Below, one piece after another: positions 1-64,000 of a DNA stretch of 64,000 nucleotides; the first letter of the stretch is position 1, and each line of letters begins with the position of its first letter. The notes beneath the pieces are model-generated. The model saw only the letters and a program-made list of their open reading frames with translations, did no database searches and was not told where the DNA came from. Where the stretch lies: NCBI GenBank assembly GCA_028877205.1, contig JAPPHY010000018.1:1-64000 (forward strand), given 5' to 3'. This stretch comes from Chloroflexota bacterium. GTDB lineage: Bacteria > Chloroflexota > Dehalococcoidia > Lucifugimonadales > UBA2985. The position numbers and the translations under genes were made by a program.

Positions 1-349
1 GCTCGGTGATGGACACCACGCGGATGCCCTTGCGCCGCAGCTGGGCCTTGAAGGCCACGGCGTGCTCCCGCTTGCGGGTGAACCTCGAAAACTTCCAGAC
101 CAAAATCACGTCAAAAGGAGCCTTGGGCTTGCTGCCCTCCTCGATCATCTCCCGGAACTGGGGCCGGTCGGCGACGCGGCCGCTCTCGGCCTCGTCCACG
201 TACTCGCGTGCCACGGAGTAGCCGTTGGCCTTCGCGTACTCCTTGAGAGCCCGTAGCTGGGCGGACACGGACAGGTCCACGTCCTGCCGGTCGCTGGACA
301 CCCTGGCGTAGAGCGCAGCCGGCGTGAGCGGCTGTAGGTGCTTCTTCAT
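1..349 (-). CDS. Serine recombinase (resolvase family), 5' part only
   Basis: This is the N-terminal ~116 residues of a serine recombinase that runs off the left edge of the window, so the large C-terminal DNA-binding part is not visible. The catalytic-domain signatures are clear: 'ALYARVSSDRQD' with the nucleophile Ser in the YxRVSS motif, then 'YVDEAESGR', 'RPQFREMI' and 'VWKFSRFTR'. Such enzymes cut and rejoin DNA through a 5'-phosphoserine intermediate and move integrative elements. The ATG at 347-349 follows an excellent Shine-Dalgarno sequence (AAGGAGGACAAC). The gene starts 11 bp after the RHH gene, so the two are probably co-transcribed. It is likely the integrase or resolvase of the island that fills the left 18 kb, but the element's other end is not in view. 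Confidence 0.85.
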   Translation of the reverse strand, partial: MKKHLQPLTPAALYARVSSDRQDVDLSVSAQLRALKEYAKANGYSVAREYVDEAESGRVADRPQFREMIEEGSKPKAPFDVILVWKFSRFTRKREHAVAFKAQLRRKGIRVVSITE

Positions 350-360
350 GTTGTCCTCCT

Positions 361-588
361 TCATTCCCCCTGCGAATCTTCCTGCTCAGCATGGCGTGCG
401 CGGAGCTTCTCGTACCGAATGGTCCTGAGCCACTCCCGCTCCTCCATGTAGTTGCGAAGGGCCTCGCGGATGAGTTCGCTCATGGTGCGGCCCTCGTCGC
501 GCATCACGTCCTGAACCTGCTCTGCCATCTCAGGGGGCAGGGAGAAGGTGATCGTCTTGGTGTTCCTGATTATGGGCTTGTTAGTCAT
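361..588 (-). CDS. Ribbon-helix-helix (CopG/Arc-type) DNA-binding protein
   Basis: This 75-residue protein has a short beta strand ('TKTITFSLPPEMAEQV') followed by two helices ('DEGRTMSELIREALRNYM'), the layout of ribbon-helix-helix repressors, and a charged C-terminal tail. RHH proteins bind operators as dimers and act as antitoxins, plasmid copy-number regulators or autorepressors. No toxin gene is adjacent. The next gene downstream, 11 bp away on the same strand, is the serine recombinase, so the likeliest role is control of recombinase expression. A TTGACA hexamer lies upstream, but a clear -10 box at the right spacing was not found. Confidence 0.75.
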   Translation of the reverse strand: MTNKPIIRNTKTITFSLPPEMAEQVQDVMRDEGRTMSELIREALRNYMEEREWLRTIRYEKLRARHAEQEDSQGE

Positions 589-666
589 AATCTGTCTTAC
601 TACCTATCATCGCTCATCTCATGCCATGTTGTCAACGAGCCTCTGTCACCGCAGACAAATTCTTCG

Positions 667-1071
667 CTACCCGACCAGGACGCTGGCGGCCAGCAGCCCG
701 AACAGCCCGGCGGCGACCAAGCCAAGGACGAAAGCCGCTCGCCTCATCCTGTCGCGCCCGGCGCGCTCCTTCCGATATGCTTTCTCCAATCCGGCGTTCC
801 GCTCCTTCTCCGATGCAAGCTGGGATTGAAGCAGTGCCACCTGCTCCTCCAACCCCCGAATCCGCTCCCGGGCCACGTCCAGCAATGTACCTTGTGATTT
901 AGCGTTTACGCCGTTCTTCAGCGGGTCGTCGTCCAGCATCACGTATATCCGGTGCCGCCTTCCGTGTCGCTCCCGTCTGGCCTCGATCTCCCCCGATGCG
1001 ATCCGGCGGTCCAGGGTGGACAGGGACACCGCCAGCTCCCGGCAGGCCTCTGCCTTCGTCATCTGTCTCAT
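667..1071 (-). CDS. Helix-turn-helix protein with coiled coil and C-terminal membrane anchor
   Basis: The 134-residue product begins with an excisionase/MerR-like helix-turn-helix ('AEACRELAVSLSTLDRRI', residues 7-24, then a basic wing 'RRERHGRRHRIYV'). It continues with a heptad-rich coiled coil (about 62-95) and ends in a hydrophobic segment ('AAFVLGLVAAGLFGLLAASV') that should span the membrane. The fold order suggests a DNA-binding protein tethered to the inner face of the membrane. Candidate roles are element maintenance, DNA positioning or a one-component membrane regulator. No family name is recognised. The start is supported by a strong AGGAGGAGG just upstream. Direct TTGACG repeats lie 30-70 bp upstream of the start. 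Confidence 0.6.
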   Translation of the reverse strand: MRQMTKAEACRELAVSLSTLDRRIASGEIEARRERHGRRHRIYVMLDDDPLKNGVNAKSQGTLLDVARERIRGLEEQVALLQSQLASEKERNAGLEKAYRKERAGRDRMRRAAFVLGLVAAGLFGLLAASVLVG

Positions 1072-1101
1072 ACTCCTCCTCCTTACTCGTTTTCATCATC
1101 A

Positions 1102-1139
1102 CGTCAACTTGCGTCAACCCTGACACGTCAAATACGTCA
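1102..1139 (-). repeat. Four short direct TTGACG-type repeats
   Basis: On the minus strand TTGACG occurs three times (plus-strand CGTCAA at 1102-1107, 1112-1117 and 1126-1131), with a fourth partial copy (TGACG, 1135-1139), at spacings of 9-14 bp. They sit directly upstream of the membrane-anchored HTH gene. They could be operator half-sites for that HTH protein, or iteron-like sites linked to the replication-relaxation-like gene next door. One copy could also double as a -35 box. Confidence 0.45.
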
Positions 1140-1317
1140 CGGACCCGGCTTCAACGATCTCCACACCCGCTCAGTTGCCCCGCTCTCTATCGGCCGGGTC
1201 GTGGTCTCTGCAACAAGTTGCCACCGATTTCGGCTTTTTGGAGCTGACAGCGTTGGTAAGCGATGACCTAGCTTTGTTTACACGCCCCCTACAGGAAGTA
1301 CCGGAAACGGAGAATCG

Positions 1318-3429
1318 TCATTTTGCAACTGAGGCCAGTGGCACCAGGGGTCTCCGTCCGGCAGGGTGAGGAGGCGGCAGTTGCCATGAGTCACCCAGTA
1401 CCCCACGCTCACCCAGGGTCCGGAGGTTGGACGTGAACAGGATTGGGCGGTTGGAGCCCCCGGCAGCCCGCAGGAAGCTCTCTTCGGCGTCAGGGCCTGG
1501 GAGCACGAACAGCACCAGGGGAGGCAGCCCGCCGTGGTCCCGGTTGGGCCAGCCGCTTCTGAAGTAACGGCGGTAGTTCCCCAGGCGGGTGCGCACCCGC
1601 CTGGGAGTGGTGGCCCGTCGCTCGAACTCCAGCAGGTAGGAGCGGAAGCTGCCTCGGTACGCCAGCTGGAAGGAGGCGTCGGGATGCACAACGTAGTTGG
1701 TCCAGTCCCAGCGATAGCCGACGGAGGAGCGGGACGTGGGCATCAGGTCGAACACCTCGTAGTCGTGGTTGCTGGAACGGGCAGCCTCGGCGCTCAGCAT
1801 GGCGGCAAAGCCGGTGATGGCGTCGTGATGCTCCATCTGGGAGGCGATGGATCGAAGGGCTGTGCCGGCGTAGACCAGCGCTCTGGTGTTGCGGCGACGT
1901 CGCTTCCTAGCGCTCCAGCGTCCCACCACCGGCCCGATGGCGGCCCGGTCACGCTGGGCCAAGCATCTCAGCCCCTCATCGGTGAGGACGTGGCGCTGCC
2001 CTTCTGAACGCACCAGTGAGTGGCCGGCCAGGGAGCTGAGGACCTGGTTGACCCGGCGGCGGGTGACGCCGCCCATCAGCCCGGCCAACTGGTCGGTGGT
2101 GCACAGGGGCCATGCGGCAAGCAGGTCCAGGGCGTCCTTCTCGGCGCCGGTGAGCCGGACGGCCAAGGATGACCTGAGCAGCCCCGACGGCTGAGGCATA
2201 GAGGCACGAAGACGGGTGGTGTAGAGGGTCTCCGGGTCGGGTGTCGGCTCTCTCTCCGAGCCCGGACTGTGCCTCTGGTGCAGCTCGTTTCGGCGCTCCG
2301 CCAAGCGGTCGGTCCAGGCCATGATGGCGTTCAGGGACAAGCTGGAGTCCACATTCACCGGGAGGTCCATCTCCGTGCCCGCCCCGCACTGCTGCCAGAC
2401 TACGCCCCTGTGGTCTCCGGCCAGCAGCTTCCCCTCGGTGGCCACGAAGGTCTTGCGGTGGTGCGTGGGGTCGCCAAGGGTACGGACGGCTCGTCGGTTG
2501 GCCTGGTCGGAGTTGGCCAGCACCAGCGTCACCATGGGGCGTTCATCGTACGACAGGTTCTCCAGGGTCCTCAGGCGGTAGCGCAGGTTGGCCGAGGGCA
2601 GCGTAGGCCCCTGGCGCAGCAGGCCCACCGATCGTCCCCCGGACAGGGTGATCAGCATGTCGTAGGGACCCTGGCGGTAGTGGTCCACCCTCACCGGCTT
2701 TCCCTGGGAGTCGGCGTCGGCGACCATAGCGGCGGCTCTGTAGAGCATCGCAACGGCGTCCAGCCGGTCGGCTAGCAGCTTGAACCACTGTCTGGACACC
2801 GGGTACTCCCGCAGGAAGGTCTCCGTTCCATGTTCGACAATCGCTGCGGCGTCTATGCCCTTCTCCGTGGGGAAGTACCGCAGATGGGGGTGAGGCCCCA
2901 GGACGGTCAGGCTGTGGGACACCGAGTACGCCATGCCCTTCTTCCCCAGCTTGTTCAGCCGGTCTCGGAGGGTGGAGGCCGAGACTCTGCCGAAGCGAGA
3001 CAGTTCGTCCACGGTGGCCAGGGGGGTGGCGCACAGCAGGAGCAGCGTATCCTCTAGTGCCGGGCGTAGAGGGCGGTGTGACGGGGCGGGTTTGGCGACC
3101 GGCCTGCTGGCGAGCACACGCTCGACGGCGGTGACGGCCCAGGTTGCCGCATCCAGAACCTCCACGCTGTCGCCCACGGTGTCCATGACGGCCCGGGGCA
3201 GGGCGCGGCCAGCGTGGCCCCGTCTCAGGAACCTCCAGAGGGTGTGGCGGGATACGCCGAAGGTCTCCGTCGCCTTCCCGATGCCACGCCACAAGACGTA
3301 GGTACTCAGGTATTCACGAATGGCGTCCTCAAGGTCGGGGTCAAGCGGCGCCCTCTTGCTTGGTGTTCTCGTCTCTGGCTCTGCAATGGTCAATCGGCTG
3401 CTCCGTTGCACAATGGTCCAACTTCTCAT
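1318..3429 (-). CDS. Replication-relaxation-like protein (two winged-helix regions, relaxase-accessory type)
   Basis: The 703-residue protein opens with a helix-turn-helix ('GIGKATETFGVSRHTLWRFL'). It then has two separate winged-helix-like regions, each with a 'LxLLxxxPLxTxDxLxxL' helix followed by 'GLxxLxxR'- or 'TEKGI'-like wings (about residues 145-215 and 430-495). Near the C-terminus, 'VVHPDASFQL' followed by 'SYLLEFERR' and 'RLGNYRRYF' matches the pattern of the replication-relaxation family (PD...E core), whose members sit in plasmids and integrative elements of Gram-positive-like bacteria. The probable role is DNA binding during mobilisation or replication of the element. The assignment is by motif layout only, and a plain DNA-binding regulator is possible. 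No good ribosome binding site precedes the ATG; an internal GTG seven codons in is an alternative start. Confidence 0.5.
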   Translation of the reverse strand: MRSWTIVQRSSRLTIAEPETRTPSKRAPLDPDLEDAIREYLSTYVLWRGIGKATETFGVSRHTLWRFLRRGHAGRALPRAVMDTVGDSVEVLDAATWAVTAVERVLASRPVAKPAPSHRPLRPALEDTLLLLCATPLATVDELSRFGRVSASTLRDRLNKLGKKGMAYSVSHSLTVLGPHPHLRYFPTEKGIDAAAIVEHGTETFLREYPVSRQWFKLLADRLDAVAMLYRAAAMVADADSQGKPVRVDHYRQGPYDMLITLSGGRSVGLLRQGPTLPSANLRYRLRTLENLSYDERPMVTLVLANSDQANRRAVRTLGDPTHHRKTFVATEGKLLAGDHRGVVWQQCGAGTEMDLPVNVDSSLSLNAIMAWTDRLAERRNELHQRHSPGSEREPTPDPETLYTTRLRASMPQPSGLLRSSLAVRLTGAEKDALDLLAAWPLCTTDQLAGLMGGVTRRRVNQVLSSLAGHSLVRSEGQRHVLTDEGLRCLAQRDRAAIGPVVGRWSARKRRRRNTRALVYAGTALRSIASQMEHHDAITGFAAMLSAEAARSSNHDYEVFDLMPTSRSSVGYRWDWTNYVVHPDASFQLAYRGSFRSYLLEFERRATTPRRVRTRLGNYRRYFRSGWPNRDHGGLPPLVLFVLPGPDAEESFLRAAGGSNRPILFTSNLRTLGERGVLGDSWQLPPPHPAGRRPLVPLASVAK

Positions 3430-3634
3430 TGTGAACGGGAAATTGCTCGCAAGTAAGGCCTTGCAAGACGTTGTATTCGAAGCAGTTTTGTGGTGTGGGC
3501 GCGAGGGGTTGTGCTCTAGGCACGGCCCAACGTCAAAGTAGGACTATGCACTAGAGCGGCGAGTGAGAGAAACGTTGAAGGCGAAGTCCCTGAGTGCTTC
3601 GAGGAGTCTAAAGGGAGGTCATTGGAGCGGTGAT

Positions 3635-3934
3635 CTACTTCGCTATGTCGTGCTCTCTCCAGTTGGGGACGTGCGCTGTCATAAGCGCCTTGAAGAGCTT
3701 GCCATGGTTCGGCACGCGTAGGTGTAGCAACTCGTGCGCGATCACGAAGTCCTGGAATCCGACATCCTGATTGCCTAAGTCGGTTGAGAGGGTGATTGTG
3801 CCGGCAGTCGAGCATGATCCCCATTTGCGGGTCATATCCCGAATTCGCAGGCGCGGCGCAGGGACGTGGAGGCGCTCCGCCCAATATTCTACTTGTTCCC
3901 GTAGTCCTTCCGACCTGTCGTCACGCCTCGGCAT
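3635..3934 (-). CDS. Short SprT/YgjP-like zinc metallopeptidase linked to type I RM
   Basis: This 99-residue protein carries the YgjP (DUF45/M48-like) core: '[18 protein letters not shown]', then the zinc site H67-E-L-L-H71 and a third ligand candidate H77 in '[10 protein letters not shown]'. Typical YgjP proteins are over 200 residues, so this is a minimal form with only the catalytic half. It overlaps the hsdR stop codon by 14 bp and is the last gene of the hsd operon. YgjP-like genes are recurrent partners of hsdR; a role in turnover of HsdR, or in controlling restriction proteolytically, is an inference. No lesion is visible. Confidence 0.75.
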
Positions 3935-6914
3935 CGGCGTCCCCGCTCAGCAGTATCGCTATGGTCTGGTCCACGATCCGGCCCCGCTCACGGCCCTCCA
4001 CCCTCAACAACGGGTTGTACAGCGAAGTCCTGAGCCGACGTTGCTCGTCAGTGTTCACGGCGGCGTTGGGGAAGCGCTCCGCAAGCGCCTGGGCCTCTTC
4101 TGCGAGTTCCATTGCGTTCACACCGGCGGCTTGGAGGGCAACGTCGTCTTTCAGCGTCCAGTACACCCCGAAAGCTCTTGGAGGGAGTGTGCTGTCCCTT
4201 GCAGCGGCGACAGCGGTCTCCTTCTCCTTGGCCAGAGTCTCCAACATATCCAATGCCGCGAGTCCGGTTGTCGTGCGCGCTTCAAGGTCCTTGAGTACGG
4301 ACTCTGCGCGTTCCTTGAGAGGCCGCAGCACGGACTCCAGCCCCGGCTCGCCCTCCACCTCCGCTTGAAGGCCGCGCACCAGGTTGAACACCTTGGCCTC
4401 GTCGGGCCCGGACTCCTTCCGCAGAGCAGCGAGAGTGCGCAGGTCGAAGGTTACGGACTTGGTGAGGTTGCTCAGACCATGTATCGTCGCCGACTCTTCC
4501 ACGAGCCTCCTGGTCTTGTGAGCCAGATCTGCAACGAAGTCAGGACGGTCGGCGTAGGCGTTGCGGACTACAGCGTAGAGTTGGGTGAGGCGCCTGAAGG
4601 TATCGATGTGGTCGCGCAGCTCAGCAGATGGCGAAAGTATTTCCCAAAGCGCTTCTATCTCTTTATAGGCAGAGAAGAACCCCTTGCGGACATCGGGGTC
4701 GAGAAAGCGCGTGTACACAATCTGCTCCAAGCGTTGGTCTACGCTTTCTCCAGCGGTGGCATAGGCTGCTCGCGCCTCGGCCACTCGGCTGCCGTCCTTG
4801 CTGTCGAGGTAGGTCGCCTTTGCCTCGGCAATCTTGTCCTGGAAGTCGTGCATCAGCAGGTCAAGATCCTCGATCACGCCGCTGACGTCGGAAGAGTCGA
4901 ACTGCAGCGCTTTTCTCAGTTCACGCAGCACGCCAACGAAGTCTACGACCAGTCCGATGGGCTTGCTATGGCCTTCTCCGTCCACGTATGGTCGGTTCAC
5001 TCGCGCGATGGCTTGGAGCAGCACGTGGTCGCGCATCGGCTTATCCATGTACATGCAGTACAGTAGTGGTGCGTCGAAGCCGGTCAGCAGCTTGTCGGTA
5101 ACGATGAGCAGCTTCGGGTCCTCGCTCGCCTTCTTGAACATCAAGCGAACGTCCTTCTCCCGCTCCTCCGAAATCTGAAGCTCGGCGACGAGGGGCCTTT
5201 CCACAACGTCGTTGGCATTCTCCGAGTACACCGGCTCGATCCACTCTGACGGAAGTAGCCTGTCTAATGCTCGCTTGTACTTGGCGCAGGCTTCTCTGTT
5301 GACGCCCACCAGGAACGCCTTGTAGCCCAGCGGTAGCACGTTCTCTTGAAAGTGCTGTGCTACGAATGCGGCCACCTTCTCGATCCGATCGTCGGCGGTG
5401 AGAAAGGTGCGCAACCCCACGGCCCGGTCCAGGACGCGGTTGAGTTCGTCGACGTCGGTGACGCCTTCCAACTCAGCCAAGGCGAAGAACTCCCGGTCGA
5501 GTTGGGCCGCGGGCACCGTCATCTCGCTGGGTGCCATCATGTGCCGGATGGGTAGCGTCGTTTCGTCCTCAATGGACTCGGAAATTGAGTACTTGTCCAG
5601 GTAGCCCTGATCATCGTCGGCCCCGAATATCTTGAAGGTGCCCTCTCCATGTGCCGTTCGTGCGATAGGTGTGCCAGTGAAGCCGACAATTGTCGAGTTG
5701 GGCAGCGCGGCCATGAGGTACGTGCCAAGCTCTCTGGCCACGGAGCGGTGGGCCTCGTCGATGAACACGTAGATGTTGTCTCTAGAGTTGGCGTCCTTCT
5801 CGATTCCATCAAACTTGTGAATCATCGAGATGATCAGCCCTCTCCTATCGGTAGCGAGCAGCTCTCGCAGCGCTTCCTTTGAGCCGGCGCGCCAGACGGC
5901 GATGTCCTGCTGCTGCATCTCGCCCAGTAGCCGCTCGACCCAGCCAGCAAGCTGGCCCTCCAACTCCGTGCGGTCCACCACGACGACCACCGTCGGGTTG
6001 CGGAACTCCTCCTTGGCCTCCAGGATCTGGCGGGCGGCTGTGAGCAGCGTAAAGGTCTTGCCCGCTCCCTGGGTGTGCCAGAGGAGGCCCCGGCGCTTCA
6101 CCGGCTCGGCGCAACGCTCGACGATGCGGTCCACGGCTCGGCGTTGGTGCTGCCGCAGCACGGTTTTGCGCGTCTCGCCGTCCTCGACGTAGAAGAGAAT
6201 CCAGTCCCGCAGCGTGCGCAGGAATTCCATTGGCTCGAAGAAGGACTGGACGGCGAAGCGGTAGCTCTCTTCTTGAGCCTCCTTCCACCGCGCCATGTAA
6301 CGGCGGGACAGGTTCCAGGTGACGCCGTACCAGTAGTCGAGCAGGTGGGTTACGTTGAATAGCTGCGCCGCGCTCGTTAGCTCGGGTGTCTCGATCTCGT
6401 AGCGACGTAGCTGCGTGATGCCCCGCTCGATGGCGTCGGCGTCCGTGGGATTCTTGTGCTCGACGATGGCGACGGGTACGCCGTTGACCACGAACATCAC
6501 GTCGGCACGGTTGCCTTTCCTGGCGGGAGGCTTGAGCCGCCACTCCCAGGTTACTTGCAGGACGTTGGCCGACGTGTCATCGTAGTCGACCAGCCTGACC
6601 TGCCGGTGCCGCTCCTCGGCCTCGTCGTACCACTGCCGCTCGCCCCGCAGCCAGGCCAGCATCTGGCGGTTGCCCTCGATAGTCGGGGGGAGCGCCAGAA
6701 GGTTCTCGACCACTGAGCGGATGGCGCTGTCCGTCATCCAGGGATTGAATCGCCGGAGCGCCCCTTCGACCTCGCTGTGAAACAGCAACCCGGCCTCGCT
6801 CTCTCGCATGGCGAGAGCGTTCGATGGCGACAACGGAGTCCAGCCAACCTCCGCCGCGTGGCGGACCATCGGGAATTGCACGGCTCCTGCTTCGGTTACG
6901 TTGAGTTCAGTCAT
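3921..6914 (-). CDS. hsdR: Type I restriction enzyme R (motor/nuclease) subunit
   Basis: This 997-residue HsdR translocates DNA in the R2M2S complex and cuts unmodified DNA. The N-terminal PD-(D/E)XK nuclease is intact (D138 in 'RADVMFV', then E152-H-K154 in 'IVEHKN'). The helicase motor has Walker A 'TQGAGKT' (281-287), the DEAH box (386-389), motif III 'GFTGTPIA' and a motif VI-like '[10 protein letters not shown]'. A helical C-terminal region should contact HsdM. The gene is full length with no frameshift. It is separated from hsdS and hsdM by three unrelated cargo genes, and its stop overlaps the YgjP-like gene. Confidence 0.95.
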
Positions 6915-6979
6915 AACTAGCGCTTGATGCTCTGGAGTGTCGGTCGATGTGGTTCCCCATCGCGTCCCTATAGATCCCT

Positions 6980-7067
6980 ATCGCGCATCCATCTCGCACC
7001 TTGAATCCTGCTTGATGACGCCTGTATCGCGCACCTATCTCGCACCATCGCGCACCTATCTCGCACC
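6980..7067 (-). repeat. Three copies of a 21-bp repeat at the AlbA_2 3' end
   Basis: A 21-bp unit (plus strand 'atcgcgcacc' + 'tatctcgcacc') occurs at 6980-7000 (two mismatches), 7026-7046 and 7047-7067; the last two are perfect and in tandem. Each unit is itself two imperfect ~10-bp halves on the minus strand (GGTGCGAGAT / GGTGCGCGAT). The repeat overlaps the last codons and stop (TAG) of the AlbA_2 gene and fills much of the gap before hsdR. Confidence 0.8.
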
Positions 7068-8420
7068 CTCCACACGTTGCCATCGAGTCAATGGTCCGCG
7101 AGCCATGGACATGACTAGGCCGCTGTCTCGTAACTCCTCCAGCGTCGTTCGTACTTGACGTTCGCTGACGCCGGAACCTAAGCCGGCGTGAATCTCGCGA
7201 CGCGTCAATCCCTCGTCCGCGCCGTCCAGAAGGGCGAGTATCATCTCGCGCCTTCCTTCAGGTTCGCTTACGTCTCTGGTGATGCGGTGCCGGACGAACT
7301 GGCTATGTCGGAATCGCACTGTGACGGTCCCACCGTCATCCTCGATCTCCGGGGCTGGGAGCCCCGCCTTGCGCGCCATGTCTGCCATCCTCAACGTTCC
7401 GCTGCCCCACTCCTCGATGACCCCACTACGGTAGAAGGTGCGGGCGATTAGGGGGTTCCAGGGCCGCGACTCGTGCGGAGCGAACAGCTTCTCCGGTGTA
7501 AGGCCGAAGTGCAGGGGACCGGAGGAGGTAATCTCCAAGCGGTCGTCGTAGACCGCTATGCCGACCGAGCCGCTGCCAATGGAGTAGTCGCGGTGACACA
7601 GTGCGTTCGCAAGGGCCTCTCGTATGGCCAGGTTAGGGTATAGAGGCTCGTCTCCTAGGAACTCAGTAGCGTTCCAGAGGAGCCTGAAGGCGTTGCCATT
7701 GAATTGGCGATTGATTAGGAACTCCGTTCGATCTGTCCCACGAAATCGGGCGACGCGCAGCAGGCACTGCGGCATCTCGAACTCCAGCCGCTCAGTCTTT
7801 CCGAACAGCACGGCCGCTGCCCGAAGCAACACTCCCTCGTGAAGAAGACCGAGTCCTCGAACCACATCAGCAAGATCACCTGAATTAGGAGGTGCCTCTA
7901 GGCGGCCTCTCCGAACCGCCATTCTTACGGTTCGGAGAATCTCCGTCCTGTCGAGGTCATCGACCGACCACCCGGAGGCGGGCTGGTTCTCCCAACGTTG
8001 CTCGCTGTGCATCCGCTCGAAGAGCATCCGGTTGTACTCGTCCGCTGACATGGCCAGCGTGGTGTTCCCTACGCGGCGGTAGGCTTTGCCACGGTAGCTA
8101 TACGGCCTTGATGCTCCCTGACCAGTGCTGACTACAACGAGTTCACGCCCGGCGCCTACGGGGACTCGTTCCACCGCGGGAAAGGCTGGAGGATCGATCT
8201 GCCGAAGCTCGGTGCCCATTTCCTCAATGGTGCGCTCGCTGACCTGCTGCCCCACCACTGTCCCATCTGGCCGCACACCGAACAGCACTCTCCCGCCGCG
8301 TTGGTTCAGGAAAGCGCACACTGTCATGGAAGCCTCGCGGCGCGTGCCGGTCGTCTCCTTGAACTCCAGAGTCTCGGATTCGCCGGAGGCGGTCAGTAAT
8401 TGTATTTCTTGGAGTGTCAC
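7056..8420 (-). CDS. AlbA_2/Schlafen-type putative ATP-binding regulator, embedded in the hsd operon
   Basis: The 454-residue protein starts with an AlbA_2 domain (about 5-125: 'ASGESETLEFKET', 'CAFLNQRGGRVLFGV'), found in Schlafen-related proteins. A middle region follows, then a GHKL/HATPase_c_4-like segment ('EALANALCHRDYS', 'EITSSGPLHFGLTPEKLF', 'RSGVIEEWGSGTLRM'), and a C-terminal winged helix ('LTRREIHAGLGSGVSERQV'). Such genes are frequent between hsd genes and are often annotated as RecG-like helicases or transcriptional regulators, though they have no helicase motor. Their function is undefined; regulation or a defence role are both possible. The ATG is followed 2.1 kb upstream by a truncated paralogue of the same N-terminus. 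Confidence 0.8.
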   Translation of the reverse strand: MTLQEIQLLTASGESETLEFKETTGTRREASMTVCAFLNQRGGRVLFGVRPDGTVVGQQVSERTIEEMGTELRQIDPPAFPAVERVPVGAGRELVVVSTGQGASRPYSYRGKAYRRVGNTTLAMSADEYNRMLFERMHSEQRWENQPASGWSVDDLDRTEILRTVRMAVRRGRLEAPPNSGDLADVVRGLGLLHEGVLLRAAAVLFGKTERLEFEMPQCLLRVARFRGTDRTEFLINRQFNGNAFRLLWNATEFLGDEPLYPNLAIREALANALCHRDYSIGSGSVGIAVYDDRLEITSSGPLHFGLTPEKLFAPHESRPWNPLIARTFYRSGVIEEWGSGTLRMADMARKAGLPAPEIEDDGGTVTVRFRHSQFVRHRITRDVSEPEGRREMILALLDGADEGLTRREIHAGLGSGVSERQVRTTLEELRDSGLVMSMARGPLTRWQRVEGAR

Positions 8421-8486
8421 GACGAAGCTCTGTCAGTTCCTATCCTTAGAACGTCAAAACCCGTGCCTCATTGACGCATTTTCCGA

Positions 8487-10415
8487 TCAAGCTTGCCCAT
8501 CTGATGAACCATCATCCTCTAGCCCGACAGCAAACGGATCGTGTAGAAAATCATTGAGCTGCACCTGCCTAATGATATAGGAACTATCCAATAGCCTTAC
8601 GATTCTGTCCGGCAAATCCGCTGCTTTCAATGCTCCCGCAAAATCGTCATAGCCCCACAAGGGAATTGAGGTAACAGCTGGCTTGAAGTTACCCAAATCA
8701 CCCAAGAAGACAAATAACCCAGAAATGCTTCTGATATCGGATTCAAGTCCCAACGCTTTCGTCAAATCTGGCAACTGGCCACGAAGACGGTCTACTTTTT
8801 CGGCAAACCTGCGAACCTGCTCTTGGAGTTCGTGATCAATGGTCTCGGCGCCCTTGACTTCCAGAACTAGGCACTCCCCGTTCTTCACCCCAATTGCATC
8901 GTATTCGAACTTGCCCAGAGAGGCGTGTCGAAACGAAACCCTAACGTGACTGTAGCCTTGGCCCACTAGCCAGAATCCAGCCAAGAGTTCGGAATTCCCG
9001 GACCGCAAGTCAGCGTTTGTCTCTACTGCCTCAAGGCTCAGTTCTCGCATTGCTCGAAAGGCTGGCAACTCACAGAAAGGCAAGATGTCTTCAAAGTCTA
9101 GGCCACCGATTTCTTCCACTTTCAAATTGCCTTTGAATTCCGAGAGCAACCGTTCCACGGCCGTTATTGCACGGGCAACATCAGTATCAAAAACGTACCC
9201 AGTGTGGTACATCTTGTAAAAGAGGTACCACTTGGATGCATTAGTAAAGAACCCATAGATCGGAAGTCTGAAAGCTATGGAGACCCATTCACGGTCATCA
9301 GAAGCCACGGAATGGGTCAAGATAAGAAGGTGGACCTTAGAATCGCCATGTACGGTGACCGCTCCGCGTAGCATGAAGTCCAACTCTAACTCAGCCGTCG
9401 AGCTGGCGTCCGCTATCAGACGAACTTTGTCCGAACCGAGTAGTGCCGCCAACCTATGCTTGGAGGATACAGCATCCATATCCGCCTCAGAAAACTCCAA
9501 CAGTGCTTTGACGTTCGACTGCGAAAGCTCGGTCAAGCCGTACTTCATGCTCGGGAATTCGCCTCCTCGGTGCGTCGGATTAACGACAGCATGGAGTTCG
9601 TCGACCCAGTCTTGCCTGATAGAAGTTGCCGAATTGGAATGAGAAGGCAACTCAATGCCGTTTAGACGGACCACTAGATCAAGGCCAATCCAGAAACCAT
9701 CTAACCACTTCTCTGGAACGCCGGTTGCAACTGGAAAAAGCGAAACGTTAGCCAAGTGTGTCTCTGCATCCAATACGAACCGGGAGTCAATAGAACGAAA
9801 CTCCTCCTTGCCGCGCCATACCATCTTTTGAGCCAGTGGCACGATGCTACGGTCGTATTCGACGTAGTCTAGTACACGCTCGGCTACAGCCAAACGGAGT
9901 AGGGACTCTTGACTAGGCAGATCTTCACCAGTGTCTAGAGAGACAATCCTTGTTCCTGAGAGGACACCACTGAACGCCTGCACGGCTGCCCGACATTTCT
10001 CTATAGCCGCGACAGTGTCGTCTGAACTTCCCTCAGCTCTACGCAAAGCACTCTGAAGGGCATCAAAGGCGTAGCAAAGACGCCCCAGCCCTGATGTTGG
10101 ATCGGAAACGGCGTGCAACAGCGACTCGCCACGTTCGGGGCTGCGATAGTGCAACCAATCTACTAGTCTGTCGTCGCTCTCTAGACCCAGCAATTCCGGG
10201 AAGTTAACGACAAACTGAAGGAGGCCGTACAAAGGGGTAGCGACGGCTAGGCGGTAGCCACGAAGGAGATTCCGTTCGTCTCTCGCACTAAGCTCCTCGA
10301 CCGCGCTCTTCAAGCGTGTAACTGCTTCGGGGCTGCACAGCAATTCCAGAGCGGTCACGTCGGTAAGGAAATGCAATCGTGACGTAAAGTTCATCCGATC
10401 CTCGGGAACAATCAT
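8487..10415 (-). CDS. Uncharacterised 642-residue protein with a C-terminal PD-(D/E)XK nuclease-like domain
   Basis: The first ~450 residues have no motif I recognise and are mixed helical. Near the C-terminus 'EYDAIGVKNGECLVLEVKGA' gives a D506...E519-x-K521 pattern on two beta strands, preceded by 'RVSFRHASLGKF' and followed by an amphipathic helix. That is the core of the PD-(D/E)XK nuclease fold. The gene is visibly AT-richer than the chromosomal genes to the right, consistent with transfer. It sits between the OLD-like gene and the AlbA_2 gene inside the type I RM locus, so a nuclease in an embedded defence module is a fair guess. A structural or damage-sensing role is also possible. Confidence 0.65.
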   Translation of the reverse strand: MIVPEDRMNFTSRLHFLTDVTALELLCSPEAVTRLKSAVEELSARDERNLLRGYRLAVATPLYGLLQFVVNFPELLGLESDDRLVDWLHYRSPERGESLLHAVSDPTSGLGRLCYAFDALQSALRRAEGSSDDTVAAIEKCRAAVQAFSGVLSGTRIVSLDTGEDLPSQESLLRLAVAERVLDYVEYDRSIVPLAQKMVWRGKEEFRSIDSRFVLDAETHLANVSLFPVATGVPEKWLDGFWIGLDLVVRLNGIELPSHSNSATSIRQDWVDELHAVVNPTHRGGEFPSMKYGLTELSQSNVKALLEFSEADMDAVSSKHRLAALLGSDKVRLIADASSTAELELDFMLRGAVTVHGDSKVHLLILTHSVASDDREWVSIAFRLPIYGFFTNASKWYLFYKMYHTGYVFDTDVARAITAVERLLSEFKGNLKVEEIGGLDFEDILPFCELPAFRAMRELSLEAVETNADLRSGNSELLAGFWLVGQGYSHVRVSFRHASLGKFEYDAIGVKNGECLVLEVKGAETIDHELQEQVRRFAEKVDRLRGQLPDLTKALGLESDIRSISGLFVFLGDLGNFKPAVTSIPLWGYDDFAGALKAADLPDRIVRLLDSSYIIRQVQLNDFLHDPFAVGLEDDGSSDGQA

Positions 10416-10459
10416 TGCACTAACACCTTCCTCATCTCACCGTGCCAAGTTCCAACGCC

Positions 10460-10591
10460 CTAGCGCGCTTCTTCCGCCATCAACTTGAGCAGCACCTGGC
10501 CACGACGCCGGTTCAAGAATGTCATGGGCTCGAACTCCAGCGTCTCAGCCTCGCCGGATGCGGCTAGGGCTGTAGGGTGTTCAAGAGTCAT
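10460..10591 (-). pseudogene. Truncated remnant of an AlbA_2 gene
   Basis: A 43-codon reading frame reads MTLE..LAASGEAETLEFE...MTFLNRRRGQVLL and ends at TAG. It aligns to the start of the intact AlbA_2 protein 2 kb away (MTLQ..LTASGESETLEFK...MTVCAFLNQRGGRVLF), with about 12 residues missing in the middle and everything after residue 37 lost. Nucleotide identity is also evident (GAGTTC and ATGACA blocks are shared). It lies between the PD-(D/E)XK and OLD-like genes. It looks like the stump of a second AlbA_2 gene broken by recombination or by insertion of cargo. Confidence 0.75.
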
Positions 10592-10602
10592 AGCGTTCCA
10601 GA

Positions 10603-12567
10603 TCAAAGGAGTTGATTCAGCGCGTCAAATGCTCGCTGGAATCGGTCTAAGGTCTCGTCAGAAAGTTCCTCCTCAAGTGTGCCAATGCTCTCGCTCAAGT
10701 ACCGAGCAGGGCGATAGTGATTGAACTGGGCGCCTTTGGGGAGAGGGCGCTTCTCGAAACGGTCTTCTAACCGTTGAAGGATTCTGGGATGTGTTGAAGA
10801 AAGTTGGCTCAACTTCAGAGAGGTGTTCAATTCGCCGTTGACTAGTTTCAGATAGAACTCTGGCTCGAACATGTCCTCAATGTCGGACTCACTTGCTCCG
10901 GTAAAGTCTGCGAACGTCATGACTTGTTGCTTCTTCAGTAACTTACTCTTGTAGAGGTTCTCTATACTCTGCTGTCCCTTCTTTTGAAAGTCGATGAGAA
11001 CGGCGACGTTCAGGTTATGCTGTGCCCCAATCAATGCAACGAATGTTGGAACCTTGTCTGCTCCGCCGACGGGGGTGACGATCCAATCGGGACTCAGACC
11101 GCGTTGGCCTCGCTTCTGAAGAACACCAGAAAGGGTTTGTATGTATAGCAAATCGGAAACCCCTTCAACGATCAAACAGTTTGGACCGATGAAGAGTGAT
11201 TGATGAATCTCGTAACCAAGAGCACCCTGCAGGGGGAAGAGGCTGTCAGGTGTAGCCTCAAGCACATCGGTTGAGACCTTTGTGCCCTGCTGCTCCTCAG
11301 ATAGGTTGTGCGAGCCAACTTCGATACTCAAGTCCTGAACTATTCGCACACGATCAAAGTGCCCCGGGTCGACCATGAACGGAGAATGAGTCGTGTACAG
11401 GAGCTGGTGGTTCGGCCTAAGCTCTTGCTCGAAGTACGCGAGGAGATCAGCTTGGGCCCTTCCATGCAGTGACAATCCAGGCTCGTCTAGCAATAGGATG
11501 AGGTTTTCCCCATCTCTCCGGAGCTTGTCGTACCAAGCTAGAAACGAGAAAAACCAAACGAAGCCCTTTGATCTCGTTCCGAGTGCGGTGCTAACCATAT
11601 GTCTCGTATCCTCTACACGACCCCAGATGTTTGTGCCCTGATCCATGCCTGGACCATCTTGAGGGCGTGCCTCCCGGATATCGAACCGCATGCGCAGGTG
11701 ACTGTTTTGAGACCAGTACTTGAGAACGCTCTGCGTAAGTCGATTGCCTGCTGCCTCTAAGCGAGCAATGAGGGTCTCAGTGTTATCAGCGTCCACAACC
11801 ATCTCAAGTCTGAGGCCAGCTAGTCCTATCAAACCAAGTAAGGGATGGTCAGAGTCCTCGAGAGCGCCACTCTGTGTACGTTCAAGCAGCGAATCGAGGT
11901 TGTCTTGGCCCTTCATTTGGTAGTATTCATCAAAGTACAAGAACTTCGGGACACGCTCCTTCAGAACGCTTCGATACACGAAGAGAGAAAGACCTTTCTC
12001 GTGTATCGTGGTGAGGTCTCCTACCAATTCCTCCGTTTCGGAGGTACTCTCTTCGCTTTCCTGCAGGAGATCGAGCATGGCTTGTGCTGTAGAAAGCTGT
12101 CGCAGTCTTGTAGCCAGAGACTCAGAAAGGTCGCAAGAAGAAGCTAGGTGGCGCAGTGCTGGTTCCAATTGCAGGTCCATCTGTCCGATTAGAAGTACAT
12201 TGCTGTAGCCTCTGCTAAGGGTGAGTGTCAGGTCATGATCTGGCAGACTATCCTTGCCGAGCAGTGTCGCAATTTCCCTAACGTCATCCTCACCGAGTAC
12301 AAATGTGGCAGTGACAACATTCGCCGGTTTACGCGAGTCATTCGCCACTTCAGCTTCGTACAATGCAAAATCTCTCCTCGGATAGTTATGTGTGGCGTCG
12401 TAATCGGAATCTTGGGGATTGAGGGGATTGAGACGATACAATGCCTTCAGTATGGCAGTCTTACCTGCCTCGTTCTTTCCAACGAGACAGGTCACATCTC
12501 CGACATCGAATTCGTTTGAGTCCATTACGCTCTGAAAGTTCTGGATACGGACTTTCCTCAGTTGCAT
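10603..12567 (-). CDS. OLD-like AAA ATPase with TOPRIM domain
   Basis: The 654-residue protein has an ABC/SMC-type ATPase with Walker A 'GKNEAGKT' (30-37), a signature-like region and Walker B 'NLILLLDEPGLSLH'. A C-terminal TOPRIM domain follows, with 'LIVEGVSDLLYIQTL' supplying its Glu and 'VAVLIDFQKKG' in place of the usual DxD. OLD proteins are ATP-regulated DNA nucleases used in phage defence (for example GajA of Gabija). No GajB-type UvrD helicase is adjacent, so this is not a standard Gabija pair. The second TOPRIM acid reads Gln here, which may be typical of this hsd-linked subfamily or may reduce cleavage. It is AT-richer than the core genes. Confidence 0.8.
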   Translation of the reverse strand: MQLRKVRIQNFQSVMDSNEFDVGDVTCLVGKNEAGKTAILKALYRLNPLNPQDSDYDATHNYPRRDFALYEAEVANDSRKPANVVTATFVLGEDDVREIATLLGKDSLPDHDLTLTLSRGYSNVLLIGQMDLQLEPALRHLASSCDLSESLATRLRQLSTAQAMLDLLQESEESTSETEELVGDLTTIHEKGLSLFVYRSVLKERVPKFLYFDEYYQMKGQDNLDSLLERTQSGALEDSDHPLLGLIGLAGLRLEMVVDADNTETLIARLEAAGNRLTQSVLKYWSQNSHLRMRFDIREARPQDGPGMDQGTNIWGRVEDTRHMVSTALGTRSKGFVWFFSFLAWYDKLRRDGENLILLLDEPGLSLHGRAQADLLAYFEQELRPNHQLLYTTHSPFMVDPGHFDRVRIVQDLSIEVGSHNLSEEQQGTKVSTDVLEATPDSLFPLQGALGYEIHQSLFIGPNCLIVEGVSDLLYIQTLSGVLQKRGQRGLSPDWIVTPVGGADKVPTFVALIGAQHNLNVAVLIDFQKKGQQSIENLYKSKLLKKQQVMTFADFTGASESDIEDMFEPEFYLKLVNGELNTSLKLSQLSSTHPRILQRLEDRFEKRPLPKGAQFNHYRPARYLSESIGTLEEELSDETLDRFQRAFDALNQLL

Positions 12568-12610
12568 ACGAGACCACCTTGCCCTTTGGTTTGGGTTTTG
12601 AGTTCCTCGT

Positions 12611-13816
12611 TCACCCCAACTCCTCCGCTCGCACTTCCCCAGTCATCAGCTTGTGGAGCAGGGCCTTGAACAGTTCCTCTAGCACGGTGCGCTTTCTCCG
12701 GTGCAAGTCTATCTGGCGGTCGATGGCGTCGAGGTTGGCGACGATCTCCTGTTGCTCGTCTTTGGTTGGTAGCGGAAACAGGACCGTCCGGAGCTTGGTC
12801 GCATTGATGTTAGCCTGTCCTACAGCGCGGCTCGCGAGCTTCTTGATCTCCTCCTGCGTTCTCGGCCAGTTCATGAAGTAGTTGAGAAACTCTGGGATGC
12901 ATCGGTTATTGTCAACCACGAGACGTACCAGATAAGATGCAAAGACAGCGGGTCTATCATCTTCAACGATTGCCATGCGTCCGACCAGCTCAATGCTGTT
13001 TGTCCGATTGAAAAGCAGGTCGCCAGGTTTTACCTGGAACCTCTCATAGCTCTCCGAGTCCAGTTCCACGAACTGAATGTCTCGGTAGTGCACCTTTCCG
13101 TCTTCCTGACAGTTCATTCGTAGAATCGGATAGGCGCCGGACGGCTGACCGCGCATTGATAGACCGTACTGAGTGGTCACAGCCACATCGTCAATTGACG
13201 CAACCTCCCAGCTCCCCGGCACTGGCCCTATCTCTGTCTCCTTCTGTGGCTCGCCGCACAATCCGCGTGTGAACAGCGTCCGCATCGCGGCGCGCTTGAG
13301 ACCTTGGCCCTCTTCAACCAGCGTCTCGGAGCGGCGAATTACCTCGTGTACCAGCCAAAGCACGTCAGCGACTTGGCGCTGTTCCCCAAACGATAGAGCT
13401 GGCACCTCGAACTCCCTAACGTGTGCCCACGACGTCCGAGGGTGCTGGACGCCGGTGGTCCCTGCGACGGCGTGTTCGACAAAGCGAGGTGAGTGCAGGA
13501 TCGCGGCCAGGAACCGCGAGTCCACGCACTCTTGTGCCCGGAGCACCAGCAGTTCCGTTGTGCAGACACCCGCACCTTCAGCTAAGATGGCTTTGTCCAA
13601 GTACGGGCGTAACTTGCCATAAAGGACATCGCCTGGCTGGAATGCCGACGTGGTGCTCCTCATATCAGAGGCTTGTCCACCGCCGATGCGAGAGAGCCGT
13701 CCAGAGGCAAGGTGCTCAAGGCCTAGATACAGGGCGCCTGGCCTCGTACCGGGTCTGACCGGCTCCGCGATGAGCTCGCATAGGTCTACGAGGCGGACGG
13801 TCGAGCCATTCATCAC
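12611..13816 (-). CDS. hsdS: Type I RM specificity subunit
   Basis: The 401-residue HsdS has two target-recognition domains separated and followed by conserved helical spacers ('[18 protein letters not shown]' after the first, '[17 protein letters not shown]' after the second). This is the usual circularly repeated plan that reads a bipartite DNA target and docks two HsdM. The two half-proteins are different in sequence, so the predicted target is asymmetric. The gene overlaps the hsdM stop by 4 bp, implying translational coupling. No frameshift or inverted repeats suggesting phase variation are seen. The target itself cannot be read from sequence. Confidence 0.92.
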
Positions 13817-15663
13817 GCCAACTCCTTCAGCCTTAGGAGTACGCGCTGAAGGTCAGCTGAGACCGCAGCCTCCTCCGCAGCGATAGCATCGAACCGCTCC
13901 ATAATGTCCTGTAGGTCGGCTTCATCGATGCCACTTGCCTGCCCAACCCACCGGCTGGGGCTGAGGTTGTAGTCCGTCTCCGCCGCCTGCTCGCGGGTGA
14001 TGACGGCGACCTCGCCCTCCACCGGCTCGCCCTTGAGGAACATCGCAGCGATTGAGGGGATGTCCTCCTCCGGGATGTAATTCTTCGGGCGGCCCTTGCC
14101 CACGCGCTGACTGGCGTTGACGAGCACGATCTTGTCCTTGCGGGCCTCCGGCTTGCGCTTGGACAGCACGACGATGATGCCGGCGGCGTTGGTGTTGTAG
14201 AAGAGGTTGTCCGGTAGCAAGATCACGCCCTCGATCAGGTCGCGCTCCACAAACCACCTTCGGATGTTGCGCTCCCGGTCTTCGTTCTTGCTACCGGAGC
14301 CGCGAGTCACCGCGCCCGTGTCCAGCACCACCGCAGCTCGCCCACGTTCGTTCAGGCAGGACAGTGTATGTTGGAGCCAAGCCCAGTCGCCCTTTCCGGT
14401 GGTGACCCCTCCGGTGGTGCGGAAGCGGTCGAAGGGGTCGTTTTCGAAGGTGTCCTGGTTGAAGTCCTGGTTCCACATAGGATTGGCGACCACGATGTCA
14501 TGGCTGGCAATGCGTCCCGCCGCATCCTTGAACTTGGGGTTTATCATGGTGTCGCCGCGCTCTATCTGGACCTCCATGTCATGGATGATGGCGTTCATGT
14601 GGGCTATGCCATAGCTGTCGGCCTGCAGCTCCTGGCCAGAGAGCTTGAGAGGAATGCGGCTGGTGGGGTCAGTCTCACGGGCGACGAGCTGGAGCTTGAT
14701 GAGCAGTCCGGCCGAGCCGCATGCGTAGTCGTGGCACGTCTCGCCGGGCCTCGGCCGCATGAGGTGCGCAATGAGGAATCCGACCTCGGTGGGAGTGAAT
14801 TGCTCTCCTGCGCTCTGACCGGCTCCTTCCGCGAATTTACGGAGAAGGTACTCGTAGGCGCGGCCCAGGAAGTCGGGATGCACATCGGCAAGGCCCAAGC
14901 GGTAGCGGGGGTCGGAGAAGGTCTCGACGACGGCGGAGAGCCGGGCCGGGTTGAGGTCGCGCTCTCCGTTACGCTCGGAGCCAAAGTCCACGAGGTCAAT
15001 GACGCCGGAGAGCGTGGGATTGTAGCGCACGACGGCGCGCACGGCCCAGGTCAGGTGTTCGCCGATGTCGCGTGGGCGGGTGCTGCGGCCTTGGGCATCG
15101 AGCGGCCAGTCGTAAGCCTCTCGACTATTGACCACGCTCCACCGAGCCTCGGGCGGCAGGTAGAAGCGCAGCAAGTCATGATCGTTCTCAGCGATCTCCT
15201 GCGCAACTGCTCGATCTCCGAACTCCTGAGCTAGACGCTCGATCTCGTCGTCGAACACGTCGGAGAGGCGCTTGAGGAATAGAAGCGGTAGCAGGTAGTC
15301 CTTGAACTTGGCGGCGTCCTTTTCGCCTCTGATCGAGCAGGCGGCGTCCCACAGCATCTGCTCCATGGGCTTGGTGGTGGGAACGGCGTCGTTCCGGCGG
15401 CGGGACCGGCGGCGGGTCACTTGGGCTGCGGACTCTGCCTCATCAGCGGCTAGCTCAGCGGCGTCGATGCCCGCCTCGGCAGCAAGCGCGGCGATAGCCG
15501 TACGCGCCGCCTTCTGTGGCATGGTGACGCCGCCCTCCCAGCGATTTACGGTCGCGAACGACACGCCAAGCCTCTCGGCAAGCTGTTCCTGCGTCAGGTC
15601 CAGCCTCGCGCGGATGGCTTGAAGGGTTGGTGGGATGGACTCTCTATCTGTTATATTTGCCAT
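13813..15663 (-). CDS. hsdM: Type I RM adenine methyltransferase with N-terminal XRE domain
   Basis: This 616-residue HsdM methylates adenine in the HsdS target. Residues ~15-50 form a complete XRE-type helix-turn-helix ('[20 protein letters not shown]'), linked by an Ala/Arg-rich stretch to the normal HsdM start near residue 97. The methyltransferase has motif I 'DYACGSAG' (312-319) and motif IV N394-P-M-W (usual NPPF/Y; NPMW is known in some type I enzymes). The fused XRE domain could let HsdM repress its own promoter, which lies immediately upstream. The length is about 100 residues above the ordinary HsdM. It is the first gene of the RM operon. Confidence 0.93.
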
Positions 15664-15669
15664 GTTTGA

Positions 15670-15698
15670 AGTATAATCCTAGGTAAATCAGAAGTCAA
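15670..15698 (-). promoter_or_regulatory. hsdM promoter, leaderless layout
   Basis: On the minus strand TTGACT (15693-15698), a 17-bp spacer and TATACT (15670-15675) form a near-consensus sigma-70 promoter. Only 6 nt (TCAAAC) separate the -10 from the hsdM ATG, so transcription should begin at or beside the start codon and the mRNA has no room for a ribosome binding site. Confidence 0.75.
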
Positions 15699-15778
15699 AG
15701 ATGCAGCGCCCTCCAGCAAACAAAGGATAGGTAACGGGATGGCGTACACATGAATACCGCTCTTGGCAAATCACAGCA

Positions 15779-16540
15779 ATGATGACCCCAGACGACTATG
15801 TACGGAACGTGCTGGGAAAGTACGCGATCCCAACTGACCACAAGCGCCAAGTTGAACTCGCGGCCCAAGACGTCTATCCGTGTGTTAGCGCATGGGCAGG
15901 TTCGCACCTGCAAGGGGTTGAGTATTCTGGCTCCTTCGCGAAGGGGACGACCGTACGTGGAGGAACGGATGTGGACTTGTTCGTATCCCTCAAACCTTCG
16001 ATGGGTGGCCCTCTGCGCGACCTATATAACAACCTCTACACGGTGCTAGCCAACCGGGGTTTCCGTCCTAAGCGACAAAACGTGTCCATTGGCCTGACGG
16101 TTAGGGGCTTGAGTGTGGATGTGGTTCCGGCCCGCCGACACGCGGGTAGTGGGCAGGACCACAGCTTATACCGTAACAGGACGGGGACTTGGACCAAGAC
16201 CAACGTACACAATCACATACAGATAGTCCGAGACTCGGGTCGGATAGACGAGATTCGTGCCGTGAAGATATGGCGGAGGCTGCACGGCCTGGAGCTTCCC
16301 TCAATCTACCTGGAATTGGCCGTCATCCGAGCACTCCGTGGGGAGCGAAGTGGGCTTGCAGCTAACTTCTGGAAGGTTCTCGATTGGCTATCCAGCCAGA
16401 TTCAGGCCGCTGCCATAGTTGACCCAGCGAACGAGGGGAACACTATCTCGGATGACTTGAACTCCAACGAAAAGGCCGCCATAGCGACACGGGCCGCTTG
16501 GTCGCTACGACAGTCCAACTGGGGACAGATAATCTGGTAG
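15779..16540 (+). CDS. CD-NTase-like nucleotidyltransferase (CBASS-type candidate)
   Basis: This 253-residue protein has the full DNA polymerase beta-like nucleotidyltransferase active site: G51-S52 in 'EYSGSFAKGT', the metal ligands D64-V-D66 in 'TDVDLFV', and a third Asp D114 in 'LSVDVVP'. The helical C-terminal half ('VKIWRRLHGLELPSIYLELAVI') matches the CCA-adding/CD-NTase plan. CD-NTases make cyclic or linear oligonucleotide signals upon infection in CBASS. First in a three-gene operon divergent from hsdM, it has no known CBASS effector or ancillary gene beside it. A role in tRNA or protein nucleotidylation cannot be excluded. No Shine-Dalgarno is visible before the double ATG. Confidence 0.75.
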   Translation: MMTPDDYVRNVLGKYAIPTDHKRQVELAAQDVYPCVSAWAGSHLQGVEYSGSFAKGTTVRGGTDVDLFVSLKPSMGGPLRDLYNNLYTVLANRGFRPKRQNVSIGLTVRGLSVDVVPARRHAGSGQDHSLYRNRTGTWTKTNVHNHIQIVRDSGRIDEIRAVKIWRRLHGLELPSIYLELAVIRALRGERSGLAANFWKVLDWLSSQIQAAAIVDPANEGNTISDDLNSNEKAAIATRAAWSLRQSNWGQIIW

Positions 16541-16545
16541 CGCAT

Positions 16546-17280
16546 ATGGACGGAGAACGCCGATTGCAGCAGTTGTTTAGGGCCAAGCAGGCCGAGATGG
16601 TAGCCTGCTTGCTAAGCAGTCGTCAGGTATCTCACGCCGGAGAGATGGGCAGTGCAACAGAGGAGAACTGGCGCGAGTTGCTCAGGGCATATCTGCCAGG
16701 CAGGTACGCCGTGGAAGGCGGATTCATGATTGACGTCGACGGGAGGGAGAGTCAACAGCTTGATCTCATAATCTTCGACCGTCAGTACTCTCCGGTTCTC
16801 TTCGAAACCGGTGGCGTGCTCTATGTCCCGGCTGAAAGTGTCTACGGTGTATTTGAAGTCAAACAAGAGCTGAGTAGACGCCAAGTCAAGTACGCGGGAG
16901 AAAAGATTGCATCGGCTCGACACCTGAGGCGCACGAGCGTGCCAATAGTCCACGCGGGAGGAGAGTATCCCCCGAAAGAGCCATCGCGAATCCTGGGTGG
17001 CATCCTCACCACTCTCAGCGATTGGAATCCGCTGTTCGGAGACCCGCTCGCAAACTCCCTGAGATCACTTAGCGAAGAGCAGCGCTTGGATATCGGGTGT
17101 GTACTTCAACATGGAGCTTTCACAACAGATCCTCATGGCAGCATTCCGTCGCTTACAAGTGGTCAGGCGGATTTGTCCCTGGTCACTTTCGTCTTTGAGT
17201 TGCTAGGCATGCTACAACGAGTGGGTACTGCTTCAGCAATGGACTATCGGCAGTGGCTGGAAGGTGTGAGTAGCACATGA
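16546..17280 (+). CDS. DUF6602-like PD-(D/E)XK nuclease-fold protein
   Basis: The 244-residue protein reads 'LRAYLPGRYAVEGGFMID', 'SQQLDLIIFDRQYSPVLF' and 'VPAESVYGVFEVKQELS', the signature of the DUF6602 family as I know it. D73 and E104-x-K106 fit a PD-(D/E)XK nuclease core. It starts 5 bp after the nucleotidyltransferase stop and overlaps the next gene by 4 bp. An upstream in-frame TTG at 16498 is less likely because it would overlap the preceding gene. As partner of a CD-NTase-like enzyme it could be the effector nuclease that responds to a nucleotide signal. No ligand-binding SAVED or similar domain is visible, so this is only a hypothesis. Confidence 0.7.
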   Translation: MDGERRLQQLFRAKQAEMVACLLSSRQVSHAGEMGSATEENWRELLRAYLPGRYAVEGGFMIDVDGRESQQLDLIIFDRQYSPVLFETGGVLYVPAESVYGVFEVKQELSRRQVKYAGEKIASARHLRRTSVPIVHAGGEYPPKEPSRILGGILTTLSDWNPLFGDPLANSLRSLSEEQRLDIGCVLQHGAFTTDPHGSIPSLTSGQADLSLVTFVFELLGMLQRVGTASAMDYRQWLEGVSST

Positions 17281-18101
17281 CGGACGTGGAAGACACTCAA
17301 GATAATGCTCCCTACCATGTTTGCGGTTGGCCCCCCGAGTTGGAAGACGCCCTACATCGGCTGAATCAGGCCAATGCGGATTTCGAGTCTCTAGGGTTGG
17401 AAATCAACAGGTTCCACTACGAATATGTAAAGGGTATGGTGAGAAACCTCGGTCCAGAGGGAGAGGCGTTCACAGTCCAGCTTCGGCACCCTAACGATAG
17501 CTACGTGAGGGGTAGACCCGCCGTGCTGGTCGCTCAGATAGCTGAGAATCTGCGGGCTGCCCTAGACTACTCAGTCTTCCAACTTTCTAAATTGAACGCC
17601 CCCAGCCTGAACGAGCGAGCACCGGCGTTTGTCATCGCGGATAGTAGGCAAGACTTCGAGAACAATGCGAAGGCGGGGTTACGATACCTAACGACTGAAC
17701 AGGTAGATCTAATCGAACAGTTGCAACCTTACAACGGAAACCTGACACTGAGCCTTGTGAGAGACATAACGAATCCAGCCAAGCACAGGCATCTTTTGCG
17801 AATGCTGGACCTCACATCGCTAGAGGTCCACCTCGCCAGCCTTGATAAGCAATCGGAGGAGTATAGAGATTGGTTTGTTTACCCTGCGGGGGACGGGGAG
17901 CACGCGATATTTGCAAGATTCAAAGAACAGCCTCGTCTCCAGCTGCTGGAGCAATACAATGCGTTTGAAGTGCTGGGGCTAATGATATCGCAGACAGACA
18001 CTATACTATGGGCATTCTCCCACTGCTTCTGTCCTAATCACGGACACCTACCCAAATTCAACATAGAGTATGGCAAGTCCCCTCCATCAGAGAATGGTTG
18101 A
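17277..18101 (+). CDS. Uncharacterised protein, third gene of the CD-NTase operon
   Basis: The 274-residue product is not assigned to a named family. It has a long helix pair ('LHRLNQANADFESLGLEI', then 'IAENLRAALDYSVFQLSK') and a conserved-looking 'DITNPAKHRHLL' motif. Similar 'NLRxALDxxVxxL ... NxxKHR' proteins of unknown function occur widely. The Asn/Lys-His-Arg pattern recalls HEPN-type helical domains but lacks the exact Rx4-6H motif. It overlaps the preceding gene by ATGA, so it is translationally coupled and belongs to the same unit. It could be an adaptor, a sensor or an immunity component. Confidence 0.6.
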   Translation: MTDVEDTQDNAPYHVCGWPPELEDALHRLNQANADFESLGLEINRFHYEYVKGMVRNLGPEGEAFTVQLRHPNDSYVRGRPAVLVAQIAENLRAALDYSVFQLSKLNAPSLNERAPAFVIADSRQDFENNAKAGLRYLTTEQVDLIEQLQPYNGNLTLSLVRDITNPAKHRHLLRMLDLTSLEVHLASLDKQSEEYRDWFVYPAGDGEHAIFARFKEQPRLQLLEQYNAFEVLGLMISQTDTILWAFSHCFCPNHGHLPKFNIEYGKSPPSENG

Positions 18102-18445
18102 CCCGGAACGGTTGGGGTTGGCTTCCGCAAGCCTAGGGGACTGGAAACTCTCTGGTTCCCGGGGGCCGTCGTCGCCTTCCTCGGGAATGCTGACTAGACA
18201 TCCGACGCGGGTCTACCATTCGATCCCGACTGCGCCTGACCCAACTAAGTGCCTGACGCGGCTGGGCCGACGAAGGTTCACTAACAAAAGCGTCGACCTC
18301 GGCATTGCTGACCCTGAAGAGGAGGCCAGTTAGGGTTGAAGGCCCTTTCCACTGGCTCGTAGCAACGCAGCTGGTGGTGCAGGGCCCCATCCAGCTACAG
18401 GCTCAGCAGGAGCCTTAGGGTGAAAGTTCTTGATTTTATCAAGTT
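18102..18445. other. Non-coding junction between the defence island and tRNA-Ala
   Basis: No supported gene is present in these 344 bp. A short stem (GGCTT/AAGCC) lies just after the operon, and a perfect inverted repeat lies beside the tRNA. No repeat of the tRNA 3' end was found elsewhere in the window, so an attachment site is not demonstrated. Confidence 0.5.
18429..18443 (-). terminator. Inverted repeat just 3' of tRNA-Ala
   Basis: CTTGAT-AAA-ATCAAG on the minus strand begins 3 nt after the tRNA CCA. It is a perfect 6-bp stem with a 3-nt loop. It may end the tRNA transcript, although no long U-run follows. Confidence 0.5.
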
Positions 18446-18521
18446 TGGTGGAGCTGAGGGGACTCGAACCCCTGACTTCCTCCGTGCAAAGGAGGCGCTC
18501 TCCCAACTGAGCTACAGCCCC
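18446..18521 (-). tRNA. tRNA-Ala(UGC)
   Basis: A 76-nt cloverleaf is readable: acceptor GGGGCTG pairs with CAGCTCC (one G-U), the D-arm is 'AGCTCAGTTGGGAGAGC', and the anticodon stem CCTCC/GGAGG encloses loop TTTGCAC with anticodon TGC. The T-arm contains GTTCGAGTC. CCA is encoded. It decodes GCA and related Ala codons. It lies at the right border of the accessory island, the usual kind of integration target. Confidence 0.97.
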
Positions 18522-18655
18522 ACGCTTGCCACATGCGCCACGGGCCCCAACGACATTCGCGCGCCATTCTCGGAGCGGTCTATCGCAGCCTCGCAGCCCG
18601 CGGCACGTCACTAGTATAGCCCGGAATGGCGAAGGTGAGTAGACTCGGAGTCTTG

Positions 18656-20278
18656 CTAGACGCCGACTATGCGACCGTCCTCGTTCAGATCCAGCGTCCT
18701 CGGCGTGCCCGGCAGACCCGGCATTGTCGATATCGCGCCCGAAACGGGGTAGATGAAGCCGGCGCCCACAGACGCCCTCACGTCGGTGACGCGGAACGTG
18801 TAGCCCGAAGGCCTCCCCATCAGCCGCGGGTTGTGAGAGATCGAGAGGTTCGTCTTCGCCATGCACACGGGAAGGTCGCCCCACCCCAGCTCCTCGTAGG
18901 TGCGCAGGCGACGGCGAGCGTCGGCGCTCCACTCCACGTCCATTGCGCCGTACACCCCGCGGGCCAGCGCAAGTACCTTGTCCTCGATGCGCGCATCCAC
19001 AGGATAGAGATAGCTCACGTCGTGAGGAGCCCTTGCACATGCACTCAGAACAGCGTTGGCCAGATCGATTCCACCCTCGCCTCCGTCGCGGAATACGCTG
19101 CACTCGACGACGGCCGTGGCCCCAGCGGCCTCGGCTTTCTCCTTGACGATGGACACCTCGTCGGCGGTATCGGTAGGGAAGTTGTTGATGGCGACGACCA
19201 CTGGAAGGCCGAACGACCTGACCACACCCACCAGGTGTTCAACGTTGGACATCCCGTCCGAGACGGCTCCCGTGTTGGGGCTGTTCAGGTCTCGGGCACG
19301 CACGCCGCCGTGGTGTTTGACTGCCCGCACCGTCGCGACCAGGACCACGGCGCTTGGGGCCAGATCGTTGAATCGCGCCTTGATGTGCATGAACTTTTCG
19401 AAGCCCAGGTCCGCCCCGAAACCGGCCTCAGTCACCACGTAGTCGCTGTGGGAAAGGGCGAGCCGGTCGGCGATCACGGAGTTGCATCCGTGCGCGATGT
19501 TTCCGAATGGGCCGGCATGTACCAGCACCGGCTGGCCTTCCTGTGTCTGGACGAGGTTGGGGCGAATCGCATCCCTGAGGAGGGCCATCATGGATCCAAC
19601 GGCCTGCAGGTCGTCGGCCGTCACGGGTTGCCCCTCGGAAGTGAAGCCCACCACAGTAGCGGACAACCGGCGTCTGAGGTCGTCGGGGCCGGTGGCCAGC
19701 GCGAGAATCGCCATGATCTCCGACGCGGCCACAATGTCGAAGCCTGACTCGCGTACCGGCGCGTTGACCGTCCCGCCGAGGCCCGTGACAATGGAGCGCA
19801 GCGCGCGGTCCTCCATGTCGACCACCCGGCGCCAGGTGATGTTGGCCGGACTGAAACCGGCAATCCGGCCGCGTTGGGCAGCGTTGTCCGCGAGAGCCGC
19901 CAGGAGATTGTGCGCCGAGGCAACGGCGTGAGCGTCGCCCGTGAAGTGGACGTTGATCTCGTCCTCCGGTACCACGCGAGCAGCGCCTCCGCCGGTGCCG
20001 CCGCCCTTGATTCCGAATATGGGACCGAGAGAAGGCTCTCGCAGCGTGGCCATGGCCCGGTGGCCCAGCCGTCCGAGAGCCTGGGTGAGGCCGATGGTCA
20101 CCGTGGTCTTGCCCTCGCCGGCCGGAGTGGGCGTCATGCCGGTGACCAGGACGAGTTTGCCTGGGCGGTCTCCGTCGCGAATAGCGTCCAGGCTAATCTT
20201 GGCCTTGTACCGGCCATACGGGAACACCCATGAGTCGTTCAGTCCCATCCGACGAGCGATTTCTGCTATTGGCTGCAT
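18656..20278 (-). CDS. fhs: Formate--tetrahydrofolate ligase
   Basis: This 540-residue enzyme makes 10-formyl-THF from formate, THF and ATP, feeding one-carbon metabolism. The P-loop-like 'TPTPAGEGKTTVTIGL', 'REPSLGPIFGIKGGGTGGG' and 'GDAHAVASAHNLLAAL' are textbook family signatures. The length matches the usual ~555. The ATG at 20276-20278 is chosen because AGGGAAGGAA lies just upstream and the protein then begins 'MQPIAEIARRMGL'; a longer frame of 18 codons exists but lacks support. It stands alone, convergent with the operon on its left and divergent from ccmE. Confidence 0.95.
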   Translation of the reverse strand: MQPIAEIARRMGLNDSWVFPYGRYKAKISLDAIRDGDRPGKLVLVTGMTPTPAGEGKTTVTIGLTQALGRLGHRAMATLREPSLGPIFGIKGGGTGGGAARVVPEDEINVHFTGDAHAVASAHNLLAALADNAAQRGRIAGFSPANITWRRVVDMEDRALRSIVTGLGGTVNAPVRESGFDIVAASEIMAILALATGPDDLRRRLSATVVGFTSEGQPVTADDLQAVGSMMALLRDAIRPNLVQTQEGQPVLVHAGPFGNIAHGCNSVIADRLALSHSDYVVTEAGFGADLGFEKFMHIKARFNDLAPSAVVLVATVRAVKHHGGVRARDLNSPNTGAVSDGMSNVEHLVGVVRSFGLPVVVAINNFPTDTADEVSIVKEKAEAAGATAVVECSVFRDGGEGGIDLANAVLSACARAPHDVSYLYPVDARIEDKVLALARGVYGAMDVEWSADARRRLRTYEELGWGDLPVCMAKTNLSISHNPRLMGRPSGYTFRVTDVRASVGAGFIYPVSGAISTMPGLPGTPRTLDLNEDGRIVGV

Positions 20279-20453
20279 AATTCCTTCCCTTCTTGCGCTG
20301 CGCACTATTCTAGCACAGGACAGGACGACCACTCTTCACCTGACCTGTGGCGCTGACGCGCTGGAGGAAGCCTCTCCATCCGCGGTAGTACATGGAAAAG
20401 TGCCGCAGTTGCTACAGGAGAGAAGGTTATCGCAAAACTGGCGATGCCCCCGA

Positions 20454-20482
20454 TTGAATTGTGCGTGCCGGTGGGTTATCAT
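20454..20482 (+). promoter_or_regulatory. Candidate promoter for ccmE
   Basis: TTGAAT (20454-20459), 17-bp spacer, TATCAT (20477-20482); it lies about 60 bp upstream of the ccmE ATG. Confidence 0.5.
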
Positions 20483-20544
20483 GCGAGAGTGAAGGAAAGC
20501 ACAATCGCCAACCGGAATTCGGATAAGAAGGCAACGAATCAGCT

Positions 20545-21009
20545 ATGAGTCAAGCACAGTCCTACGTGCCTCCCGTGCAGCCTGAGGAGCGGTCCGTGCT
20601 CGCGCACCGCGGAAAGCTCCTCGTGGCCGCAGGCGTGTTCGTGCTGGCGCTGGTGTATCTGGCGTTCATCGCATTCCAGGGGGCCAGCGCGTTCTACCTG
20701 ACGGTGGGGGAGCTGAACGACCGGGGTGAATCGGTCTACGACCGGAACCTGAGGGTGAGCGGCAAGCTGGTTCAGTCGTCGTTCGTGCGAGACGACAGTG
20801 GAACGCTGGTCCACTTCTCGCTTGCCGACGCCGAGGATGGCGGGCAAACCGTGGACGCGGTGTACGACGGGTTGGTGCCCGACCTGTTCTTCAACGAGCA
20901 CTCGGAGATCGTGCTGGAAGGTACGTACAGCTCCGACGGAATGTTCGACACGCAGTCTATTCTGGTCAAGTGCCCATCGAAGTACCAGGCGCTTGAGGCG
21001 AGCAACTGA
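20545..21009 (+). CDS. ccmE: Cytochrome c maturation haem chaperone CcmE, CxxxY type
   Basis: The 154-residue protein has one N-terminal transmembrane helix (about 24-45) and an OB-fold domain ('LRVSGKLVQSS', 'VDAVYDGLVPDLFFNEHSEIV', 'LEGTYSSDGMFDTQSILVKC'). CcmE binds haem covalently in the periplasm and hands it to apocytochrome c. In most bacteria the haem-binding residue is His (HxxxY). Here the position is Cys143, giving C-P-S-K-Y147, the CxxxY variant described in archaea and Desulfovibrio. No other ccm genes are next to it, which is unusual, and the rest of the system must be elsewhere. Confidence 0.85.
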   Translation: MSQAQSYVPPVQPEERSVLAHRGKLLVAAGVFVLALVYLAFIAFQGASAFYLTVGELNDRGESVYDRNLRVSGKLVQSSFVRDDSGTLVHFSLADAEDGGQTVDAVYDGLVPDLFFNEHSEIVLEGTYSSDGMFDTQSILVKCPSKYQALEASN

Positions 21010-21048
21010 CCTAGGAGACCTGCCCGACCAGCGAAACTATTTCCCGCT

Positions 21049-21360
21049 CTAGCTGTTTGAGGAGTTGCTGCTGTCGCTACCAGGCAGGCGGGCTGAGATT
21101 CTCTCCTTGAGATCGACGGGGACGGGGGCAGGCGGGGGGAGGTTGTTGAGCGTTTGGATCGTGGCTCTGAGGCTGGAGACGAAGGCGCCGCATCCGCCGC
21201 AGCGTTCAAGGTGAAAGCGGAACCGCCACAGCGTGCGAGCGTCCATCTCACCGTCCAGGTAGTCTGAAGCCAGCTGCCTCAGTTTGACACAGGACATCTC
21301 GCTGCTGGCGAAGGGAAGAAGGCTCCTTAACCACTCAATCATGCCGCTCACCGGCTCCAA
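21049..21360 (-). CDS. Putative zinc-finger anti-sigma factor
   Basis: The 103-residue protein contains the anti-sigma zinc-finger (zf-HC2) pattern: Cys24 in 'EMSCVKLRQLASDYLDGEMD', then H50-x3-C54-x2-C57 in 'FHLERCGGC', and a Pro-rich, Ser-ending tail. Such proteins sequester an ECF sigma factor until a signal releases it. There is no transmembrane segment, so this would be a soluble, possibly redox-sensing form. It is divergent from the ECF sigma gene 150 bp away, unlike the usual co-directional pair. An internal Met7 is an alternative start. Confidence 0.7.
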   Translation of the reverse strand: MEPVSGMIEWLRSLLPFASSEMSCVKLRQLASDYLDGEMDARTLWRFRFHLERCGGCGAFVSSLRATIQTLNNLPPPAPVPVDLKERISARLPGSDSSNSSNS

Positions 21361-21386
21361 AGTGGAAGTGGGGGGAACACAGGCAT

Positions 21387-21415
21387 AATATAGCGGCGCG
21401 TAATGGCAAGGTCAA
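21387..21415 (-). promoter_or_regulatory. Candidate promoter for the anti-sigma gene
   Basis: Minus-strand TTGACC (21410-21415), 17-bp spacer and TATATT (21387-21392), about 27 bp before the start codon. Confidence 0.55.
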
Positions 21416-21510
21416 GCGTATCCGGCGGTTGTGGATTCCACTATAATTCGATGCGGAAACTGGCAAGGAGATGCGAGGTTTGACCTTGAAACTGCGCGGC
21501 CGGGTTCGCA

Positions 21511-22044
21511 ATGAGCCCGGATGACTTCCGGTCCATAGTGGATGAGCACACGGACCTCGTATACGGCGTGGCGTATCGCATGATGAGCAACGCCCAAGAC
21601 GCAGAGGACGTGACGCAGGAGACCTTCCTCTCCGCGTTTCGCCACTGGGACTCGTTCAGGGGCGGGTCGTCGATTGGAACATGGCTGTACCGCATAGCGG
21701 TCAACGCGTGCCTGATGCGCCTGCGGAAGGAGAAGCGGGCGCGCGCCTCGACAGTAGACCCCGGCTACGGCGACACCGACGTCTTGGACTGGGCTCCGGA
21801 CCCGTCCGGTACGCCGGAGGAGCTGGCGCTCAACTCGGAGCTTCGCGACGAGTTGGTGAGAGCGCTGGCCGAGCTGCCGTCGGATCTGCGGGCCGCGGTG
21901 GTCCTGCGAGACGTGCAGGGGCTGTCCAACGCGGAGGCCTCCGCGGTGCTCGACATCAGCGTTCCGTCCATGAAGGCGAAGCTCCACCGAGGCAGGGTGC
22001 TGCTCCGCAGGCGTCTGGAGGAGTACGCGCGCTCCGCGAGGTAG
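21511..22044 (+). CDS. ECF-type RNA polymerase sigma factor
   Basis: This 177-residue sigma-70 family protein has region 2 ('VDEHTDLVYGVAYRMM', 'DAEDVTQETFLSAFRHWDSF') and region 4 ('ALAELPSDLRAAVVLRDVQGLS', 'VPSMKAKLHRGRVLLRRRL') joined by an acidic linker, with no region 1 or 3. It directs RNA polymerase to a small stress regulon. The divergent zinc-finger gene is the probable antagonist. ATG at 21511 is used; no strong Shine-Dalgarno precedes it. A perfect hairpin follows the gene. Confidence 0.93.
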   Translation: MSPDDFRSIVDEHTDLVYGVAYRMMSNAQDAEDVTQETFLSAFRHWDSFRGGSSIGTWLYRIAVNACLMRLRKEKRARASTVDPGYGDTDVLDWAPDPSGTPEELALNSELRDELVRALAELPSDLRAAVVLRDVQGLSNAEASAVLDISVPSMKAKLHRGRVLLRRRLEEYARSAR

Positions 22045-22107
22045 GCCGTAGCCTCGCCGCGAGCCTATTGACGCCATAACTGACTGCTACCAGTGATTGA
22101 ACGCGAA

Positions 22108-22136
22108 GAGCGCCCCTCAACCAATGAGGGGCGCTC
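22108..22136. terminator. Bidirectional hairpin between sigma factor and korB
   Basis: GAGCGCCCCTC - AACCAAT - GAGGGGCGCTC is a perfect 11-bp stem with a 7-nt loop between two convergent genes. A U-tract is weak on both sides, so efficiency is uncertain. Confidence 0.8.
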
Positions 22137-22163
22137 GCCGTTTGCTCGCAGTTGCTGAGGTGG

Positions 22164-23030
22164 CTAGATTCGGAACGCGCCCAGCTGCTGCTCCACGCCG
22201 CGGGGGTTGGCGCGCTGCCTCATGCCCTCAGCGCGTGCGTCCAAGGGCTCCGACTCCGGGTCCTGGTACAGCACGCCCAGAGGTATGCCTCCCTGCTCGA
22301 TCAGCTGGAAGGCGGCCAGCTTGTCCGCCGAGTCGTGGTCTTCGGGAATGTCCCACGTGATCGGATCGACGCCCTTCTTGACGTTGCCCTTCAGCTGGTC
22401 GAAGTTGTCGTTGTAGGTGGTGCAGGGCGACTGCACGTGGACGACGGAGAAACCGGGATGCTTCATACCCTCGTTTATCAGGTTCGCCAGCTCGCGCGTC
22501 TTGCTGGAGAACCCGGAGGCCACGAAGCTGGCTCCCACGGTGAGATAGAGCTGGAGCGGGTTGAGAGCGTTCTCCAGCTTGCCGAAGGGCGTTGTGGGCG
22601 TGATCACGCCAAGCTCCGTGGTGGGGGAGCTCTGGCCCTTGGTCAGGCCATAGACGCCATTGTCCATGATGACGGCCGTCACGTTCAGGTTTCGCTGCGC
22701 CTGTGGCGCGATGTGCTCGCCGCCGATGCTCAGGAAGTCACCGTCGCCGGACACAATGAGCACATTCAGCTCCGGGTTTGCCATCTTGACGCCGAAGGCA
22801 ACGGGCAGCGACCTGCCGTGCAGGCCGTGGATGCCGAACGGCTGGGTGCCGTCCAGGAGATGCACCAGGTTGCCGGAGCAGCCGATGCCGGCCACAACCA
22901 CGGTTTGCTCCATAGGCTGCTCCATCTCTATGTTGCGCCTCTCCACGCCAAGCTCAATCGCTCGCTTGACGCCGAAGTCGCCGCAGCCGGGGCACCACTT
23001 GAAATCGTACTCGGGATTCTTCTTGCTCAT
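22164..23030 (-). CDS. korB: 2-oxoacid:ferredoxin oxidoreductase, beta subunit
   Basis: The 288-residue beta subunit holds thiamine diphosphate and one [4Fe-4S] cluster. It shows 'WCPGCGDFGV' (C13, C16), a further Cys in 'GIGCSGNLV', the TPP/Mg motif 'SGDGDFLSIGG' and 'TKGQSSPTTELG'. With the alpha subunit it oxidises a 2-oxoacid (2-oxoglutarate or pyruvate) to an acyl-CoA and reduced ferredoxin. The ATG at 23028-23030 overlaps the korA stop by 4 bp. A longer open frame upstream is a shadow of korA. The two-subunit form and the citrate synthase nearby favour a TCA-cycle 2-oxoglutarate role. Confidence 0.9.
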   Translation of the reverse strand: MSKKNPEYDFKWCPGCGDFGVKRAIELGVERRNIEMEQPMEQTVVVAGIGCSGNLVHLLDGTQPFGIHGLHGRSLPVAFGVKMANPELNVLIVSGDGDFLSIGGEHIAPQAQRNLNVTAVIMDNGVYGLTKGQSSPTTELGVITPTTPFGKLENALNPLQLYLTVGASFVASGFSSKTRELANLINEGMKHPGFSVVHVQSPCTTYNDNFDQLKGNVKKGVDPITWDIPEDHDSADKLAAFQLIEQGGIPLGVLYQDPESEPLDARAEGMRQRANPRGVEQQLGAFRI

Positions 23031-24742
23031 ACTTGCACCAGATCCTTCTTGTGGGCTTGCATCCTGTCGATGATTCTCGCCTTGAGTTCGCGTACCTTGA
23101 AAGGCGTACCGGTGTACTGCGTGATGGACTCGGCCTTCACGCCCTTGGCCCTCAGCAGGCTGGAGAACTGACCCAGGTAGTTCAGCTCCGGTACCAGCAC
23201 CAGCTCCTTCTGCTTGAGCTCCTCCAGCAGCGCGGGAGGCAGCGGGTTGAGGAACATGGTGTAGTACCAGCCGATGGTCTGTCCCTCGGCCATCATCTGG
23301 TCGTATGCCTCTCGCGTGGAGCCCTTGGAGCCGCCCCACGTCATCAGCGCGATGGCCTCGTCCGTGTTCTCCCGCTCGTAGATGTCCTCTTCCAGGAGCT
23401 TGAGCTTGCCGAACCGGCGCTCGGTCATCTCGATGTGGCGCTGCGGCAGGTGGGTTGTATCGCCCATGCCGTCGTGCTCGCTTGCGTTGGCCACGTATGG
23501 GCCTGGGCCGCCCGGAATGGGCATTGCGGACACCTGCGAGCCTGCGTAGCGCTCGTAGCCGTTGGTGCCCGAGTAGGTCAACCTGCGCTCGTCCACCACC
23601 TTGCTGATGTCCGGCGTGGGGATGTTCTGCGCCTGCTCGGACAGAGCGTGGTCGCTGAGCAGGATGACCGGCCCCTGGTAGCGCTCCGCCCAGTTGAGGG
23701 CGTGGGCGCCTGCCCAGAAGCATTCCTCGACGCTGCCCACTGCCATAACGGGGACGCTCACGTCTCCGTGCGCGGGGTGAATGGAGGAGAGCAGGTCAGA
23801 CTGCTCGACCTTTGTGGGGAGGCCGGTTGCGGGGCCGCCGCGCTGTACGTTGACGACCACGCAGGGTATCTCCGCCATCCACGCCATGCCGATGCCCTCG
23901 CTCATGAGGCTTGCGCCCGGCCCGGCGGTGGAGGTCATGGCCTTCTTGCCGGCGTAACCGGCGCCGACGATGGCGTTGATGGACTCGATCTCGGAGCTGG
24001 CCTGGTATACGAACTTGCCGGGTCCGGTCAGGTTGCGCTCCATGTACACCAAGATGGTGGTCGCGGGCGAAATGGGGTAGCCCACGAAGAAGTCCAGACC
24101 CGCCGTGATGGCTCCGAGTGCAAGGGCGTCGTTGCCCTTGATCATGATCTGGTTGCCCTCGGGAGGAGCAGGGTCTTCAAGAGCGCCAAGGCTGAAGCCG
24201 CTCTTCTTGGCCTCCTCTGCGCCCAGGCCCAGGGCCATGATGTTGCCCCGGATGATCTCCTCGTCGCCGGGGCGTCCTCGTGTGAATCGCTTGGTGACGA
24301 ACTCCGGCAGGTAGTGCTCCGGCATGTTCACCAGGTGGGCGATTGCGCCAAGGATGACCATGTTGGCTGCCCTGGGGTTGCCGGTTGACTTGGCAAGCTC
24401 ATCGATGCGCATGCCGAAGCTCTTGCCGTCGTCCTCCAGCTGGAAGTCCTCGGAGTTGTAGATGATGACTCCGCCTTCCCGCACCTGGTCGTAGTGGGTG
24501 TCGTAGGCCTCACGGTCGAAGGCTACCAGCACGTGCAGCTCATCGCCGTAGCTCAGGACGGGGGAGGTGGAGATTCGTGCCTGGGCGAACGTGGGCCCGC
24601 CCATGATCTGCGAAGGAAACGTCACGAAGGTCTTGACATGGTAGCCCACCTGGGCGGTCACCTGGGCCAGAAGCTCGGCCGAGGTAACGAGACCACCTCC
24701 ACCTTCACCGGCGAACCGGACCACAAAGTCGTTATTGCGCAT
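23027..24742 (-). CDS. korA: 2-oxoacid:ferredoxin oxidoreductase, fused gamma-alpha subunit
   Basis: This is a 571-residue fusion. Residues ~1-190 are the gamma domain ('RFAGEGGGGLVTSAELLA', 'PSQIMGGPTFAQARIS'). Residues ~200-571 are the alpha domain with the family motif G-Y-P-I-S-P (usually YPITP), 'EIESINAIVGAGYAGKKA' and 'TSTAGPGASLMSEGIG'. The alpha chain binds substrate and CoA together with KorB. It is the first gene of a two-gene operon behind a good promoter carrying an inverted repeat in its spacer, suggesting regulated expression. Substrate choice (2-oxoglutarate versus pyruvate) cannot be settled from sequence. Confidence 0.92.
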   Translation of the reverse strand: MRNNDFVVRFAGEGGGGLVTSAELLAQVTAQVGYHVKTFVTFPSQIMGGPTFAQARISTSPVLSYGDELHVLVAFDREAYDTHYDQVREGGVIIYNSEDFQLEDDGKSFGMRIDELAKSTGNPRAANMVILGAIAHLVNMPEHYLPEFVTKRFTRGRPGDEEIIRGNIMALGLGAEEAKKSGFSLGALEDPAPPEGNQIMIKGNDALALGAITAGLDFFVGYPISPATTILVYMERNLTGPGKFVYQASSEIESINAIVGAGYAGKKAMTSTAGPGASLMSEGIGMAWMAEIPCVVVNVQRGGPATGLPTKVEQSDLLSSIHPAHGDVSVPVMAVGSVEECFWAGAHALNWAERYQGPVILLSDHALSEQAQNIPTPDISKVVDERRLTYSGTNGYERYAGSQVSAMPIPGGPGPYVANASEHDGMGDTTHLPQRHIEMTERRFGKLKLLEEDIYERENTDEAIALMTWGGSKGSTREAYDQMMAEGQTIGWYYTMFLNPLPPALLEELKQKELVLVPELNYLGQFSSLLRAKGVKAESITQYTGTPFKVRELKARIIDRMQAHKKDLVQV

Positions 24743-25103
24743 ATGCTGTCTCCTGTGTCGCTAGGATGCTGGCTGAGAGTCGAGATCAGGTGGCACAGAA
24801 AAGGGACGCGGCCCGCTCGCCGAAGTCAAAGGGAACACCATCGAGAGGGAGAGCGAGTGACTCGCACCTCCACCTGCCTCCGCCCACCGGGATTCGTTGC
24901 CGATCTTCTGCAATAGGACTGCCTCAGAGCCGAATGGAGGTCATTCGCGTCAGAGAGACCCCTTAGATTGCGGTCTACTATATCATTCACGACTGCGTGA
25001 TGTCAACTACGCATCATGGCGAGCGCAATCGTGATTGCTTTCACGAAACGTAATGCTGGGAGGAGGCGCGGATGACCTGAGTTGGGGAGTAGCATTGGCG
25101 CTG
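24743..25103. other. Intergenic control region between korA and higB
   Basis: No gene is supported. Besides the korA promoter it holds a 14-bp inverted repeat (gcaatc-gt-gattgc, 25025-25038). The left 200 bp, the presumed korA leader, shows only Ser/Arg-codon-like low-value open frames. Confidence 0.5.
24977..25006 (-). promoter_or_regulatory. korAB promoter with operator-like palindrome
   Basis: Minus-strand TTGACA (25001-25006), 18-bp spacer, TATAGT (24977-24982). The spacer contains TCACG-CAGT-CGTGA (24987-25000), a perfect 5-bp inverted repeat well placed for a repressor. The leader to korA would be about 230 nt long. Confidence 0.6.
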
Positions 25104-25132
25104 TTGATAGCTGTACCGGTACGCGGTATAAT
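25104..25132 (+). promoter_or_regulatory. higBA promoter with palindromic operator, leaderless
   Basis: TTGATA (25104-25109), 17-bp spacer, TATAAT (25127-25132). A perfect palindrome GTACCGGTAC (25113-25122) fills the spacer, a typical autorepression site for HigA. The higB ATG follows the -10 by only 6 nt (CATCCC), so the transcript should start at or next to the ATG. Confidence 0.8.
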
Positions 25133-25138
25133 CATCCC

Positions 25139-25417
25139 ATGATAAGGTCGTTTCGCCATCGAGGGTTGAGGCGGCTATTTGAGCGAGACGACCCGAGCAG
25201 GATAGCCGCCGACCTATTGGAACGGATCGCTCTCGCTTTGGCGGACCTGGACGCCGCTAGCAAGCCGAGCGACATCGATCTGCCGGGGTACAGATTGCAT
25301 CCCCTCAGGGGTGACCGGAGAGGACTGTGGAGCATTGCGATTTCGGGCAACTGGCGAATCACCTTCAGGTTTGAAGCCGGCGACGTGTACGAAGTGGATT
25401 TGATCGATTACCACTGA
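25139..25417 (+). CDS. higB: HigB/RelE-type toxin
   Basis: The 92-residue protein matches the HigB family of ribosome-dependent mRNA interferases: '[18 protein letters not shown]' at the start, '[22 protein letters not shown]' (broken here into [12 protein letters not shown] and [11 protein letters not shown]) and '[10 protein letters not shown]' at the end. It precedes its antitoxin, the inverted order characteristic of higBA. The ATG at 25139 is preferred over an earlier in-frame codon because the promoter ends 6 bp upstream. The length is standard. Confidence 0.9.
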
Positions 25418-25434
25418 TGAGAAGGGAAGTGACT

Positions 25435-25731
25435 ATGGCTATGAAGAATCCACCTCATCCCGGTCGCAGCATCAGGGAGAACTGCCTGGAGCCGCTTGGC
25501 CTGAGTGTTACCGAGGCGGCGGAGGTTCTGGGTGTTGCCCGTCACACCCTTTCGCGGGTATTGAACGGCCACGCGGCGATCTCGCCCGACATGGCCATTC
25601 GCCTGGAGAAGGCCGGATGGTCCAACGCGGACTTCTGGTTGCGCCGGCAGACTTCCTACGACCTTGCGGAAGCGCGCAAAGGTGAAGACCGGATTAGGGT
25701 CAAGCCATACCAGCCACAGCCCACGGCGTAG
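25435..25731 (+). CDS. higA: HigA-type antitoxin, XRE family
   Basis: The 98-residue antitoxin begins '[20 protein letters not shown]' and carries an XRE helix-turn-helix ('[20 protein letters not shown]') with the '[13 protein letters not shown]' and '[10 protein letters not shown]' continuation typical of HigA/VapI. It neutralises HigB and represses the promoter upstream. The ATG at 25435 has GAAGGGAAG before it; an ATG at 25417, overlapping the higB stop, would add six residues. Confidence 0.9.
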
Positions 25732-25771
25732 GGCATCCAGAGGTGCCATAGGGACAACTAGGAGGTCACAG

Positions 25772-26005
25772 ATGAATAGACAAATGACGGCGATTATCGA
25801 GCGCGAGGGCGATTCTTACGTGGCACTTTGTCCTGAACTGGACATCGCAAGCCAGGGCGAAAGCGTGTCCGAGGCTCGTGCCAACCTTAAGGAAGCGCTT
25901 GAGCTCTCTTTTGAGGCGGCTTCCGCCGGCGAGATCCAGCGGCGGTTGCACGAGGTGCAGCCCTTCACGGACGCGGCGTGGCGATGCGAGCGAGAATCCA
26001 TCTAA
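25772..26005 (+). CDS. Orphan HicB-like protein
   Basis: This 77-residue protein has the HicB/UPF0150 partial RNase H fold: 'MTAIIEREGDSYVALCPELD', 'ASQGESVSEARANLKEALEL', 'SFEAA'. HicB normally neutralises the HicA RNA-cleaving toxin, but no HicA frame is found on either side, and the usual C-terminal DNA-binding domain is absent. A strong AGGAGGTCACAG precedes the ATG. It follows higA by 40 bp and is probably in the same transcript. It could be a relic antitoxin or an antidote to a HicA elsewhere. Confidence 0.8.
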   Translation: MNRQMTAIIEREGDSYVALCPELDIASQGESVSEARANLKEALELSFEAASAGEIQRRLHEVQPFTDAAWRCERESI

Positions 26006-26077
26006 CCTAGGTGGCGACATTGAAATTCTCCATATCTGGACCACTGTGTGACTAAGCAAATTGGAAGTAGGGCATAG

Positions 26078-26932
26078 TTGTCTACGTCGAAGGCAAAACG
26101 CAACCATTACAATCCCAAAGACTACCTCCGACACTTTGCGGATCCGAGTAATCCGCAGAAGTTGCACTTATTCGACAAGCAATCGGGGAAATGGATTTTC
26201 ACAAACATCTCGAACGCCGGAGTATGGACTGGCTTCTATAGAGATGAAGATGAGAAGTGGTTGAGCGATAAGGTTGAGTTTCCCGCTGGCCCTGCACTTG
26301 CCAAACTTCGAGCTGGCCAGCCAATAGATTCCGACGAAAGAAGTCAAGTTGCTCTGTACGTGGAGTCCATGATCAAGCGGGTGCCGTCCACAAGGCGAGA
26401 ATTCTTGAGAGGTGCTACGAGTGCATTGGCAGAGCTTAGAGAGAGTTCTGAGGAGTTGTCACTCAAACTAGGAACAACTCCTCATGTAGTTCTCAGAGCA
26501 CTTGACTACTTGGAAGAGGAGCAAACCACAAACCCGCTCTCCATGACAAGCGAAGTCGCTAGGTATCAGTGGACCAATCAAGAAGTTATAGATGTCTTGC
26601 TTGCTATGAATTGGACTGTGCTAATAGCACACGGCTCGGATACATTTTTGACTGGAGATAATCCTGCCTTTCTTCCTCGGAAGGACGGGCTGCAAGCCCC
26701 GGAATCCCAGTTGGCATTCCCCCTCTCTTCGCGTGCTGCGCTAGTTGCAGATAGACGTAAGTCGAGAGTGGCGTTAGTCGACCACACCAAGGCAACCTCT
26801 GCACAAGTCAAGGAGATCAACCGTCGCATGATTCTTGCTTCCGACCGCTTCATTTATAGTCATCGGGAACTCCCGTGGGTCAAGGACGTTCTATCGAATC
26901 CGGTGCGTCCTTGGAAGCGAATCCTGAACTAG
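26078..26932 (+). CDS. DUF4238 family protein
   Basis: The 284-residue product begins 'KRNHYNPKDYLRHFADPSNP', the N-terminal signature of DUF4238, and includes 'LIAHGSDTFLTGDNPAFLP' and 'FPLSSRAALVADR', also typical. The function of the family is unknown; members are common in accessory regions. The start is a TTG with GGAAGTAGGG upstream, since no ATG precedes the conserved motif. Base composition is clearly lower in GC than in citrate synthase next door, which suggests acquisition together with the toxin-antitoxin genes. Confidence 0.75.
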   Translation: MSTSKAKRNHYNPKDYLRHFADPSNPQKLHLFDKQSGKWIFTNISNAGVWTGFYRDEDEKWLSDKVEFPAGPALAKLRAGQPIDSDERSQVALYVESMIKRVPSTRREFLRGATSALAELRESSEELSLKLGTTPHVVLRALDYLEEEQTTNPLSMTSEVARYQWTNQEVIDVLLAMNWTVLIAHGSDTFLTGDNPAFLPRKDGLQAPESQLAFPLSSRAALVADRRKSRVALVDHTKATSAQVKEINRRMILASDRFIYSHRELPWVKDVLSNPVRPWKRILN

Positions 26933-27023
26933 TCGTATTTGTCTCAGTCAATGCTCTACGGCCCCCTCGCGCCACGCCTAGGATGATAGGCGGCGTATAT
27001 CGCTCCAATAGGCAAATTCGCTA

Positions 27024-27051
27024 TTGAATAATATCTCGCAGGGTTTATACT
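27024..27051 (+). promoter_or_regulatory. Candidate citrate synthase promoter
   Basis: TTGAAT (27024-27029), 16-bp spacer, TATACT (27046-27051), about 93 bp before the ATG. Confidence 0.5.
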
Positions 27052-27143
27052 TGCAGTGACTGCCACGTGCGCAACGAGGCGTGCAGGCATGGGAGGCGGC
27101 GCGGCGATACATTGAACAATATCGATCTTGCAAGGGGGGCGCA

Positions 27144-28280
27144 ATGGCAACCGAAATCGAGCTCAAAAGGGGACTGCAGGGCGTCTACATAGACAAGACA
27201 CAGTCCAGCTTCATCGACGGAACCGAAGGCAAGCTGCTATACCGCGGGTACTCCATTCACGACCTGGCAGAGATGGCCACGTTCGAGGAGACGGTCTACC
27301 TGCTGCTCTACAGCAAGCTCCCCAACCAGGCCGAGCTCGACGCCTTCGACGCGGAGCTTCGCGCCAACCGCGCCATTCCCGCCGAGGTGCTGGAGATCAT
27401 CCGGCTCACCAAGGACGCCCACCCGATGGACGTCCTCCGCACCGCCGTTTCCGCCACTGCATCCTTCGACCCGGACACCGCCGACAACTCCCCCGAAGCC
27501 ACCCTTCGCAAGGGCATCCGGCTCACCGCACAGGCCCCCACAATCGTCACTGCTCACGCCCGCATCGTCCAGGGCAAGGAGCCGGTCGCCCCGAACCCCA
27601 ACCTGAAGCAGGCCGCCAACTTCCTCTACATGCTCTTCGACAAGGAGCCCACCGCGGCCGAGGCGCGGCTGATGGAGAAGGACTTCGTGCTGCACGCCGA
27701 GCACGGCATCAACGCGTCCGCATTCGCCGCCCGCGTGGCCGCCAGCACCATCTCCGACCTGCACTCCGCGGTCGTGTCGGGCATCGGCACGCTCAAGGGG
27801 CCGGCCCACGGCGGCGCCGCCGAGGAGGTCATGAAGATGGCCCTGGACATCGGCGAGGAGGACAGGGCGGAGGAGTACACCCGCGGCATACTGGAGAGCG
27901 GAGGCCGCGTCATGGGCTTCGGCCACAGGGTGTACAAGGTGGAGGACCCGCGCGCCAGGCACCTGAAGGCGGAGTGCGAGGCCCTGGGAATGGAGCGAGG
28001 CCAGCCCAAGTGGTTCAGCATCCTCAGCAAGGTTGCGGAGGTCATGGAGCCGTACAGGGCCAGGGGGATCTGCCCCAACGTGGACTTCTGGGCGGGCGCC
28101 ATGTACCACCTGCTGGAGATTCCCAAGGACATCTTCATCTGCATCTTCGCCATGGGCCGCATTCCCGGCTGGACGGTCCAGGTGATGGAGCAGCACTCCA
28201 ACAACATACTCCTGCGCCCTCTGCTCCTCTACGAAGGCCCGATGGACCTGGAGTACACGCCCCTCGACCAGAGGAGTTAG
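27144..28280 (+). CDS. gltA: Citrate synthase
   Basis: This 378-residue citrate synthase condenses oxaloacetate and acetyl-CoA. It contains the catalytic His of 'LHAEHGINASAFAAR', the second His in 'GPAHGGAAEEVM' and the 'GFGHRVYKVEDPRARHLK' block with the binding Arg; 'NVDFWAGAMYHLLEIP' holds the catalytic Asp. It is the short dimeric form found in Gram-positives and archaea, lacking the NADH-binding N-terminal domain. ATG at 27144 is preceded by AAGGGGGG. A 2-methylcitrate synthase role is possible because the two cannot be told apart safely. Confidence 0.93.
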   Translation: MATEIELKRGLQGVYIDKTQSSFIDGTEGKLLYRGYSIHDLAEMATFEETVYLLLYSKLPNQAELDAFDAELRANRAIPAEVLEIIRLTKDAHPMDVLRTAVSATASFDPDTADNSPEATLRKGIRLTAQAPTIVTAHARIVQGKEPVAPNPNLKQAANFLYMLFDKEPTAAEARLMEKDFVLHAEHGINASAFAARVAASTISDLHSAVVSGIGTLKGPAHGGAAEEVMKMALDIGEEDRAEEYTRGILESGGRVMGFGHRVYKVEDPRARHLKAECEALGMERGQPKWFSILSKVAEVMEPYRARGICPNVDFWAGAMYHLLEIPKDIFICIFAMGRIPGWTVQVMEQHSNNILLRPLLLYEGPMDLEYTPLDQRS

Positions 28281-28309
28281 TCACTCAGCCGCGGGCCATT
28301 CCCGCCGCT

Positions 28310-29563
28310 ATGGCCGGACGACAGGACAGCGGCGTGGAGCCGCTTGCCACCATCGAGCGGCTCATCGCCGAGCACGGGCGCATCACATTCGCCCGCTTCA
28401 TGGAGCTGGCGCTCTACGGCCCCGGCGGCTACTACGTGTCCGCGGATCGCCACAGGACGGGCGACTACTTCACGGCTCCCTCAGCGCATCCTGCGTTCAG
28501 CGCGCTGCTGGCCGTGCAGGTCCGGCAGCTCTGGGAGCTCATGGGGTCGCCTTCGCCATTCCACGTCGTCGAGGTGGGCGCGGGCGGCTGCCGGCTGGCT
28601 GAGTCGTTTGTGGACTACGCATCGCGGCTGTCGCCTGAGTTCGCGCGGGCGCTGGAATACGCGGCGGTGGACTGCTCGATTGCGCGACCCGCTGATAGTC
28701 GTGTGCAAGCTGTCAGGGGCTTCGGCCTGCCGGTCCGAAGAGTGGAGGGCTGCGTGCTCTCCAACGAGCTGCCGGACGCCTTCCCCGTGCACCGATTTGC
28801 GATACGCGACGGGCGCGTGCTGGAGGTGTACGTCACGCGGGAGGACGGCTGTCTTGTGGAGACGCTGGACGCGCCGTCGACGCCGCGGATCGAGCACAGG
28901 TTAAGCAGCCTGGGCCTCAATCTGCCGGACGGCTTCCGCGGCGAGGTCAACCTTGCCCTGGACGACTGGATGGAAGAGGTGTCGCAGGCGCTGGCCCGCG
29001 GCTTCGTTCTGACCGTCGACTACGGCCACTCGGCGCAAGACCTGTACGCGCCCGAGCGATCGGGCGGCACGCTCCGCTGCTACTACGAACACACCCTGCA
29101 GGGCGATCCGTATCGTCGCGTGGGGCGGCAGGACATGACCGCGCACGTGGACTTTACGTCGCTAGCGCGCGCCAGCGAGGAGCGCGGGCTGGCGGTTGCG
29201 GGGTTCACCTCGCAGCGCGAGTTTCTGCTGAACCTTGGATTGAGCGGCTTGGTGGAATCGCTGGCAGGCATGGAGCTCTCGCAGAGGGAGAGGGACGCCA
29301 ACCGCATGGGTATGCTGGAGCTTGCGAAGCGCGACGGCATGGGCGATTTTCGGGTGATGGCGCAGGCGAGAGGAGTGGAGAAAGACGTTGAGCTGCTGGG
29401 CTTCTCACAGGATAGCCCACTGAGGAGAGTCGCGCCCGACGAGGCGGCATTGCCGCCCGCGCCGCTGCTATCGTCAGAGCACTTGGACCTGATGGCAGGA
29501 CGCTACCCGCACCTTGCGTGGGAGTGGGAGGCCATGTGGCCTGGGAGTGAAAGGGAAGAGTAG
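28310..29563 (+). CDS. MidA/NDUFAF7-type SAM-dependent methyltransferase
   Basis: The 417-residue protein matches the DUF185/MidA family: 'FARFMELALYGPGGYYV', 'DYFTAPSAHPAFSALLAVQV', the SAM loop 'VEVGAGGCRLAESF', 'VLSNELPDAFPVHRF' and 'FVLTVDYGHSAQDLY'. The eukaryotic orthologue methylates an arginine in complex I subunit NDUFS2; bacterial substrates are undefined. It begins 30 bp after citrate synthase and is likely in the same operon. A much longer open frame running back through the citrate synthase gene is a shadow. Confidence 0.87.
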   Translation: MAGRQDSGVEPLATIERLIAEHGRITFARFMELALYGPGGYYVSADRHRTGDYFTAPSAHPAFSALLAVQVRQLWELMGSPSPFHVVEVGAGGCRLAESFVDYASRLSPEFARALEYAAVDCSIARPADSRVQAVRGFGLPVRRVEGCVLSNELPDAFPVHRFAIRDGRVLEVYVTREDGCLVETLDAPSTPRIEHRLSSLGLNLPDGFRGEVNLALDDWMEEVSQALARGFVLTVDYGHSAQDLYAPERSGGTLRCYYEHTLQGDPYRRVGRQDMTAHVDFTSLARASEERGLAVAGFTSQREFLLNLGLSGLVESLAGMELSQRERDANRMGMLELAKRDGMGDFRVMAQARGVEKDVELLGFSQDSPLRRVAPDEAALPPAPLLSSEHLDLMAGRYPHLAWEWEAMWPGSEREE

Positions 29564-29577
29564 GGTTGCGCGCTGAG

Positions 29578-30111
29578 TCACTGGGCGTCGAACGTTGTGG
29601 TCGTCGAGTTGACGTGCAAAGTGTACGTTTCGCCGGACTGGAAGTCGCTGCCAAGCGACACGACGAACTCGTGGATCGCATAAATCTCCGCGCACATAAT
29701 CTGCTGGCTCGGCGCAGGCTCCAGGTTGTAGACCGTGATGGTGACGTAGCTGTCGGCCCGATGTTCCTCGTATCCGTAGAACTCCACGCAGGCGTTTTGC
29801 AGGCCGGAAACCACGTCCACGAAGTACTGCGGAGGATCCGACTCCGCCACGCGTATCTCAACGCTTTCGATGGGCGCCAGCGACTTGATCTTGTCGTCCG
29901 GCACGGCGCGGGTAGGCTCCGGCGAAGGCTGCGGGTCAGTGCTGGAGACCGTGTCGTCCGGGCTCATTGTGGACGTTGGCGCTGGCGCGGAAGTGGCGGT
30001 CGGGACCGGCGTGGCCGTGGGCTGCGCAGTCGGCGTTGCCGTGGGCTCCTCCCGGCACGCCGCCGCCGAGAGCAGCAGCACACCCATCGCGATGAGTACG
30101 GCGATGTTCAT
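29578..30111 (-). CDS. Thr/Pro-rich lipoprotein of unknown function
   Basis: This 177-residue precursor has a signal peptide ending in a lipobox ('LLLSAAAC', Cys 19-20 region), then a Thr/Pro/Ala linker ('PTATPTAQPTATPVPTATS') and a ~100-residue beta-rich domain ('IESVEIRVAESDPPQYFVDV', 'CVEFYGYEEHRADSYVTITV'). The linker and domain order is common among Chloroflexota surface lipoproteins. Two Cys (in 'QNACVEF' and 'QIMCAEI') could form a disulphide. ATG at 30109-30111 is chosen because it opens the signal peptide. It converges on the MidA-type gene. Confidence 0.75.
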   Translation of the reverse strand: MNIAVLIAMGVLLLSAAACREEPTATPTAQPTATPVPTATSAPAPTSTMSPDDTVSSTDPQPSPEPTRAVPDDKIKSLAPIESVEIRVAESDPPQYFVDVVSGLQNACVEFYGYEEHRADSYVTITVYNLEPAPSQQIMCAEIYAIHEFVVSLGSDFQSGETYTLHVNSTTTTFDAQ

Positions 30112-30187
30112 GGCGATTCGCGTCTTAGGCAACTCCTGCGTCCCCGCCGTGCGACATTCGAACACAGCATTCCATACGCGGGGCGTC

Positions 30188-30217
30188 CATGCTTCGACAA
30201 GCTCAGCACGAACGGGG
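30188..30217. repeat. Dispersed repeat, 'cttcgacaagctcag' type
   Basis: The stretch 'catgcttcgacaagctcag' followed by 'cacgaacgggg' belongs to a family of short interspersed sequences often seen in GC-rich genomes. A related degenerate copy ('ggttcgactagctcacc') is at 46551-46567. Confidence 0.5.
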
Positions 30218-30232
30218 CATCATCGCCCACGC

Positions 30233-30904
30233 TCATGTGCCGGCGCCCAGCCGCTCCTTGAGCAGCCGCACCGCGGCTTCGATGCCGTCCGGGTAATCGA
30301 AGACGGCTGAGCCCGCCACCACCACCTTCGCGCCGGCCTGCGCGACCAGCGGCGCCGTATCGGCGTTTACGCCGCCGTCAACCTCCACGACGGCCTCCGA
30401 ACCTCGCTGGCGCAGGAGCTCGCGCACTCGCGCTATCTTCTGCGGACTGGACGTGATGAACTTCTGGCCGGGCAGCCCGGGGTTCACCGACATCACGAGC
30501 ACCTGGTCCAGCCACGGCAGCGCCTCGTCGATGGCCGCAACCGACGTGCCAGGGCTGATGGCCACGCCTGCGCGGGCGCCACGCGACCGGATGCGGTCGA
30601 CGGTCCAGTGGAGCTGGACGCAGGCCTCGAAGTGCACGGTGACGATGTCCGCGCCCGCATCAACGAATGAGTCGACGTGGCGCTCCGGATTCTCAACCAT
30701 CATGTGGACATCCAGGGGCAAATGCGTCCACCGCCGGATCGCCTCGACGGTGCGAGGGCCCCAGGTGAGGGCCGGCACGAAGTGGCCGTCCATGATGTCG
30801 ACGTGGATCATGTCCGCGCCGGCGTCCGTCACTTCTGCCACGTGCTCGCCCAGCCGAGCGAAGTCCGCCGACAGGATGGAAGGCGCGAGTTTGATGTCAG
30901 CCAT
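30233..30904 (-). CDS. rpe: Ribulose-phosphate 3-epimerase
   Basis: This 223-residue TIM barrel interconverts ribulose-5-P and xylulose-5-P in the pentose phosphate pathway. All markers are present: 'LAPSILSADFARLGE', 'HVDIMDGHFVP', 'DVHMMVENPERHV', 'VMSVNPGLPGQKF' and 'EVDGGVNADTAPLV'. The length is typical. Its start overlaps the preceding small gene by 8 bp, placing it at the end of the arginine operon. Confidence 0.95.
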   Translation of the reverse strand: MADIKLAPSILSADFARLGEHVAEVTDAGADMIHVDIMDGHFVPALTWGPRTVEAIRRWTHLPLDVHMMVENPERHVDSFVDAGADIVTVHFEACVQLHWTVDRIRSRGARAGVAISPGTSVAAIDEALPWLDQVLVMSVNPGLPGQKFITSSPQKIARVRELLRQRGSEAVVEVDGGVNADTAPLVAQAGAKVVVAGSAVFDYPDGIEAAVRLLKERLGAGT

Positions 30905-31271
30905 CGCGCGCCTCGCCTTCTGCGACCCACCGCCGGAAGCCAGACTGCCGGTCGAACGCCTCCACCGACGCCCCGGCGGTCTCCACGGTCTCCGGTGAGA
31001 AGCCCCAGGTATGGCCCCATCTCATCACGTAGTCCTCCAGGGTCAGGAAGCCGCGGTACGCCTTCACGGAGTCCTCCATAGCCGATACGGCTCGGTGGCT
31101 GGCAATCAGTTCCTGGCACACGGTGAGCAGTTCCGAGTGAGAGCCGTCCAGCGTTGCACGCCTGAATCCCACAGAAGGATAGCCCAGACCGGTATTGTTC
31201 TCAATAACAATACGCACGGCGTTTTCCAGGCTCCCCGGATTGGCTATGGTTTTCGACGCGCCCCCGTTCAC
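30897..31271 (-). CDS. Small unknown protein between argH and rpe
   Basis: The 124-residue product is not recognised. It reads as an alpha-helical soluble protein ('HSELLTVCQELIASHRAV', 'AMEDSVKAYRGFLTLEDYVM'). It begins with GTG overlapping the argH stop by 4 bp (GTGA) and ends overlapping rpe by 8 bp, so it is tightly coupled to both and is very probably expressed. Confidence 0.65.
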   Translation of the reverse strand: MNGGASKTIANPGSLENAVRIVIENNTGLGYPSVGFRRATLDGSHSELLTVCQELIASHRAVSAMEDSVKAYRGFLTLEDYVMRWGHTWGFSPETVETAGASVEAFDRQSGFRRWVAEGEARDG

Positions 31272-32617
31272 AGTTCAGCCTCCAGCAGGTGGTCCGCTTC
31301 GCGCAGCGCCTCCGCGACTCGGCGCGGCGCTGTGCCGCCAGGCACGTCACGGCCGGCAACGGAGCTCTCCGCGCTGACCTCGTAGACGTCCTCGTCGAAG
31401 CGGGGCGAGAAGCGGTGGTAGTCGCTCAGCTGCAGCTCGGACAGGCTGACGCCCTGCGACTCCGCGTGGCGAACCAGGTCCGCCACGATGCCGTGGGCGG
31501 CGCGGAACGGCTCGCCCTTCCTCACCAGGTAGTCGGCCAGGTCGGTGGCCAGCATCGAGGCGTCTCCCGCAGCCTCGCGCATCCGCTCGGAGCGAACCTC
31601 CATCGTCGCTACCATGCCGGTGAACACCGGCAGTGTGCTGAGAAGCGTGTCCACGGTATCGAAGAAGCCCTGCTTGTCCTCCTGCAGGTCGCGGTTGTAC
31701 GCCAGGGGCAGTCCCTTGAGCATGGTGAGCGCGCCGACGAGGTAGCCGTAGACGCGGCCCGTCTTGCCGCGGGCCAGCTCTGCGACGTCCGGGTTGCGCT
31801 TCTGCGGCATGATGCTGCTGCCGGACGTGTAGTCGTCACCCAGACGCACGAAACCAAACTCCTGCGATGACCAGACCACAAGCTCCTCCGCCAGGCGGGA
31901 GAGGTGCGCCATACACAAGGCGGCGTTGGCGTGATACTCCACGAGGAAGTCGCGGTCGGAGACGGCGTCAATGCTGTTCTCGCTGACTCGGCTGAAGCCA
32001 AGCTCCTTCGCCACCATCTCACGGTCGACGGGGTAGGGGACGCCGGCTAACGCGCCGCTTCCCAGCGGCAGCACGTCGGTCCTGCGCAGGCACTCGGCGA
32101 ACCGCTCGCGGTCGCGCTGGAGCATGTGGAAGTAGGTCAGGAGGTGGTGTGCAAAGAGGACCGGCTGGGCCCGCTGCAGGTGGGTGTACCCGGGCATGAT
32201 GACGCCCGAGTGAGCGCGCGCAACGGAAACGAGCGCCTCCTGAAGCGCCTTCAGCCCTGCGACGGTATCCTGGATGACCTCCTTGCAGTAGAGGCGGATG
32301 TCCGTCGCCACCTGGTCGTTGCGGGAGCGGGCGGTGTGAAGCCGCCCGGCGGCTTCACCGATCTTCTCGAAGAGGCGTGCCTCGATGTTCATGTGGAGGT
32401 CCTCCAGCTCCTCCCTCCAGGGGAACGCGCCGTCCTCAATCTCCTGCAGGATGCTCTGGAGGCCGGAGCAGATCAGGCTCGCGTCCTCGTCCGAGATGAT
32501 GCCCTGGGTGGCCAGCATCCGCGCGTGGGCATTCGAGGCCGCCACATCCTGCCGGTAGAGGCGGCGGTCGTAGCTCACGGAGGCGATGTAGGGAGGTACA
32601 GAGTCTCTGCTTTCCAT
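31268..32617 (-). CDS. argH: Argininosuccinate lyase
   Basis: The 449-residue enzyme splits argininosuccinate into arginine and fumarate, the last step of arginine synthesis. It has the superfamily signature 'GSSIMPQKRNPD' with the catalytic Ser loop, 'ARSRNDQVATDIRLY' and 'PGYTHLQRAQPV'. It is a few residues shorter at the N-terminus than the usual ~460, starting 'VPPYIASVSYDRRLYRQDV' after six residues. It follows argG by 47 bp on the same strand. Confidence 0.96.
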   Translation of the reverse strand: MESRDSVPPYIASVSYDRRLYRQDVAASNAHARMLATQGIISDEDASLICSGLQSILQEIEDGAFPWREELEDLHMNIEARLFEKIGEAAGRLHTARSRNDQVATDIRLYCKEVIQDTVAGLKALQEALVSVARAHSGVIMPGYTHLQRAQPVLFAHHLLTYFHMLQRDRERFAECLRRTDVLPLGSGALAGVPYPVDREMVAKELGFSRVSENSIDAVSDRDFLVEYHANAALCMAHLSRLAEELVVWSSQEFGFVRLGDDYTSGSSIMPQKRNPDVAELARGKTGRVYGYLVGALTMLKGLPLAYNRDLQEDKQGFFDTVDTLLSTLPVFTGMVATMEVRSERMREAAGDASMLATDLADYLVRKGEPFRAAHGIVADLVRHAESQGVSLSELQLSDYHRFSPRFDEDVYEVSAESSVAGRDVPGGTAPRRVAEALREADHLLEAEL

Positions 32618-32664
32618 TGCTCTTCAAGTTGGGGCGAACGTTCGAAGGCCGTCGGTCTGGCGTC

Positions 32665-33885
32665 CTAGCTGCCCCCGCCAAGCTCAGGCAGCTCCAGCGA
32701 CTGCACCCTCGCTTGCGTGCGGCCGGCAAGCCCGAAGATGTGTATGAAACCTTCCGACGCGCGATGGTCGAACCGGTCTCCCGTGTCGTAGGTGGCCAGA
32801 TCGTGCAGGTAGAGCGAGTACGGCGAACTGCGTCCGACCACGACGCAGCGGCCCTTGAACAGCTTGAGCCTGATTGAGCCGGTCACGTAGCGCTGCGTGC
32901 TGGCGACGAAGGCCTCCAGGTCCTGGTGGAGGGCGGTGAACCACAGGCCGTTGTAGACGTGCTCGGCGTACTCCTGCGCGATTCGCTCCTTCAGCCTGAG
33001 CTGGTCCTTGCTGAGCGTGACGGCCTCCAGCGCCCTGTGCGCTGCGTGCAGGGCAGTGGCGGCCGGCGCCTCGTACACCTCTCGCGACTTGATGCCGACG
33101 AGCCGGTCCTCCACGTGGTCGACCCGGCCGACGCCGTGCTCGCCTGCCAGTCGGCTCAGGTGGCCTATCAGGTCGACGCCGTTCATTTCCTCGCCGTCCA
33201 GCGCCACGGGGATCCCCTCGCTGAAGGTCACCTCCACGTACAGGGGCGTGTCCGGAGCGTTCTCCGCCGAGACCGTCCAAGCATAGGCCTCTTCGGGAGG
33301 CTCCATCCAGGGGTCTTCCAGGTCGCCGGCCTCTATGCTGCGGCCCCACAGGTTCTCGTCCACCGAGTACGGGCTGCGCGGCCCCAGGTCGAGGGGAGTG
33401 TTCCGGCTGCGGCCGTACTCGATCTCCTCCTCCCGGCTCATGCCCCACTCCCTTGCAGGCGCGATGATCCTGAGCGACGGGTCCATTCCGGCGATGCTCA
33501 GGTCGAAGCGCACCTGGTCGTTGCCCTTGCCAGTGCAGCCGTGGGCGACAACGCCTGCGCCTTCCTGGTGGGCGACGTCCAGCAGGTAGCGTGCGATGAG
33601 CGGGCGCCCGAGCGCGGTCGCAAGCGAGTACTGGCCCTGGTAGATGGCTCCGGCCTGCAGCGCCGGAAAGACGAAGTGGCGCACGAAGTCCTGCCTGCCG
33701 TCCACGACAAAGGCCTTGGACGCTCCCGCGGCGATGGCCCGCTCGCGCACGTCGGAGCGGCCGGAGCCGCCGCCCATGTCGGCGGTGAGGGTGATAACCT
33801 CAGCGTCGTAGTTCTCCTTCAGCCACGGGATGGCCACGGAGGTGTCGAGGCCTCCGCTGTACGCCAGGACCACTTTGGTCGCCAT
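32665..33885 (-). CDS. argG: Argininosuccinate synthase
   Basis: This 406-residue ATP-dependent ligase joins citrulline and aspartate. The N-terminal P-loop 'LAYSGGLDTSVAIPWL', then 'HGCTGKGNDQVRFD' and 'PYSVDENLWGRSIEAGDLED', identify it. It is full length, with ATG at 33885 following a purine-rich AAGGAGAC. Together with argH downstream it forms the final arginine steps. Confidence 0.97.
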   Translation of the reverse strand: MATKVVLAYSGGLDTSVAIPWLKENYDAEVITLTADMGGGSGRSDVRERAIAAGASKAFVVDGRQDFVRHFVFPALQAGAIYQGQYSLATALGRPLIARYLLDVAHQEGAGVVAHGCTGKGNDQVRFDLSIAGMDPSLRIIAPAREWGMSREEEIEYGRSRNTPLDLGPRSPYSVDENLWGRSIEAGDLEDPWMEPPEEAYAWTVSAENAPDTPLYVEVTFSEGIPVALDGEEMNGVDLIGHLSRLAGEHGVGRVDHVEDRLVGIKSREVYEAPAATALHAAHRALEAVTLSKDQLRLKERIAQEYAEHVYNGLWFTALHQDLEAFVASTQRYVTGSIRLKLFKGRCVVVGRSSPYSLYLHDLATYDTGDRFDHRASEGFIHIFGLAGRTQARVQSLELPELGGGS

Positions 33886-33940
33886 GTTCAGTCTCCTTGT
33901 GCGCTGTGTGTCGAAATCTCGAGCGGCCGCTCGCCACAGT

Positions 33941-35131
33941 CTAGTCGGCGGTCGCCCTGGTTATCGCCCTGTCCAGCTTGGCGACGCCCTCGTCGACCTC
34001 CTCTGCGCTGAGGGTGAGCGGCGGCATGATGCGGATGGCGTTGGGGCGAACGGGGTTGAGCAGCAGACCCTCGTCGTTGCTCATGGACACCACCTGCCCG
34101 GAGATGTCTCCGGTGAACTGGACTGCAACCAGCAGGCCCATGCCCCGCACCTGGTCGATAGCGGCGTGGCGCGACATCAGCCCGTTCAGGCCGTCCATCA
34201 GCCTGCGGCCCATGTCGGCGGCGTGGGCCGGCACGTTGTTCTTGATGACGTGGTCAACCACGCCGAACGCACCGGCGGTCGTAAGCACGTTGCCGCCGTA
34301 GGTGGAGCCGTGGTCGCCCGGGGCCAGGACGCAGAACTTCTCCTTGGCCAGGAATGCCCCGATGGGCACGCCGCCGCCGAGTCCCTTGGCCAGCGTGATG
34401 GCGTCCGGCTCTACCCCGAACTGCTCGTACCCGAAGAGCGTGCCCAGGCGGCCGATGCCCGTCTGCACCTCGTCGAGGATCATGACCAGGTTGTGCCGGT
34501 CGCACCACTCCCGCACCTGCGCCAGGTAGTCCGGCGAAGGCACGATGACACCCCCCTCGCCCTGAATCGGCTCGACCATGACGGCGCACGTCTCGTCGGT
34601 GGTTGCCTCGCGGATGGCGTCGATGGCGTCGTACGGCACGTTCACGAAGCCGGGCGACAAGGGCTGCCACTGCTCCTGGTAGTGGGGCTGTCCTGTGGCC
34701 GCGGCCATCGTGAGGGTGCGGCCGTGGAAGGAGTTCAGGGCGGTGATGACCTGATACGCCCCGTTGCGGTTCAGCTTGCCGTACTTGCGGGCCAGCTTGA
34801 CCGCTCCTTCGTTGGCCTCTGCGCCGCTGTTGCTGAAGAACACGCGGTCAAGGCAGCTGTTCTCCACCAGCAGCTGCGCCAGCTTGACCTGTGGCACGGT
34901 GAAGAACTGGTTGGAGGTCTGGATCAGCGTGCGGGCCTGCTCGGTCACTGCTTCCACCAGCGCGGGATGGCAGTGGCCCAGCGTGTTCACGGCCCACCCA
35001 GCGGTGAAGTCCAGGTACTCCTTGTCGTTCTCGTCCCAGACGCGGGAACCGCTGCCTCTCACCAGCACCAGCGGCTGCCGCCGGGCAACCTGCATGTAGT
35101 ATCTGCTCTCCAAATCTGTCCAGGTGCTCAT
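33941..35131 (-). CDS. argD: Acetylornithine aminotransferase
   Basis: The 396-residue class III PLP aminotransferase converts N-acetylglutamate semialdehyde to N-acetylornithine. It shows 'DFTAGWAVNTLGHCHPALVE', 'FFSNSGAEANEGAVKLARKY', 'VMILDEVQTGIGRLG' and the PLP lysine in 'TLAKGLGGGVPIGAFL'. Its start overlaps the UPF0182 stop by 4 bp. The neighbours make the arginine role far more likely than ornithine or GABA transamination. Confidence 0.93.
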   Translation of the reverse strand: MSTWTDLESRYYMQVARRQPLVLVRGSGSRVWDENDKEYLDFTAGWAVNTLGHCHPALVEAVTEQARTLIQTSNQFFTVPQVKLAQLLVENSCLDRVFFSNSGAEANEGAVKLARKYGKLNRNGAYQVITALNSFHGRTLTMAAATGQPHYQEQWQPLSPGFVNVPYDAIDAIREATTDETCAVMVEPIQGEGGVIVPSPDYLAQVREWCDRHNLVMILDEVQTGIGRLGTLFGYEQFGVEPDAITLAKGLGGGVPIGAFLAKEKFCVLAPGDHGSTYGGNVLTTAGAFGVVDHVIKNNVPAHAADMGRRLMDGLNGLMSRHAAIDQVRGMGLLVAVQFTGDISGQVVSMSNDEGLLLNPVRPNAIRIMPPLTLSAEEVDEGVAKLDRAITRATAD

Positions 35132-37944
35132 TGTCCTCCTTCCTCAGTGGGGCCCAGCATTTGCTCTAGGGCCTGTTCAAGCCGGTCCAGGCTCTGCCTT
35201 AGCTGTTCGATGGCCTGTCGAATCTCATCCGCGTTCATGTCCTCGGTTGGCTCAGCCGTAGGGTCGTCCGGCGAGACCGGGTCCGGCTCGCCGCCTGCAA
35301 GCAGCGCTTCCAGCGCGCTGTTCAGGTCGTCGGCCATGACCACGCTCTTCGCATCGGCTAGTATAACCTGCTTCAGCTCCGGGAATGCGATGTTCTCCGC
35401 CTGGATGTAGAGCGGTTCAACGTACATCAGGAAGCGATTACCATCGTGCTCGATTGGCGTGACCAGCAGATTGCCCCGGATGCACCTGGCGCCCCGCTGG
35501 CACAGCAGGGTGAACTGCTGCTTGATGGTGAAGTCCTGGTCTATCCTGGCCTCAACCTGCTCCGGCCCGTCCACCTGCAGGCCCTTCGGGAAGAAGAACG
35601 CTTTCAGGCTGCCGTACTGGCCGCGGTCGTTGTCCATGCGGGCGGCGAGCCAGGCAACCTGGTTGGGCTTGTTGAGCGGCGTGAAGGGGAGCATCAATAC
35701 GAACTCCTCCTTTTCCTCGCCGGGCAGCTTCATGATCACGTGGTAGGGCTGTATGGGCTGGACGGTCTCGAAGAAGAGCTCCTGGGGAATGCTCCAGGGG
35801 TCTTCCTTGCGATAGAAGTCGGTGGTGTCCCGCATGTGGTAGAGGAGGTACTTCTCAGCCTGCACGGAGAAGAAGTCTCGCGGGTAGCGCACGTGCGACT
35901 GAAGCGACGACGGCAGCTCGTTGCGGGACTTGAACAGGTTGGGGAACGCCCCGGAGTAGGACTGGATGATGGGGTCCTCGTCGTCGAAGATGTAGAACTG
36001 GACTTCACCGGTGTACGCGTCGATGACCGCCTTGACGCTATTGCGCATGTAGTTGAATCCGTCCCGGAAGGGGTCGGAGTAGGGGTAGTGGTCGGTGACG
36101 GTGTAGGCGTCCTGGAACCACCACAGCTTGCCGTCGGCCACCACCATGTAGGGGTCTGAGTCCAGGCGCAGGAACGGCGCGACCTGCTTGACCCTGTCCT
36201 GGATGAGGCGCCGGTACTGAATCTTGCTCTCCGGCGCAATTGCGCCGCTTATGAGGATGTTGATGTCGGCGAACTCCCACGCGTACGCGAAGCGCCTCAG
36301 CAGGGAGCTGAGGTGGACGCCGCCGCCGCCGTCATAGACGTAGTCCGTGTCCACGGCGGCCTCGGTGTCGATGGCGGGGAAGTCGAACTCCGTCTCCTTC
36401 GAGTTGACTATGACGTAGTTAGCGCTGTTCTCGCCGTAGTAGATCTGGGGCACGTCCACGTGCGGCACGAAGCCCTCCAGGGACTCGCGGCCGGCCTTGG
36501 GCGGGATATCCTTGATGAAGAACTCCGGCTTGCCGTCGTCGGTGAACTCGGTCGTGGGGCTCATGGCCACGCCGAACCCGTGGGTATACTGGAGCCGTCG
36601 GTTAACCCACGACTGCGACTCCGGTGGCAGGTCCTCCGGGAACAGCTCGCGGGCGCCCAGCACAATCTGCCGGACTTCGCCGTTCACCTCATAGCGGTCT
36701 ATGTCCACCCCGACAAAGCGATAGTAGGCTCGGAAGAACTGTATCTGATTGTATATACTTCGCAGAGGCCTCCGGTCCCACAGGCGCACGTTCTCTATGG
36801 TGCCCGGGTTTGCGGCCACCGTCTCCGCGTTGATGGGGGCGAGCTCCCCCGCGGACGCTCCGGTGTCTATGGTGGCCAGCTGGTAGTCCTCCTCCACTAT
36901 GCGGTCGAGGGCAAACCCCTGCCTGGTGAAGTCGATGTTGCGCGGGATGTACTCGCGCTCCCTGTCCAGCTCATTGGGCGCAACCTGGAATCGCTGCACC
37001 AGCGCGGGATACAGGGCGCCCACCACGATGGCAACCGCGATCCACAGACCAACGCCGCCGACGATGATGCGCGGCGACCGGAAGTAGGCGTTTGCCAACA
37101 GCAGGACCCCAATGACGGCGCCCACTCCTATCAGGATGTAGAGCGCCGGCAGGCGGGCGTTCAGGTCGGTGAAGGCTGCGCCGAATATGGCGCCCTCAGC
37201 GGAGAAGAGCAGCTCGTACCTGTCCAGCCAGTAGCTCCACGTGATCACCAGAAGGAGAATACCCAGAAGGACGGTCGCGTGGCTGACGGACCGCGGCGTG
37301 ATGGCCTGGCCCAGACTGACGTCCCGCAGGCTGACGTTGATGAGGAAGATCGATCCGGCCACGAGCATGGTGGTGATCACGGCCCCGAACAGCCAGCCCT
37401 GTACTAGGGTGAGCATCGGCAGGTCGAACACGTAGAACGACACGTCGCGGTTGAACACCGGGTCCTGTACGCTGAAGGGAGTGCTGTTGAGGAACCTTAG
37501 CACGGTCTCCCACTGCCCGCCGAGTATGGAGCCGAAGAGCACGGACATGAGGAACACGCTTAGCCAGATGCCCCATACCAGAAGTCGCTTGAGGAGGGCG
37601 TACAGGTCGGCAGCAAGGAGCGGGGCGGGTTCGCCCACGGAGCTGCGGTATGCCATGATCGCGTTTGGCGTGACTATCGCAGCGAATACCGCCGCGCCTA
37701 CGATGAAGAGCCACACCCTGGTGAAGAGGATGGTGGTGAACACGCTGCGATAGTTGAGAGCGTCGAACCAGAGCCAGTTCGTGTAGATCTGCCGCAGGAC
37801 GTTGAGCAGGACCAGCAGGACCACCAGGCCGAATGCCACCGCGCCCCACCTCAGCAGCGGCGTGACGTCGAAGGGCATGGTGACCCTTCCGCTCTCTCCA
37901 TCCTGGAACGGCGACCAGTCCTGATCGCCCCGGAAGCTAAACAT
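35128..37944 (-). CDS. UPF0182 family large membrane protein
   Basis: The 938-residue protein has about seven transmembrane helices in its first ~330 residues ('WGAVAFGLVVLLVLLNVL', 'VWLFIVGAAVFAAIVTPNAI', 'GILLLVITWSYWLDRYELL' and others). A large extracytoplasmic domain follows with 'PNELDREREYIPRNIDFTRQ', 'HGFGVAMSP' and 'PQIYYGENSANYVIVNSKE', all UPF0182 landmarks, and an acidic, Pro/Glu-rich tail ending in a coiled segment. The function is unknown in all organisms. It is wedged between argB and argD with 8-bp and 4-bp overlaps, so it is translated with the arginine enzymes. Whether that is functional or positional is unclear. Confidence 0.92.
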   Translation of the reverse strand: MFSFRGDQDWSPFQDGESGRVTMPFDVTPLLRWGAVAFGLVVLLVLLNVLRQIYTNWLWFDALNYRSVFTTILFTRVWLFIVGAAVFAAIVTPNAIMAYRSSVGEPAPLLAADLYALLKRLLVWGIWLSVFLMSVLFGSILGGQWETVLRFLNSTPFSVQDPVFNRDVSFYVFDLPMLTLVQGWLFGAVITTMLVAGSIFLINVSLRDVSLGQAITPRSVSHATVLLGILLLVITWSYWLDRYELLFSAEGAIFGAAFTDLNARLPALYILIGVGAVIGVLLLANAYFRSPRIIVGGVGLWIAVAIVVGALYPALVQRFQVAPNELDREREYIPRNIDFTRQGFALDRIVEEDYQLATIDTGASAGELAPINAETVAANPGTIENVRLWDRRPLRSIYNQIQFFRAYYRFVGVDIDRYEVNGEVRQIVLGARELFPEDLPPESQSWVNRRLQYTHGFGVAMSPTTEFTDDGKPEFFIKDIPPKAGRESLEGFVPHVDVPQIYYGENSANYVIVNSKETEFDFPAIDTEAAVDTDYVYDGGGGVHLSSLLRRFAYAWEFADINILISGAIAPESKIQYRRLIQDRVKQVAPFLRLDSDPYMVVADGKLWWFQDAYTVTDHYPYSDPFRDGFNYMRNSVKAVIDAYTGEVQFYIFDDEDPIIQSYSGAFPNLFKSRNELPSSLQSHVRYPRDFFSVQAEKYLLYHMRDTTDFYRKEDPWSIPQELFFETVQPIQPYHVIMKLPGEEKEEFVLMLPFTPLNKPNQVAWLAARMDNDRGQYGSLKAFFFPKGLQVDGPEQVEARIDQDFTIKQQFTLLCQRGARCIRGNLLVTPIEHDGNRFLMYVEPLYIQAENIAFPELKQVILADAKSVVMADDLNSALEALLAGGEPDPVSPDDPTAEPTEDMNADEIRQAIEQLRQSLDRLEQALEQMLGPTEEGGQ

Positions 37945-38761
37945 CTCCCTTGTCGATCCTGGTGCCCGACGCCGCGCCCTCCACGAGATCCAGGAGCGCT
38001 CTGCTCCTTCTGCCGTCGACTATCCGGGCTGTTCCGACCCCGTCTAGCGAGCGCAGGCAAGCCTCCACCTTGGGCACCATGCCTCCGGAAACCGCGCCGT
38101 TCTGCATCAGCTCCTGGACTTCTGCGGAGGTGAGCCGCTCAAGGACGCGGCCCTCGGAGTCCATCACTCCCTCCACGTCCGTGAGGAACACCAGCGACTC
38201 GGCCTGCAGGGCGCGTGCAATTTCGCCGGCTGCCGTATCGCCATTGATGTTGAGGAGTGCCGCGCTCCACTCGGAACCGTCGATGGCGTGGATGGCCACG
38301 GGCGCAATCATGGGGATGTAACCGGCTGCCAGCACGCTGAGGATGGGCGCAGGGTCAACGCGGGTGATGCGTCCGACCAATCCCAGCTCAGGGTCGAGCA
38401 CTTCGGCCTCCAACATGCTTCCGTCCACGCCGCTGATCCCCAGGGCCCTGCCGCCGAGGCGGTGAATGGTGGACACAAGCTCCTTGTTGACCAGGCCGCC
38501 CAGCGTGGCCGCCACGATCTCCATGCTGGGAGCGTCGGTGACGCGGAGGCCGCGTACGAAGTTCGGCGTCAGGTTCTGCCGTTCCATCCAGCGGGAGATG
38601 ACCGGGCCTCCGCCGTGAACCACGACGGGAATTTGGCCCCTGCGCTGTAGCTCGACCAAGTCTTCCAGCGACGTGTCCTGGCTGCCTAGGACGCTGCCCC
38701 CGATTTTCACCACCAGAGCAGGATGGGCCGACGAGTCGCTGGGAGCGTTTGTCATATCCAT
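37937..38761 (-). CDS. argB: Acetylglutamate kinase
   Basis: The 274-residue amino-acid kinase phosphorylates N-acetylglutamate. It has 'LVVKIGGSVLGSQD', 'VVVHGGGPVISRWM', 'NINGDTAAGEIARAL' and 'GGMVPKVEACLRSL'. The start MDMTN at 38759-38761 is preceded by GGAGACCCC; an upstream frame adding 40 residues reads into the argJ end and is rejected. It lacks the N-terminal helix of arginine-sensitive hexameric NAGKs, so feedback inhibition may be absent (inference). Confidence 0.94.
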   Translation of the reverse strand: MDMTNAPSDSSAHPALVVKIGGSVLGSQDTSLEDLVELQRRGQIPVVVHGGGPVISRWMERQNLTPNFVRGLRVTDAPSMEIVAATLGGLVNKELVSTIHRLGGRALGISGVDGSMLEAEVLDPELGLVGRITRVDPAPILSVLAAGYIPMIAPVAIHAIDGSEWSAALLNINGDTAAGEIARALQAESLVFLTDVEGVMDSEGRVLERLTSAEVQELMQNGAVSGGMVPKVEACLRSLDGVGTARIVDGRRSRALLDLVEGAASGTRIDKGDV

Positions 38762-38795
38762 ACGGGGTCTCCGGGCGGCGCGAGTGGCCCCGGCG

Positions 38796-40013
38796 CTAGG
38801 TGGTGTAGGCGCTGTTGAACGTGACGTACTCTTCGCTGAGGTCGCACCCCCACGCGGTGGCGGAAGCGTCGCCAAGGCCAAGGTTCAGGCGCAGGCTCAC
38901 GTCCGTTCCGCTCATGGAGAGAACCACGGCGTCCTTGAAATAGGGGATAGGGCGTCCCCCCTCCATGATGCAGACGTCATTGATGTACAGGGCGACGAGC
39001 TCTTCCTTGACCTGCGCGCCGCTGTAACCCAGCGCAACGATTATGCGTCCCCAGTTGGGGTCGGCGCCGTGTATGGCTGACTTGACCAGCATAGAGGATG
39101 CCACGGAGAGAGCCGCAACCCGCGCATCGCTCTCGTTCATCGCGTTCTCCACCACCACCTCTATGAGCTTGGAGGCGCCCTCGCCGTCGCGTGCAATGGC
39201 CTTTGCCAGGTCCGCGCAAACCGCGTCAAGCGCCGCCTGGAAGGCGTCCGCGCCCGGCGATGAAGCGTCGATCGCACTGCCGCCTGCTGCGCCGTTGGCC
39301 AGGAGCAGGACGGTGTCATTGGTGCTGGAGTCGCCGTCCACACTGATCATGTTGAAGGAGCAGTCCACGGAGCGGGAGAGGCTTGTCTGCAGGTATGCGC
39401 CATCCACCGGCGCGTCCGTCGCGAGGAATGCAAGCATGGTTGCCATGTTGGGGTGAATCATGCCAGAGCCCTTGGCGATGCCTCCCAGAGTGTACGTGAC
39501 GCCATCAACCTCGAAGCTGACGGCCGCCTCCTTGGAGACGAGGTCCGTGGTGCAGATGGCGCGCGCCAGCTCGTGGCCGCCGTCTTCGTGCATCTCGATC
39601 TTGTCCGTGCCACTGCGGATCAGGCCCATGGGCAGCTCGACTCCGATGAGGCCGGTGCTGCACGCCAGCACCAGCTCAGCCTCCAGTCCGAGCTTGGCCG
39701 CCGCGAGCGCGGCCATCTCGATGGCGTCAGTCATGCCCTGCTCGCCGACGCATGCGTTGGCGATGCCGCTGTTGATGACCACGGCCTGCGCGCGGCCCGT
39801 CGCGACCCTCTGCTGGTCCAGCACGACCGAAGGGGACTTCACGGCGTTCTTAGTGAAGGTGCCGGCCACGGTGCATACCGACTCCGAGCAGACAATGCCC
39901 AGATCCAGTTTGTCCTCAGTGTATGTACGAATGCCGGAGTAGGTGGCGCCGGCCGTAAATCCCTTCGGAGACGTTATGGTCCCCCCCTCCAGCCAGTTTA
40001 TCTCTGAGGTCAT
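38796..40013 (-). CDS. argJ: Glutamate N-acetyltransferase / amino-acid acetyltransferase
   Basis: The 405-residue ArgJ recycles the acetyl group from N-acetylornithine to glutamate and may also use acetyl-CoA. The self-cleavage site is intact: 'GSGMIHPNMATMLAFLATDA' with the Ala-Thr junction whose Thr becomes the nucleophile. Conserved 'NSGIANACVGEQG' and 'DGDSSTNDTVLLLANGAAGG' are present. The start at 40011-40013 has GGAGCGAAG before it, better than a 50-codon longer frame. It is the first gene of the arginine operon; a TATACT box (40059-40064) lies upstream. Confidence 0.95.
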   Translation of the reverse strand: MTSEINWLEGGTITSPKGFTAGATYSGIRTYTEDKLDLGIVCSESVCTVAGTFTKNAVKSPSVVLDQQRVATGRAQAVVINSGIANACVGEQGMTDAIEMAALAAAKLGLEAELVLACSTGLIGVELPMGLIRSGTDKIEMHEDGGHELARAICTTDLVSKEAAVSFEVDGVTYTLGGIAKGSGMIHPNMATMLAFLATDAPVDGAYLQTSLSRSVDCSFNMISVDGDSSTNDTVLLLANGAAGGSAIDASSPGADAFQAALDAVCADLAKAIARDGEGASKLIEVVVENAMNESDARVAALSVASSMLVKSAIHGADPNWGRIIVALGYSGAQVKEELVALYINDVCIMEGGRPIPYFKDAVVLSMSGTDVSLRLNLGLGDASATAWGCDLSEEYVTFNSAYTT

Positions 40014-40162
40014 CTTCGCTCCACGCAGAGTAGTGTGTTGAATTCTGCGACGGCTGCAAGTATAGCACTCCTGTGGCGCGAGCAAAAGGGGAGTGGTGGG
40101 ATGATGGACAGCCCGTTTCCGGCTATAATGCCAAATAGTCGGGGAGAGGAGGGCCCGCCGCA

Positions 40163-40681
40163 ATGGCCGTTTCCTTGTTCCGTCCCGTTGACGTGGAGGT
40201 GGTTTTCGATGAGCGGTCGTACGGACTTGGCGATAGCATTGGCGTCAAGGTGAAGCTCAGCGCCCGGCGTGACGTGGAGGTCAGGGAGGCCAGGCTGGAC
40301 CTGGTGTGCGAGGAGGAGTTCGCGGAGAGCTACACGGTCAGCGTCCCCAGCGGCCCACCCACGGACTACGGATCACCGTGGGGCCAGTTCGGCGTGTACA
40401 GGGCACCCAAGGTACCCAAGAAGGTGGACCGTGACGCAAAGGAGTCCTACGTACACAGCTCCGCGCTGTTTCTGGAGAACGCCGCGCTCGGTTCGGGCTC
40501 CGTTCAGCAGTTCAGCTTCGACATGCACATCGGTACGGAGCCGCCGCCGCGCGCGTCCGTCGGAAAGTCGCGATGGTGGCTCGAGGCGGTGCTGGACCTG
40601 GCAAGGGCGCGAGACGTGCGGATGAGGCAGAGTGTGAAAGTTGTGGTTCCCGCGGTTCGCAGGCAACAGCTTCAAGGCTGA
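40163..40681 (+). CDS. Arrestin/SpoOM-like beta-sandwich protein
   Basis: The 172-residue protein reads as an all-beta domain: 'VDVEVVFDERSYGLGDSIGV' then 'VREARLDLVCEEEFAESYTV' and 'WWLEAVLDLARARDVRMRQS' resemble the alternating strands of arrestin-like sporulation-control (SpoOM) folds, with the typical 'KSRWWLEA' strand near the end. The molecular role is unknown. It is divergent from argJ, has its own TATAAT (40124-40129) and a good GGAGAGGAGG before the ATG. Confidence 0.55.
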   Translation: MAVSLFRPVDVEVVFDERSYGLGDSIGVKVKLSARRDVEVREARLDLVCEEEFAESYTVSVPSGPPTDYGSPWGQFGVYRAPKVPKKVDRDAKESYVHSSALFLENAALGSGSVQQFSFDMHIGTEPPPRASVGKSRWWLEAVLDLARARDVRMRQSVKVVVPAVRRQQLQG

Positions 40682-40717
40682 AGTTGTGGAATCGTAATGT
40701 TTGTAAGCCGGCGAAAC

Positions 40718-40747
40718 TTGCGCACCCCACAAGGGCAGGGGTATAAT
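40718..40747 (+). promoter_or_regulatory. Promoter of the 25-codon gene
   Basis: TTGCGC (40718-40723), 18-bp spacer and perfect TATAAT (40742-40747). The start codon lies 33 bp after the -10. Confidence 0.6.
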
Positions 40748-40779
40748 GATATTGAGGCTGGAAGCGGAAGGAGGTAGTA

Positions 40780-40857
40780 ATGGTTCCCAAGTACGTACTG
40801 AACCATAGATGGCACTTCCCTTCTGATGGCCTCGCCGGCCTGGGTGGTGGTGGATAG
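40780..40857 (+). CDS. Candidate 25-residue small protein
   Basis: A short frame begins ATG GTT CCC and ends TAG. The peptide starts MVPKYVLNHRWHFP and ends SDGLAGLGGGG. It has an ideal AGGAGG ribosome binding site 5 nt before the ATG, a perfect TATAAT box about 33 bp upstream and a strong hairpin 160 bp downstream. No known family comes to mind. The His/Trp-rich middle and the run of four terminal glycines are unusual; a modified-peptide precursor, a regulator or a transcript-protecting leader are possible. The frame is short enough to be chance, but the signals argue for translation. Confidence 0.5.
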   Translation: MVPKYVLNHRWHFPSDGLAGLGGGG

Positions 40858-40875
40858 AAGAGTCTAGCTGGGAAG

Positions 40876-40947
40876 ATGAAAGGGCCGGTGAGGCAGCCAA
40901 CGGGGCATCTGACCCCGCACTGGGAGGGCACGGACAATCAGCAGTGA
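40876..40947 (+). CDS. Possible second small frame (23 residues)
   Basis: ATG-to-TGA frame 18 bp downstream, beginning MKGPVRQPTGH and ending WEGTDNQQ. The upstream GGGAAG is too close to the ATG to be a good ribosome binding site. It is listed because it falls inside the same predicted transcript; it may be chance or part of an untranslated RNA. Confidence 0.22.
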   Translation: MKGPVRQPTGHLTPHWEGTDNQQ

Positions 40948-41406
40948 CCAGCGCCCATCCGGTCGGGTAGATCGGGCAAGCCGGGGTCAATGGCTCTCAG
41001 ACAGCAACCCTTGGGGAAAGAGAGGCCCGTCGATTTTGGAGTCGGCGGGCCTCTCCGCGCGCCTGTGGATGGGCGCGCGCCCTCTACGCGAGTCGACTCA
41101 CCGCCCGCTCATTGCGTGTCCCGTACCCGATACGAGGGTGAGCCGGACGAACCGTACGGACGGGTCCGTATACCCCTCCCATACGTCATTCCTGCGGACG
41201 TAGGAATCCTGCCCCCACGCACCGCTGCTGGTCTGCGGCTTTCGCCGCAGTGACGGGGGCGTTCTTGGATGCCTCGGCGGGTTTAGAGCCGGCCCTGCAC
41301 CTGATGTGGGACGAGCCATCCGGAATGCTGCTCTCACGTCTGCGGGAGTGCTATAGCTCTCACATGCGCATGCAAGCGAATAGCAGTGATTGCGCTCCCG
41401 CCGCCC
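40948..41406. other. Non-coding stretch before pncB, with dispersed palindromes
   Basis: No gene is supported. It contains the terminator-like hairpin, an inverted repeat 'attcct-gcggacgt-aggaat' (41188-41207) inside a 'gtcattcctgcg' element of the dispersed type, and a 7-bp stem 'ctgcggc-tttc-gccgcag' (41233-41250) that may end pncB transcription. A 6-bp analogue of the last stem occurs between ahcY and metK. Confidence 0.55.
41020..41055 (+). terminator. Strong hairpin ending the small-gene transcript
   Basis: GAGAGGCCCG (41020-41029) pairs perfectly with CGGGCCTCTC (41046-41055). A G-U pair and CGA/TCG extend the stem to 14 bp around an 8-nt loop. No U-run follows. Confidence 0.65.
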
Positions 41407-42780
41407 CTAGCGTTCGCTCTCCGGCTGCGACGACAGCTCCTGCCTGAGGCGTTGCAGCCCACGGCCCAGCCGCACGGGGTAGCGGGCGGGCCGCCGCAGG
41501 CGCTTGTAGCGTTCGTCCAGGGCCTCGAACTCTTCGCGGAACCGCTCTCGTAGCACCGAGAGCGGCGGCGTTTCCGACGTTGGCTCGCCCCGCTCCATGA
41601 CGGTATGCAGCAGCGGCTCTGCGTCCGGCGTGGGCGGCGCCTCGTCAGCAAGTGCAAGTACGTCGCCCCGGAGGCGTCCATCAGCCCCGCGCAGGCGGAA
41701 CACCTGCTTCTCTCCCGGCAGGGACTCCTTGCCCTCGCTCAGCTTCCGGACTGGGCGGCCTGCGTAACGCACCAGCTTGTAGGCCGCATCCAGCCACGGA
41801 GCGTCGCCGGAGACGGCCATTCGAGTGCCTACGCCGAAAGCGTCGATGGCCGCGCCCTCCCTAACCAGCGAGTCGACGGAGAACTCGTCCAGGCCACCGC
41901 TTGCAAGGATGCGCACGTAGTGCAGCCCCGCGTCGTCCAGGATACGCCGAACCTCGCGGCTGAGTTGCAGCAGGTCGCCGCTGTCCAGTCGAACGGCACG
42001 CAGACGGTGGCCTTGCGCCTCCATCTCGCGGCCTACGGTAACCGCCTTGTGCGCGGCCGCGATGGTGTCGTACGTGTCGATGAGCAAGACGGTGTCGTCG
42101 GGGAAGCTCTCGGCATAGGCGCGGAAGGCGTCGATCTCGCGCTCGAAGCTGGTGACGTAGGAGTGGGCCATGGTACCGGCGATGGGGAGGCCGTAGGCGC
42201 GTCCGGCGAGCACGTTGCTGGTGGAGGCGAACCCTGCGATGTGGCTGCTGCGGGCGGCCTTCATGCCTGCGTCCGTGCCGTGCGCGCGTCGCAGCGAGAA
42301 GTCGACCAGCGTCCTGCCACAGGCAGCCCACGTGCATCGCGCGGCCTTGGTGGCGATGAGGCTCTGGAGGTTGACTTGGTTGATGACCAGCGTCTCGATG
42401 ATCTGGGCCTCTATTATGGGGGCGGTGACCTCTAGGACCGGCTCGTGGTGAAAGTAGAGCCGTCCCTCGGGAATGGCTCGCACGCGGCCGGTGAACCGCA
42501 GCGCGGCGAGGAAGTCCAGGAAGTCGGTTGCGAATGTACCCGTTGAGCGCAGGTAGTCGATTGCGGAAGGGGTGAACCGGAAGTCGTGGAGGTAGCGCAG
42601 CACGTCATCGAGGCCGGCGGAGACAAGATACGAACGCCTCACACGCGAGGGCCTCACGAACAGACTGAACGAGGCCTCGGATGACATCCCCTGGCGGAAG
42701 TAGCCCTGGGCCATTGTCAGCTCGTACAGGTCGGTGAACAGGGCCGCATCGTCCGCGGCCAGGGCGCCGGGCGGCTGCAT
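41407..42780 (-). CDS. pncB: Nicotinate phosphoribosyltransferase
   Basis: The 457-residue enzyme salvages nicotinate into NAD synthesis. It has 'FTDLYELTMAQGYFRQG', the regulatory-phosphorylation His region 'SSHIAGFASTSNVLAGRAYG' and 'GTMAHSYVTSF', and 'AVRLDSGDLLQLSREVRRIL' for PRPP/product binding. The start at 42778-42780 is favoured by GGAGGAGACG upstream and by the conserved 'DDAALFTDLYE' N-terminus; a frame 35 codons longer reads into Arg-rich shadow sequence. It is convergent with the small-protein unit. Confidence 0.92.
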   Translation of the reverse strand: MQPPGALAADDAALFTDLYELTMAQGYFRQGMSSEASFSLFVRPSRVRRSYLVSAGLDDVLRYLHDFRFTPSAIDYLRSTGTFATDFLDFLAALRFTGRVRAIPEGRLYFHHEPVLEVTAPIIEAQIIETLVINQVNLQSLIATKAARCTWAACGRTLVDFSLRRAHGTDAGMKAARSSHIAGFASTSNVLAGRAYGLPIAGTMAHSYVTSFEREIDAFRAYAESFPDDTVLLIDTYDTIAAAHKAVTVGREMEAQGHRLRAVRLDSGDLLQLSREVRRILDDAGLHYVRILASGGLDEFSVDSLVREGAAIDAFGVGTRMAVSGDAPWLDAAYKLVRYAGRPVRKLSEGKESLPGEKQVFRLRGADGRLRGDVLALADEAPPTPDAEPLLHTVMERGEPTSETPPLSVLRERFREEFEALDERYKRLRRPARYPVRLGRGLQRLRQELSSQPESER

Positions 42781-42981
42781 CGGCTGCGTCTCCTCCGTGT
42801 GGCATGGCGGCTCCTCCCACGTGCTGGTCCGGCGGCGCGGGAAAGGCCGTATACGGAGTTTAGGGTCTGTACCAACGTTCGTCAAAGGCGGCGCGTCGGG
42901 CTATTGCAATTGACGGTGGGCCTGTGCGCATAATTCTGCCAGGGCCGCTTGGGCCGACCCGGCGGAGGAGCCTGTAACCGC

Positions 42982-45750
42982 ATGATACCCGTTCGCCTTT
43001 CGGTAAAGAACTTCCTGTCGTATCGAGACGGCGCGCCCACGCTGGACCTGGAGGGGGTGCACGTGGCCTGCCTCTGCGGCGACAACGGCCACGGCAAGTC
43101 CGCGCTCCTGGATGCCATAACGTGGGCGCTCTGGGGCAGGTCTCGCGTCGGCGTGCAGGAAGACCTCATCTACCAGGGCGAGAGCGAGATGCGAGTGGAG
43201 CTTGACTTCCTGGCGGGCGGTGACCTGTACAGGGTGTCCAGGCGATACGCCCGCGCCTCCCGCGGACGCCAGGGAGCGACGATCCTGGAACTGCATCTTC
43301 TGAATGGCGACGCGGTACAGCCCATCTCCGGGAGTACGATGCGGGAAACGGGGCGGCGCATCGAGTCGCTGCTGCGCATGACCTACGACACCTTCGTGAA
43401 CAGCGCGTTCATCCTGCAGGGCCGAGCCAACATGTTCACCACGAGCACGCCGAAAGAGCGCAAGGAAGTGTTGGGCAAGGTGCTCGATCTGTCGTGGTAC
43501 GACCAGCTATCCGGTCGGGCGCGGCGCGAGTCGAGGGAGCAGGAGAACGAATCGCTGCGACTGGACGCCCGGATTGAGCAGATCGATCGAGAGGTCTCTC
43601 AGAAGGTCGAGCACGAACTGCGCCTTACCGAAATCGAGGCGCAGCTGGAGGCCGTAGGTCGGGAGCAGACCGAGCGCGAAGCTCTGGCGGAGTCGCTGCG
43701 GGATCGCCTCCGCGAGCTCCAGGACGCGCGCGCAGACCTCGATAGGCTGGAGGCTGAGGCAGACCGGGCGGAAAACGAGACCACAACCCGCGGGCAGCGA
43801 GTGGAAGACGCGAGGCGGCAGCTGGAGGAGGCGCAGGGCAGGGCCGCAAGGCTGCCAGCGCTGCAGGCCCAGGAGTCGGAGGCGAGCGCGCTCGTGGAGC
43901 AGCTGTCGCAGCCGTCGCCGGCAATGGATGAGCACGCAGAGCGAATCCGGGGCCTTCAGCACGCCGTCCAGCAGATGCGGGAGGCAGGCGTAACGCTGAT
44001 GGAAGGGATCCTTGCGCTGGAGGCTAAGCAGCGTGAGCTTGAGCTTCACGAGCGCGAGGAGAGCCGCATCAAGGCCGAGATCGGCAGGCAAGAGAAACTG
44101 GCTGACGACCAGGTCCGTCGCCTGGAGGCCCTGCGCGCCAGGGCGGATAATCTGGCGAGCCTGGAGTCCGAAGCCGTCGCGGTGAGGAATCGAGTGGAGG
44201 AGCTTTCAGCGCCATCGGCCGAGATGGGCGTTCTCAGGGAGCAGTCGCAGGAGCTTCAGGCACGGGTACACTACCTGAGGGAGGAAAACGGCTCGCTGAG
44301 GCGTGAGATGGAAGACCTCAGGGCCAAGAAGGATATGCTGGAGGCCTCCGCGGCGTCCGAAGGCGGGGGTGCCACATGCCCCCTCTGCGACAGCCCCCTG
44401 TCGGAAGCCAGCTGCCTCCACCTGGCCGCGAACTACGAGTCGCATGGTAAATCCCTCGCCGAGAAGTTCCGAGGGAACGAGGCCGAGGCGCACGCCGCGG
44501 AGGTCAAGCGAGATACTATTGAGAGAGACCTGGAGTCGTTGGAGAGCAGTCGTCGCGCAGAGCTCCGCAGCGCGCAGGAGAGACTGGATAGCCTGACGCG
44601 TGACGCAGCGGATGCCAGGAGCGCCGCCGATGAAGCCGACCGGCTGGCCACCGCCCGCGTCGTGGAAGACGCCGCGCTGGAGACGAACCGCCTGGGGCTG
44701 GTGGAGACTCAGGCTGCGATGCCGCGCCTCAGAAACGAGGTGGGCGCTCTGGCCGACGCTCGCGCGAGGCAAGAGCAGAACGAGGCCGCGATCCGCGAGT
44801 CGGAGTCGGAGCGGGAGAGGCTGGAGCGGGAGCTTGACACGATGGCCAGGGAGCGCCGAGAAGAGCTGGCCGATGCGCAGGTTCGCCGCGATGGGCTGAC
44901 ACGCGATCTGGCGGAAGCCGGCGCCGCTGCGGGCACGCTCGACCGGCTAGCCGAGACGCACGAATACGAGGCGGCGCTCCTGGAGGACGCGCGGTCGCGG
45001 CTGAAGGAGCTGCTGGACGCCATGCCTGCGCTGAGGGAGGCAAGCGAAGGGCTGCCCGCGGCAGCCGAAGACTACGAGGCGGCGCGCTCCGGCCTGTCCG
45101 AGGCCGTCAGCCGCAGGGATGAGCTGCGCACGCATCGGACGGAGGAACAGGCGTGGCTGAGGCGATGCCGAGAGCTGGAGGAGGAACGCGGGACGCTTCG
45201 CACCGCTCGAAACGAGGCTGCGAACCGGCAAGGTGCATACGACCAGCTTGCCGCGGCGTTCGGCAGGAGCGGTCTGCAGGCGCTGCTCATAGAGCAGGCG
45301 ATACCGGAGCTGGAGAACTACGCCAACGACGTTCTCGGCCGCGTGACCGAACACCGCATGAGCCTGAAGCTGGAGACGCAGAGGGAGAGGCGCGGCGGCG
45401 GTGACCCGCGGGAGACGCTGGACATCAGGATTTCGGACGAGCTGGGCACTCGCAGCTATGAGACCTACAGCGGCGGCGAGGCGTTTCGCATCGACTTTGC
45501 TCTGCGAATTGCGCTGTCACGGCTGCTGGCGCACCGGTCGGGTGCGCCGCTGCCCACCCTGTTCATCGACGAGGGGTTCGGCAGCCAGGACGCAGCGGGT
45601 CTGGAGAGACTGGTTGAGGCGATACAGGCCATCCAGGACGACTTTCAGCGAATCCTGGTCATCACGCACATCGAGGAGCTGAAGGACAGGTTCCCGGTAC
45701 GCATAGAGGTGACCAAAACCCTCCAGGGGTCAACGTTCTCGGTGAGCTAG
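42982..45750 (+). CDS. sbcC: SbcC/Rad50-like SMC ATPase
   Basis: The 922-residue protein has an N-terminal ATPase half with Walker A 'GDNGHGKS' (33-40) and 'FILQGRANMFTTSTPKERKE'. A long antiparallel coiled coil follows, interrupted at its midpoint by the zinc hook C466-P-L-C469. The C-terminal half has 'ETYSGGEAFRIDFALRIALS' (signature) and Walker B 'TLFIDEGFGSQD'. Rad50/SbcC works with the nuclease Mre11/SbcD in DNA end processing. The usual sbcD partner is not adjacent on either side, which is atypical. The ATG is chosen because it opens the 'IPVRLSVKNFLSYR' strand; GGAGGAG lies 11 bp upstream. Confidence 0.92.
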   Translation: MIPVRLSVKNFLSYRDGAPTLDLEGVHVACLCGDNGHGKSALLDAITWALWGRSRVGVQEDLIYQGESEMRVELDFLAGGDLYRVSRRYARASRGRQGATILELHLLNGDAVQPISGSTMRETGRRIESLLRMTYDTFVNSAFILQGRANMFTTSTPKERKEVLGKVLDLSWYDQLSGRARRESREQENESLRLDARIEQIDREVSQKVEHELRLTEIEAQLEAVGREQTEREALAESLRDRLRELQDARADLDRLEAEADRAENETTTRGQRVEDARRQLEEAQGRAARLPALQAQESEASALVEQLSQPSPAMDEHAERIRGLQHAVQQMREAGVTLMEGILALEAKQRELELHEREESRIKAEIGRQEKLADDQVRRLEALRARADNLASLESEAVAVRNRVEELSAPSAEMGVLREQSQELQARVHYLREENGSLRREMEDLRAKKDMLEASAASEGGGATCPLCDSPLSEASCLHLAANYESHGKSLAEKFRGNEAEAHAAEVKRDTIERDLESLESSRRAELRSAQERLDSLTRDAADARSAADEADRLATARVVEDAALETNRLGLVETQAAMPRLRNEVGALADARARQEQNEAAIRESESERERLERELDTMARERREELADAQVRRDGLTRDLAEAGAAAGTLDRLAETHEYEAALLEDARSRLKELLDAMPALREASEGLPAAAEDYEAARSGLSEAVSRRDELRTHRTEEQAWLRRCRELEEERGTLRTARNEAANRQGAYDQLAAAFGRSGLQALLIEQAIPELENYANDVLGRVTEHRMSLKLETQRERRGGGDPRETLDIRISDELGTRSYETYSGGEAFRIDFALRIALSRLLAHRSGAPLPTLFIDEGFGSQDAAGLERLVEAIQAIQDDFQRILVITHIEELKDRFPVRIEVTKTLQGSTFSVS

Positions 45751-45762
45751 GAGGAGTCGGCA

Positions 45763-46518
45763 TTGACGTCTGAGGGTGCGATGACCGGAGGCCCGCGGCT
45801 GTACTCAGACCTGGCAGGCTGGTTCCACCTGCTCACGGCGCCGCATGAATACCGGGAAGAGGCGGAGTACAGCATCGAGCGCATCCTGGAGGCCGCGTCC
45901 GGCCCCGTGCACACCGTGCTGGAGCTGGGTTCCGGTGGTGGAAACAACGCCCTTCACATGAAGCGCCGGTTCGAAATGACCCTTTCGGACCTCTCGGCCG
46001 AGATGCTCGAGGTCAGCCGTGGAATCAACCCGGAGCTTAGGCACATTCAGGGTGACATGCGCTCCCTGAGGGTCGACGGGCCAAAGTTCGACGCTGTGTT
46101 TGTGCACGACGCGGTTGGCTATCTGACCACTGAGGACGACATACGAGCCATGGCGGCGACCGCCGCCCACCACTGCCGGCCGGGTGGGGCAGTCCTTGTG
46201 CAGCCGGACCACGTGCGAGAGCTGTTCACCCCGCCATACACGGAGCACGGCGGCCACGATGGGCCGGACGGCAGCGGCCTGCGCTACCTCATGTGGTGCA
46301 CCGACCCAGACCCAAGCGACTCGACCTACCTGGCGGACTTCGCATACCTGCTCCGCCACCCTGATGGCACGGTCAGCGTTGAGCACGACAGGCACGTGCT
46401 GGGCATCTTCCCGGAATCGACGTGGGTCAGCGCACTCCAGGAGGCGGGATTCGATGTCATCGCGCTCACGTGTCCCTGGGAGCGGCGCATATTTGCCGGC
46501 ACTAGACGCGGAGGCTAG
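45763..46518 (+). CDS. Class I SAM-dependent methyltransferase
   Basis: The 251-residue methyltransferase has motif I 'VLELGSGGGNNALHM', 'LSDLSAEMLEVSRGINPEL', 'HIQGDMRSLRVDGPKFDAVF' and a post-core beta-hairpin with the 'ESTWVSALQEAGFDVIAL' end typical of small-molecule methyltransferases. The substrate is unknown. A TTG start is used because GGAGGAGTCGG lies 6 bp before it; an ATG six codons further in is possible. It follows sbcC by 12 bp. Confidence 0.88.
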   Translation: MTSEGAMTGGPRLYSDLAGWFHLLTAPHEYREEAEYSIERILEAASGPVHTVLELGSGGGNNALHMKRRFEMTLSDLSAEMLEVSRGINPELRHIQGDMRSLRVDGPKFDAVFVHDAVGYLTTEDDIRAMAATAAHHCRPGGAVLVQPDHVRELFTPPYTEHGGHDGPDGSGLRYLMWCTDPDPSDSTYLADFAYLLRHPDGTVSVEHDRHVLGIFPESTWVSALQEAGFDVIALTCPWERRIFAGTRRGG

Positions 46519-46633
46519 GAACGAGGGAGCGCGGCCTGGCCCACTATAGTGGTTCGACTAGCTCACCCCCGCATCACGGGCGGGGCAGGCTACGAGTGCG
46601 CCTTGGGAAGCTGCCGTCTCCGGCTCCCTCAAT

Positions 46634-46662
46634 TTGACAGCCCTTTGGTGCCTTGATATATT
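46634..46662 (+). promoter_or_regulatory. hpt promoter
   Basis: Consensus -35 TTGACA (46634-46639), 17-bp spacer, TATATT (46657-46662), 14 bp before the ATG, with GGGGAG as ribosome binding site in between. Confidence 0.75.
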
Positions 46663-46676
46663 CGCGGGGAGTCAAC

Positions 46677-47219
46677 ATGAGCGTGGGCGAGAGACTGGAA
46701 CTGCACGTTTCCAGGCGCCGCATAGCCAGCGCGGTCAAGCGGCTTGCAAGGCAGATCGAGGCGGACTATCCCGAAGAGCTGCCCGTCATGGTGGGCATTC
46801 TGACCGGCTCCTTCGTGTTCATGGCCGACCTCGTGCGGGAGTTGGGACGTGAGGTGGAGCTTGAGTTCATGCGCGTCTCCAGCTACGGCAGCGGCACCTC
46901 CTCCTCGGGAGTGGTGAAGCTCCGCATGGGCGTCTCCGACAGGGTGCGCGGACGGCATGCGCTCATCGTCGAGGACATCGTGGACACGGGCCGCACCACC
47001 GCGTACGCGGCGAAGTACCTGCGTCGCAGGGGCGCCGATTCCGTGAGGATCTGCACCTTGCTGGACAAGCCCTCGCGCAGGGTCGTGCCCGTCGCCACGG
47101 ACTACGTGGGCTTCAGCGTGCCCGACCGCTTTCTCGTGGGCTACGGCCTGGACCACGACGGCCGGTTTCGCTCCCTGCCGGACATCTACGAAATCTCAGG
47201 AGGCCCCGATGGACCTTAG
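46677..47219 (+). CDS. hpt: Hypoxanthine phosphoribosyltransferase
   Basis: The 180-residue enzyme salvages hypoxanthine/guanine with PRPP. It has the PRPP loop 'LIVEDIVDTGRTTAYAAKYL', 'VGILTGSFVFMADLVREL' and 'FMRVSSYGSGTSSSGVVKL'; 'VGYGLDHDGRFRSLPDIYEI' ends the protein as usual. The ATG is preceded by GGGGAG. It overlaps ade by 11 bp, forming a purine salvage pair. Confidence 0.93.
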   Translation: MSVGERLELHVSRRRIASAVKRLARQIEADYPEELPVMVGILTGSFVFMADLVRELGREVELEFMRVSSYGSGTSSSGVVKLRMGVSDRVRGRHALIVEDIVDTGRTTAYAAKYLRRRGADSVRICTLLDKPSRRVVPVATDYVGFSVPDRFLVGYGLDHDGRFRSLPDIYEISGGPDGP

Positions 47220-48918
47220 TCGCCTCATACGAGTTGCGAGGGGAGACGCCGAGGCGGACGTGGTGTTCGTCAACGCGCGCATCGTCAACACCTTCACGGG
47301 CGAGATCGAAGAGGGCAACGTGGCCGTCGCCGAGGGCCGCGTGGCCGGCATCGGCGACTACACGGAGGCGCGTGAGACTGTGGACGTTGCCGGCAGGTAC
47401 CTCGCGCCCGGGCTCATCGACGGTCACTTCCACCTGGAGAGCACGTATCTGCACGTCGACCAGTTCGCGCGAGCCGTGGTGCCTCGTGGCACGCTGGCCG
47501 CCGTCACCGACCTCCACGAGGTCACCAACGTGGCAGGCTTGGAGGGCATGAGGTACATAATGGAGTGCGGGCGCCGCATTCCCATGGACCTGTTCTTCAT
47601 GGCGCCTTCATGCGTGCCCGCGACCGACATGGAGACTTCCGGCGCAACGCTGGGACCGGAGGACATTCGAAGGGCGCTGCGATGGAAGGGCGTTCTCGGC
47701 CTTGGAGAGCTGATGAACTTCCCCGGCGTGATCGGCGGCGACGAGCACGTGCTGGACAAGGTGCGAGCCGCCCACGGGCGTCCCCGCGACGGCCACGCGC
47801 CGCACGTGCGCGGCAAGGCGCTCAACGCCTACCTGTCGCCCATCATCGGCTCCGACCACGAGTCCACAGAGTACGATGAGGGTCTGGAGAAGCTGCGCCG
47901 CGGCATGCGCCTGATGATCCGCGAGGGCTCCAGCGAGAAGAACCTGGAGGAACTGCTGCCGCTGGTCAACGATGGAAACTATCACCGGTGCATGCTGGTC
48001 GTGGATGACCGCAGCGCGTTGGACGTGCTCCGCGAAGGCGACGTGGACGCGGTGGTTCGCAAGGCGATCCGGCTGGGTCTCGACCCCGTACGCGCAATCC
48101 AGATGGCCACGCTTAACGTTGCCGAGTACTTCCGGCTGGAGGGCCTGGGCGGCATAGCGCCGGGATACTACGCCAACATGCTCGTGCTGCGCGACCTGGA
48201 CACCCTGGACATTGCAGAGGCGTACTACCGGGGAGAGCTCGTTGCGCGAGACGGGCAGGCCATGTTTCGTTCGTCGCTCCCGTCCAACGAGTGGATCAAG
48301 CGTACGGTGAACGTTCGAGAGTTCGACGTCGAAAGCCTCTCGCTGGCGGCCGGCACCTCCGAGACGTTCCCGGTCATCGAGATCGTTCCCGGCCAGATCG
48401 TAACGCGCCGCCGGGACGAGCGGCCGAGCCGCAGCAACGGCAGCATCGTGGCCGACCCAGATCGCGACCTGCTGAAGCTGGTTGTGGTCGAACGGCACAA
48501 GGCCACTGGCAACATCGGCGTGGGGCTGGTAGGCGGATTCGGGCTGAGGCGCGGCGCGCTGGCCACGTCCGTCGCTCACGACTCGCACAACATCGTCGTC
48601 GTGGGCGTTGACGACTCCGACATCTACGCGGCGGTCAAGGAGGTCGAGCGGAACCAGGGAGGGCTGTGTGTGGTGGCCGGCGGCGAGGTGCTTGCGTCGC
48701 TGCCGCTGCCGATCGCCGGGCTGCTATCGCCCGAGCCGCTGGAGATGGTGGCCGCGAAGCTGGAGGAGCTGGAGCGCCTGGCGAGGGAGCTGGGGTGCTC
48801 CGTCAACTCGCCGTTCTCGGTCCTGTCCTTCCTTGCGCTGCCCGTGATACCTGAGCTGAAGCTGACGGACATGGGCCTGGTGGACGTGATGGCCGGCAGG
48901 CTGCTGGAGAGGGTGTAG
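47209..48918 (+). CDS. ade: Adenine deaminase
   Basis: The 569-residue amidohydrolase converts adenine to hypoxanthine, the substrate of the overlapping hpt. It shows metal ligands in 'APGLIDGHFHLESTYLHVDQ', 'TDLHEVTNVAGLEGM' and 'GHAPHVRGKALNAYLSPIIG', and the C-terminal 'HKATGNIGVGLVGGFGLRRG' with 'SVAHDSHNIVVVGVDD', all as in Ade. The length is normal. The pairing with mtnP further right, which releases adenine, makes biochemical sense. Confidence 0.93.
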   Translation: MDLSRLIRVARGDAEADVVFVNARIVNTFTGEIEEGNVAVAEGRVAGIGDYTEARETVDVAGRYLAPGLIDGHFHLESTYLHVDQFARAVVPRGTLAAVTDLHEVTNVAGLEGMRYIMECGRRIPMDLFFMAPSCVPATDMETSGATLGPEDIRRALRWKGVLGLGELMNFPGVIGGDEHVLDKVRAAHGRPRDGHAPHVRGKALNAYLSPIIGSDHESTEYDEGLEKLRRGMRLMIREGSSEKNLEELLPLVNDGNYHRCMLVVDDRSALDVLREGDVDAVVRKAIRLGLDPVRAIQMATLNVAEYFRLEGLGGIAPGYYANMLVLRDLDTLDIAEAYYRGELVARDGQAMFRSSLPSNEWIKRTVNVREFDVESLSLAAGTSETFPVIEIVPGQIVTRRRDERPSRSNGSIVADPDRDLLKLVVVERHKATGNIGVGLVGGFGLRRGALATSVAHDSHNIVVVGVDDSDIYAAVKEVERNQGGLCVVAGGEVLASLPLPIAGLLSPEPLEMVAAKLEELERLARELGCSVNSPFSVLSFLALPVIPELKLTDMGLVDVMAGRLLERV

Positions 48919-48924
48919 CCCACC

Positions 48925-49677
48925 GTGCCTGCGCTGGACACCATCACCTTCGATCTGTGGCAGACGCTCATCATCGACGACCGTGAGCGCGGACGCGCAA
49001 GGACGCAGCGCCGCCTGGACGAGGCGAAAGACGCTCTCGCGAACGAGGGCCTCGAATTCTCGATCGACGAATTGCGCGAGGCGTACCGCGGCTGCTTCCG
49101 GGCGTGCCGCGCAATCCACAAAGACGAGCGCGACGTCTCTTTCGACGAGCAGGTGCGCATGTTCATCGACCTGATCGACGATGGCTTGTCGAGCCGGCTG
49201 GCCCGCGAGACCGTCGAGCATATCACCTACTGGTACGCGGAGGCGTTCTTCGACTATCCGCCGCAGGTGGACCCCGCGTCGCACGACGTGCTGCAGGAGA
49301 TGTCGAGGCGCGGCTACCGGCTGGGCATGATCTCGAACACGGGAATGACGCCGGGCACGGTGTTCCGCCGGTTCCTGGCGCAGCACGACCTGCTCGATTT
49401 CTTCCACGCGCTCACCTTCTCGGACGAGGTGCGGCTGTGCAAGCCGTCGTCCGAGATGTTCCACATGACTCTGGATGAGCTTGGGACGTCGCCGGGGAGG
49501 GCGCTGCACCTGGGCGACCACATCGCGAACGACATAGAGGGCGGCAACCGGGCGGGAATGTGGACGGCGCTGCTCGGCGACGCGGACGGCCAGGAGCGGA
49601 TCGCGTCGCCTCACGTGCACGTGCAGACGCTTGGGGAGTGGCCGTCGGCGCTGGACGCCTGGTTGCGGGAGGCTTAG
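48925..49677 (+). CDS. HAD superfamily hydrolase, FDxW type
   Basis: The 250-residue HAD protein has nucleophile D10 in 'TITFDLWQTLIIDD', where the second (acid/base) Asp is Trp12. 'GMISNTGMTPGTVFRRFL' provides motif II, 'DEVRLCKPSSEMFHMTLDEL' the Lys and 'HLGDHIANDIEGGNRAGMWT' the acidic motif IV. The cap lies at residues ~20-110. Absence of the second Asp is typical of haloacid dehalogenase- or phosphonatase-like members rather than simple phosphatases. The substrate is unknown. GTG start, 6 bp after ade. Confidence 0.82.
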   Translation: MPALDTITFDLWQTLIIDDRERGRARTQRRLDEAKDALANEGLEFSIDELREAYRGCFRACRAIHKDERDVSFDEQVRMFIDLIDDGLSSRLARETVEHITYWYAEAFFDYPPQVDPASHDVLQEMSRRGYRLGMISNTGMTPGTVFRRFLAQHDLLDFFHALTFSDEVRLCKPSSEMFHMTLDELGTSPGRALHLGDHIANDIEGGNRAGMWTALLGDADGQERIASPHVHVQTLGEWPSALDAWLREA

Positions 49678-49678
49678 C

Positions 49679-50596
49679 CTACCTCCCACCACGCCCCAGC
49701 GCGCCCATGGCGCGGCCGCGGTCTCGACCCTCGCGCAGGCGGCCGTACTCGGAGCTGAGCTCCGCGCCCAGGATCAGTATCAGGCTGCTCACGTAGAGCC
49801 ACAGGAGCAGCACCAGGGCGTCCGCCATCGACCCGTATACGTCCTGGAGGTTCGCAAAGCGTTCCACGTACGCCAGGAACGCAGCCTTCGCCGCCTCGAA
49901 CAGAACGGCGGCCAGCACCGCGCCCGGCCACACGTATCGCCACCACGTCCGGGTGTTCGGCATTACCTTGTATATCAGCAGGAACGTGGCTAGCGTAAGG
50001 CTGAAGGAAGTGCCCAGTAGAAACACCCTCGACGCCTCGCTTACCAGGAAGTCGGGGGCGGGCAGGTCAGCACGCGCATAGTCGCCTGCGATACGGACGA
50101 ACGCCGCCGCAGTCAGCGACACCAGGAACATCGCTCCCACCAGCAGCGCCATGCTCATCTCGCGCGGCTTTCTGACTATCAGAGGCGCGTCCCTCGGCAC
50201 GTCCCACGCCCTGTTGACGACCCGAGCCACCGCTCCGAACATCGCGCTGCCGGCCCACAGCAGTCCGAGTATCGAGACGATTCCCAGCGTGCCGCTCACG
50301 CGGATGTCGCCGGCGATTAGCCTCTCCGAGCCTGGCAGGTAACTTGCGATGAACTCGGTAAACTGCGCCTGCCCGTCCTCCGACGCCGGCAGCAGGTTGA
50401 TGATCGCGATTATCGCGATGATGAACGGGAACAGAGAGAACGCGGCGTAGTATGCCACCCCGGCCGCCATGTGCGTGGCGTCATCATCCGACATCTCCTG
50501 TACGGTGCGCACGAGCAGCCGCACGACGAACAGGCCCTTTATTGGTGCCCACACGACGGCTGCCGCGCCCGTCAGGATGTGAAAGAAGTTCCTCAA
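49679..50596 (-). CDS. YihY/BrkB family membrane protein
   Basis: The ~305-residue protein has six predicted transmembrane helices with the family landmarks 'AAGVAYYAAFSLFPFIIAII', 'GILLWAGSAMFGAV' (here GLLWAGSAMFGAVAR), 'PNTRTWWRYVWPGAVLAAVL' and 'YGSMADALVLLLWLYVSSLI', ending in an Arg-rich tail. Once called ribonuclease BN, the family is now regarded as uncharacterised membrane proteins. The start is uncertain: a TTG at 50594-50596 gives a sensible N-terminus and keeps mtnA's promoter clear, but Met at 'MSDDDATH' is also possible. It is divergent from mtnA with a shared -10 region. Confidence 0.8.
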   Translation of the reverse strand: MRNFFHILTGAAAVVWAPIKGLFVVRLLVRTVQEMSDDDATHMAAGVAYYAAFSLFPFIIAIIAIINLLPASEDGQAQFTEFIASYLPGSERLIAGDIRVSGTLGIVSILGLLWAGSAMFGAVARVVNRAWDVPRDAPLIVRKPREMSMALLVGAMFLVSLTAAAFVRIAGDYARADLPAPDFLVSEASRVFLLGTSFSLTLATFLLIYKVMPNTRTWWRYVWPGAVLAAVLFEAAKAAFLAYVERFANLQDVYGSMADALVLLLWLYVSSLILILGAELSSEYGRLREGRDRGRAMGALGRGGR

Positions 50597-50634
50597 GTCT
50601 TTGCTCGGCCTGGGCCGGGCGAGCCTCGCCCGCT

Positions 50635-50662
50635 TTGTGACGGCCCAGGCTTCTAGTATAAT
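50635..50662 (+). promoter_or_regulatory. mtnA promoter with overlapping opposite -10
   Basis: TTGTGA (50635-50640), 16-bp spacer, TATAAT (50657-50662); the TTG start of mtnA is 9 bp later. On the opposite strand the same bases read TATACT (50655-50660). Confidence 0.5.
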
Positions 50663-50671
50663 GAGGCCGCT

Positions 50672-51730
50672 TTGACCAATCCAGTGCAGACCGAGACCGT
50701 GTCCCTCAGCCGTGACTTGACGCCCATCGAGTGGCAGCACGGGCGACTCTGCCTGCTCGACCAGAGCCGCCTGCCGCACGAGGTGTCGTACGTACACCTC
50801 TCGACTGCGGAGGAGACGGCGCGCGCCATACGCGAGATGCGGGTGCGAGGCGCGCCGGCTATCGGTGTGACCGCGGCCTACGGCATGGCTCTGGCCGCCG
50901 CTCAGGACGGGACGATAGCCGCCCTCCGCTCCGCCGCAGACGAGCTCGCCGCATCGCGGCCCACGGCCGTCAACCTGCGTTGGGCTGTTGAGCGGATGAT
51001 GCGCGTGGCGAAGCAGTCGCCGCACGATGCAGACCTCGCCGCCCGTTTGCTCGCAGAGGCCGCAGAGCTTCACCGTGAGACTCTTGAGTCAGACATCCGG
51101 CTGAGTGCATTCGGCGCGGCCCTGATTTCGCCCGGCTCCTCGGTCCTCACGCACTGCAACACGGGCGCGCTGGCCACCGGCGGATACGGTACGGCGCTCG
51201 GCGTGATACGCCGGGCGTGGGAGGACGGCAGGCTGTGCCATGTTTTCACCACGGAGACGCGTCCGTGGCTGCAGGGTGCGCGGCTCACCACGTGGGAGCT
51301 GGCCCGACTTGGCGTACCCGCCACGCTCGTGGTCGACTCTGCTGCCGCGTCGCTCATGGCGGGCGGCCGCGTGCAGTGCGTCATAACCGGCGCAGACCGC
51401 ATCGCGGCCAACGGCGACACCGCCAACAAGATAGGTACGCTGTCGCTGGCAGTGCTCGCGGACCACTTCTGCGTACCGTTCTACGTCGCCGCGCCCGTCT
51501 CCACGGTCGACCTTGGCGCGGCGTCAGGAGACGACATCACCATCGAGGAGAGGCCGGAGGCCGAGGTGACTCACGCGGGCTCGTCGCCCATCGCGCCGGA
51601 GGGCACCTCGGCGTGGAACCCAGCCTTCGACGTGACGCCCGGAAGACTGATCGCGGCCATCATCACGGACGGCGGCGTCGCACGGCGTCCCTTCGAGCAG
51701 TCGCTTGCGGAGGTGGCGGGCCGTGGCTGA
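50672..51730 (+). CDS. mtnA: S-methyl-5-thioribose-1-phosphate isomerase
   Basis: The 352-residue enzyme converts methylthioribose-1-P to methylthioribulose-1-P in methionine salvage. It has the catalytic Cys in 'VLTHCNTGALATGGYGTALG', the Asp in 'ITGADRIAANGDTANKIGTL', and 'MRVRGAPAIGVTAAYGMALA'. TTG start with GAGG 5 bp upstream. It is first of a four-gene operon and overlaps mtnP by 8 bp. Confidence 0.93.
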   Translation: MTNPVQTETVSLSRDLTPIEWQHGRLCLLDQSRLPHEVSYVHLSTAEETARAIREMRVRGAPAIGVTAAYGMALAAAQDGTIAALRSAADELAASRPTAVNLRWAVERMMRVAKQSPHDADLAARLLAEAAELHRETLESDIRLSAFGAALISPGSSVLTHCNTGALATGGYGTALGVIRRAWEDGRLCHVFTTETRPWLQGARLTTWELARLGVPATLVVDSAAASLMAGGRVQCVITGADRIAANGDTANKIGTLSLAVLADHFCVPFYVAAPVSTVDLGAASGDDITIEERPEAEVTHAGSSPIAPEGTSAWNPAFDVTPGRLIAAIITDGGVARRPFEQSLAEVAGRG

Positions 51731-52586
51731 GGCGACCATCGGCATCATCGGCGGTACGGGGCTCTACCGCATGGACGGGCTTGAGAGCGCGGAGGAGGTA
51801 GCCGTCGAGACACCGTTCGGAGCGCCCAGCGACGTCATCGTGACCGGCACCCTCAACGGAGTAGGCGTAGCATTCCTGCCCAGGCACGGCAGGGGTCATC
51901 GCGTGCTGCCGTCGGAGATCCCGGCGAGAGCCAACATCTACGCGCTGAAGTCGCTGGGGGTTCAGAGGGTCATATCCGTGAGCGCGGTAGGCAGCCTGCG
52001 GGAGGAGATTCGCCCGCTGGACATGGTAGTGCCAGACCAGCTCATCGATCGGACGCTGGGCAGGCCGCGCACTTTCTTCGGCGATGGAGTGGCGGCCCAT
52101 GTAGGCATGGCCGAGCCGTTCTGCCCCGAGCTGCGAGACGCTCTGCGGGTCAGCGGCGGCCGCGCAGGCGCGACGGTCCACGACGGTGGCGCGCTTGTCG
52201 TCATCGAGGGGCCGCAGTTCTCGACGAAGGCGGAGTCGCACGTGTACCGCTCGTGGGGCGCGAACATCATCGGCATGACCACGCTGCCGGAGGCCAGGCT
52301 CGCAAGGGAAGCCGAGTTGTGCTACGCTGTCCTCGCCTGCTCAACCGACTACGACTGCTGGCACGAGAGCGAGGAGCCGGTGACGGTCGAGATGGTGGTG
52401 GCGAACCTGATGAAGAACACCGCCGTCTCCAGGGCCATCCTCGCAGACGTCATCACGGCCGACCTGGCAGAGCAGGGCTGCGGGTGCGGCTCTGCTCTCG
52501 AAAACGCTATCGTAACGGACAGGAGCGTCATCCCGTCCGATGTCAGAGAGAGGCTGTCCCTCCTCATCGACAAGTATATGATGTGA
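51723..52586 (+). CDS. mtnP: S-methyl-5'-thioadenosine phosphorylase
   Basis: The 287-residue MTAP-type phosphorylase cleaves methylthioadenosine to adenine and methylthioribose-1-P, the substrate of MtnA. Markers are 'IGIIGGTGLYRM', 'LPRHGRGHRVLPSEIPARAN', 'EGPQFSTKAES' and 'CSTDYDCWH'. The GTG start at 51723 has GGAGG 9 bp upstream. The released adenine fits the adenine deaminase upstream. Confidence 0.92.
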   Translation: MAEATIGIIGGTGLYRMDGLESAEEVAVETPFGAPSDVIVTGTLNGVGVAFLPRHGRGHRVLPSEIPARANIYALKSLGVQRVISVSAVGSLREEIRPLDMVVPDQLIDRTLGRPRTFFGDGVAAHVGMAEPFCPELRDALRVSGGRAGATVHDGGALVVIEGPQFSTKAESHVYRSWGANIIGMTTLPEARLAREAELCYAVLACSTDYDCWHESEEPVTVEMVVANLMKNTAVSRAILADVITADLAEQGCGCGSALENAIVTDRSVIPSDVRERLSLLIDKYMM

Positions 52587-52612
52587 GTCTGCACTTCCGG
52601 AGGTATTGAGAA

Positions 52613-52957
52613 ATGGCAAGACAAGATCCTGGGGAACCCTACTTCCGCATAAGCGTAGAGGAAGCCAAGGCTATGGTTGACGGCGGTAACGCCGTGGTGA
52701 TCGACGTGCGCCGGCCCGACGAGTGGGTGACCGGCCGCGTGCAAGGCGCCACGCATATACCGGTCGACGACGTGGCCGCCCGCATCGACGAGCTTCCGGC
52801 GGAGGGAGACCTGCTGTTCATCTGTGCGGCGGGCGTTCGCAGCGGCCTGGCCTGTGAGATGGCCGCGGCGATGGAGATCGACTCCAGCCGCCTGTACAAC
52901 ATCGAGGAAGGCACCGCCACCTGGATCGAGAAGGGGCTGCCCTACGAGGTCGGATAG
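52613..52957 (+). CDS. Rhodanese-like sulfurtransferase, single domain
   Basis: The 114-residue protein has the rhodanese fold with active Cys71 in 'LLFICAAGVRSGLACEMAAA', 'VVIDVRRPDEWVTGRVQGA' and 'NIEEGTATWIEKGLPYE'. It can carry a persulfide sulfur; the physiological acceptor is unknown. It lies in the methylthioadenosine salvage operon, so a sulfur-trafficking role is suggested by context only. Confidence 0.9.
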   Translation: MARQDPGEPYFRISVEEAKAMVDGGNAVVIDVRRPDEWVTGRVQGATHIPVDDVAARIDELPAEGDLLFICAAGVRSGLACEMAAAMEIDSSRLYNIEEGTATWIEKGLPYEVG

Positions 52958-53017
52958 GCCGGTCAAGCCTCCCCAGCGAGCCCGTTGGCCGGTGACCGGA
53001 GCGGCGCGGAGAGAGCC

Positions 53018-53995
53018 ATGAGCAGCCCGATGAAAGACGTGCTCGGCATCGGCAACGCGATGGTGGATGTGCTGGCCCACGCCGACGATGCCTTCCTGGT
53101 CGCGCACGGCCTGGCTCGCGGCGCCATGACCCTGATCGACGCGGAGCAGGGCGCAGCCATCCTGGAGGGTATGGGACAGACGGTGGAGGTGTCCGGTGGC
53201 TCCGCGGCGAACACGATGGCAGGTATCGCCTCGCTGGGCGGCACCGGCTCGTACATCGGCAGGGTTCACGACGACCGGCTCGGGGCGGTCTTCACACGCG
53301 ACATGCGCTCGCTCGGCATAGGCTATGAGACGCCGCCCGCGTCTGAAGGCGCGCCCACGGCGCGGTGCCTTGTAGTCGTCACGCCGGACGGCCAGCGCAC
53401 GATGGCAACGTACCTGGGCGCATCCACGGAGCTTGGGCCGGAGGACGTGGACGCGGAGGCGGTGTACGGCCACGCCGTGACATACCTGGAGGGCTACCTG
53501 TGGGACGCGCCGCGCGCGCCGGAGGCCCTGGCCCTGGCGGCACGGTTGGCCCACGATGCGGGCAACAGGGTGGCGCTGACCTTATCCGACGCGTTCTGCG
53601 TGGACCGGCACCGCGACGAGTTCCTGGACTTCATCCTGCAATACGTGGACGTGCTGTTCGCCAACCAGGATGAGATCACGTCGCTGTACGGTACGGCCGA
53701 CGTGTGGGATGCGGTGGAACGAGCGAGGGGCGACTGCGCGCTGACGGTGGTCACCCGCAGCGAGAAGGGATCGATAGTGGCGTCTGGCGACGAGACGCAC
53801 GTGGTGGACGCCGCGCCTGTCGAGCGCGTAGTGGACACCACCGGCGCGGGCGACCTGTACGCCGCGGGGTTCCTGTACGGGCTCACCCACGGCCACGACC
53901 TGGCGGCTTGCGGACGCATCGGCTCGCTGGCGGCGGCGGAAGTGATCGGCCACCTGGGCGCGCGGCCGGAGGCGCGGCTGAGCGAGCTGGTGTAG
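53018..53995 (+). CDS. Adenosine kinase-like PfkB carbohydrate kinase
   Basis: The 325-residue PfkB kinase has 'VSGGSAANTMAGIASLGG', 'YLEGYLWDAP', 'FANQDEITSLYG' and the catalytic 'VVDTTGAGDLYAAGFLYGL' with the Asp base. This adenosine-kinase-like subtype phosphorylates adenosine (or ribose/inosine). Because ahcY, which makes adenosine, lies 3.4 kb on, adenosine is the likeliest substrate. ATG at 53018 is chosen from the 'DVLGIGNAMVDVL' N-terminus; the GAGAG upstream is a fair ribosome binding site. Confidence 0.88.
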   Translation: MSSPMKDVLGIGNAMVDVLAHADDAFLVAHGLARGAMTLIDAEQGAAILEGMGQTVEVSGGSAANTMAGIASLGGTGSYIGRVHDDRLGAVFTRDMRSLGIGYETPPASEGAPTARCLVVVTPDGQRTMATYLGASTELGPEDVDAEAVYGHAVTYLEGYLWDAPRAPEALALAARLAHDAGNRVALTLSDAFCVDRHRDEFLDFILQYVDVLFANQDEITSLYGTADVWDAVERARGDCALTVVTRSEKGSIVASGDETHVVDAAPVERVVDTTGAGDLYAAGFLYGLTHGHDLAACGRIGSLAAAEVIGHLGARPEARLSELV

Positions 53996-54161
53996 GGGAG
54001 CGGACTGAAGCTGGCCGCAGAACTCACCTTGGTGCCATGCACTCGGTGGCGTCGGAGTGGACTGTCGCGCGGCTTCCCAGCGCATGGGGAGCCATATCCT
54101 GAACTATTCTTACAGTTCGTTCAGTGTATCTGCGAGGCACACCTTTGGGTACCGTGGAGTC

Positions 54162-56483
54162 TCAGCAGAACGGTATGCCGCCCAGATTGGAGCTCTGATC
54201 CAACTGCCCCTGCAAAGAGCTAGGTACGCACCCGTTCAACTGGTTGCCGTCGAGGCTCAAGCGTTGCAGGTTGGGTAGATTGCCCAACTCCGGCGGTATG
54301 TCTCCGCTCAACTGATTCCCACTGAGAGACATGTACTGTAGGTTGGCTAAGTTGCCAAGCTCCGGCGGAATCTCCCCACTCAACTGGTTTCGGACAACAT
54401 ACAGGGATTGCAGGTTGGGTAGATTGCCCAACTCCGGCGGTATGCCTCCGCTCAAATGATTCCCGCTGAGATTCAGGTACTGCAGGCTAGCTAGATTGCC
54501 CAATTCTGGCGGAATCTCCCCACTCAACTGGTTCTTAGCAAGGCCCACGAGTTGCAGGTTGGGTAGATTGCCAAGCGCTGGCGGAATGGCTCCGCTAAAC
54601 TGGTTGTCGTCAAGGCTTAGGTGGCGTAGGTTGGGTAAGTTGCCCAGCTCTGGCGGGATCTCCCCGCTTAACTGGTTCTTGCCTAAAATCAGGACTTGCA
54701 GGCTAGCTAGATTGCCCAACGCTGGCGGAATCTCCCCACTGAACTGGTTCCCGTCAAGACTCAGGGCTTGCAAGTTGGAAAGAAGCCCCAGCTCTCTCGG
54801 AATCTCTCCACTCAACTGGTTCGAGCGTAGGCTCAGAGATTGCAGGTTGAGTAGATTGCCCAACGCTGGCGGTATGCGACCGCTCAACTGGGTTTGATTG
54901 AGGTTCAGGAGTCTCAAGTTGAGTAGATTGCCCAAATCTGGAGGAATCTGGCCGCCTATTGGATTTCCGTCAAGGCTCAAGTGCTGCAGGTTTGAGAGAA
55001 GGCCCAATTCTGGCGGAATCTCCCCACTCAACTGGTTCCAATGAAGGCTCAGGGTTTGCAGGTTGTGCAAATTGCCCAACTCAGGTGGGATTTCCCCGAC
55101 TATCGGATTCTCGCCTAGCCTGAGCTCCTTCAGATTGACTAGGTTGCCCACTTCCGGAGGTATCTCCCCGCTCAGTTCATTCTTGGTCAGGCTCAGTCTT
55201 GTGACTCCACCATTGGCGTCAGTGGTGACTCCGGCCCACTCGCTGATTGGCTTATTGCTCAACCAACCAGTGTTGTCGGACCAGTCTTGTCCGCCCGTGG
55301 CATTGAACAGGGCAACCAAGGCCTCCCTGTCCGCTTCTGATGATGTACCCGCGGCAGTTGGCAGTTCGGGGGGTCTGCCTTCAGTTGGCTGGGGCTGAGT
55401 CTCTACAACCACAGGCGTGGCCGAGGGAAGAGGTGTAGATGCAACCAAAGGGAGGGAAGTCGTGTTAGGATCACTAGGAGTGGTTTCCGTATCTGTAATA
55501 TCGGTACTTTCTGCTCTGCTTGGCGTCCCTGGGAGTTCTCTGTATACGGGTGATGACTGCCATATGTTGTTTGCGTAGTCGCGGAAGTCGACTCGTGCAC
55601 GGGATGCCTCACGGGACTTATCTTCTAGCTCCGCCTTTCTGTCCAGTAGGTCAGCTTCCCTTGCATTTAGCTCGTCGGCCCTTGCTGGATTGTATTCAAG
55701 ACAACCCAAGAATTGCCCTGTCATAATGTTGCGATGCGCCGTGCGACAGTGGCGCTCAATGTCCTTAAGCAACTCGTCTATGTCGCTGTCCAGTGCGTCG
55801 CTCTCGGCAACGTAACTGCCATAGAGCCTCTCGTAGTCGTCTCGGAGAGTGCGTAGAATGTTCAGGCTCTCCTTGTTCTCTGGATGGACGTTCTTTTCGA
55901 TAGCTATAGCCACACGCCTTTCACCATCTACGTCATCGAGAGAAGAATAGGAGTCAGGTTCTTCGGTAAGTAGGTACGTGTCAGAGTTTCGGATAGTCTT
56001 GTAGCTAGCTCGACTGGGATTCACTAGTTCCAGCAAATAGATTATGTCGTGAGTCCGATGGTCGTACAGGAGCATTCCCTCGGTAATTGTGTCTGCGTCT
56101 GTCGGGAATGCGAAGGTTATCTCGTCCGTGCATGATACGGCGGGCGTCAGGACTCCTGTACATTTCGGATTCGCTACAATCAGGGAGCGAGTCATGTCAG
56201 CGGCTTCTTCCGGGTACAGCTCGATGGAGTCTACGTGGCTTAGGGCTGGAGTCCCACCCGCAAACAAGCCCTCCACACTGGCCCGAATGTCTATGAAGCT
56301 CTTTATGCCGACCCAAGGCAAGATTGTAAGAGCTGCTAAGGTGATTACTAAGGTGAAGCCGATTATCTTCCCTAGACCGAAACGTCGCTTTGTGGGTAGG
56401 TCGTTGAGCAACCGTCGGGAAGTGCAGTCAACACAGGTACAAGCCGGCGGGTGCCTTCCTCGTACAGAGTCTCCGTCGTTCAA
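54162..56483 (-). CDS. Membrane-anchored protein with 14 plant-like leucine-rich repeats
   Basis: The 773-residue protein has a short cytoplasmic start with a C15-x-C17-x2-C20 cluster ('HPPACTCVDCTSRRL') and one transmembrane helix (about 41-60). An extracytoplasmic region with a coiled coil (~235-290) and a Thr/Pro linker follows. A cap ('DREALVALFNATGGQDWSDN') leads into 14 repeats of 24 residues, consensus LxxLxLxxNQLSGEIPPELGNL, from ~427 to 763. This is the plant-specific LRR subtype, used for protein recognition. TTG start with GGAGGT 11 bp before. Role unknown; adhesion or surface recognition is a guess. It is flanked by SAM-metabolism genes and probably inserted. Confidence 0.85.
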   Translation of the reverse strand: MNDGDSVRGRHPPACTCVDCTSRRLLNDLPTKRRFGLGKIIGFTLVITLAALTILPWVGIKSFIDIRASVEGLFAGGTPALSHVDSIELYPEEAADMTRSLIVANPKCTGVLTPAVSCTDEITFAFPTDADTITEGMLLYDHRTHDIIYLLELVNPSRASYKTIRNSDTYLLTEEPDSYSSLDDVDGERRVAIAIEKNVHPENKESLNILRTLRDDYERLYGSYVAESDALDSDIDELLKDIERHCRTAHRNIMTGQFLGCLEYNPARADELNAREADLLDRKAELEDKSREASRARVDFRDYANNIWQSSPVYRELPGTPSRAESTDITDTETTPSDPNTTSLPLVASTPLPSATPVVVETQPQPTEGRPPELPTAAGTSSEADREALVALFNATGGQDWSDNTGWLSNKPISEWAGVTTDANGGVTRLSLTKNELSGEIPPEVGNLVNLKELRLGENPIVGEIPPELGNLHNLQTLSLHWNQLSGEIPPELGLLSNLQHLSLDGNPIGGQIPPDLGNLLNLRLLNLNQTQLSGRIPPALGNLLNLQSLSLRSNQLSGEIPRELGLLSNLQALSLDGNQFSGEIPPALGNLASLQVLILGKNQLSGEIPPELGNLPNLRHLSLDDNQFSGAIPPALGNLPNLQLVGLAKNQLSGEIPPELGNLASLQYLNLSGNHLSGGIPPELGNLPNLQSLYVVRNQLSGEIPPELGNLANLQYMSLSGNQLSGDIPPELGNLPNLQRLSLDGNQLNGCVPSSLQGQLDQSSNLGGIPFC
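54195..55205 (-). repeat. 72-bp tandem repeat array coding LRRs
   Basis: Fourteen 72-bp units are recognisable by recurring blocks such as 'actcaactggtt' and 'ttgcccaactc' on the plus strand. Some units (ending GNLAS versus GNLPN, or GLLSN) are more alike, suggesting recent duplication in pairs. Confidence 0.8.
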
Positions 56484-56759
56484 AAGGGTTGTACCTCCAA
56501 GCTAATCGAATAGCAATGGCAGTCTATCGTTTTTCACTTAGGCCCTCTTCTGTACACAAACTGTACAGCAGGCCCACGTGTAAGCCTTCTACCTTCTCTA
56601 GCGTCTCGTACTGTATGTCTACTAATTCAAGCAGCTGTCTAGCCAATCTCCAAGAGCAGTCCTTCAACCGGAGGAGAAGGGAAGCCTGCCTCATTGTTTC
56701 AGTCTTTCGGGGAAACAGGAGCTAGGAATAGCTTCGCTCCTTGCATGGCTATAGAGCTG

Positions 56760-57092
56760 CTACGACCAATGATCATAAACGCGATTTAGCTCCTGGATCC
56801 AGAATCGAACTTCGTCGCCGCCTGTGTACAAACCAAGTTCTTCTGCTAGTCGAAAGAACCCTTGGCCAGGCCTATTCTCTTCCACTAGAATCACCACAGC
56901 GGATAGCATTGGCCTCCCAGCCTGATGCTCGAACCGACTTATCTCTCCAAGCATTGAGCCTATTCGCTCTCGGTGATGGGGCAAGCTCATGTCTAGGCCG
57001 GCCAGAGGAGCGATGTCTGAGTAGAAGGTAATGTCCCGGCTTCTGGCTACACGAAGTATCTCTTGATAGATTGCCTGGGTGACTGCATCCAT
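56760..57092 (-). CDS. Small conserved-looking protein of unknown function
   Basis: The 110-residue product reads 'QAIYQEILRVARSRDITFYS' then 'IAPLAGLDMSLPHHRERIGS', 'GRPMLSAVVILVEENRPGQG' and 'FFRLAEELGL'. The ordered alternation of helices and strands and the clean GGAAG ribosome binding site indicate a real gene. The motif resembles uncharacterised proteins often found next to nucleases in accessory regions, but I cannot name the family. An ATG 13 codons upstream is an alternative. It sits upstream of the LRR gene on the same strand, 276 bp apart. Confidence 0.6.
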   Translation of the reverse strand: MDAVTQAIYQEILRVARSRDITFYSDIAPLAGLDMSLPHHRERIGSMLGEISRFEHQAGRPMLSAVVILVEENRPGQGFFRLAEELGLYTGGDEVRFWIQELNRVYDHWS

Positions 57093-57409
57093 CAGACGCT
57101 TCCGCTTTGAAGATTGGACGCAGTGTATCATAGGCGGGGCTCAACAGCCACCGTGCCCGTGTTTCACCTCCGTAAGGTCCAAACTTCCGCATCACTCGTC
57201 GCCAACTCGAGCCTATCTTCCCAATGGACACGCCTTGCGAAATCCGCTATCATACCTACGGCCCAAATGAGGCCATCGTAGTCTCAAACCATGATTCAGT
57301 TCGAGGGCACATGATGGTCGTGCCCTCTACCACGGGAGGACTGCACTACATGACTTCGCATTCGCTGAACGCCTGCCCGTCCGCCCAGTCTTGGGAGGGC
57401 AGGTAGCCT
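57093..57409. other. Leader region of ahcY
   Basis: No convincing gene. A 60-codon plus-strand frame (57224-57406) has no ribosome binding site. The last 40 bp form a structured element next to the ahcY start. No match to the known SAH or SAM riboswitch cores was recognised by eye. Confidence 0.5.
57372..57403 (+). promoter_or_regulatory. Hairpin covering the ahcY ribosome binding region
   Basis: CCTGCCC (57372-57378) pairs with GGGCAGG (57397-57403), with an inner CCCA/TGGG stem. The 3' arm contains the purine-rich bases 7-13 nt before the ATG that would serve as ribosome binding site, so the fold could gate translation. Confidence 0.45.
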
Positions 57410-58678
57410 ATGGTTGCGCAGACGAAAGGCGACGTAAAGGACATCGGCCTCGCGAGCCAGGGCATCCTTCGCATCGAGTGGGCCGCCCGGGAGATGCAGG
57501 TGCTACGCCTGGTCCGGGAGCGGTTCGCCCGCGAGAGGCCCCTCGAAGGGCTGAGACTCTCCGCCTGCCTGCACGTGACGACTGAGACGGCAAACCTCGC
57601 GCTTGCACTCCGCGACGGCGGCGCCAGCGTGGCCCTTTGCGCCAGCAATCCGCTCAGCACACAGGACGACGTGGCGGCGGCGCTCGTCTCCGAGTACGGC
57701 ATCCCCACGTTCGCCATCCACGGCGAAGACCATGAGACCTACTACCGCCACATCCACTCCGCGCTCGACCACGGGCCGCACTACACGATGGACGACGGCG
57801 CGGACTTGGTGACCGTCCTGCACAAGGAGCGCCGCGAGCTTATCGGTGGTGTGCTCGGTGGGACTGAGGAGACTACCACAGGCGTCATCCGCCTGCGCAG
57901 CCAGGCCCGCGAGGGCATGCTGGAGTACCCCATCGTCGCCGTCAACGAGGCGGACACCAAGCACCTCTTCGACAACCGGTACGGCACGGGCCAGAGCACG
58001 GTCGATGGCGTGACGCGCGCCACCAACGTGTTGTGGGCCGGCAAGCAGGTAGTCGTCTGCGGGTACGGCTGGTGCGGCCGCGGCATCGCAATGCGGGTGC
58101 GCGGTCTCGGCGGCCATGTCATCGTCACGGAAGTCGACCCCGTACGCGCGCTGGAGGCGGTGATGGACGGCTACCGCGTGGCGCCCGTGCTGGAGGCGGC
58201 GTCCGACGGAGACGTGTTCATCACTGCAACGGGTGACGTGAAGGTCATCGACGAGGAGGCGCTGGCCCGCATGAAGGACGGCGCGATCCTCGCCAACAGC
58301 GGCCACTTCAACGTTGAGATCGACATCCCCGCGCTGGAGGCCATGTCCGAGGGTAAGCGGCACATGCGCTCGTCGGTGGAGGAGTACCGGCTGAAGGACG
58401 GGCGCAGGCTCTACCTCCTCGGTGAGGGCAGGCTCATCAACCTGGCCGCCGCGGAGGGGCATCCATCCAGCGTGATGGACATGAGCTTCGCCAATCAGGC
58501 GCTGTGCGTCGAGTACCTGGCGGGCTTGCAGGAGAGGCCGACACGGGACGTGCATCCCGTGCCGGTGGACATCGACCGGACAATAGCTGCACTGAAGCTC
58601 AACTCGCTGGGCGTGAGCATAGACTCGCTCACCGATGAGCAGCTGCGCTACCTGGAGAGCTGGGAGGAAGGTACCTGA
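57410..58678 (+). CDS. ahcY: Adenosylhomocysteinase
   Basis: The 422-residue enzyme hydrolyses S-adenosylhomocysteine to adenosine and homocysteine. It has the substrate-binding '[19 protein letters not shown]', '[17 protein letters not shown]', the NAD loop '[20 protein letters not shown]', '[15 protein letters not shown]' and '[20 protein letters not shown]'. It ends with the '[14 protein letters not shown]' tail of the short form, which lacks the 40-residue insert of some bacteria. metK begins 43 bp downstream. Confidence 0.96.
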
Positions 58679-58721
58679 TACTGCGGCTTCTCCGCCGCAA
58701 ACCACCACTAGGAGAGGACCA

Positions 58722-59969
58722 GTGGCATTTACGTTCACGGATTCACCATCATACCTGTACACGTCCGAGTCGGTGACCGAGGGTCATCCTGACAAGCTGT
58801 GCGACCAGATATCGGACGCCATCCTTGACGCCATCATCGCCAGGGACCCCCAGGCGCGAGTCGCATGCGAGACCTGCGTGACCAACGGGCTTGTGGCGGT
58901 CATGGGCGAAATCACCACCGACACATACGTCGACGTATCGCGCATCATCCGTGACACCATCAGCGGCGTCGGCTACAACAACCCGGACCACGGCTTCGAC
59001 TACAAGAGCTGCGGTGTCGTTCTATCGCTACAGGAGCAGTCCAAGGACATCGCGCTGGGCGTGGACGCCTCCCAGGAGGCCAAGGAGCGAGGCGAGATTT
59101 ACGACGAGGACCCGGACGAGACGGGTGCCGGCGACCAGGGCATGATGGTTGGATTCGCGTGCAACGAGACGCCCGAGCTGATGCCTCTTACCGTGGCCCT
59201 TTCGCACAGGCTGGTGCAGCGTCTCGCCGTGGTGCGCAAGGAGGGGATGATTCCCTACCTGCGGCCGGACGGAAAGTCGCAGGTGACGGTGGAGTACTCC
59301 TACGGCGTGCCCAAGCGCATAGACACGGTGGTGATCAGCGCACAGCACAACCCGGAGGTGTCACAGGACGTCATCAAGCGCGACATCACCGAGATGGTCA
59401 TCAACGAGGTGGTGCCCGCCGGTCTCCGCGACGCCAATACCAAGATATTCGTGAACCCCACGGGCAGGTTCGTGGTGGGCGGGCCGGTGGCGGACACTGG
59501 GCTCACCGGGCGCAAGATTCTGGTGGACACCTACGGCGGAGTGGCCCGCCACGGCGGAGGCGCATTCTCCGGCAAGGACCCCACGAAGGTCGACCGGTCA
59601 GGCGCTTACTACGCCCGCTACGCGGCCAAGAACATCGTGGCGGCTGGCCTGGCAGACCGCGCCGAGATCCAGATCTCGTACGCCATCGGCGTCGCCAAAC
59701 CTCTGTCCGTGTCCGTCGAGACATTCGGCACCGGCCACGTCGACGACGCCACCATCCAGCTGCTGGTCGACAAGCACTTCGACTTTCGCCCTGCAGCCAT
59801 CATCCGGAACCTTGACCTGCGCCGCCCGATCTACAAGAACACGGCAAGCTACGGTCACTTCGGGCGGGAAGACCTGCAGCTGCCCTGGGAGCGCACCGAC
59901 AAGGCGGACCTGCTGCGGGCGGAGGCCGGACTCCGCACGATTATGGGTCGGGGTGAAGCCACGGCCTGA
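58722..59969 (+). CDS. metK: S-adenosylmethionine synthase
   Basis: The 415-residue enzyme makes SAM from methionine and ATP. It shows '[20 protein letters not shown]', the ATP motif '[20 protein letters not shown]' and '[20 protein letters not shown]' with the conserved Lys/Asp. GTG start with TAGGAGAGG upstream; a longer frame overlapping ahcY is not supported. A 6-bp hairpin (58682-58699) lies in the short gap after ahcY. The pair ahcY-metK completes SAM turnover. Confidence 0.96.
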
Positions 59970-59985
59970 AGGCGAGGACCTCTGA

Positions 59986-61068
59986 ATGAAGGCGGTAATC
60001 CTGGCCGGAGGTGAGGGGACGCGTCTGCGTCCGCTGACGTGCAACGTCCCCAAGCCGATGGTGCCCATCCTCAACCGCCCCTTCCTGGAGCACATGCTAA
60101 GCCACCTGAGCGGGCATGGCGTGGATCACGCCATCCTGACCATGTGGTACCTGCCGGACGTCATTCGCTCGCACTTCGGGCACGGCGAAGGGCTGGGGCT
60201 CCGCCTCAGCTACACGCTCGAAGAGCAGCCGCTGGGCACCGCGGGCGCCGTCAAAAACGTTGAGTCCGAGCTGGACGGCCCGTTCCTTGTGCTGAACGGG
60301 GACATCTTCACCGACCTGGACCTGGGAGCGATGATCAGGTTTCATCGCGAGTCCGGCGCGATGGTCACCATCGCGCTGACGCAGGTGGAAGACCCGTCGG
60401 CGTTCGGCGTGGTGGACATGGACGAGAGCGGCCGCGTGTCGCGGTTCGTCGAGAAGCCGCCGCCCGGTGAGGCCCCCAGCAACTGGATCAACGCCGGAAC
60501 CTACCTCATAGAGCCGGATGCGCTGGCACACGCGCCCGGCGGTGAGCACTACATGTTCGAGCGGGGCCTTTTCCCAAAGCTGCTGGAGATGGGCGCGCCC
60601 GTCTACGGCTATCGCTCGTCCGCCTACTGGGCGGATCTGGGAACGCCTGCCAGCTACGCCCGGGTTCACCGGGACATGCTGCCCTCTGCCGGCCCGGTTG
60701 CCGGTCACGACGCGAGTGGCGTACACGCATCGGCTAAGCTCAGCGGCCCAGTGCTGCTTGGCAAGGGATGCGCCATAGGGCCGGACGCGGAGGTGTATGG
60801 GCCTGTGGTCATGGGCGCCGGATGCCGCGTGGGTGAAGGGGCGGTGGTACGCGACGCCATCCTGTGGAGGGAGGTCGACGTGGGACGAGGCGCAGAGCTT
60901 GACGCGTGCATCGTTGGCGACAGCGTTAGCGTGGGTGCAGGCGCGACGGTGGGCGCAGGGTGCATCGTCGGCGACGGCGCCAGGATCGGCAGCGGCAATC
61001 GCATGGAGCGCGGGATGGTGCTTTGGCCCGGTGTCTCCATTCAGCCGGAGGCCGTCTCCTTCCGCTAG
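59986..61068 (+). CDS. Sugar-1-phosphate nucleotidyltransferase with left-handed beta-helix tail
   Basis: The 360-residue enzyme has the nucleotidyltransferase start 'AVILAGGEGTRLRPLTCNVP' and 'KPMVPILNRPFLEHMLSHL', the metal/sugar motif 'LVLNGDIFTDLDLGAMI' and 'EKPPPGEAPSNWINAGTYLI'. From ~260 it has hexapeptide-repeat turns ending 'MVLWPGVSIQPEAVSFR'. The plan matches GDP-mannose pyrophosphorylase or glucose-1-P thymidylyl/uridylyltransferase-like enzymes. The neighbouring phosphomannose-type genes favour mannose-1-P guanylyltransferase (inference). It starts 17 bp after metK. Confidence 0.85.
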   Translation: MKAVILAGGEGTRLRPLTCNVPKPMVPILNRPFLEHMLSHLSGHGVDHAILTMWYLPDVIRSHFGHGEGLGLRLSYTLEEQPLGTAGAVKNVESELDGPFLVLNGDIFTDLDLGAMIRFHRESGAMVTIALTQVEDPSAFGVVDMDESGRVSRFVEKPPPGEAPSNWINAGTYLIEPDALAHAPGGEHYMFERGLFPKLLEMGAPVYGYRSSAYWADLGTPASYARVHRDMLPSAGPVAGHDASGVHASAKLSGPVLLGKGCAIGPDAEVYGPVVMGAGCRVGEGAVVRDAILWREVDVGRGAELDACIVGDSVSVGAGATVGAGCIVGDGARIGSGNRMERGMVLWPGVSIQPEAVSFR

Positions 61069-61096
61069 GGGAGACGTTCGGCGGAGCAGCTCACGT

Positions 61097-62515
61097 ATGG
61101 CCATCAAGTTCGGTACCGACGGTTGGCGAGCCATCATCGCCGAGGACTTCACGTTCGAGAACGTTAGGCTCTGCACGCAGGGCGTCGTAAGGTACCTGCA
61201 GCAGCAAGGTCTTGCCGAGCAGGGCCTCGTAGTTGGCTACGACACGCGCTTCGCCTCGGAGGACTTTGCGCTGGCGGTCGCGGAGACGGCGGCCGGCAGC
61301 GGCGTGAAGACATTCCTCAGCGATCGCGCCGCTCCTACTCCGGTGGTCACCTACAACGTCATCGACCGGCGCGCCGGCGGCGCCGTCATCATCACGGCCA
61401 GCCACAATCCGCCGCAGTGGAACGGCTTCAAGTTCAAGGAGTACGCAGGCAGCGCCTCGCCTGAGATAACCGACGCCATCGAGGCGCTGATAGAGGACGC
61501 TTCGCGTGAGGGAAGCGCGGACGCCATCCCGTGGGCACAGGCGCGGTCGAGCGGTACAGGGGTGGACATTGACCCCTCGATGGCCTACGCGGGGCATGTC
61601 GGAAGCCTGGTCGACCTGGCGAGGCTGCGCAGCGCAGGTCTCAAGCTGGTGGTTGACCCCATGTTCGGCGCAGGCGCGGGCTACCTTCCGTCCATCCTCG
61701 GCGGTGGCTCTACCACCTTGCAGGAGATGCACGCGGAGCGCAACCCTCTGTTCCCCGGATTGCGGCAGCCGGAGCCTGTGGCGGACAACCTCACGCGGCT
61801 CTGCGAGAGGGTCACGAAGACGGGCGCGGACGCCGGCCTGGCCCTGGACGGCGACGCCGACAGGTTTGGCTTGGTGGACGAGAAGGGTCGCGTCATCAAT
61901 CCGCTGCAGGTGTTCGCTCTGCTGGCCCTCTACATGCTCGAAACCAGGGGAGACCGCGGGCCGGTCGTCAAGTCTGCCACCACCAGCCGCATGCTCTATC
62001 GCCTCGGTGAAATATTCGAGGTGCCCGTGCACGAAACGCCGGTCGGGTTCAAGTACGTTGGCCCGTTGATGGAGCGTGAGGGCGCGCTCATCGGAGGCGA
62101 GGAGAGCGGCGGCTATGGCTTCCGCGGGCACATTCCCGAGCGTGACGGCATCCTGAGCGCGTTGTTCATCCTGGACATGATGGTGAGGACAGGCAGGAGG
62201 CCATCCAAGCTGCTGGACCATCTGTACGATCTGGTCGGGCCGCACTTCTACGACCGCAGCGACATACCGTTATTGCCAGGGCAGCGCGAGGTGGTGGCGG
62301 GCGCCATAGGAAACACTAATCCTGATTCCGTGGCGGGCGTGAAGGTGGCGTCCAGCGACACAACCGACGGACGTCGATTCGTGCTTGAGGACGGGTCGTG
62401 GGTGACGGTCCGGCTGTCCGGCACGGAGCCGCTCGTGCGCATTTACGCTGAAGCGCCCAGCCAGGAGCGCGTGGAATCGCTGCTGGCTGAGGCACGTGGG
62501 CTGGTGGGCCTCTGA
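61097..62515 (+). CDS. Phosphoglucomutase/phosphomannomutase
   Basis: The 472-residue alpha-D-phosphohexomutase has 'FGTDGWRAIIAEDFTF', the catalytic phosphoserine loop 'IITASHNPPQWNGFKFKE', the metal loop 'LDGDADRFGLVDE', the sugar-binding 'GGEESGGYGFRGHIPERDGI' and the phosphate-binding 'RLSGTEPLVRIYAE'. It isomerises hexose-1-P and hexose-6-P, supplying the nucleotidyltransferase upstream. ATG at 61097 is chosen; a longer open frame runs back through the previous gene and is a shadow. It overlaps the next gene by one base. Confidence 0.92.
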   Translation: MAIKFGTDGWRAIIAEDFTFENVRLCTQGVVRYLQQQGLAEQGLVVGYDTRFASEDFALAVAETAAGSGVKTFLSDRAAPTPVVTYNVIDRRAGGAVIITASHNPPQWNGFKFKEYAGSASPEITDAIEALIEDASREGSADAIPWAQARSSGTGVDIDPSMAYAGHVGSLVDLARLRSAGLKLVVDPMFGAGAGYLPSILGGGSTTLQEMHAERNPLFPGLRQPEPVADNLTRLCERVTKTGADAGLALDGDADRFGLVDEKGRVINPLQVFALLALYMLETRGDRGPVVKSATTSRMLYRLGEIFEVPVHETPVGFKYVGPLMEREGALIGGEESGGYGFRGHIPERDGILSALFILDMMVRTGRRPSKLLDHLYDLVGPHFYDRSDIPLLPGQREVVAGAIGNTNPDSVAGVKVASSDTTDGRRFVLEDGSWVTVRLSGTEPLVRIYAEAPSQERVESLLAEARGLVGL

Positions 62516-63669
62516 TGGGAGGCGACGTCAGCGCCGCGCTGGACGACCTGAGACTTCACGAGAGGCTGGATCCCTCTCGTCTTAGGGACCGTATCGGAGG
62601 CCTTCCGTTACAGTGCCTTCACGCCTGGGAGATGGGCCTCCAGTTCAGCCTGCCGCCGGAGTATCGCGAGGCGCGGAACGTCATAGTTGCCGGAGTGGGC
62701 GGCTCGGCCATTGGTGGCGAGCTCATGGCAGACCTCATTTCCAAGGAGGGATCGCCCCTGGTGACGGTTTGCCGGGACTATCACCTGCCCCCGTACCTCG
62801 GCCCCGACTCCCTTGTCATCGCATCCAGCTACAGCGGTAACACGGAGGAGACCGTCGCAGCGTTCGAGGACGCGCTCGAGAGGGGCGCAAAGGTGGTGGC
62901 TGTCACAACGGGCGGCCGCCTGCTCCAGCTGGCCGAGCGAGCGGGCGTGCCCGTGTTCCGCGTGGACTACCAGGGCGAGCCCAGGACTGCCCTGGGCTAC
63001 AGCTTCCTCGTTCCGCTGGCGATGCTTCAGAACCTGGGCCTGAGCCCTAACAGCGACGAGGCGGTGACGGAGGCCGCGGAAGTGCTGGTATCGCTGGGCC
63101 ACAGCCTGAAGCCGGAGACGCCCACGCAAGACAATCCCGCCAAGGAGCTGGCCCTGACGCTGCACGGCAAGATGATCGTCGTCTACGGCGGTGGTATGCT
63201 CTGCGGGGTCGCCCGGCGCTGGAAGACCCAGCTCAACGAGAACGCCAAGGCCTGGGCGTTCGTGGAACTGCTTCCGGAGGCAGGGCACAACGCGATAGCC
63301 GGCCTCTGGTGGCCGCGTCCGATGGGACGAAACGTGTGCGGAGTGTTGCTGAACACGCTCAGCCTTCACCCGAGAATCAAGCTGCGGTACCAGGTGATCC
63401 ACGACCTGCTCGCCAGGGCGGGCGTGGAGTGCCGCACCGTGGACGGCGTGGGACAGAGCCCCCTGGCGCAGATTCTCAGCTCCGTGATGTTCGGCGACTT
63501 CACCAGCTACTACCTGGCGCTGCTCAACGGTGAGGACCCGTCGCCGGTTCCGCCGCTTGATTACCTCAAGAACATGCTGAGACGCTCAACCTACGACCAC
63601 CACGATGGCCAGACGCCGGACGGGACGCAGTCGGCAGCACCGGCACGGAGGGAGAAGCGCGATGTTTGA
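62515..63669 (+). CDS. Bifunctional phosphoglucose/phosphomannose isomerase
   Basis: The 384-residue SIS protein has 'VAGVGGSAIGGELMADLISK', 'SSYSGNTEETVAAFEDALER' and 'MIVVYGGGMLCGVARRWKTQ', with the C-terminal 'ENAKAWAFVELLPEAGHNAI' containing the catalytic Glu/His. The archaeal-type PGI/PMI family interconverts fructose-6-P with glucose-6-P and mannose-6-P. With its neighbours it can make GDP-mannose from fructose-6-P. ATGA-type coupling joins it to the mutase (1 bp) and to ffh (8 bp). Confidence 0.9.
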   Translation: MGGDVSAALDDLRLHERLDPSRLRDRIGGLPLQCLHAWEMGLQFSLPPEYREARNVIVAGVGGSAIGGELMADLISKEGSPLVTVCRDYHLPPYLGPDSLVIASSYSGNTEETVAAFEDALERGAKVVAVTTGGRLLQLAERAGVPVFRVDYQGEPRTALGYSFLVPLAMLQNLGLSPNSDEAVTEAAEVLVSLGHSLKPETPTQDNPAKELALTLHGKMIVVYGGGMLCGVARRWKTQLNENAKAWAFVELLPEAGHNAIAGLWWPRPMGRNVCGVLLNTLSLHPRIKLRYQVIHDLLARAGVECRTVDGVGQSPLAQILSSVMFGDFTSYYLALLNGEDPSPVPPLDYLKNMLRRSTYDHHDGQTPDGTQSAAPARREKRDV

Positions 63670-64000
63670 CGCCCTGTCCGAAAAGCTGAACGCCGTCTTT
63701 GGCAGGCTGACCGGCAAGGGCCGCCTGACCGAGCGAGACGTGGAGGAAGGGCTGCGAGAGGTTCGCCTTGCCATGCTCGAGGCTGACGTAAACTTTCGCG
63801 TGGCGCGCGACTTCGTGCAGAAGGTTAGGGAGCGTGCCGTCAGCAGCGAGGTGCTGGAGCACCTGAGTCCGGGCCAGCAGATAGTCAAGATAGTCAACGA
63901 GGAGCTTGTCGGGATACTGGGGGGTGAGTCCTCACGCCTGACCGGCTCCGACCGGCCGCCGGCCGTGCTGATGCTGGTCGGCCTTCAGGGATCGGGCAAG
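63662..64000 (+). CDS. ffh: Signal recognition particle protein Ffh, 5' part
   Basis: The first 113 codons of Ffh/SRP54 are present before the window ends. The four-helix N domain is readable ('MFDALSEKLNAVFGRLTGKG', 'EVRLAMLEADVNFRVARDFV'), and the sequence stops at the G domain P-loop 'LMLVGLQGSGK'. Ffh binds signal peptides and the SRP RNA to target proteins to the membrane. The ATG overlaps the previous gene by 8 bp. Confidence 0.93.
   Translation, partial: MFDALSEKLNAVFGRLTGKGRLTERDVEEGLREVRLAMLEADVNFRVARDFVQKVRERAVSSEVLEHLSPGQQIVKIVNEELVGILGGESSRLTGSDRPPAVLMLVGLQGSGK

Follow-up and report, generated by a model that had tools for sequence, protein, structure and literature searches.

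The locus

The window (the whole stretch of 64,000 nucleotides that was analysed) comes from a 2.0-Mb draft genome in 22 contigs, whose host appears to be a SAR202-group member of the Chloroflexota. Between two of its convergent genes lies a separate unit of about 300 nt, the features of which are collected in Table 1. The initial annotation had described here a TATAAT box, an AGGAGG closely followed by an ATG, a 25-codon frame, a 14-nt hairpin and convergent flanks, and each is found in its place: the spacer between AGGAGG and ATG is 5 nt, the arms of the 3′ hairpin are 14 nt long with 93% complementarity and enclose an 8-nt loop, and the flanking genes face each other across the element. A second frame that had been proposed within the unit (40990–41253) has no counterpart in the relatives that were read and is best regarded as incidental. 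The element strand is more stably folded than its shuffles (z = −2.4). A terminator scan of the window did not list the 3′ hairpin, which has no T-run after it. Two dispersed intergenic repeats lie beyond it (41090–41164 and 41184–41256), with nine further partial copies, 76–97% identical, elsewhere in the same genome.

Table 1. The element, its parts and the adjoining genes, in window coordinates.
Feature	Position	Strand	Details and basis
Upstream gene, 172-aa protein	40163–40681	+	Arrestin-like Pfam matches, sub-threshold
Promoter	40719–40747	+	Weak −35 TGCGCA (40719–40724), spacer 17, consensus −10 TATAAT (40742–40747)
Shine–Dalgarno AGGAGG	40769–40774	+	Read directly; conserved in relatives
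uORF MVPKYVLNHRWHFPSDGLAGLGGGG	40780–40857	+	ATG at 40780, 25 codons, stop 40855–40857; read directly
Core codons N-H-R-W-H-F-P	40801–40821	+	Conserved; synonymous excess; H, W and P conserved
P1 5′ arm, overlapping the uORF tail	40829–40840	+	Start about 10 nt from the Pro codon's first base; folding, own-versus-swapped pairing, fixed spacing to Pro
P1 3′ arm	40883–40894	+	12 pairs with 40829–40840; folding, own-versus-swapped pairing
P2 strand UGACCCCG	40910–40917	+	8 of 8 pairs with S; comparative pairing, RNAalifold
P3 inner hairpin CCGGUC-GGGUA-GAUCGG	40959–40975	+	Comparative pairing, RNAalifold
S strand CGGGGUCA	40982–40989	+	3′ partner of P2; comparative pairing, RNAalifold
3′ hairpin in terminator position	41020–41055	+	Arms 41020–41033/41042–41055; without U-tract
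Nicotinate phosphoribosyltransferase (NAPRTase), next gene 3′ of the element	41407–42885	−	Protein match

A family of elements in the SAR202 group

The analysis is comparative throughout and draws on draft genomes. DNA comparison identified homologues of the element in two other genera of the window's family, together with weaker homologues throughout the order. The search was initially seeded with a degenerate pattern that allowed variation mainly at third positions. In 250 genomes of the order the core DNA pattern AAYCAYNNNTGGCANTTYCC was matched 32 times and its reversed control not once; three of these matches (L035, L040 and L060) are without Shine–Dalgarno sequence and start and were discarded as chance. 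When the core pattern was combined with the Shine–Dalgarno sequence and sought across 84,980 species genomes, 38 stretches were returned. In the stretches from Dehalococcoidia/SAR202 or ‘Chloroflexi’ MAGs the start is in frame and the architecture follows downstream, whereas those from other phyla and from one Anaerolineales MAG show neither. The matches outside Chloroflexota were taken as chance, including the one exception, a Calditrichota match (L067) that has a fortuitous TTG start and none of the remaining family features.

Two sequence-only models (R1 and R2), blind to reading frame and trained on the pattern-found seeds, recover members in 68 of 247 genomes of the order, representing 41 of its 97 genera. 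Outside the order the family is present in at least two genomes of the class, the models having also recovered L109 and L113 from two further families. Weak model matches whose surroundings have no such architecture were rejected (L114–L117, L121 and L123). About two-thirds of the genomes of the order gave no match, with which incomplete MAGs, divergence and true absence are all compatible. In a sample of 400 genomes of the phylum, the only matches were the genome of the window itself and a weak one that does not have the architecture, with no further member recognised, and no family member was found in the phages and viral contigs searched. The element is one copy of an apparently undescribed small-RNA family spread across the deep-ocean SAR202 group. 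Sequence comparison gives good support to each of four points: that the family exists, that it is translated, that it is structured and that it is independent.

Several genomes carry two or three copies by the model search, and one (G192) has two complete stand-alone tandem units, L057 and L082, 521 nt apart. A paralogous class (L174, L175 and L190) is present in the same genomes as the family; its core is NHRW[Q/P]GD in place of NHxWHFP, and it has the same Shine–Dalgarno sequence and a similar promoter and terminator. These paralogues possibly represent a second sensor specificity.

Coding constraint on the leader peptide

Members share the Shine–Dalgarno sequence, a short ORF and a core of the form [N/F/H/Y]-H-x-W-x-[F/Y]-P. 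Across the seven core codons of 66 distinct rows, 74% of single-base differences are synonymous in the uORF frame, compared with 28% and 12% in the other frames (one row, L177, was mis-registered in this count, which leaves the conclusion unaffected). For the 42 members that came from the frame-blind models the corresponding values are 68%, against 32% and 10%, a subset that lessens the bias of the seed pattern even though R1 and R2 were trained on those seeds. Two findings by which the initial annotation would have let the frame fall, the lack of a third-position excess and a broken frame in relatives, were both looked for: synonymous change in the core reaches 68–74%, against 10–32% in other frames, and the reading of relatives did not refute the frame. 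The constraint is also apparent at the amino acid level. The H, W and P residues are each present in 63–64 of the 66 rows and F or Y in 62; position 1 is usually N and more rarely H, F or Y, and position 5 may be H, K, I, Q or others. The F/Y and N/H replacements in the core are conservative.

Among the codons of the P1 5′ arm, just after the core, only 27–28% of differences are synonymous. The uORFs of relatives range from 14 to 54 codons with varying stop positions, and in three of them (L161, L177 and L185) the stop falls one codon past Pro, giving a peptide of 14–15 residues while the start of the P1 arm is kept. Because the coding constraint ends after the core and these three relatives stop so early, only some ten codons matter as peptide and the glycine tail of the window's uORF is incidental. 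Comparison across the family thus shows about ten codons, ending in H-x-W-x-[F/Y]-P, that are evidently translated under purifying selection. A proposed ‘small protein’ is accordingly upheld for these codons and for nothing beyond them. The four C-terminal glycines, to which attention had been drawn, are encoded where P1 has its 5′ arm and loop and do not form a conserved tail. Searches of Pfam and NCBIfam gave no match to the uORF peptide.

The same observations bear on the suggestion that the locus encodes the precursor of a modified peptide. A seven-residue core rich in His, Trp, Phe and Pro is the kind of sequence that might be expected of a RiPP precursor, but here it is N-terminal, the tail is unconserved and dispensable (as the three relatives that end one codon past the core illustrate), no modifying enzyme is consistently adjacent among the mixed neighbours, and a structured RNA downstream is not anticipated for a RiPP gene. 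We consider this reading barely credible.

Initiation differs in a few members: L154 has no in-frame ATG, GTG or TTG near the Shine–Dalgarno sequence, L111 could start only at an ATT, and in L186 the start position is occupied by ACG. These atypical starts hint at weak or unusual initiation.

RNA structure downstream of the core

The layout common to the family is a hairpin, P1, followed by a long-range stem, P2:S, that encloses a further hairpin, P3, and then the terminator. P1 starts at a constant distance, 9–10 nt after the Pro codon; counted from Pro, nucleotide +11 in its arm is C in 65 of 66 rows and +12 is C in 62 of 66. Pairing of P1 with its own 3′ arm is on average 4.4 kcal/mol better than with swapped arms (−29.9 versus −25.5 kcal/mol), and a control stretch gave no such difference. 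Given an alignment of 15 sequences and no structure, RNAalifold returned the 8-bp stem P2:S, with strands some 60–90 nt apart, and within it the 7-bp hairpin P3. In this alignment 93.3% of the P2:S/P3 cells are paired, a value equalled in none of 500 shuffles; when the partner is shifted by one, two or three columns, no more than 48% remain paired. Hand-picked strands from 40 members are 90% paired, compared with 69% when swapped (s.d. 2.4, maximum 78%); several helices were delimited, and some strands chosen, by eye, including those of this swap test. A MAFFT alignment of P3 alone was misaligned and was left out.

Compensatory changes are seen in P1, P2:S and P3. Examples of paired change are GCUUCGC/GCGAAGC in L154, ACUCCG/CGGAGU in L164, GGCUCCAC/GUGGAGCC in L161 and GCUCCGUU/AACGGAGC in L106. 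In a subset of members the outer arm of P3 offers S a second pairing partner, to the exclusion of P2:S; this alternative is weaker (81% of cells), and since the P3 arm resembles the P2 strand it could reflect either a switch or a chance likeness of the two sequences. A two-state switch, with S pairing in turn with P2 and with P3's outer arm, is therefore offered as a suggestion only. A hairpin at the start codon (AUGGU/ACCAU) is present in many members but was dropped as a family feature because it is missing in those with F, H or Y at core position 1. An unpaired motif, GGYGAGGAUA (or GACGAGGAUA), is found between S and the terminator in L036, L161, L173, L193, L105 and L111; it recurs in several families and is similar to a Shine–Dalgarno sequence, yet no ORF consistently follows it.

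Independent transcription and neighbouring genes

Upstream of 45 of 71 members lies a sequence that matches the sigma-70 promoter at 9 or more of 12 positions (2.9 expected in shuffles), and a terminator-like hairpin with a T-run is present in 62 of 71 (22 expected). The copy in the window has a perfect −10, a weak −35 and a terminal hairpin without T-run. By comparison, then, the element is predicted to be an independently transcribed small RNA with its own promoter and terminator. The reading of the locus as a structured RNA with a translated head, one of those offered initially, agrees with the synonymous change in the core, the compensatory change in three helices and these transcription signals.

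Within the window's own family the neighbourhood is kept: ArgJ, the arrestin-like protein, the element, then NAPRTase and SbcC. Elsewhere the neighbours are mixed and include NAPRTase, a MocA-type cytidylyltransferase, threonine aldolase, TyrS, Hpt, a PyrR-like protein, UspA and others (names other than the window's were assigned by inspection of the protein sequence). A small arrestin-fold-like protein, with sub-threshold Pfam matches, is conserved beside the element in two genera of the family (that of the window and that of L084).

The combination of a leader peptide with competing helices is reminiscent of a cis-acting attenuator or leader of the neighbouring gene, and in some members the gene downstream is indeed codirectional (for example TyrS after L160 and L166, a PyrR-like gene after L169). 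In about 50 of 77 members, by a rough gene call, it is convergent, as is the NAPRTase gene of the window; its identity varies between families, with no same-strand gene of constant function after the element across relatives, and the element usually has the separate terminator described above. The core also has no run of codons for one amino acid, as an attenuator would. Because the genes beside the element change from lineage to lineage and the following one mostly runs towards it, a role as cis leader is very improbable.

Relationship to known RNAs

Rfam 15 scans of the window and 14 relatives, riboswitches included, gave sub-threshold chance matches and nothing near a gathering score. The element is not a tmRNA, as it has no match to the tmRNA model and a separate tmRNA is encoded elsewhere in the genome, and identity with 6S RNA was rejected for want of a match to RF00013. 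Five genomes of the window's family have a tmRNA and no Rfam 6S RNA match. Among the papers searched there was no small-RNA study of SAR202 bacteria, and a search on WHFP and Chloroflexi arrest peptides found no known arrest peptide with this core.

Several described RNAs share part of this organisation. Cyanobacterial Downstream-peptide/yfr6 RNAs are of about 250 nt and contain a short conserved ORF, but there the conserved RNA motif is 5′ of the ORF, whereas here the conserved structure lies on its 3′ side, overlaps it and has no Rfam match (PMC2864571). The rnTrpL/peTrpL pair of Sinorhizobium couples a leader peptide to an attenuator RNA with a function in trans; peTrpL, however, derives from the attenuator of the trp operon, while the SAR202 element belongs to no operon, does not contain a run of a single regulatory amino acid and is unrelated in sequence (PMC7298713). 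The dual-function bacterial sRNAs SgrS/SgrT, SR1/SR1P and VcdRP are likewise small stand-alone transcripts that combine a translated short ORF with an RNA part (PMC8672173, PMC5521070), and the element resembles them in having an independent short transcript, as judged by comparison, and a translated short ORF, as judged by synonymous excess in one frame. It differs from them in the fixed spacing between its roughly ten constrained codons and a conserved fold of several helices, and in being conserved within SAR202 at the level of an order with no sequence or Rfam match.

The element might nonetheless be a dual-function sRNA in the usual sense, whose very short peptide acts in trans and whose RNA pairs with mRNAs, translation and folding being uncoupled. 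This would accommodate the conservative replacements in the core, the separate transcription unit and the multi-helix RNA part. It is harder to reconcile with a peptide of only 14–15 residues in three members, it leaves the fixed spacing between Pro and P1 unexplained, and no unpaired seed emerged that is both conserved and matched to a known target. Such uncoupling seems to us rather doubtful.

A proposed model of ribosome-gated folding

In its few invariant residues (H, W, F/Y and P), near what would be the C-terminal end of an arrested chain, the core is similar to ribosome-arrest leader peptides, of which the Erm leaders, of the same type as TnaC, are examples. TnaC too has a short ORF, few invariant residues (Trp, Pro) and a hairpin within reach of the stalled ribosome (PMC10941005). 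The known leaders control a downstream gene in cis, whereas the element, for which arrest is a proposal, has none.

Given the fixed spacing from core to P1 and nothing to regulate in cis, the best explanation is that ribosomes pause at the core and thereby gate the fold of a trans-acting RNA. We give a probability of about one half to this model, that is, to a stand-alone RNA whose leader peptide arrests or times the ribosome beside P1. Specifically, the nascent chain, which is short (about 14 residues by the time the Pro codon is read), would cause the ribosome to pause or arrest at the core; the leading edge of the paused ribosome would lie at the start of P1 and decide whether P1 forms; formation of P1, or its failure to form, would set the folding of the P2:S/P3 domain; and the folded RNA may then act in trans on another RNA or a protein. 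Arrest, gating and action in trans are each conjectural steps that we infer from the arrangement of the conserved parts.

An alternative that dispenses with sensing is that the RNA functions as a noncoding one and the sole task of the uORF is to bring a ribosome or an RNA-binding protein to the RNA's 5′ end, for stability or localisation, the core being a slow or stable pause. The uniformly strong promoters, many with TTGACA, which suggest constitutive expression, would fit such a role, as would the unconserved stop position (14–54 codons). Exact conservation of H, W and P over 41 genera is left unexplained, although a pause could account for it, and overall we think the proposal unlikely.

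Ribosome-gated folding can be taken a step further. The family may constitute a new class of ribosome-gated stand-alone RNA, in which arrest at HxWx[F/Y]P, at a set distance from P1 and perhaps together with a small molecule, makes S exchange P2 for P3's outer arm or the reverse, so that throughout the SAR202 lineage a trans-acting RNA is switched on or off; this is a speculative extension that we would not expect to hold in full. SAR202 bacteria occur widely in the dark ocean. In a conserved RNA whose leader peptide resembles a sensor but to which no gene is attached, sensing by a leader peptide would be separated from the control of genes in cis, and the H, W, F/Y and P residues, the 9–10-nt spacing and P2:S make up a short list of features that bear on whether the position of a ribosome may gate a trans-acting RNA.
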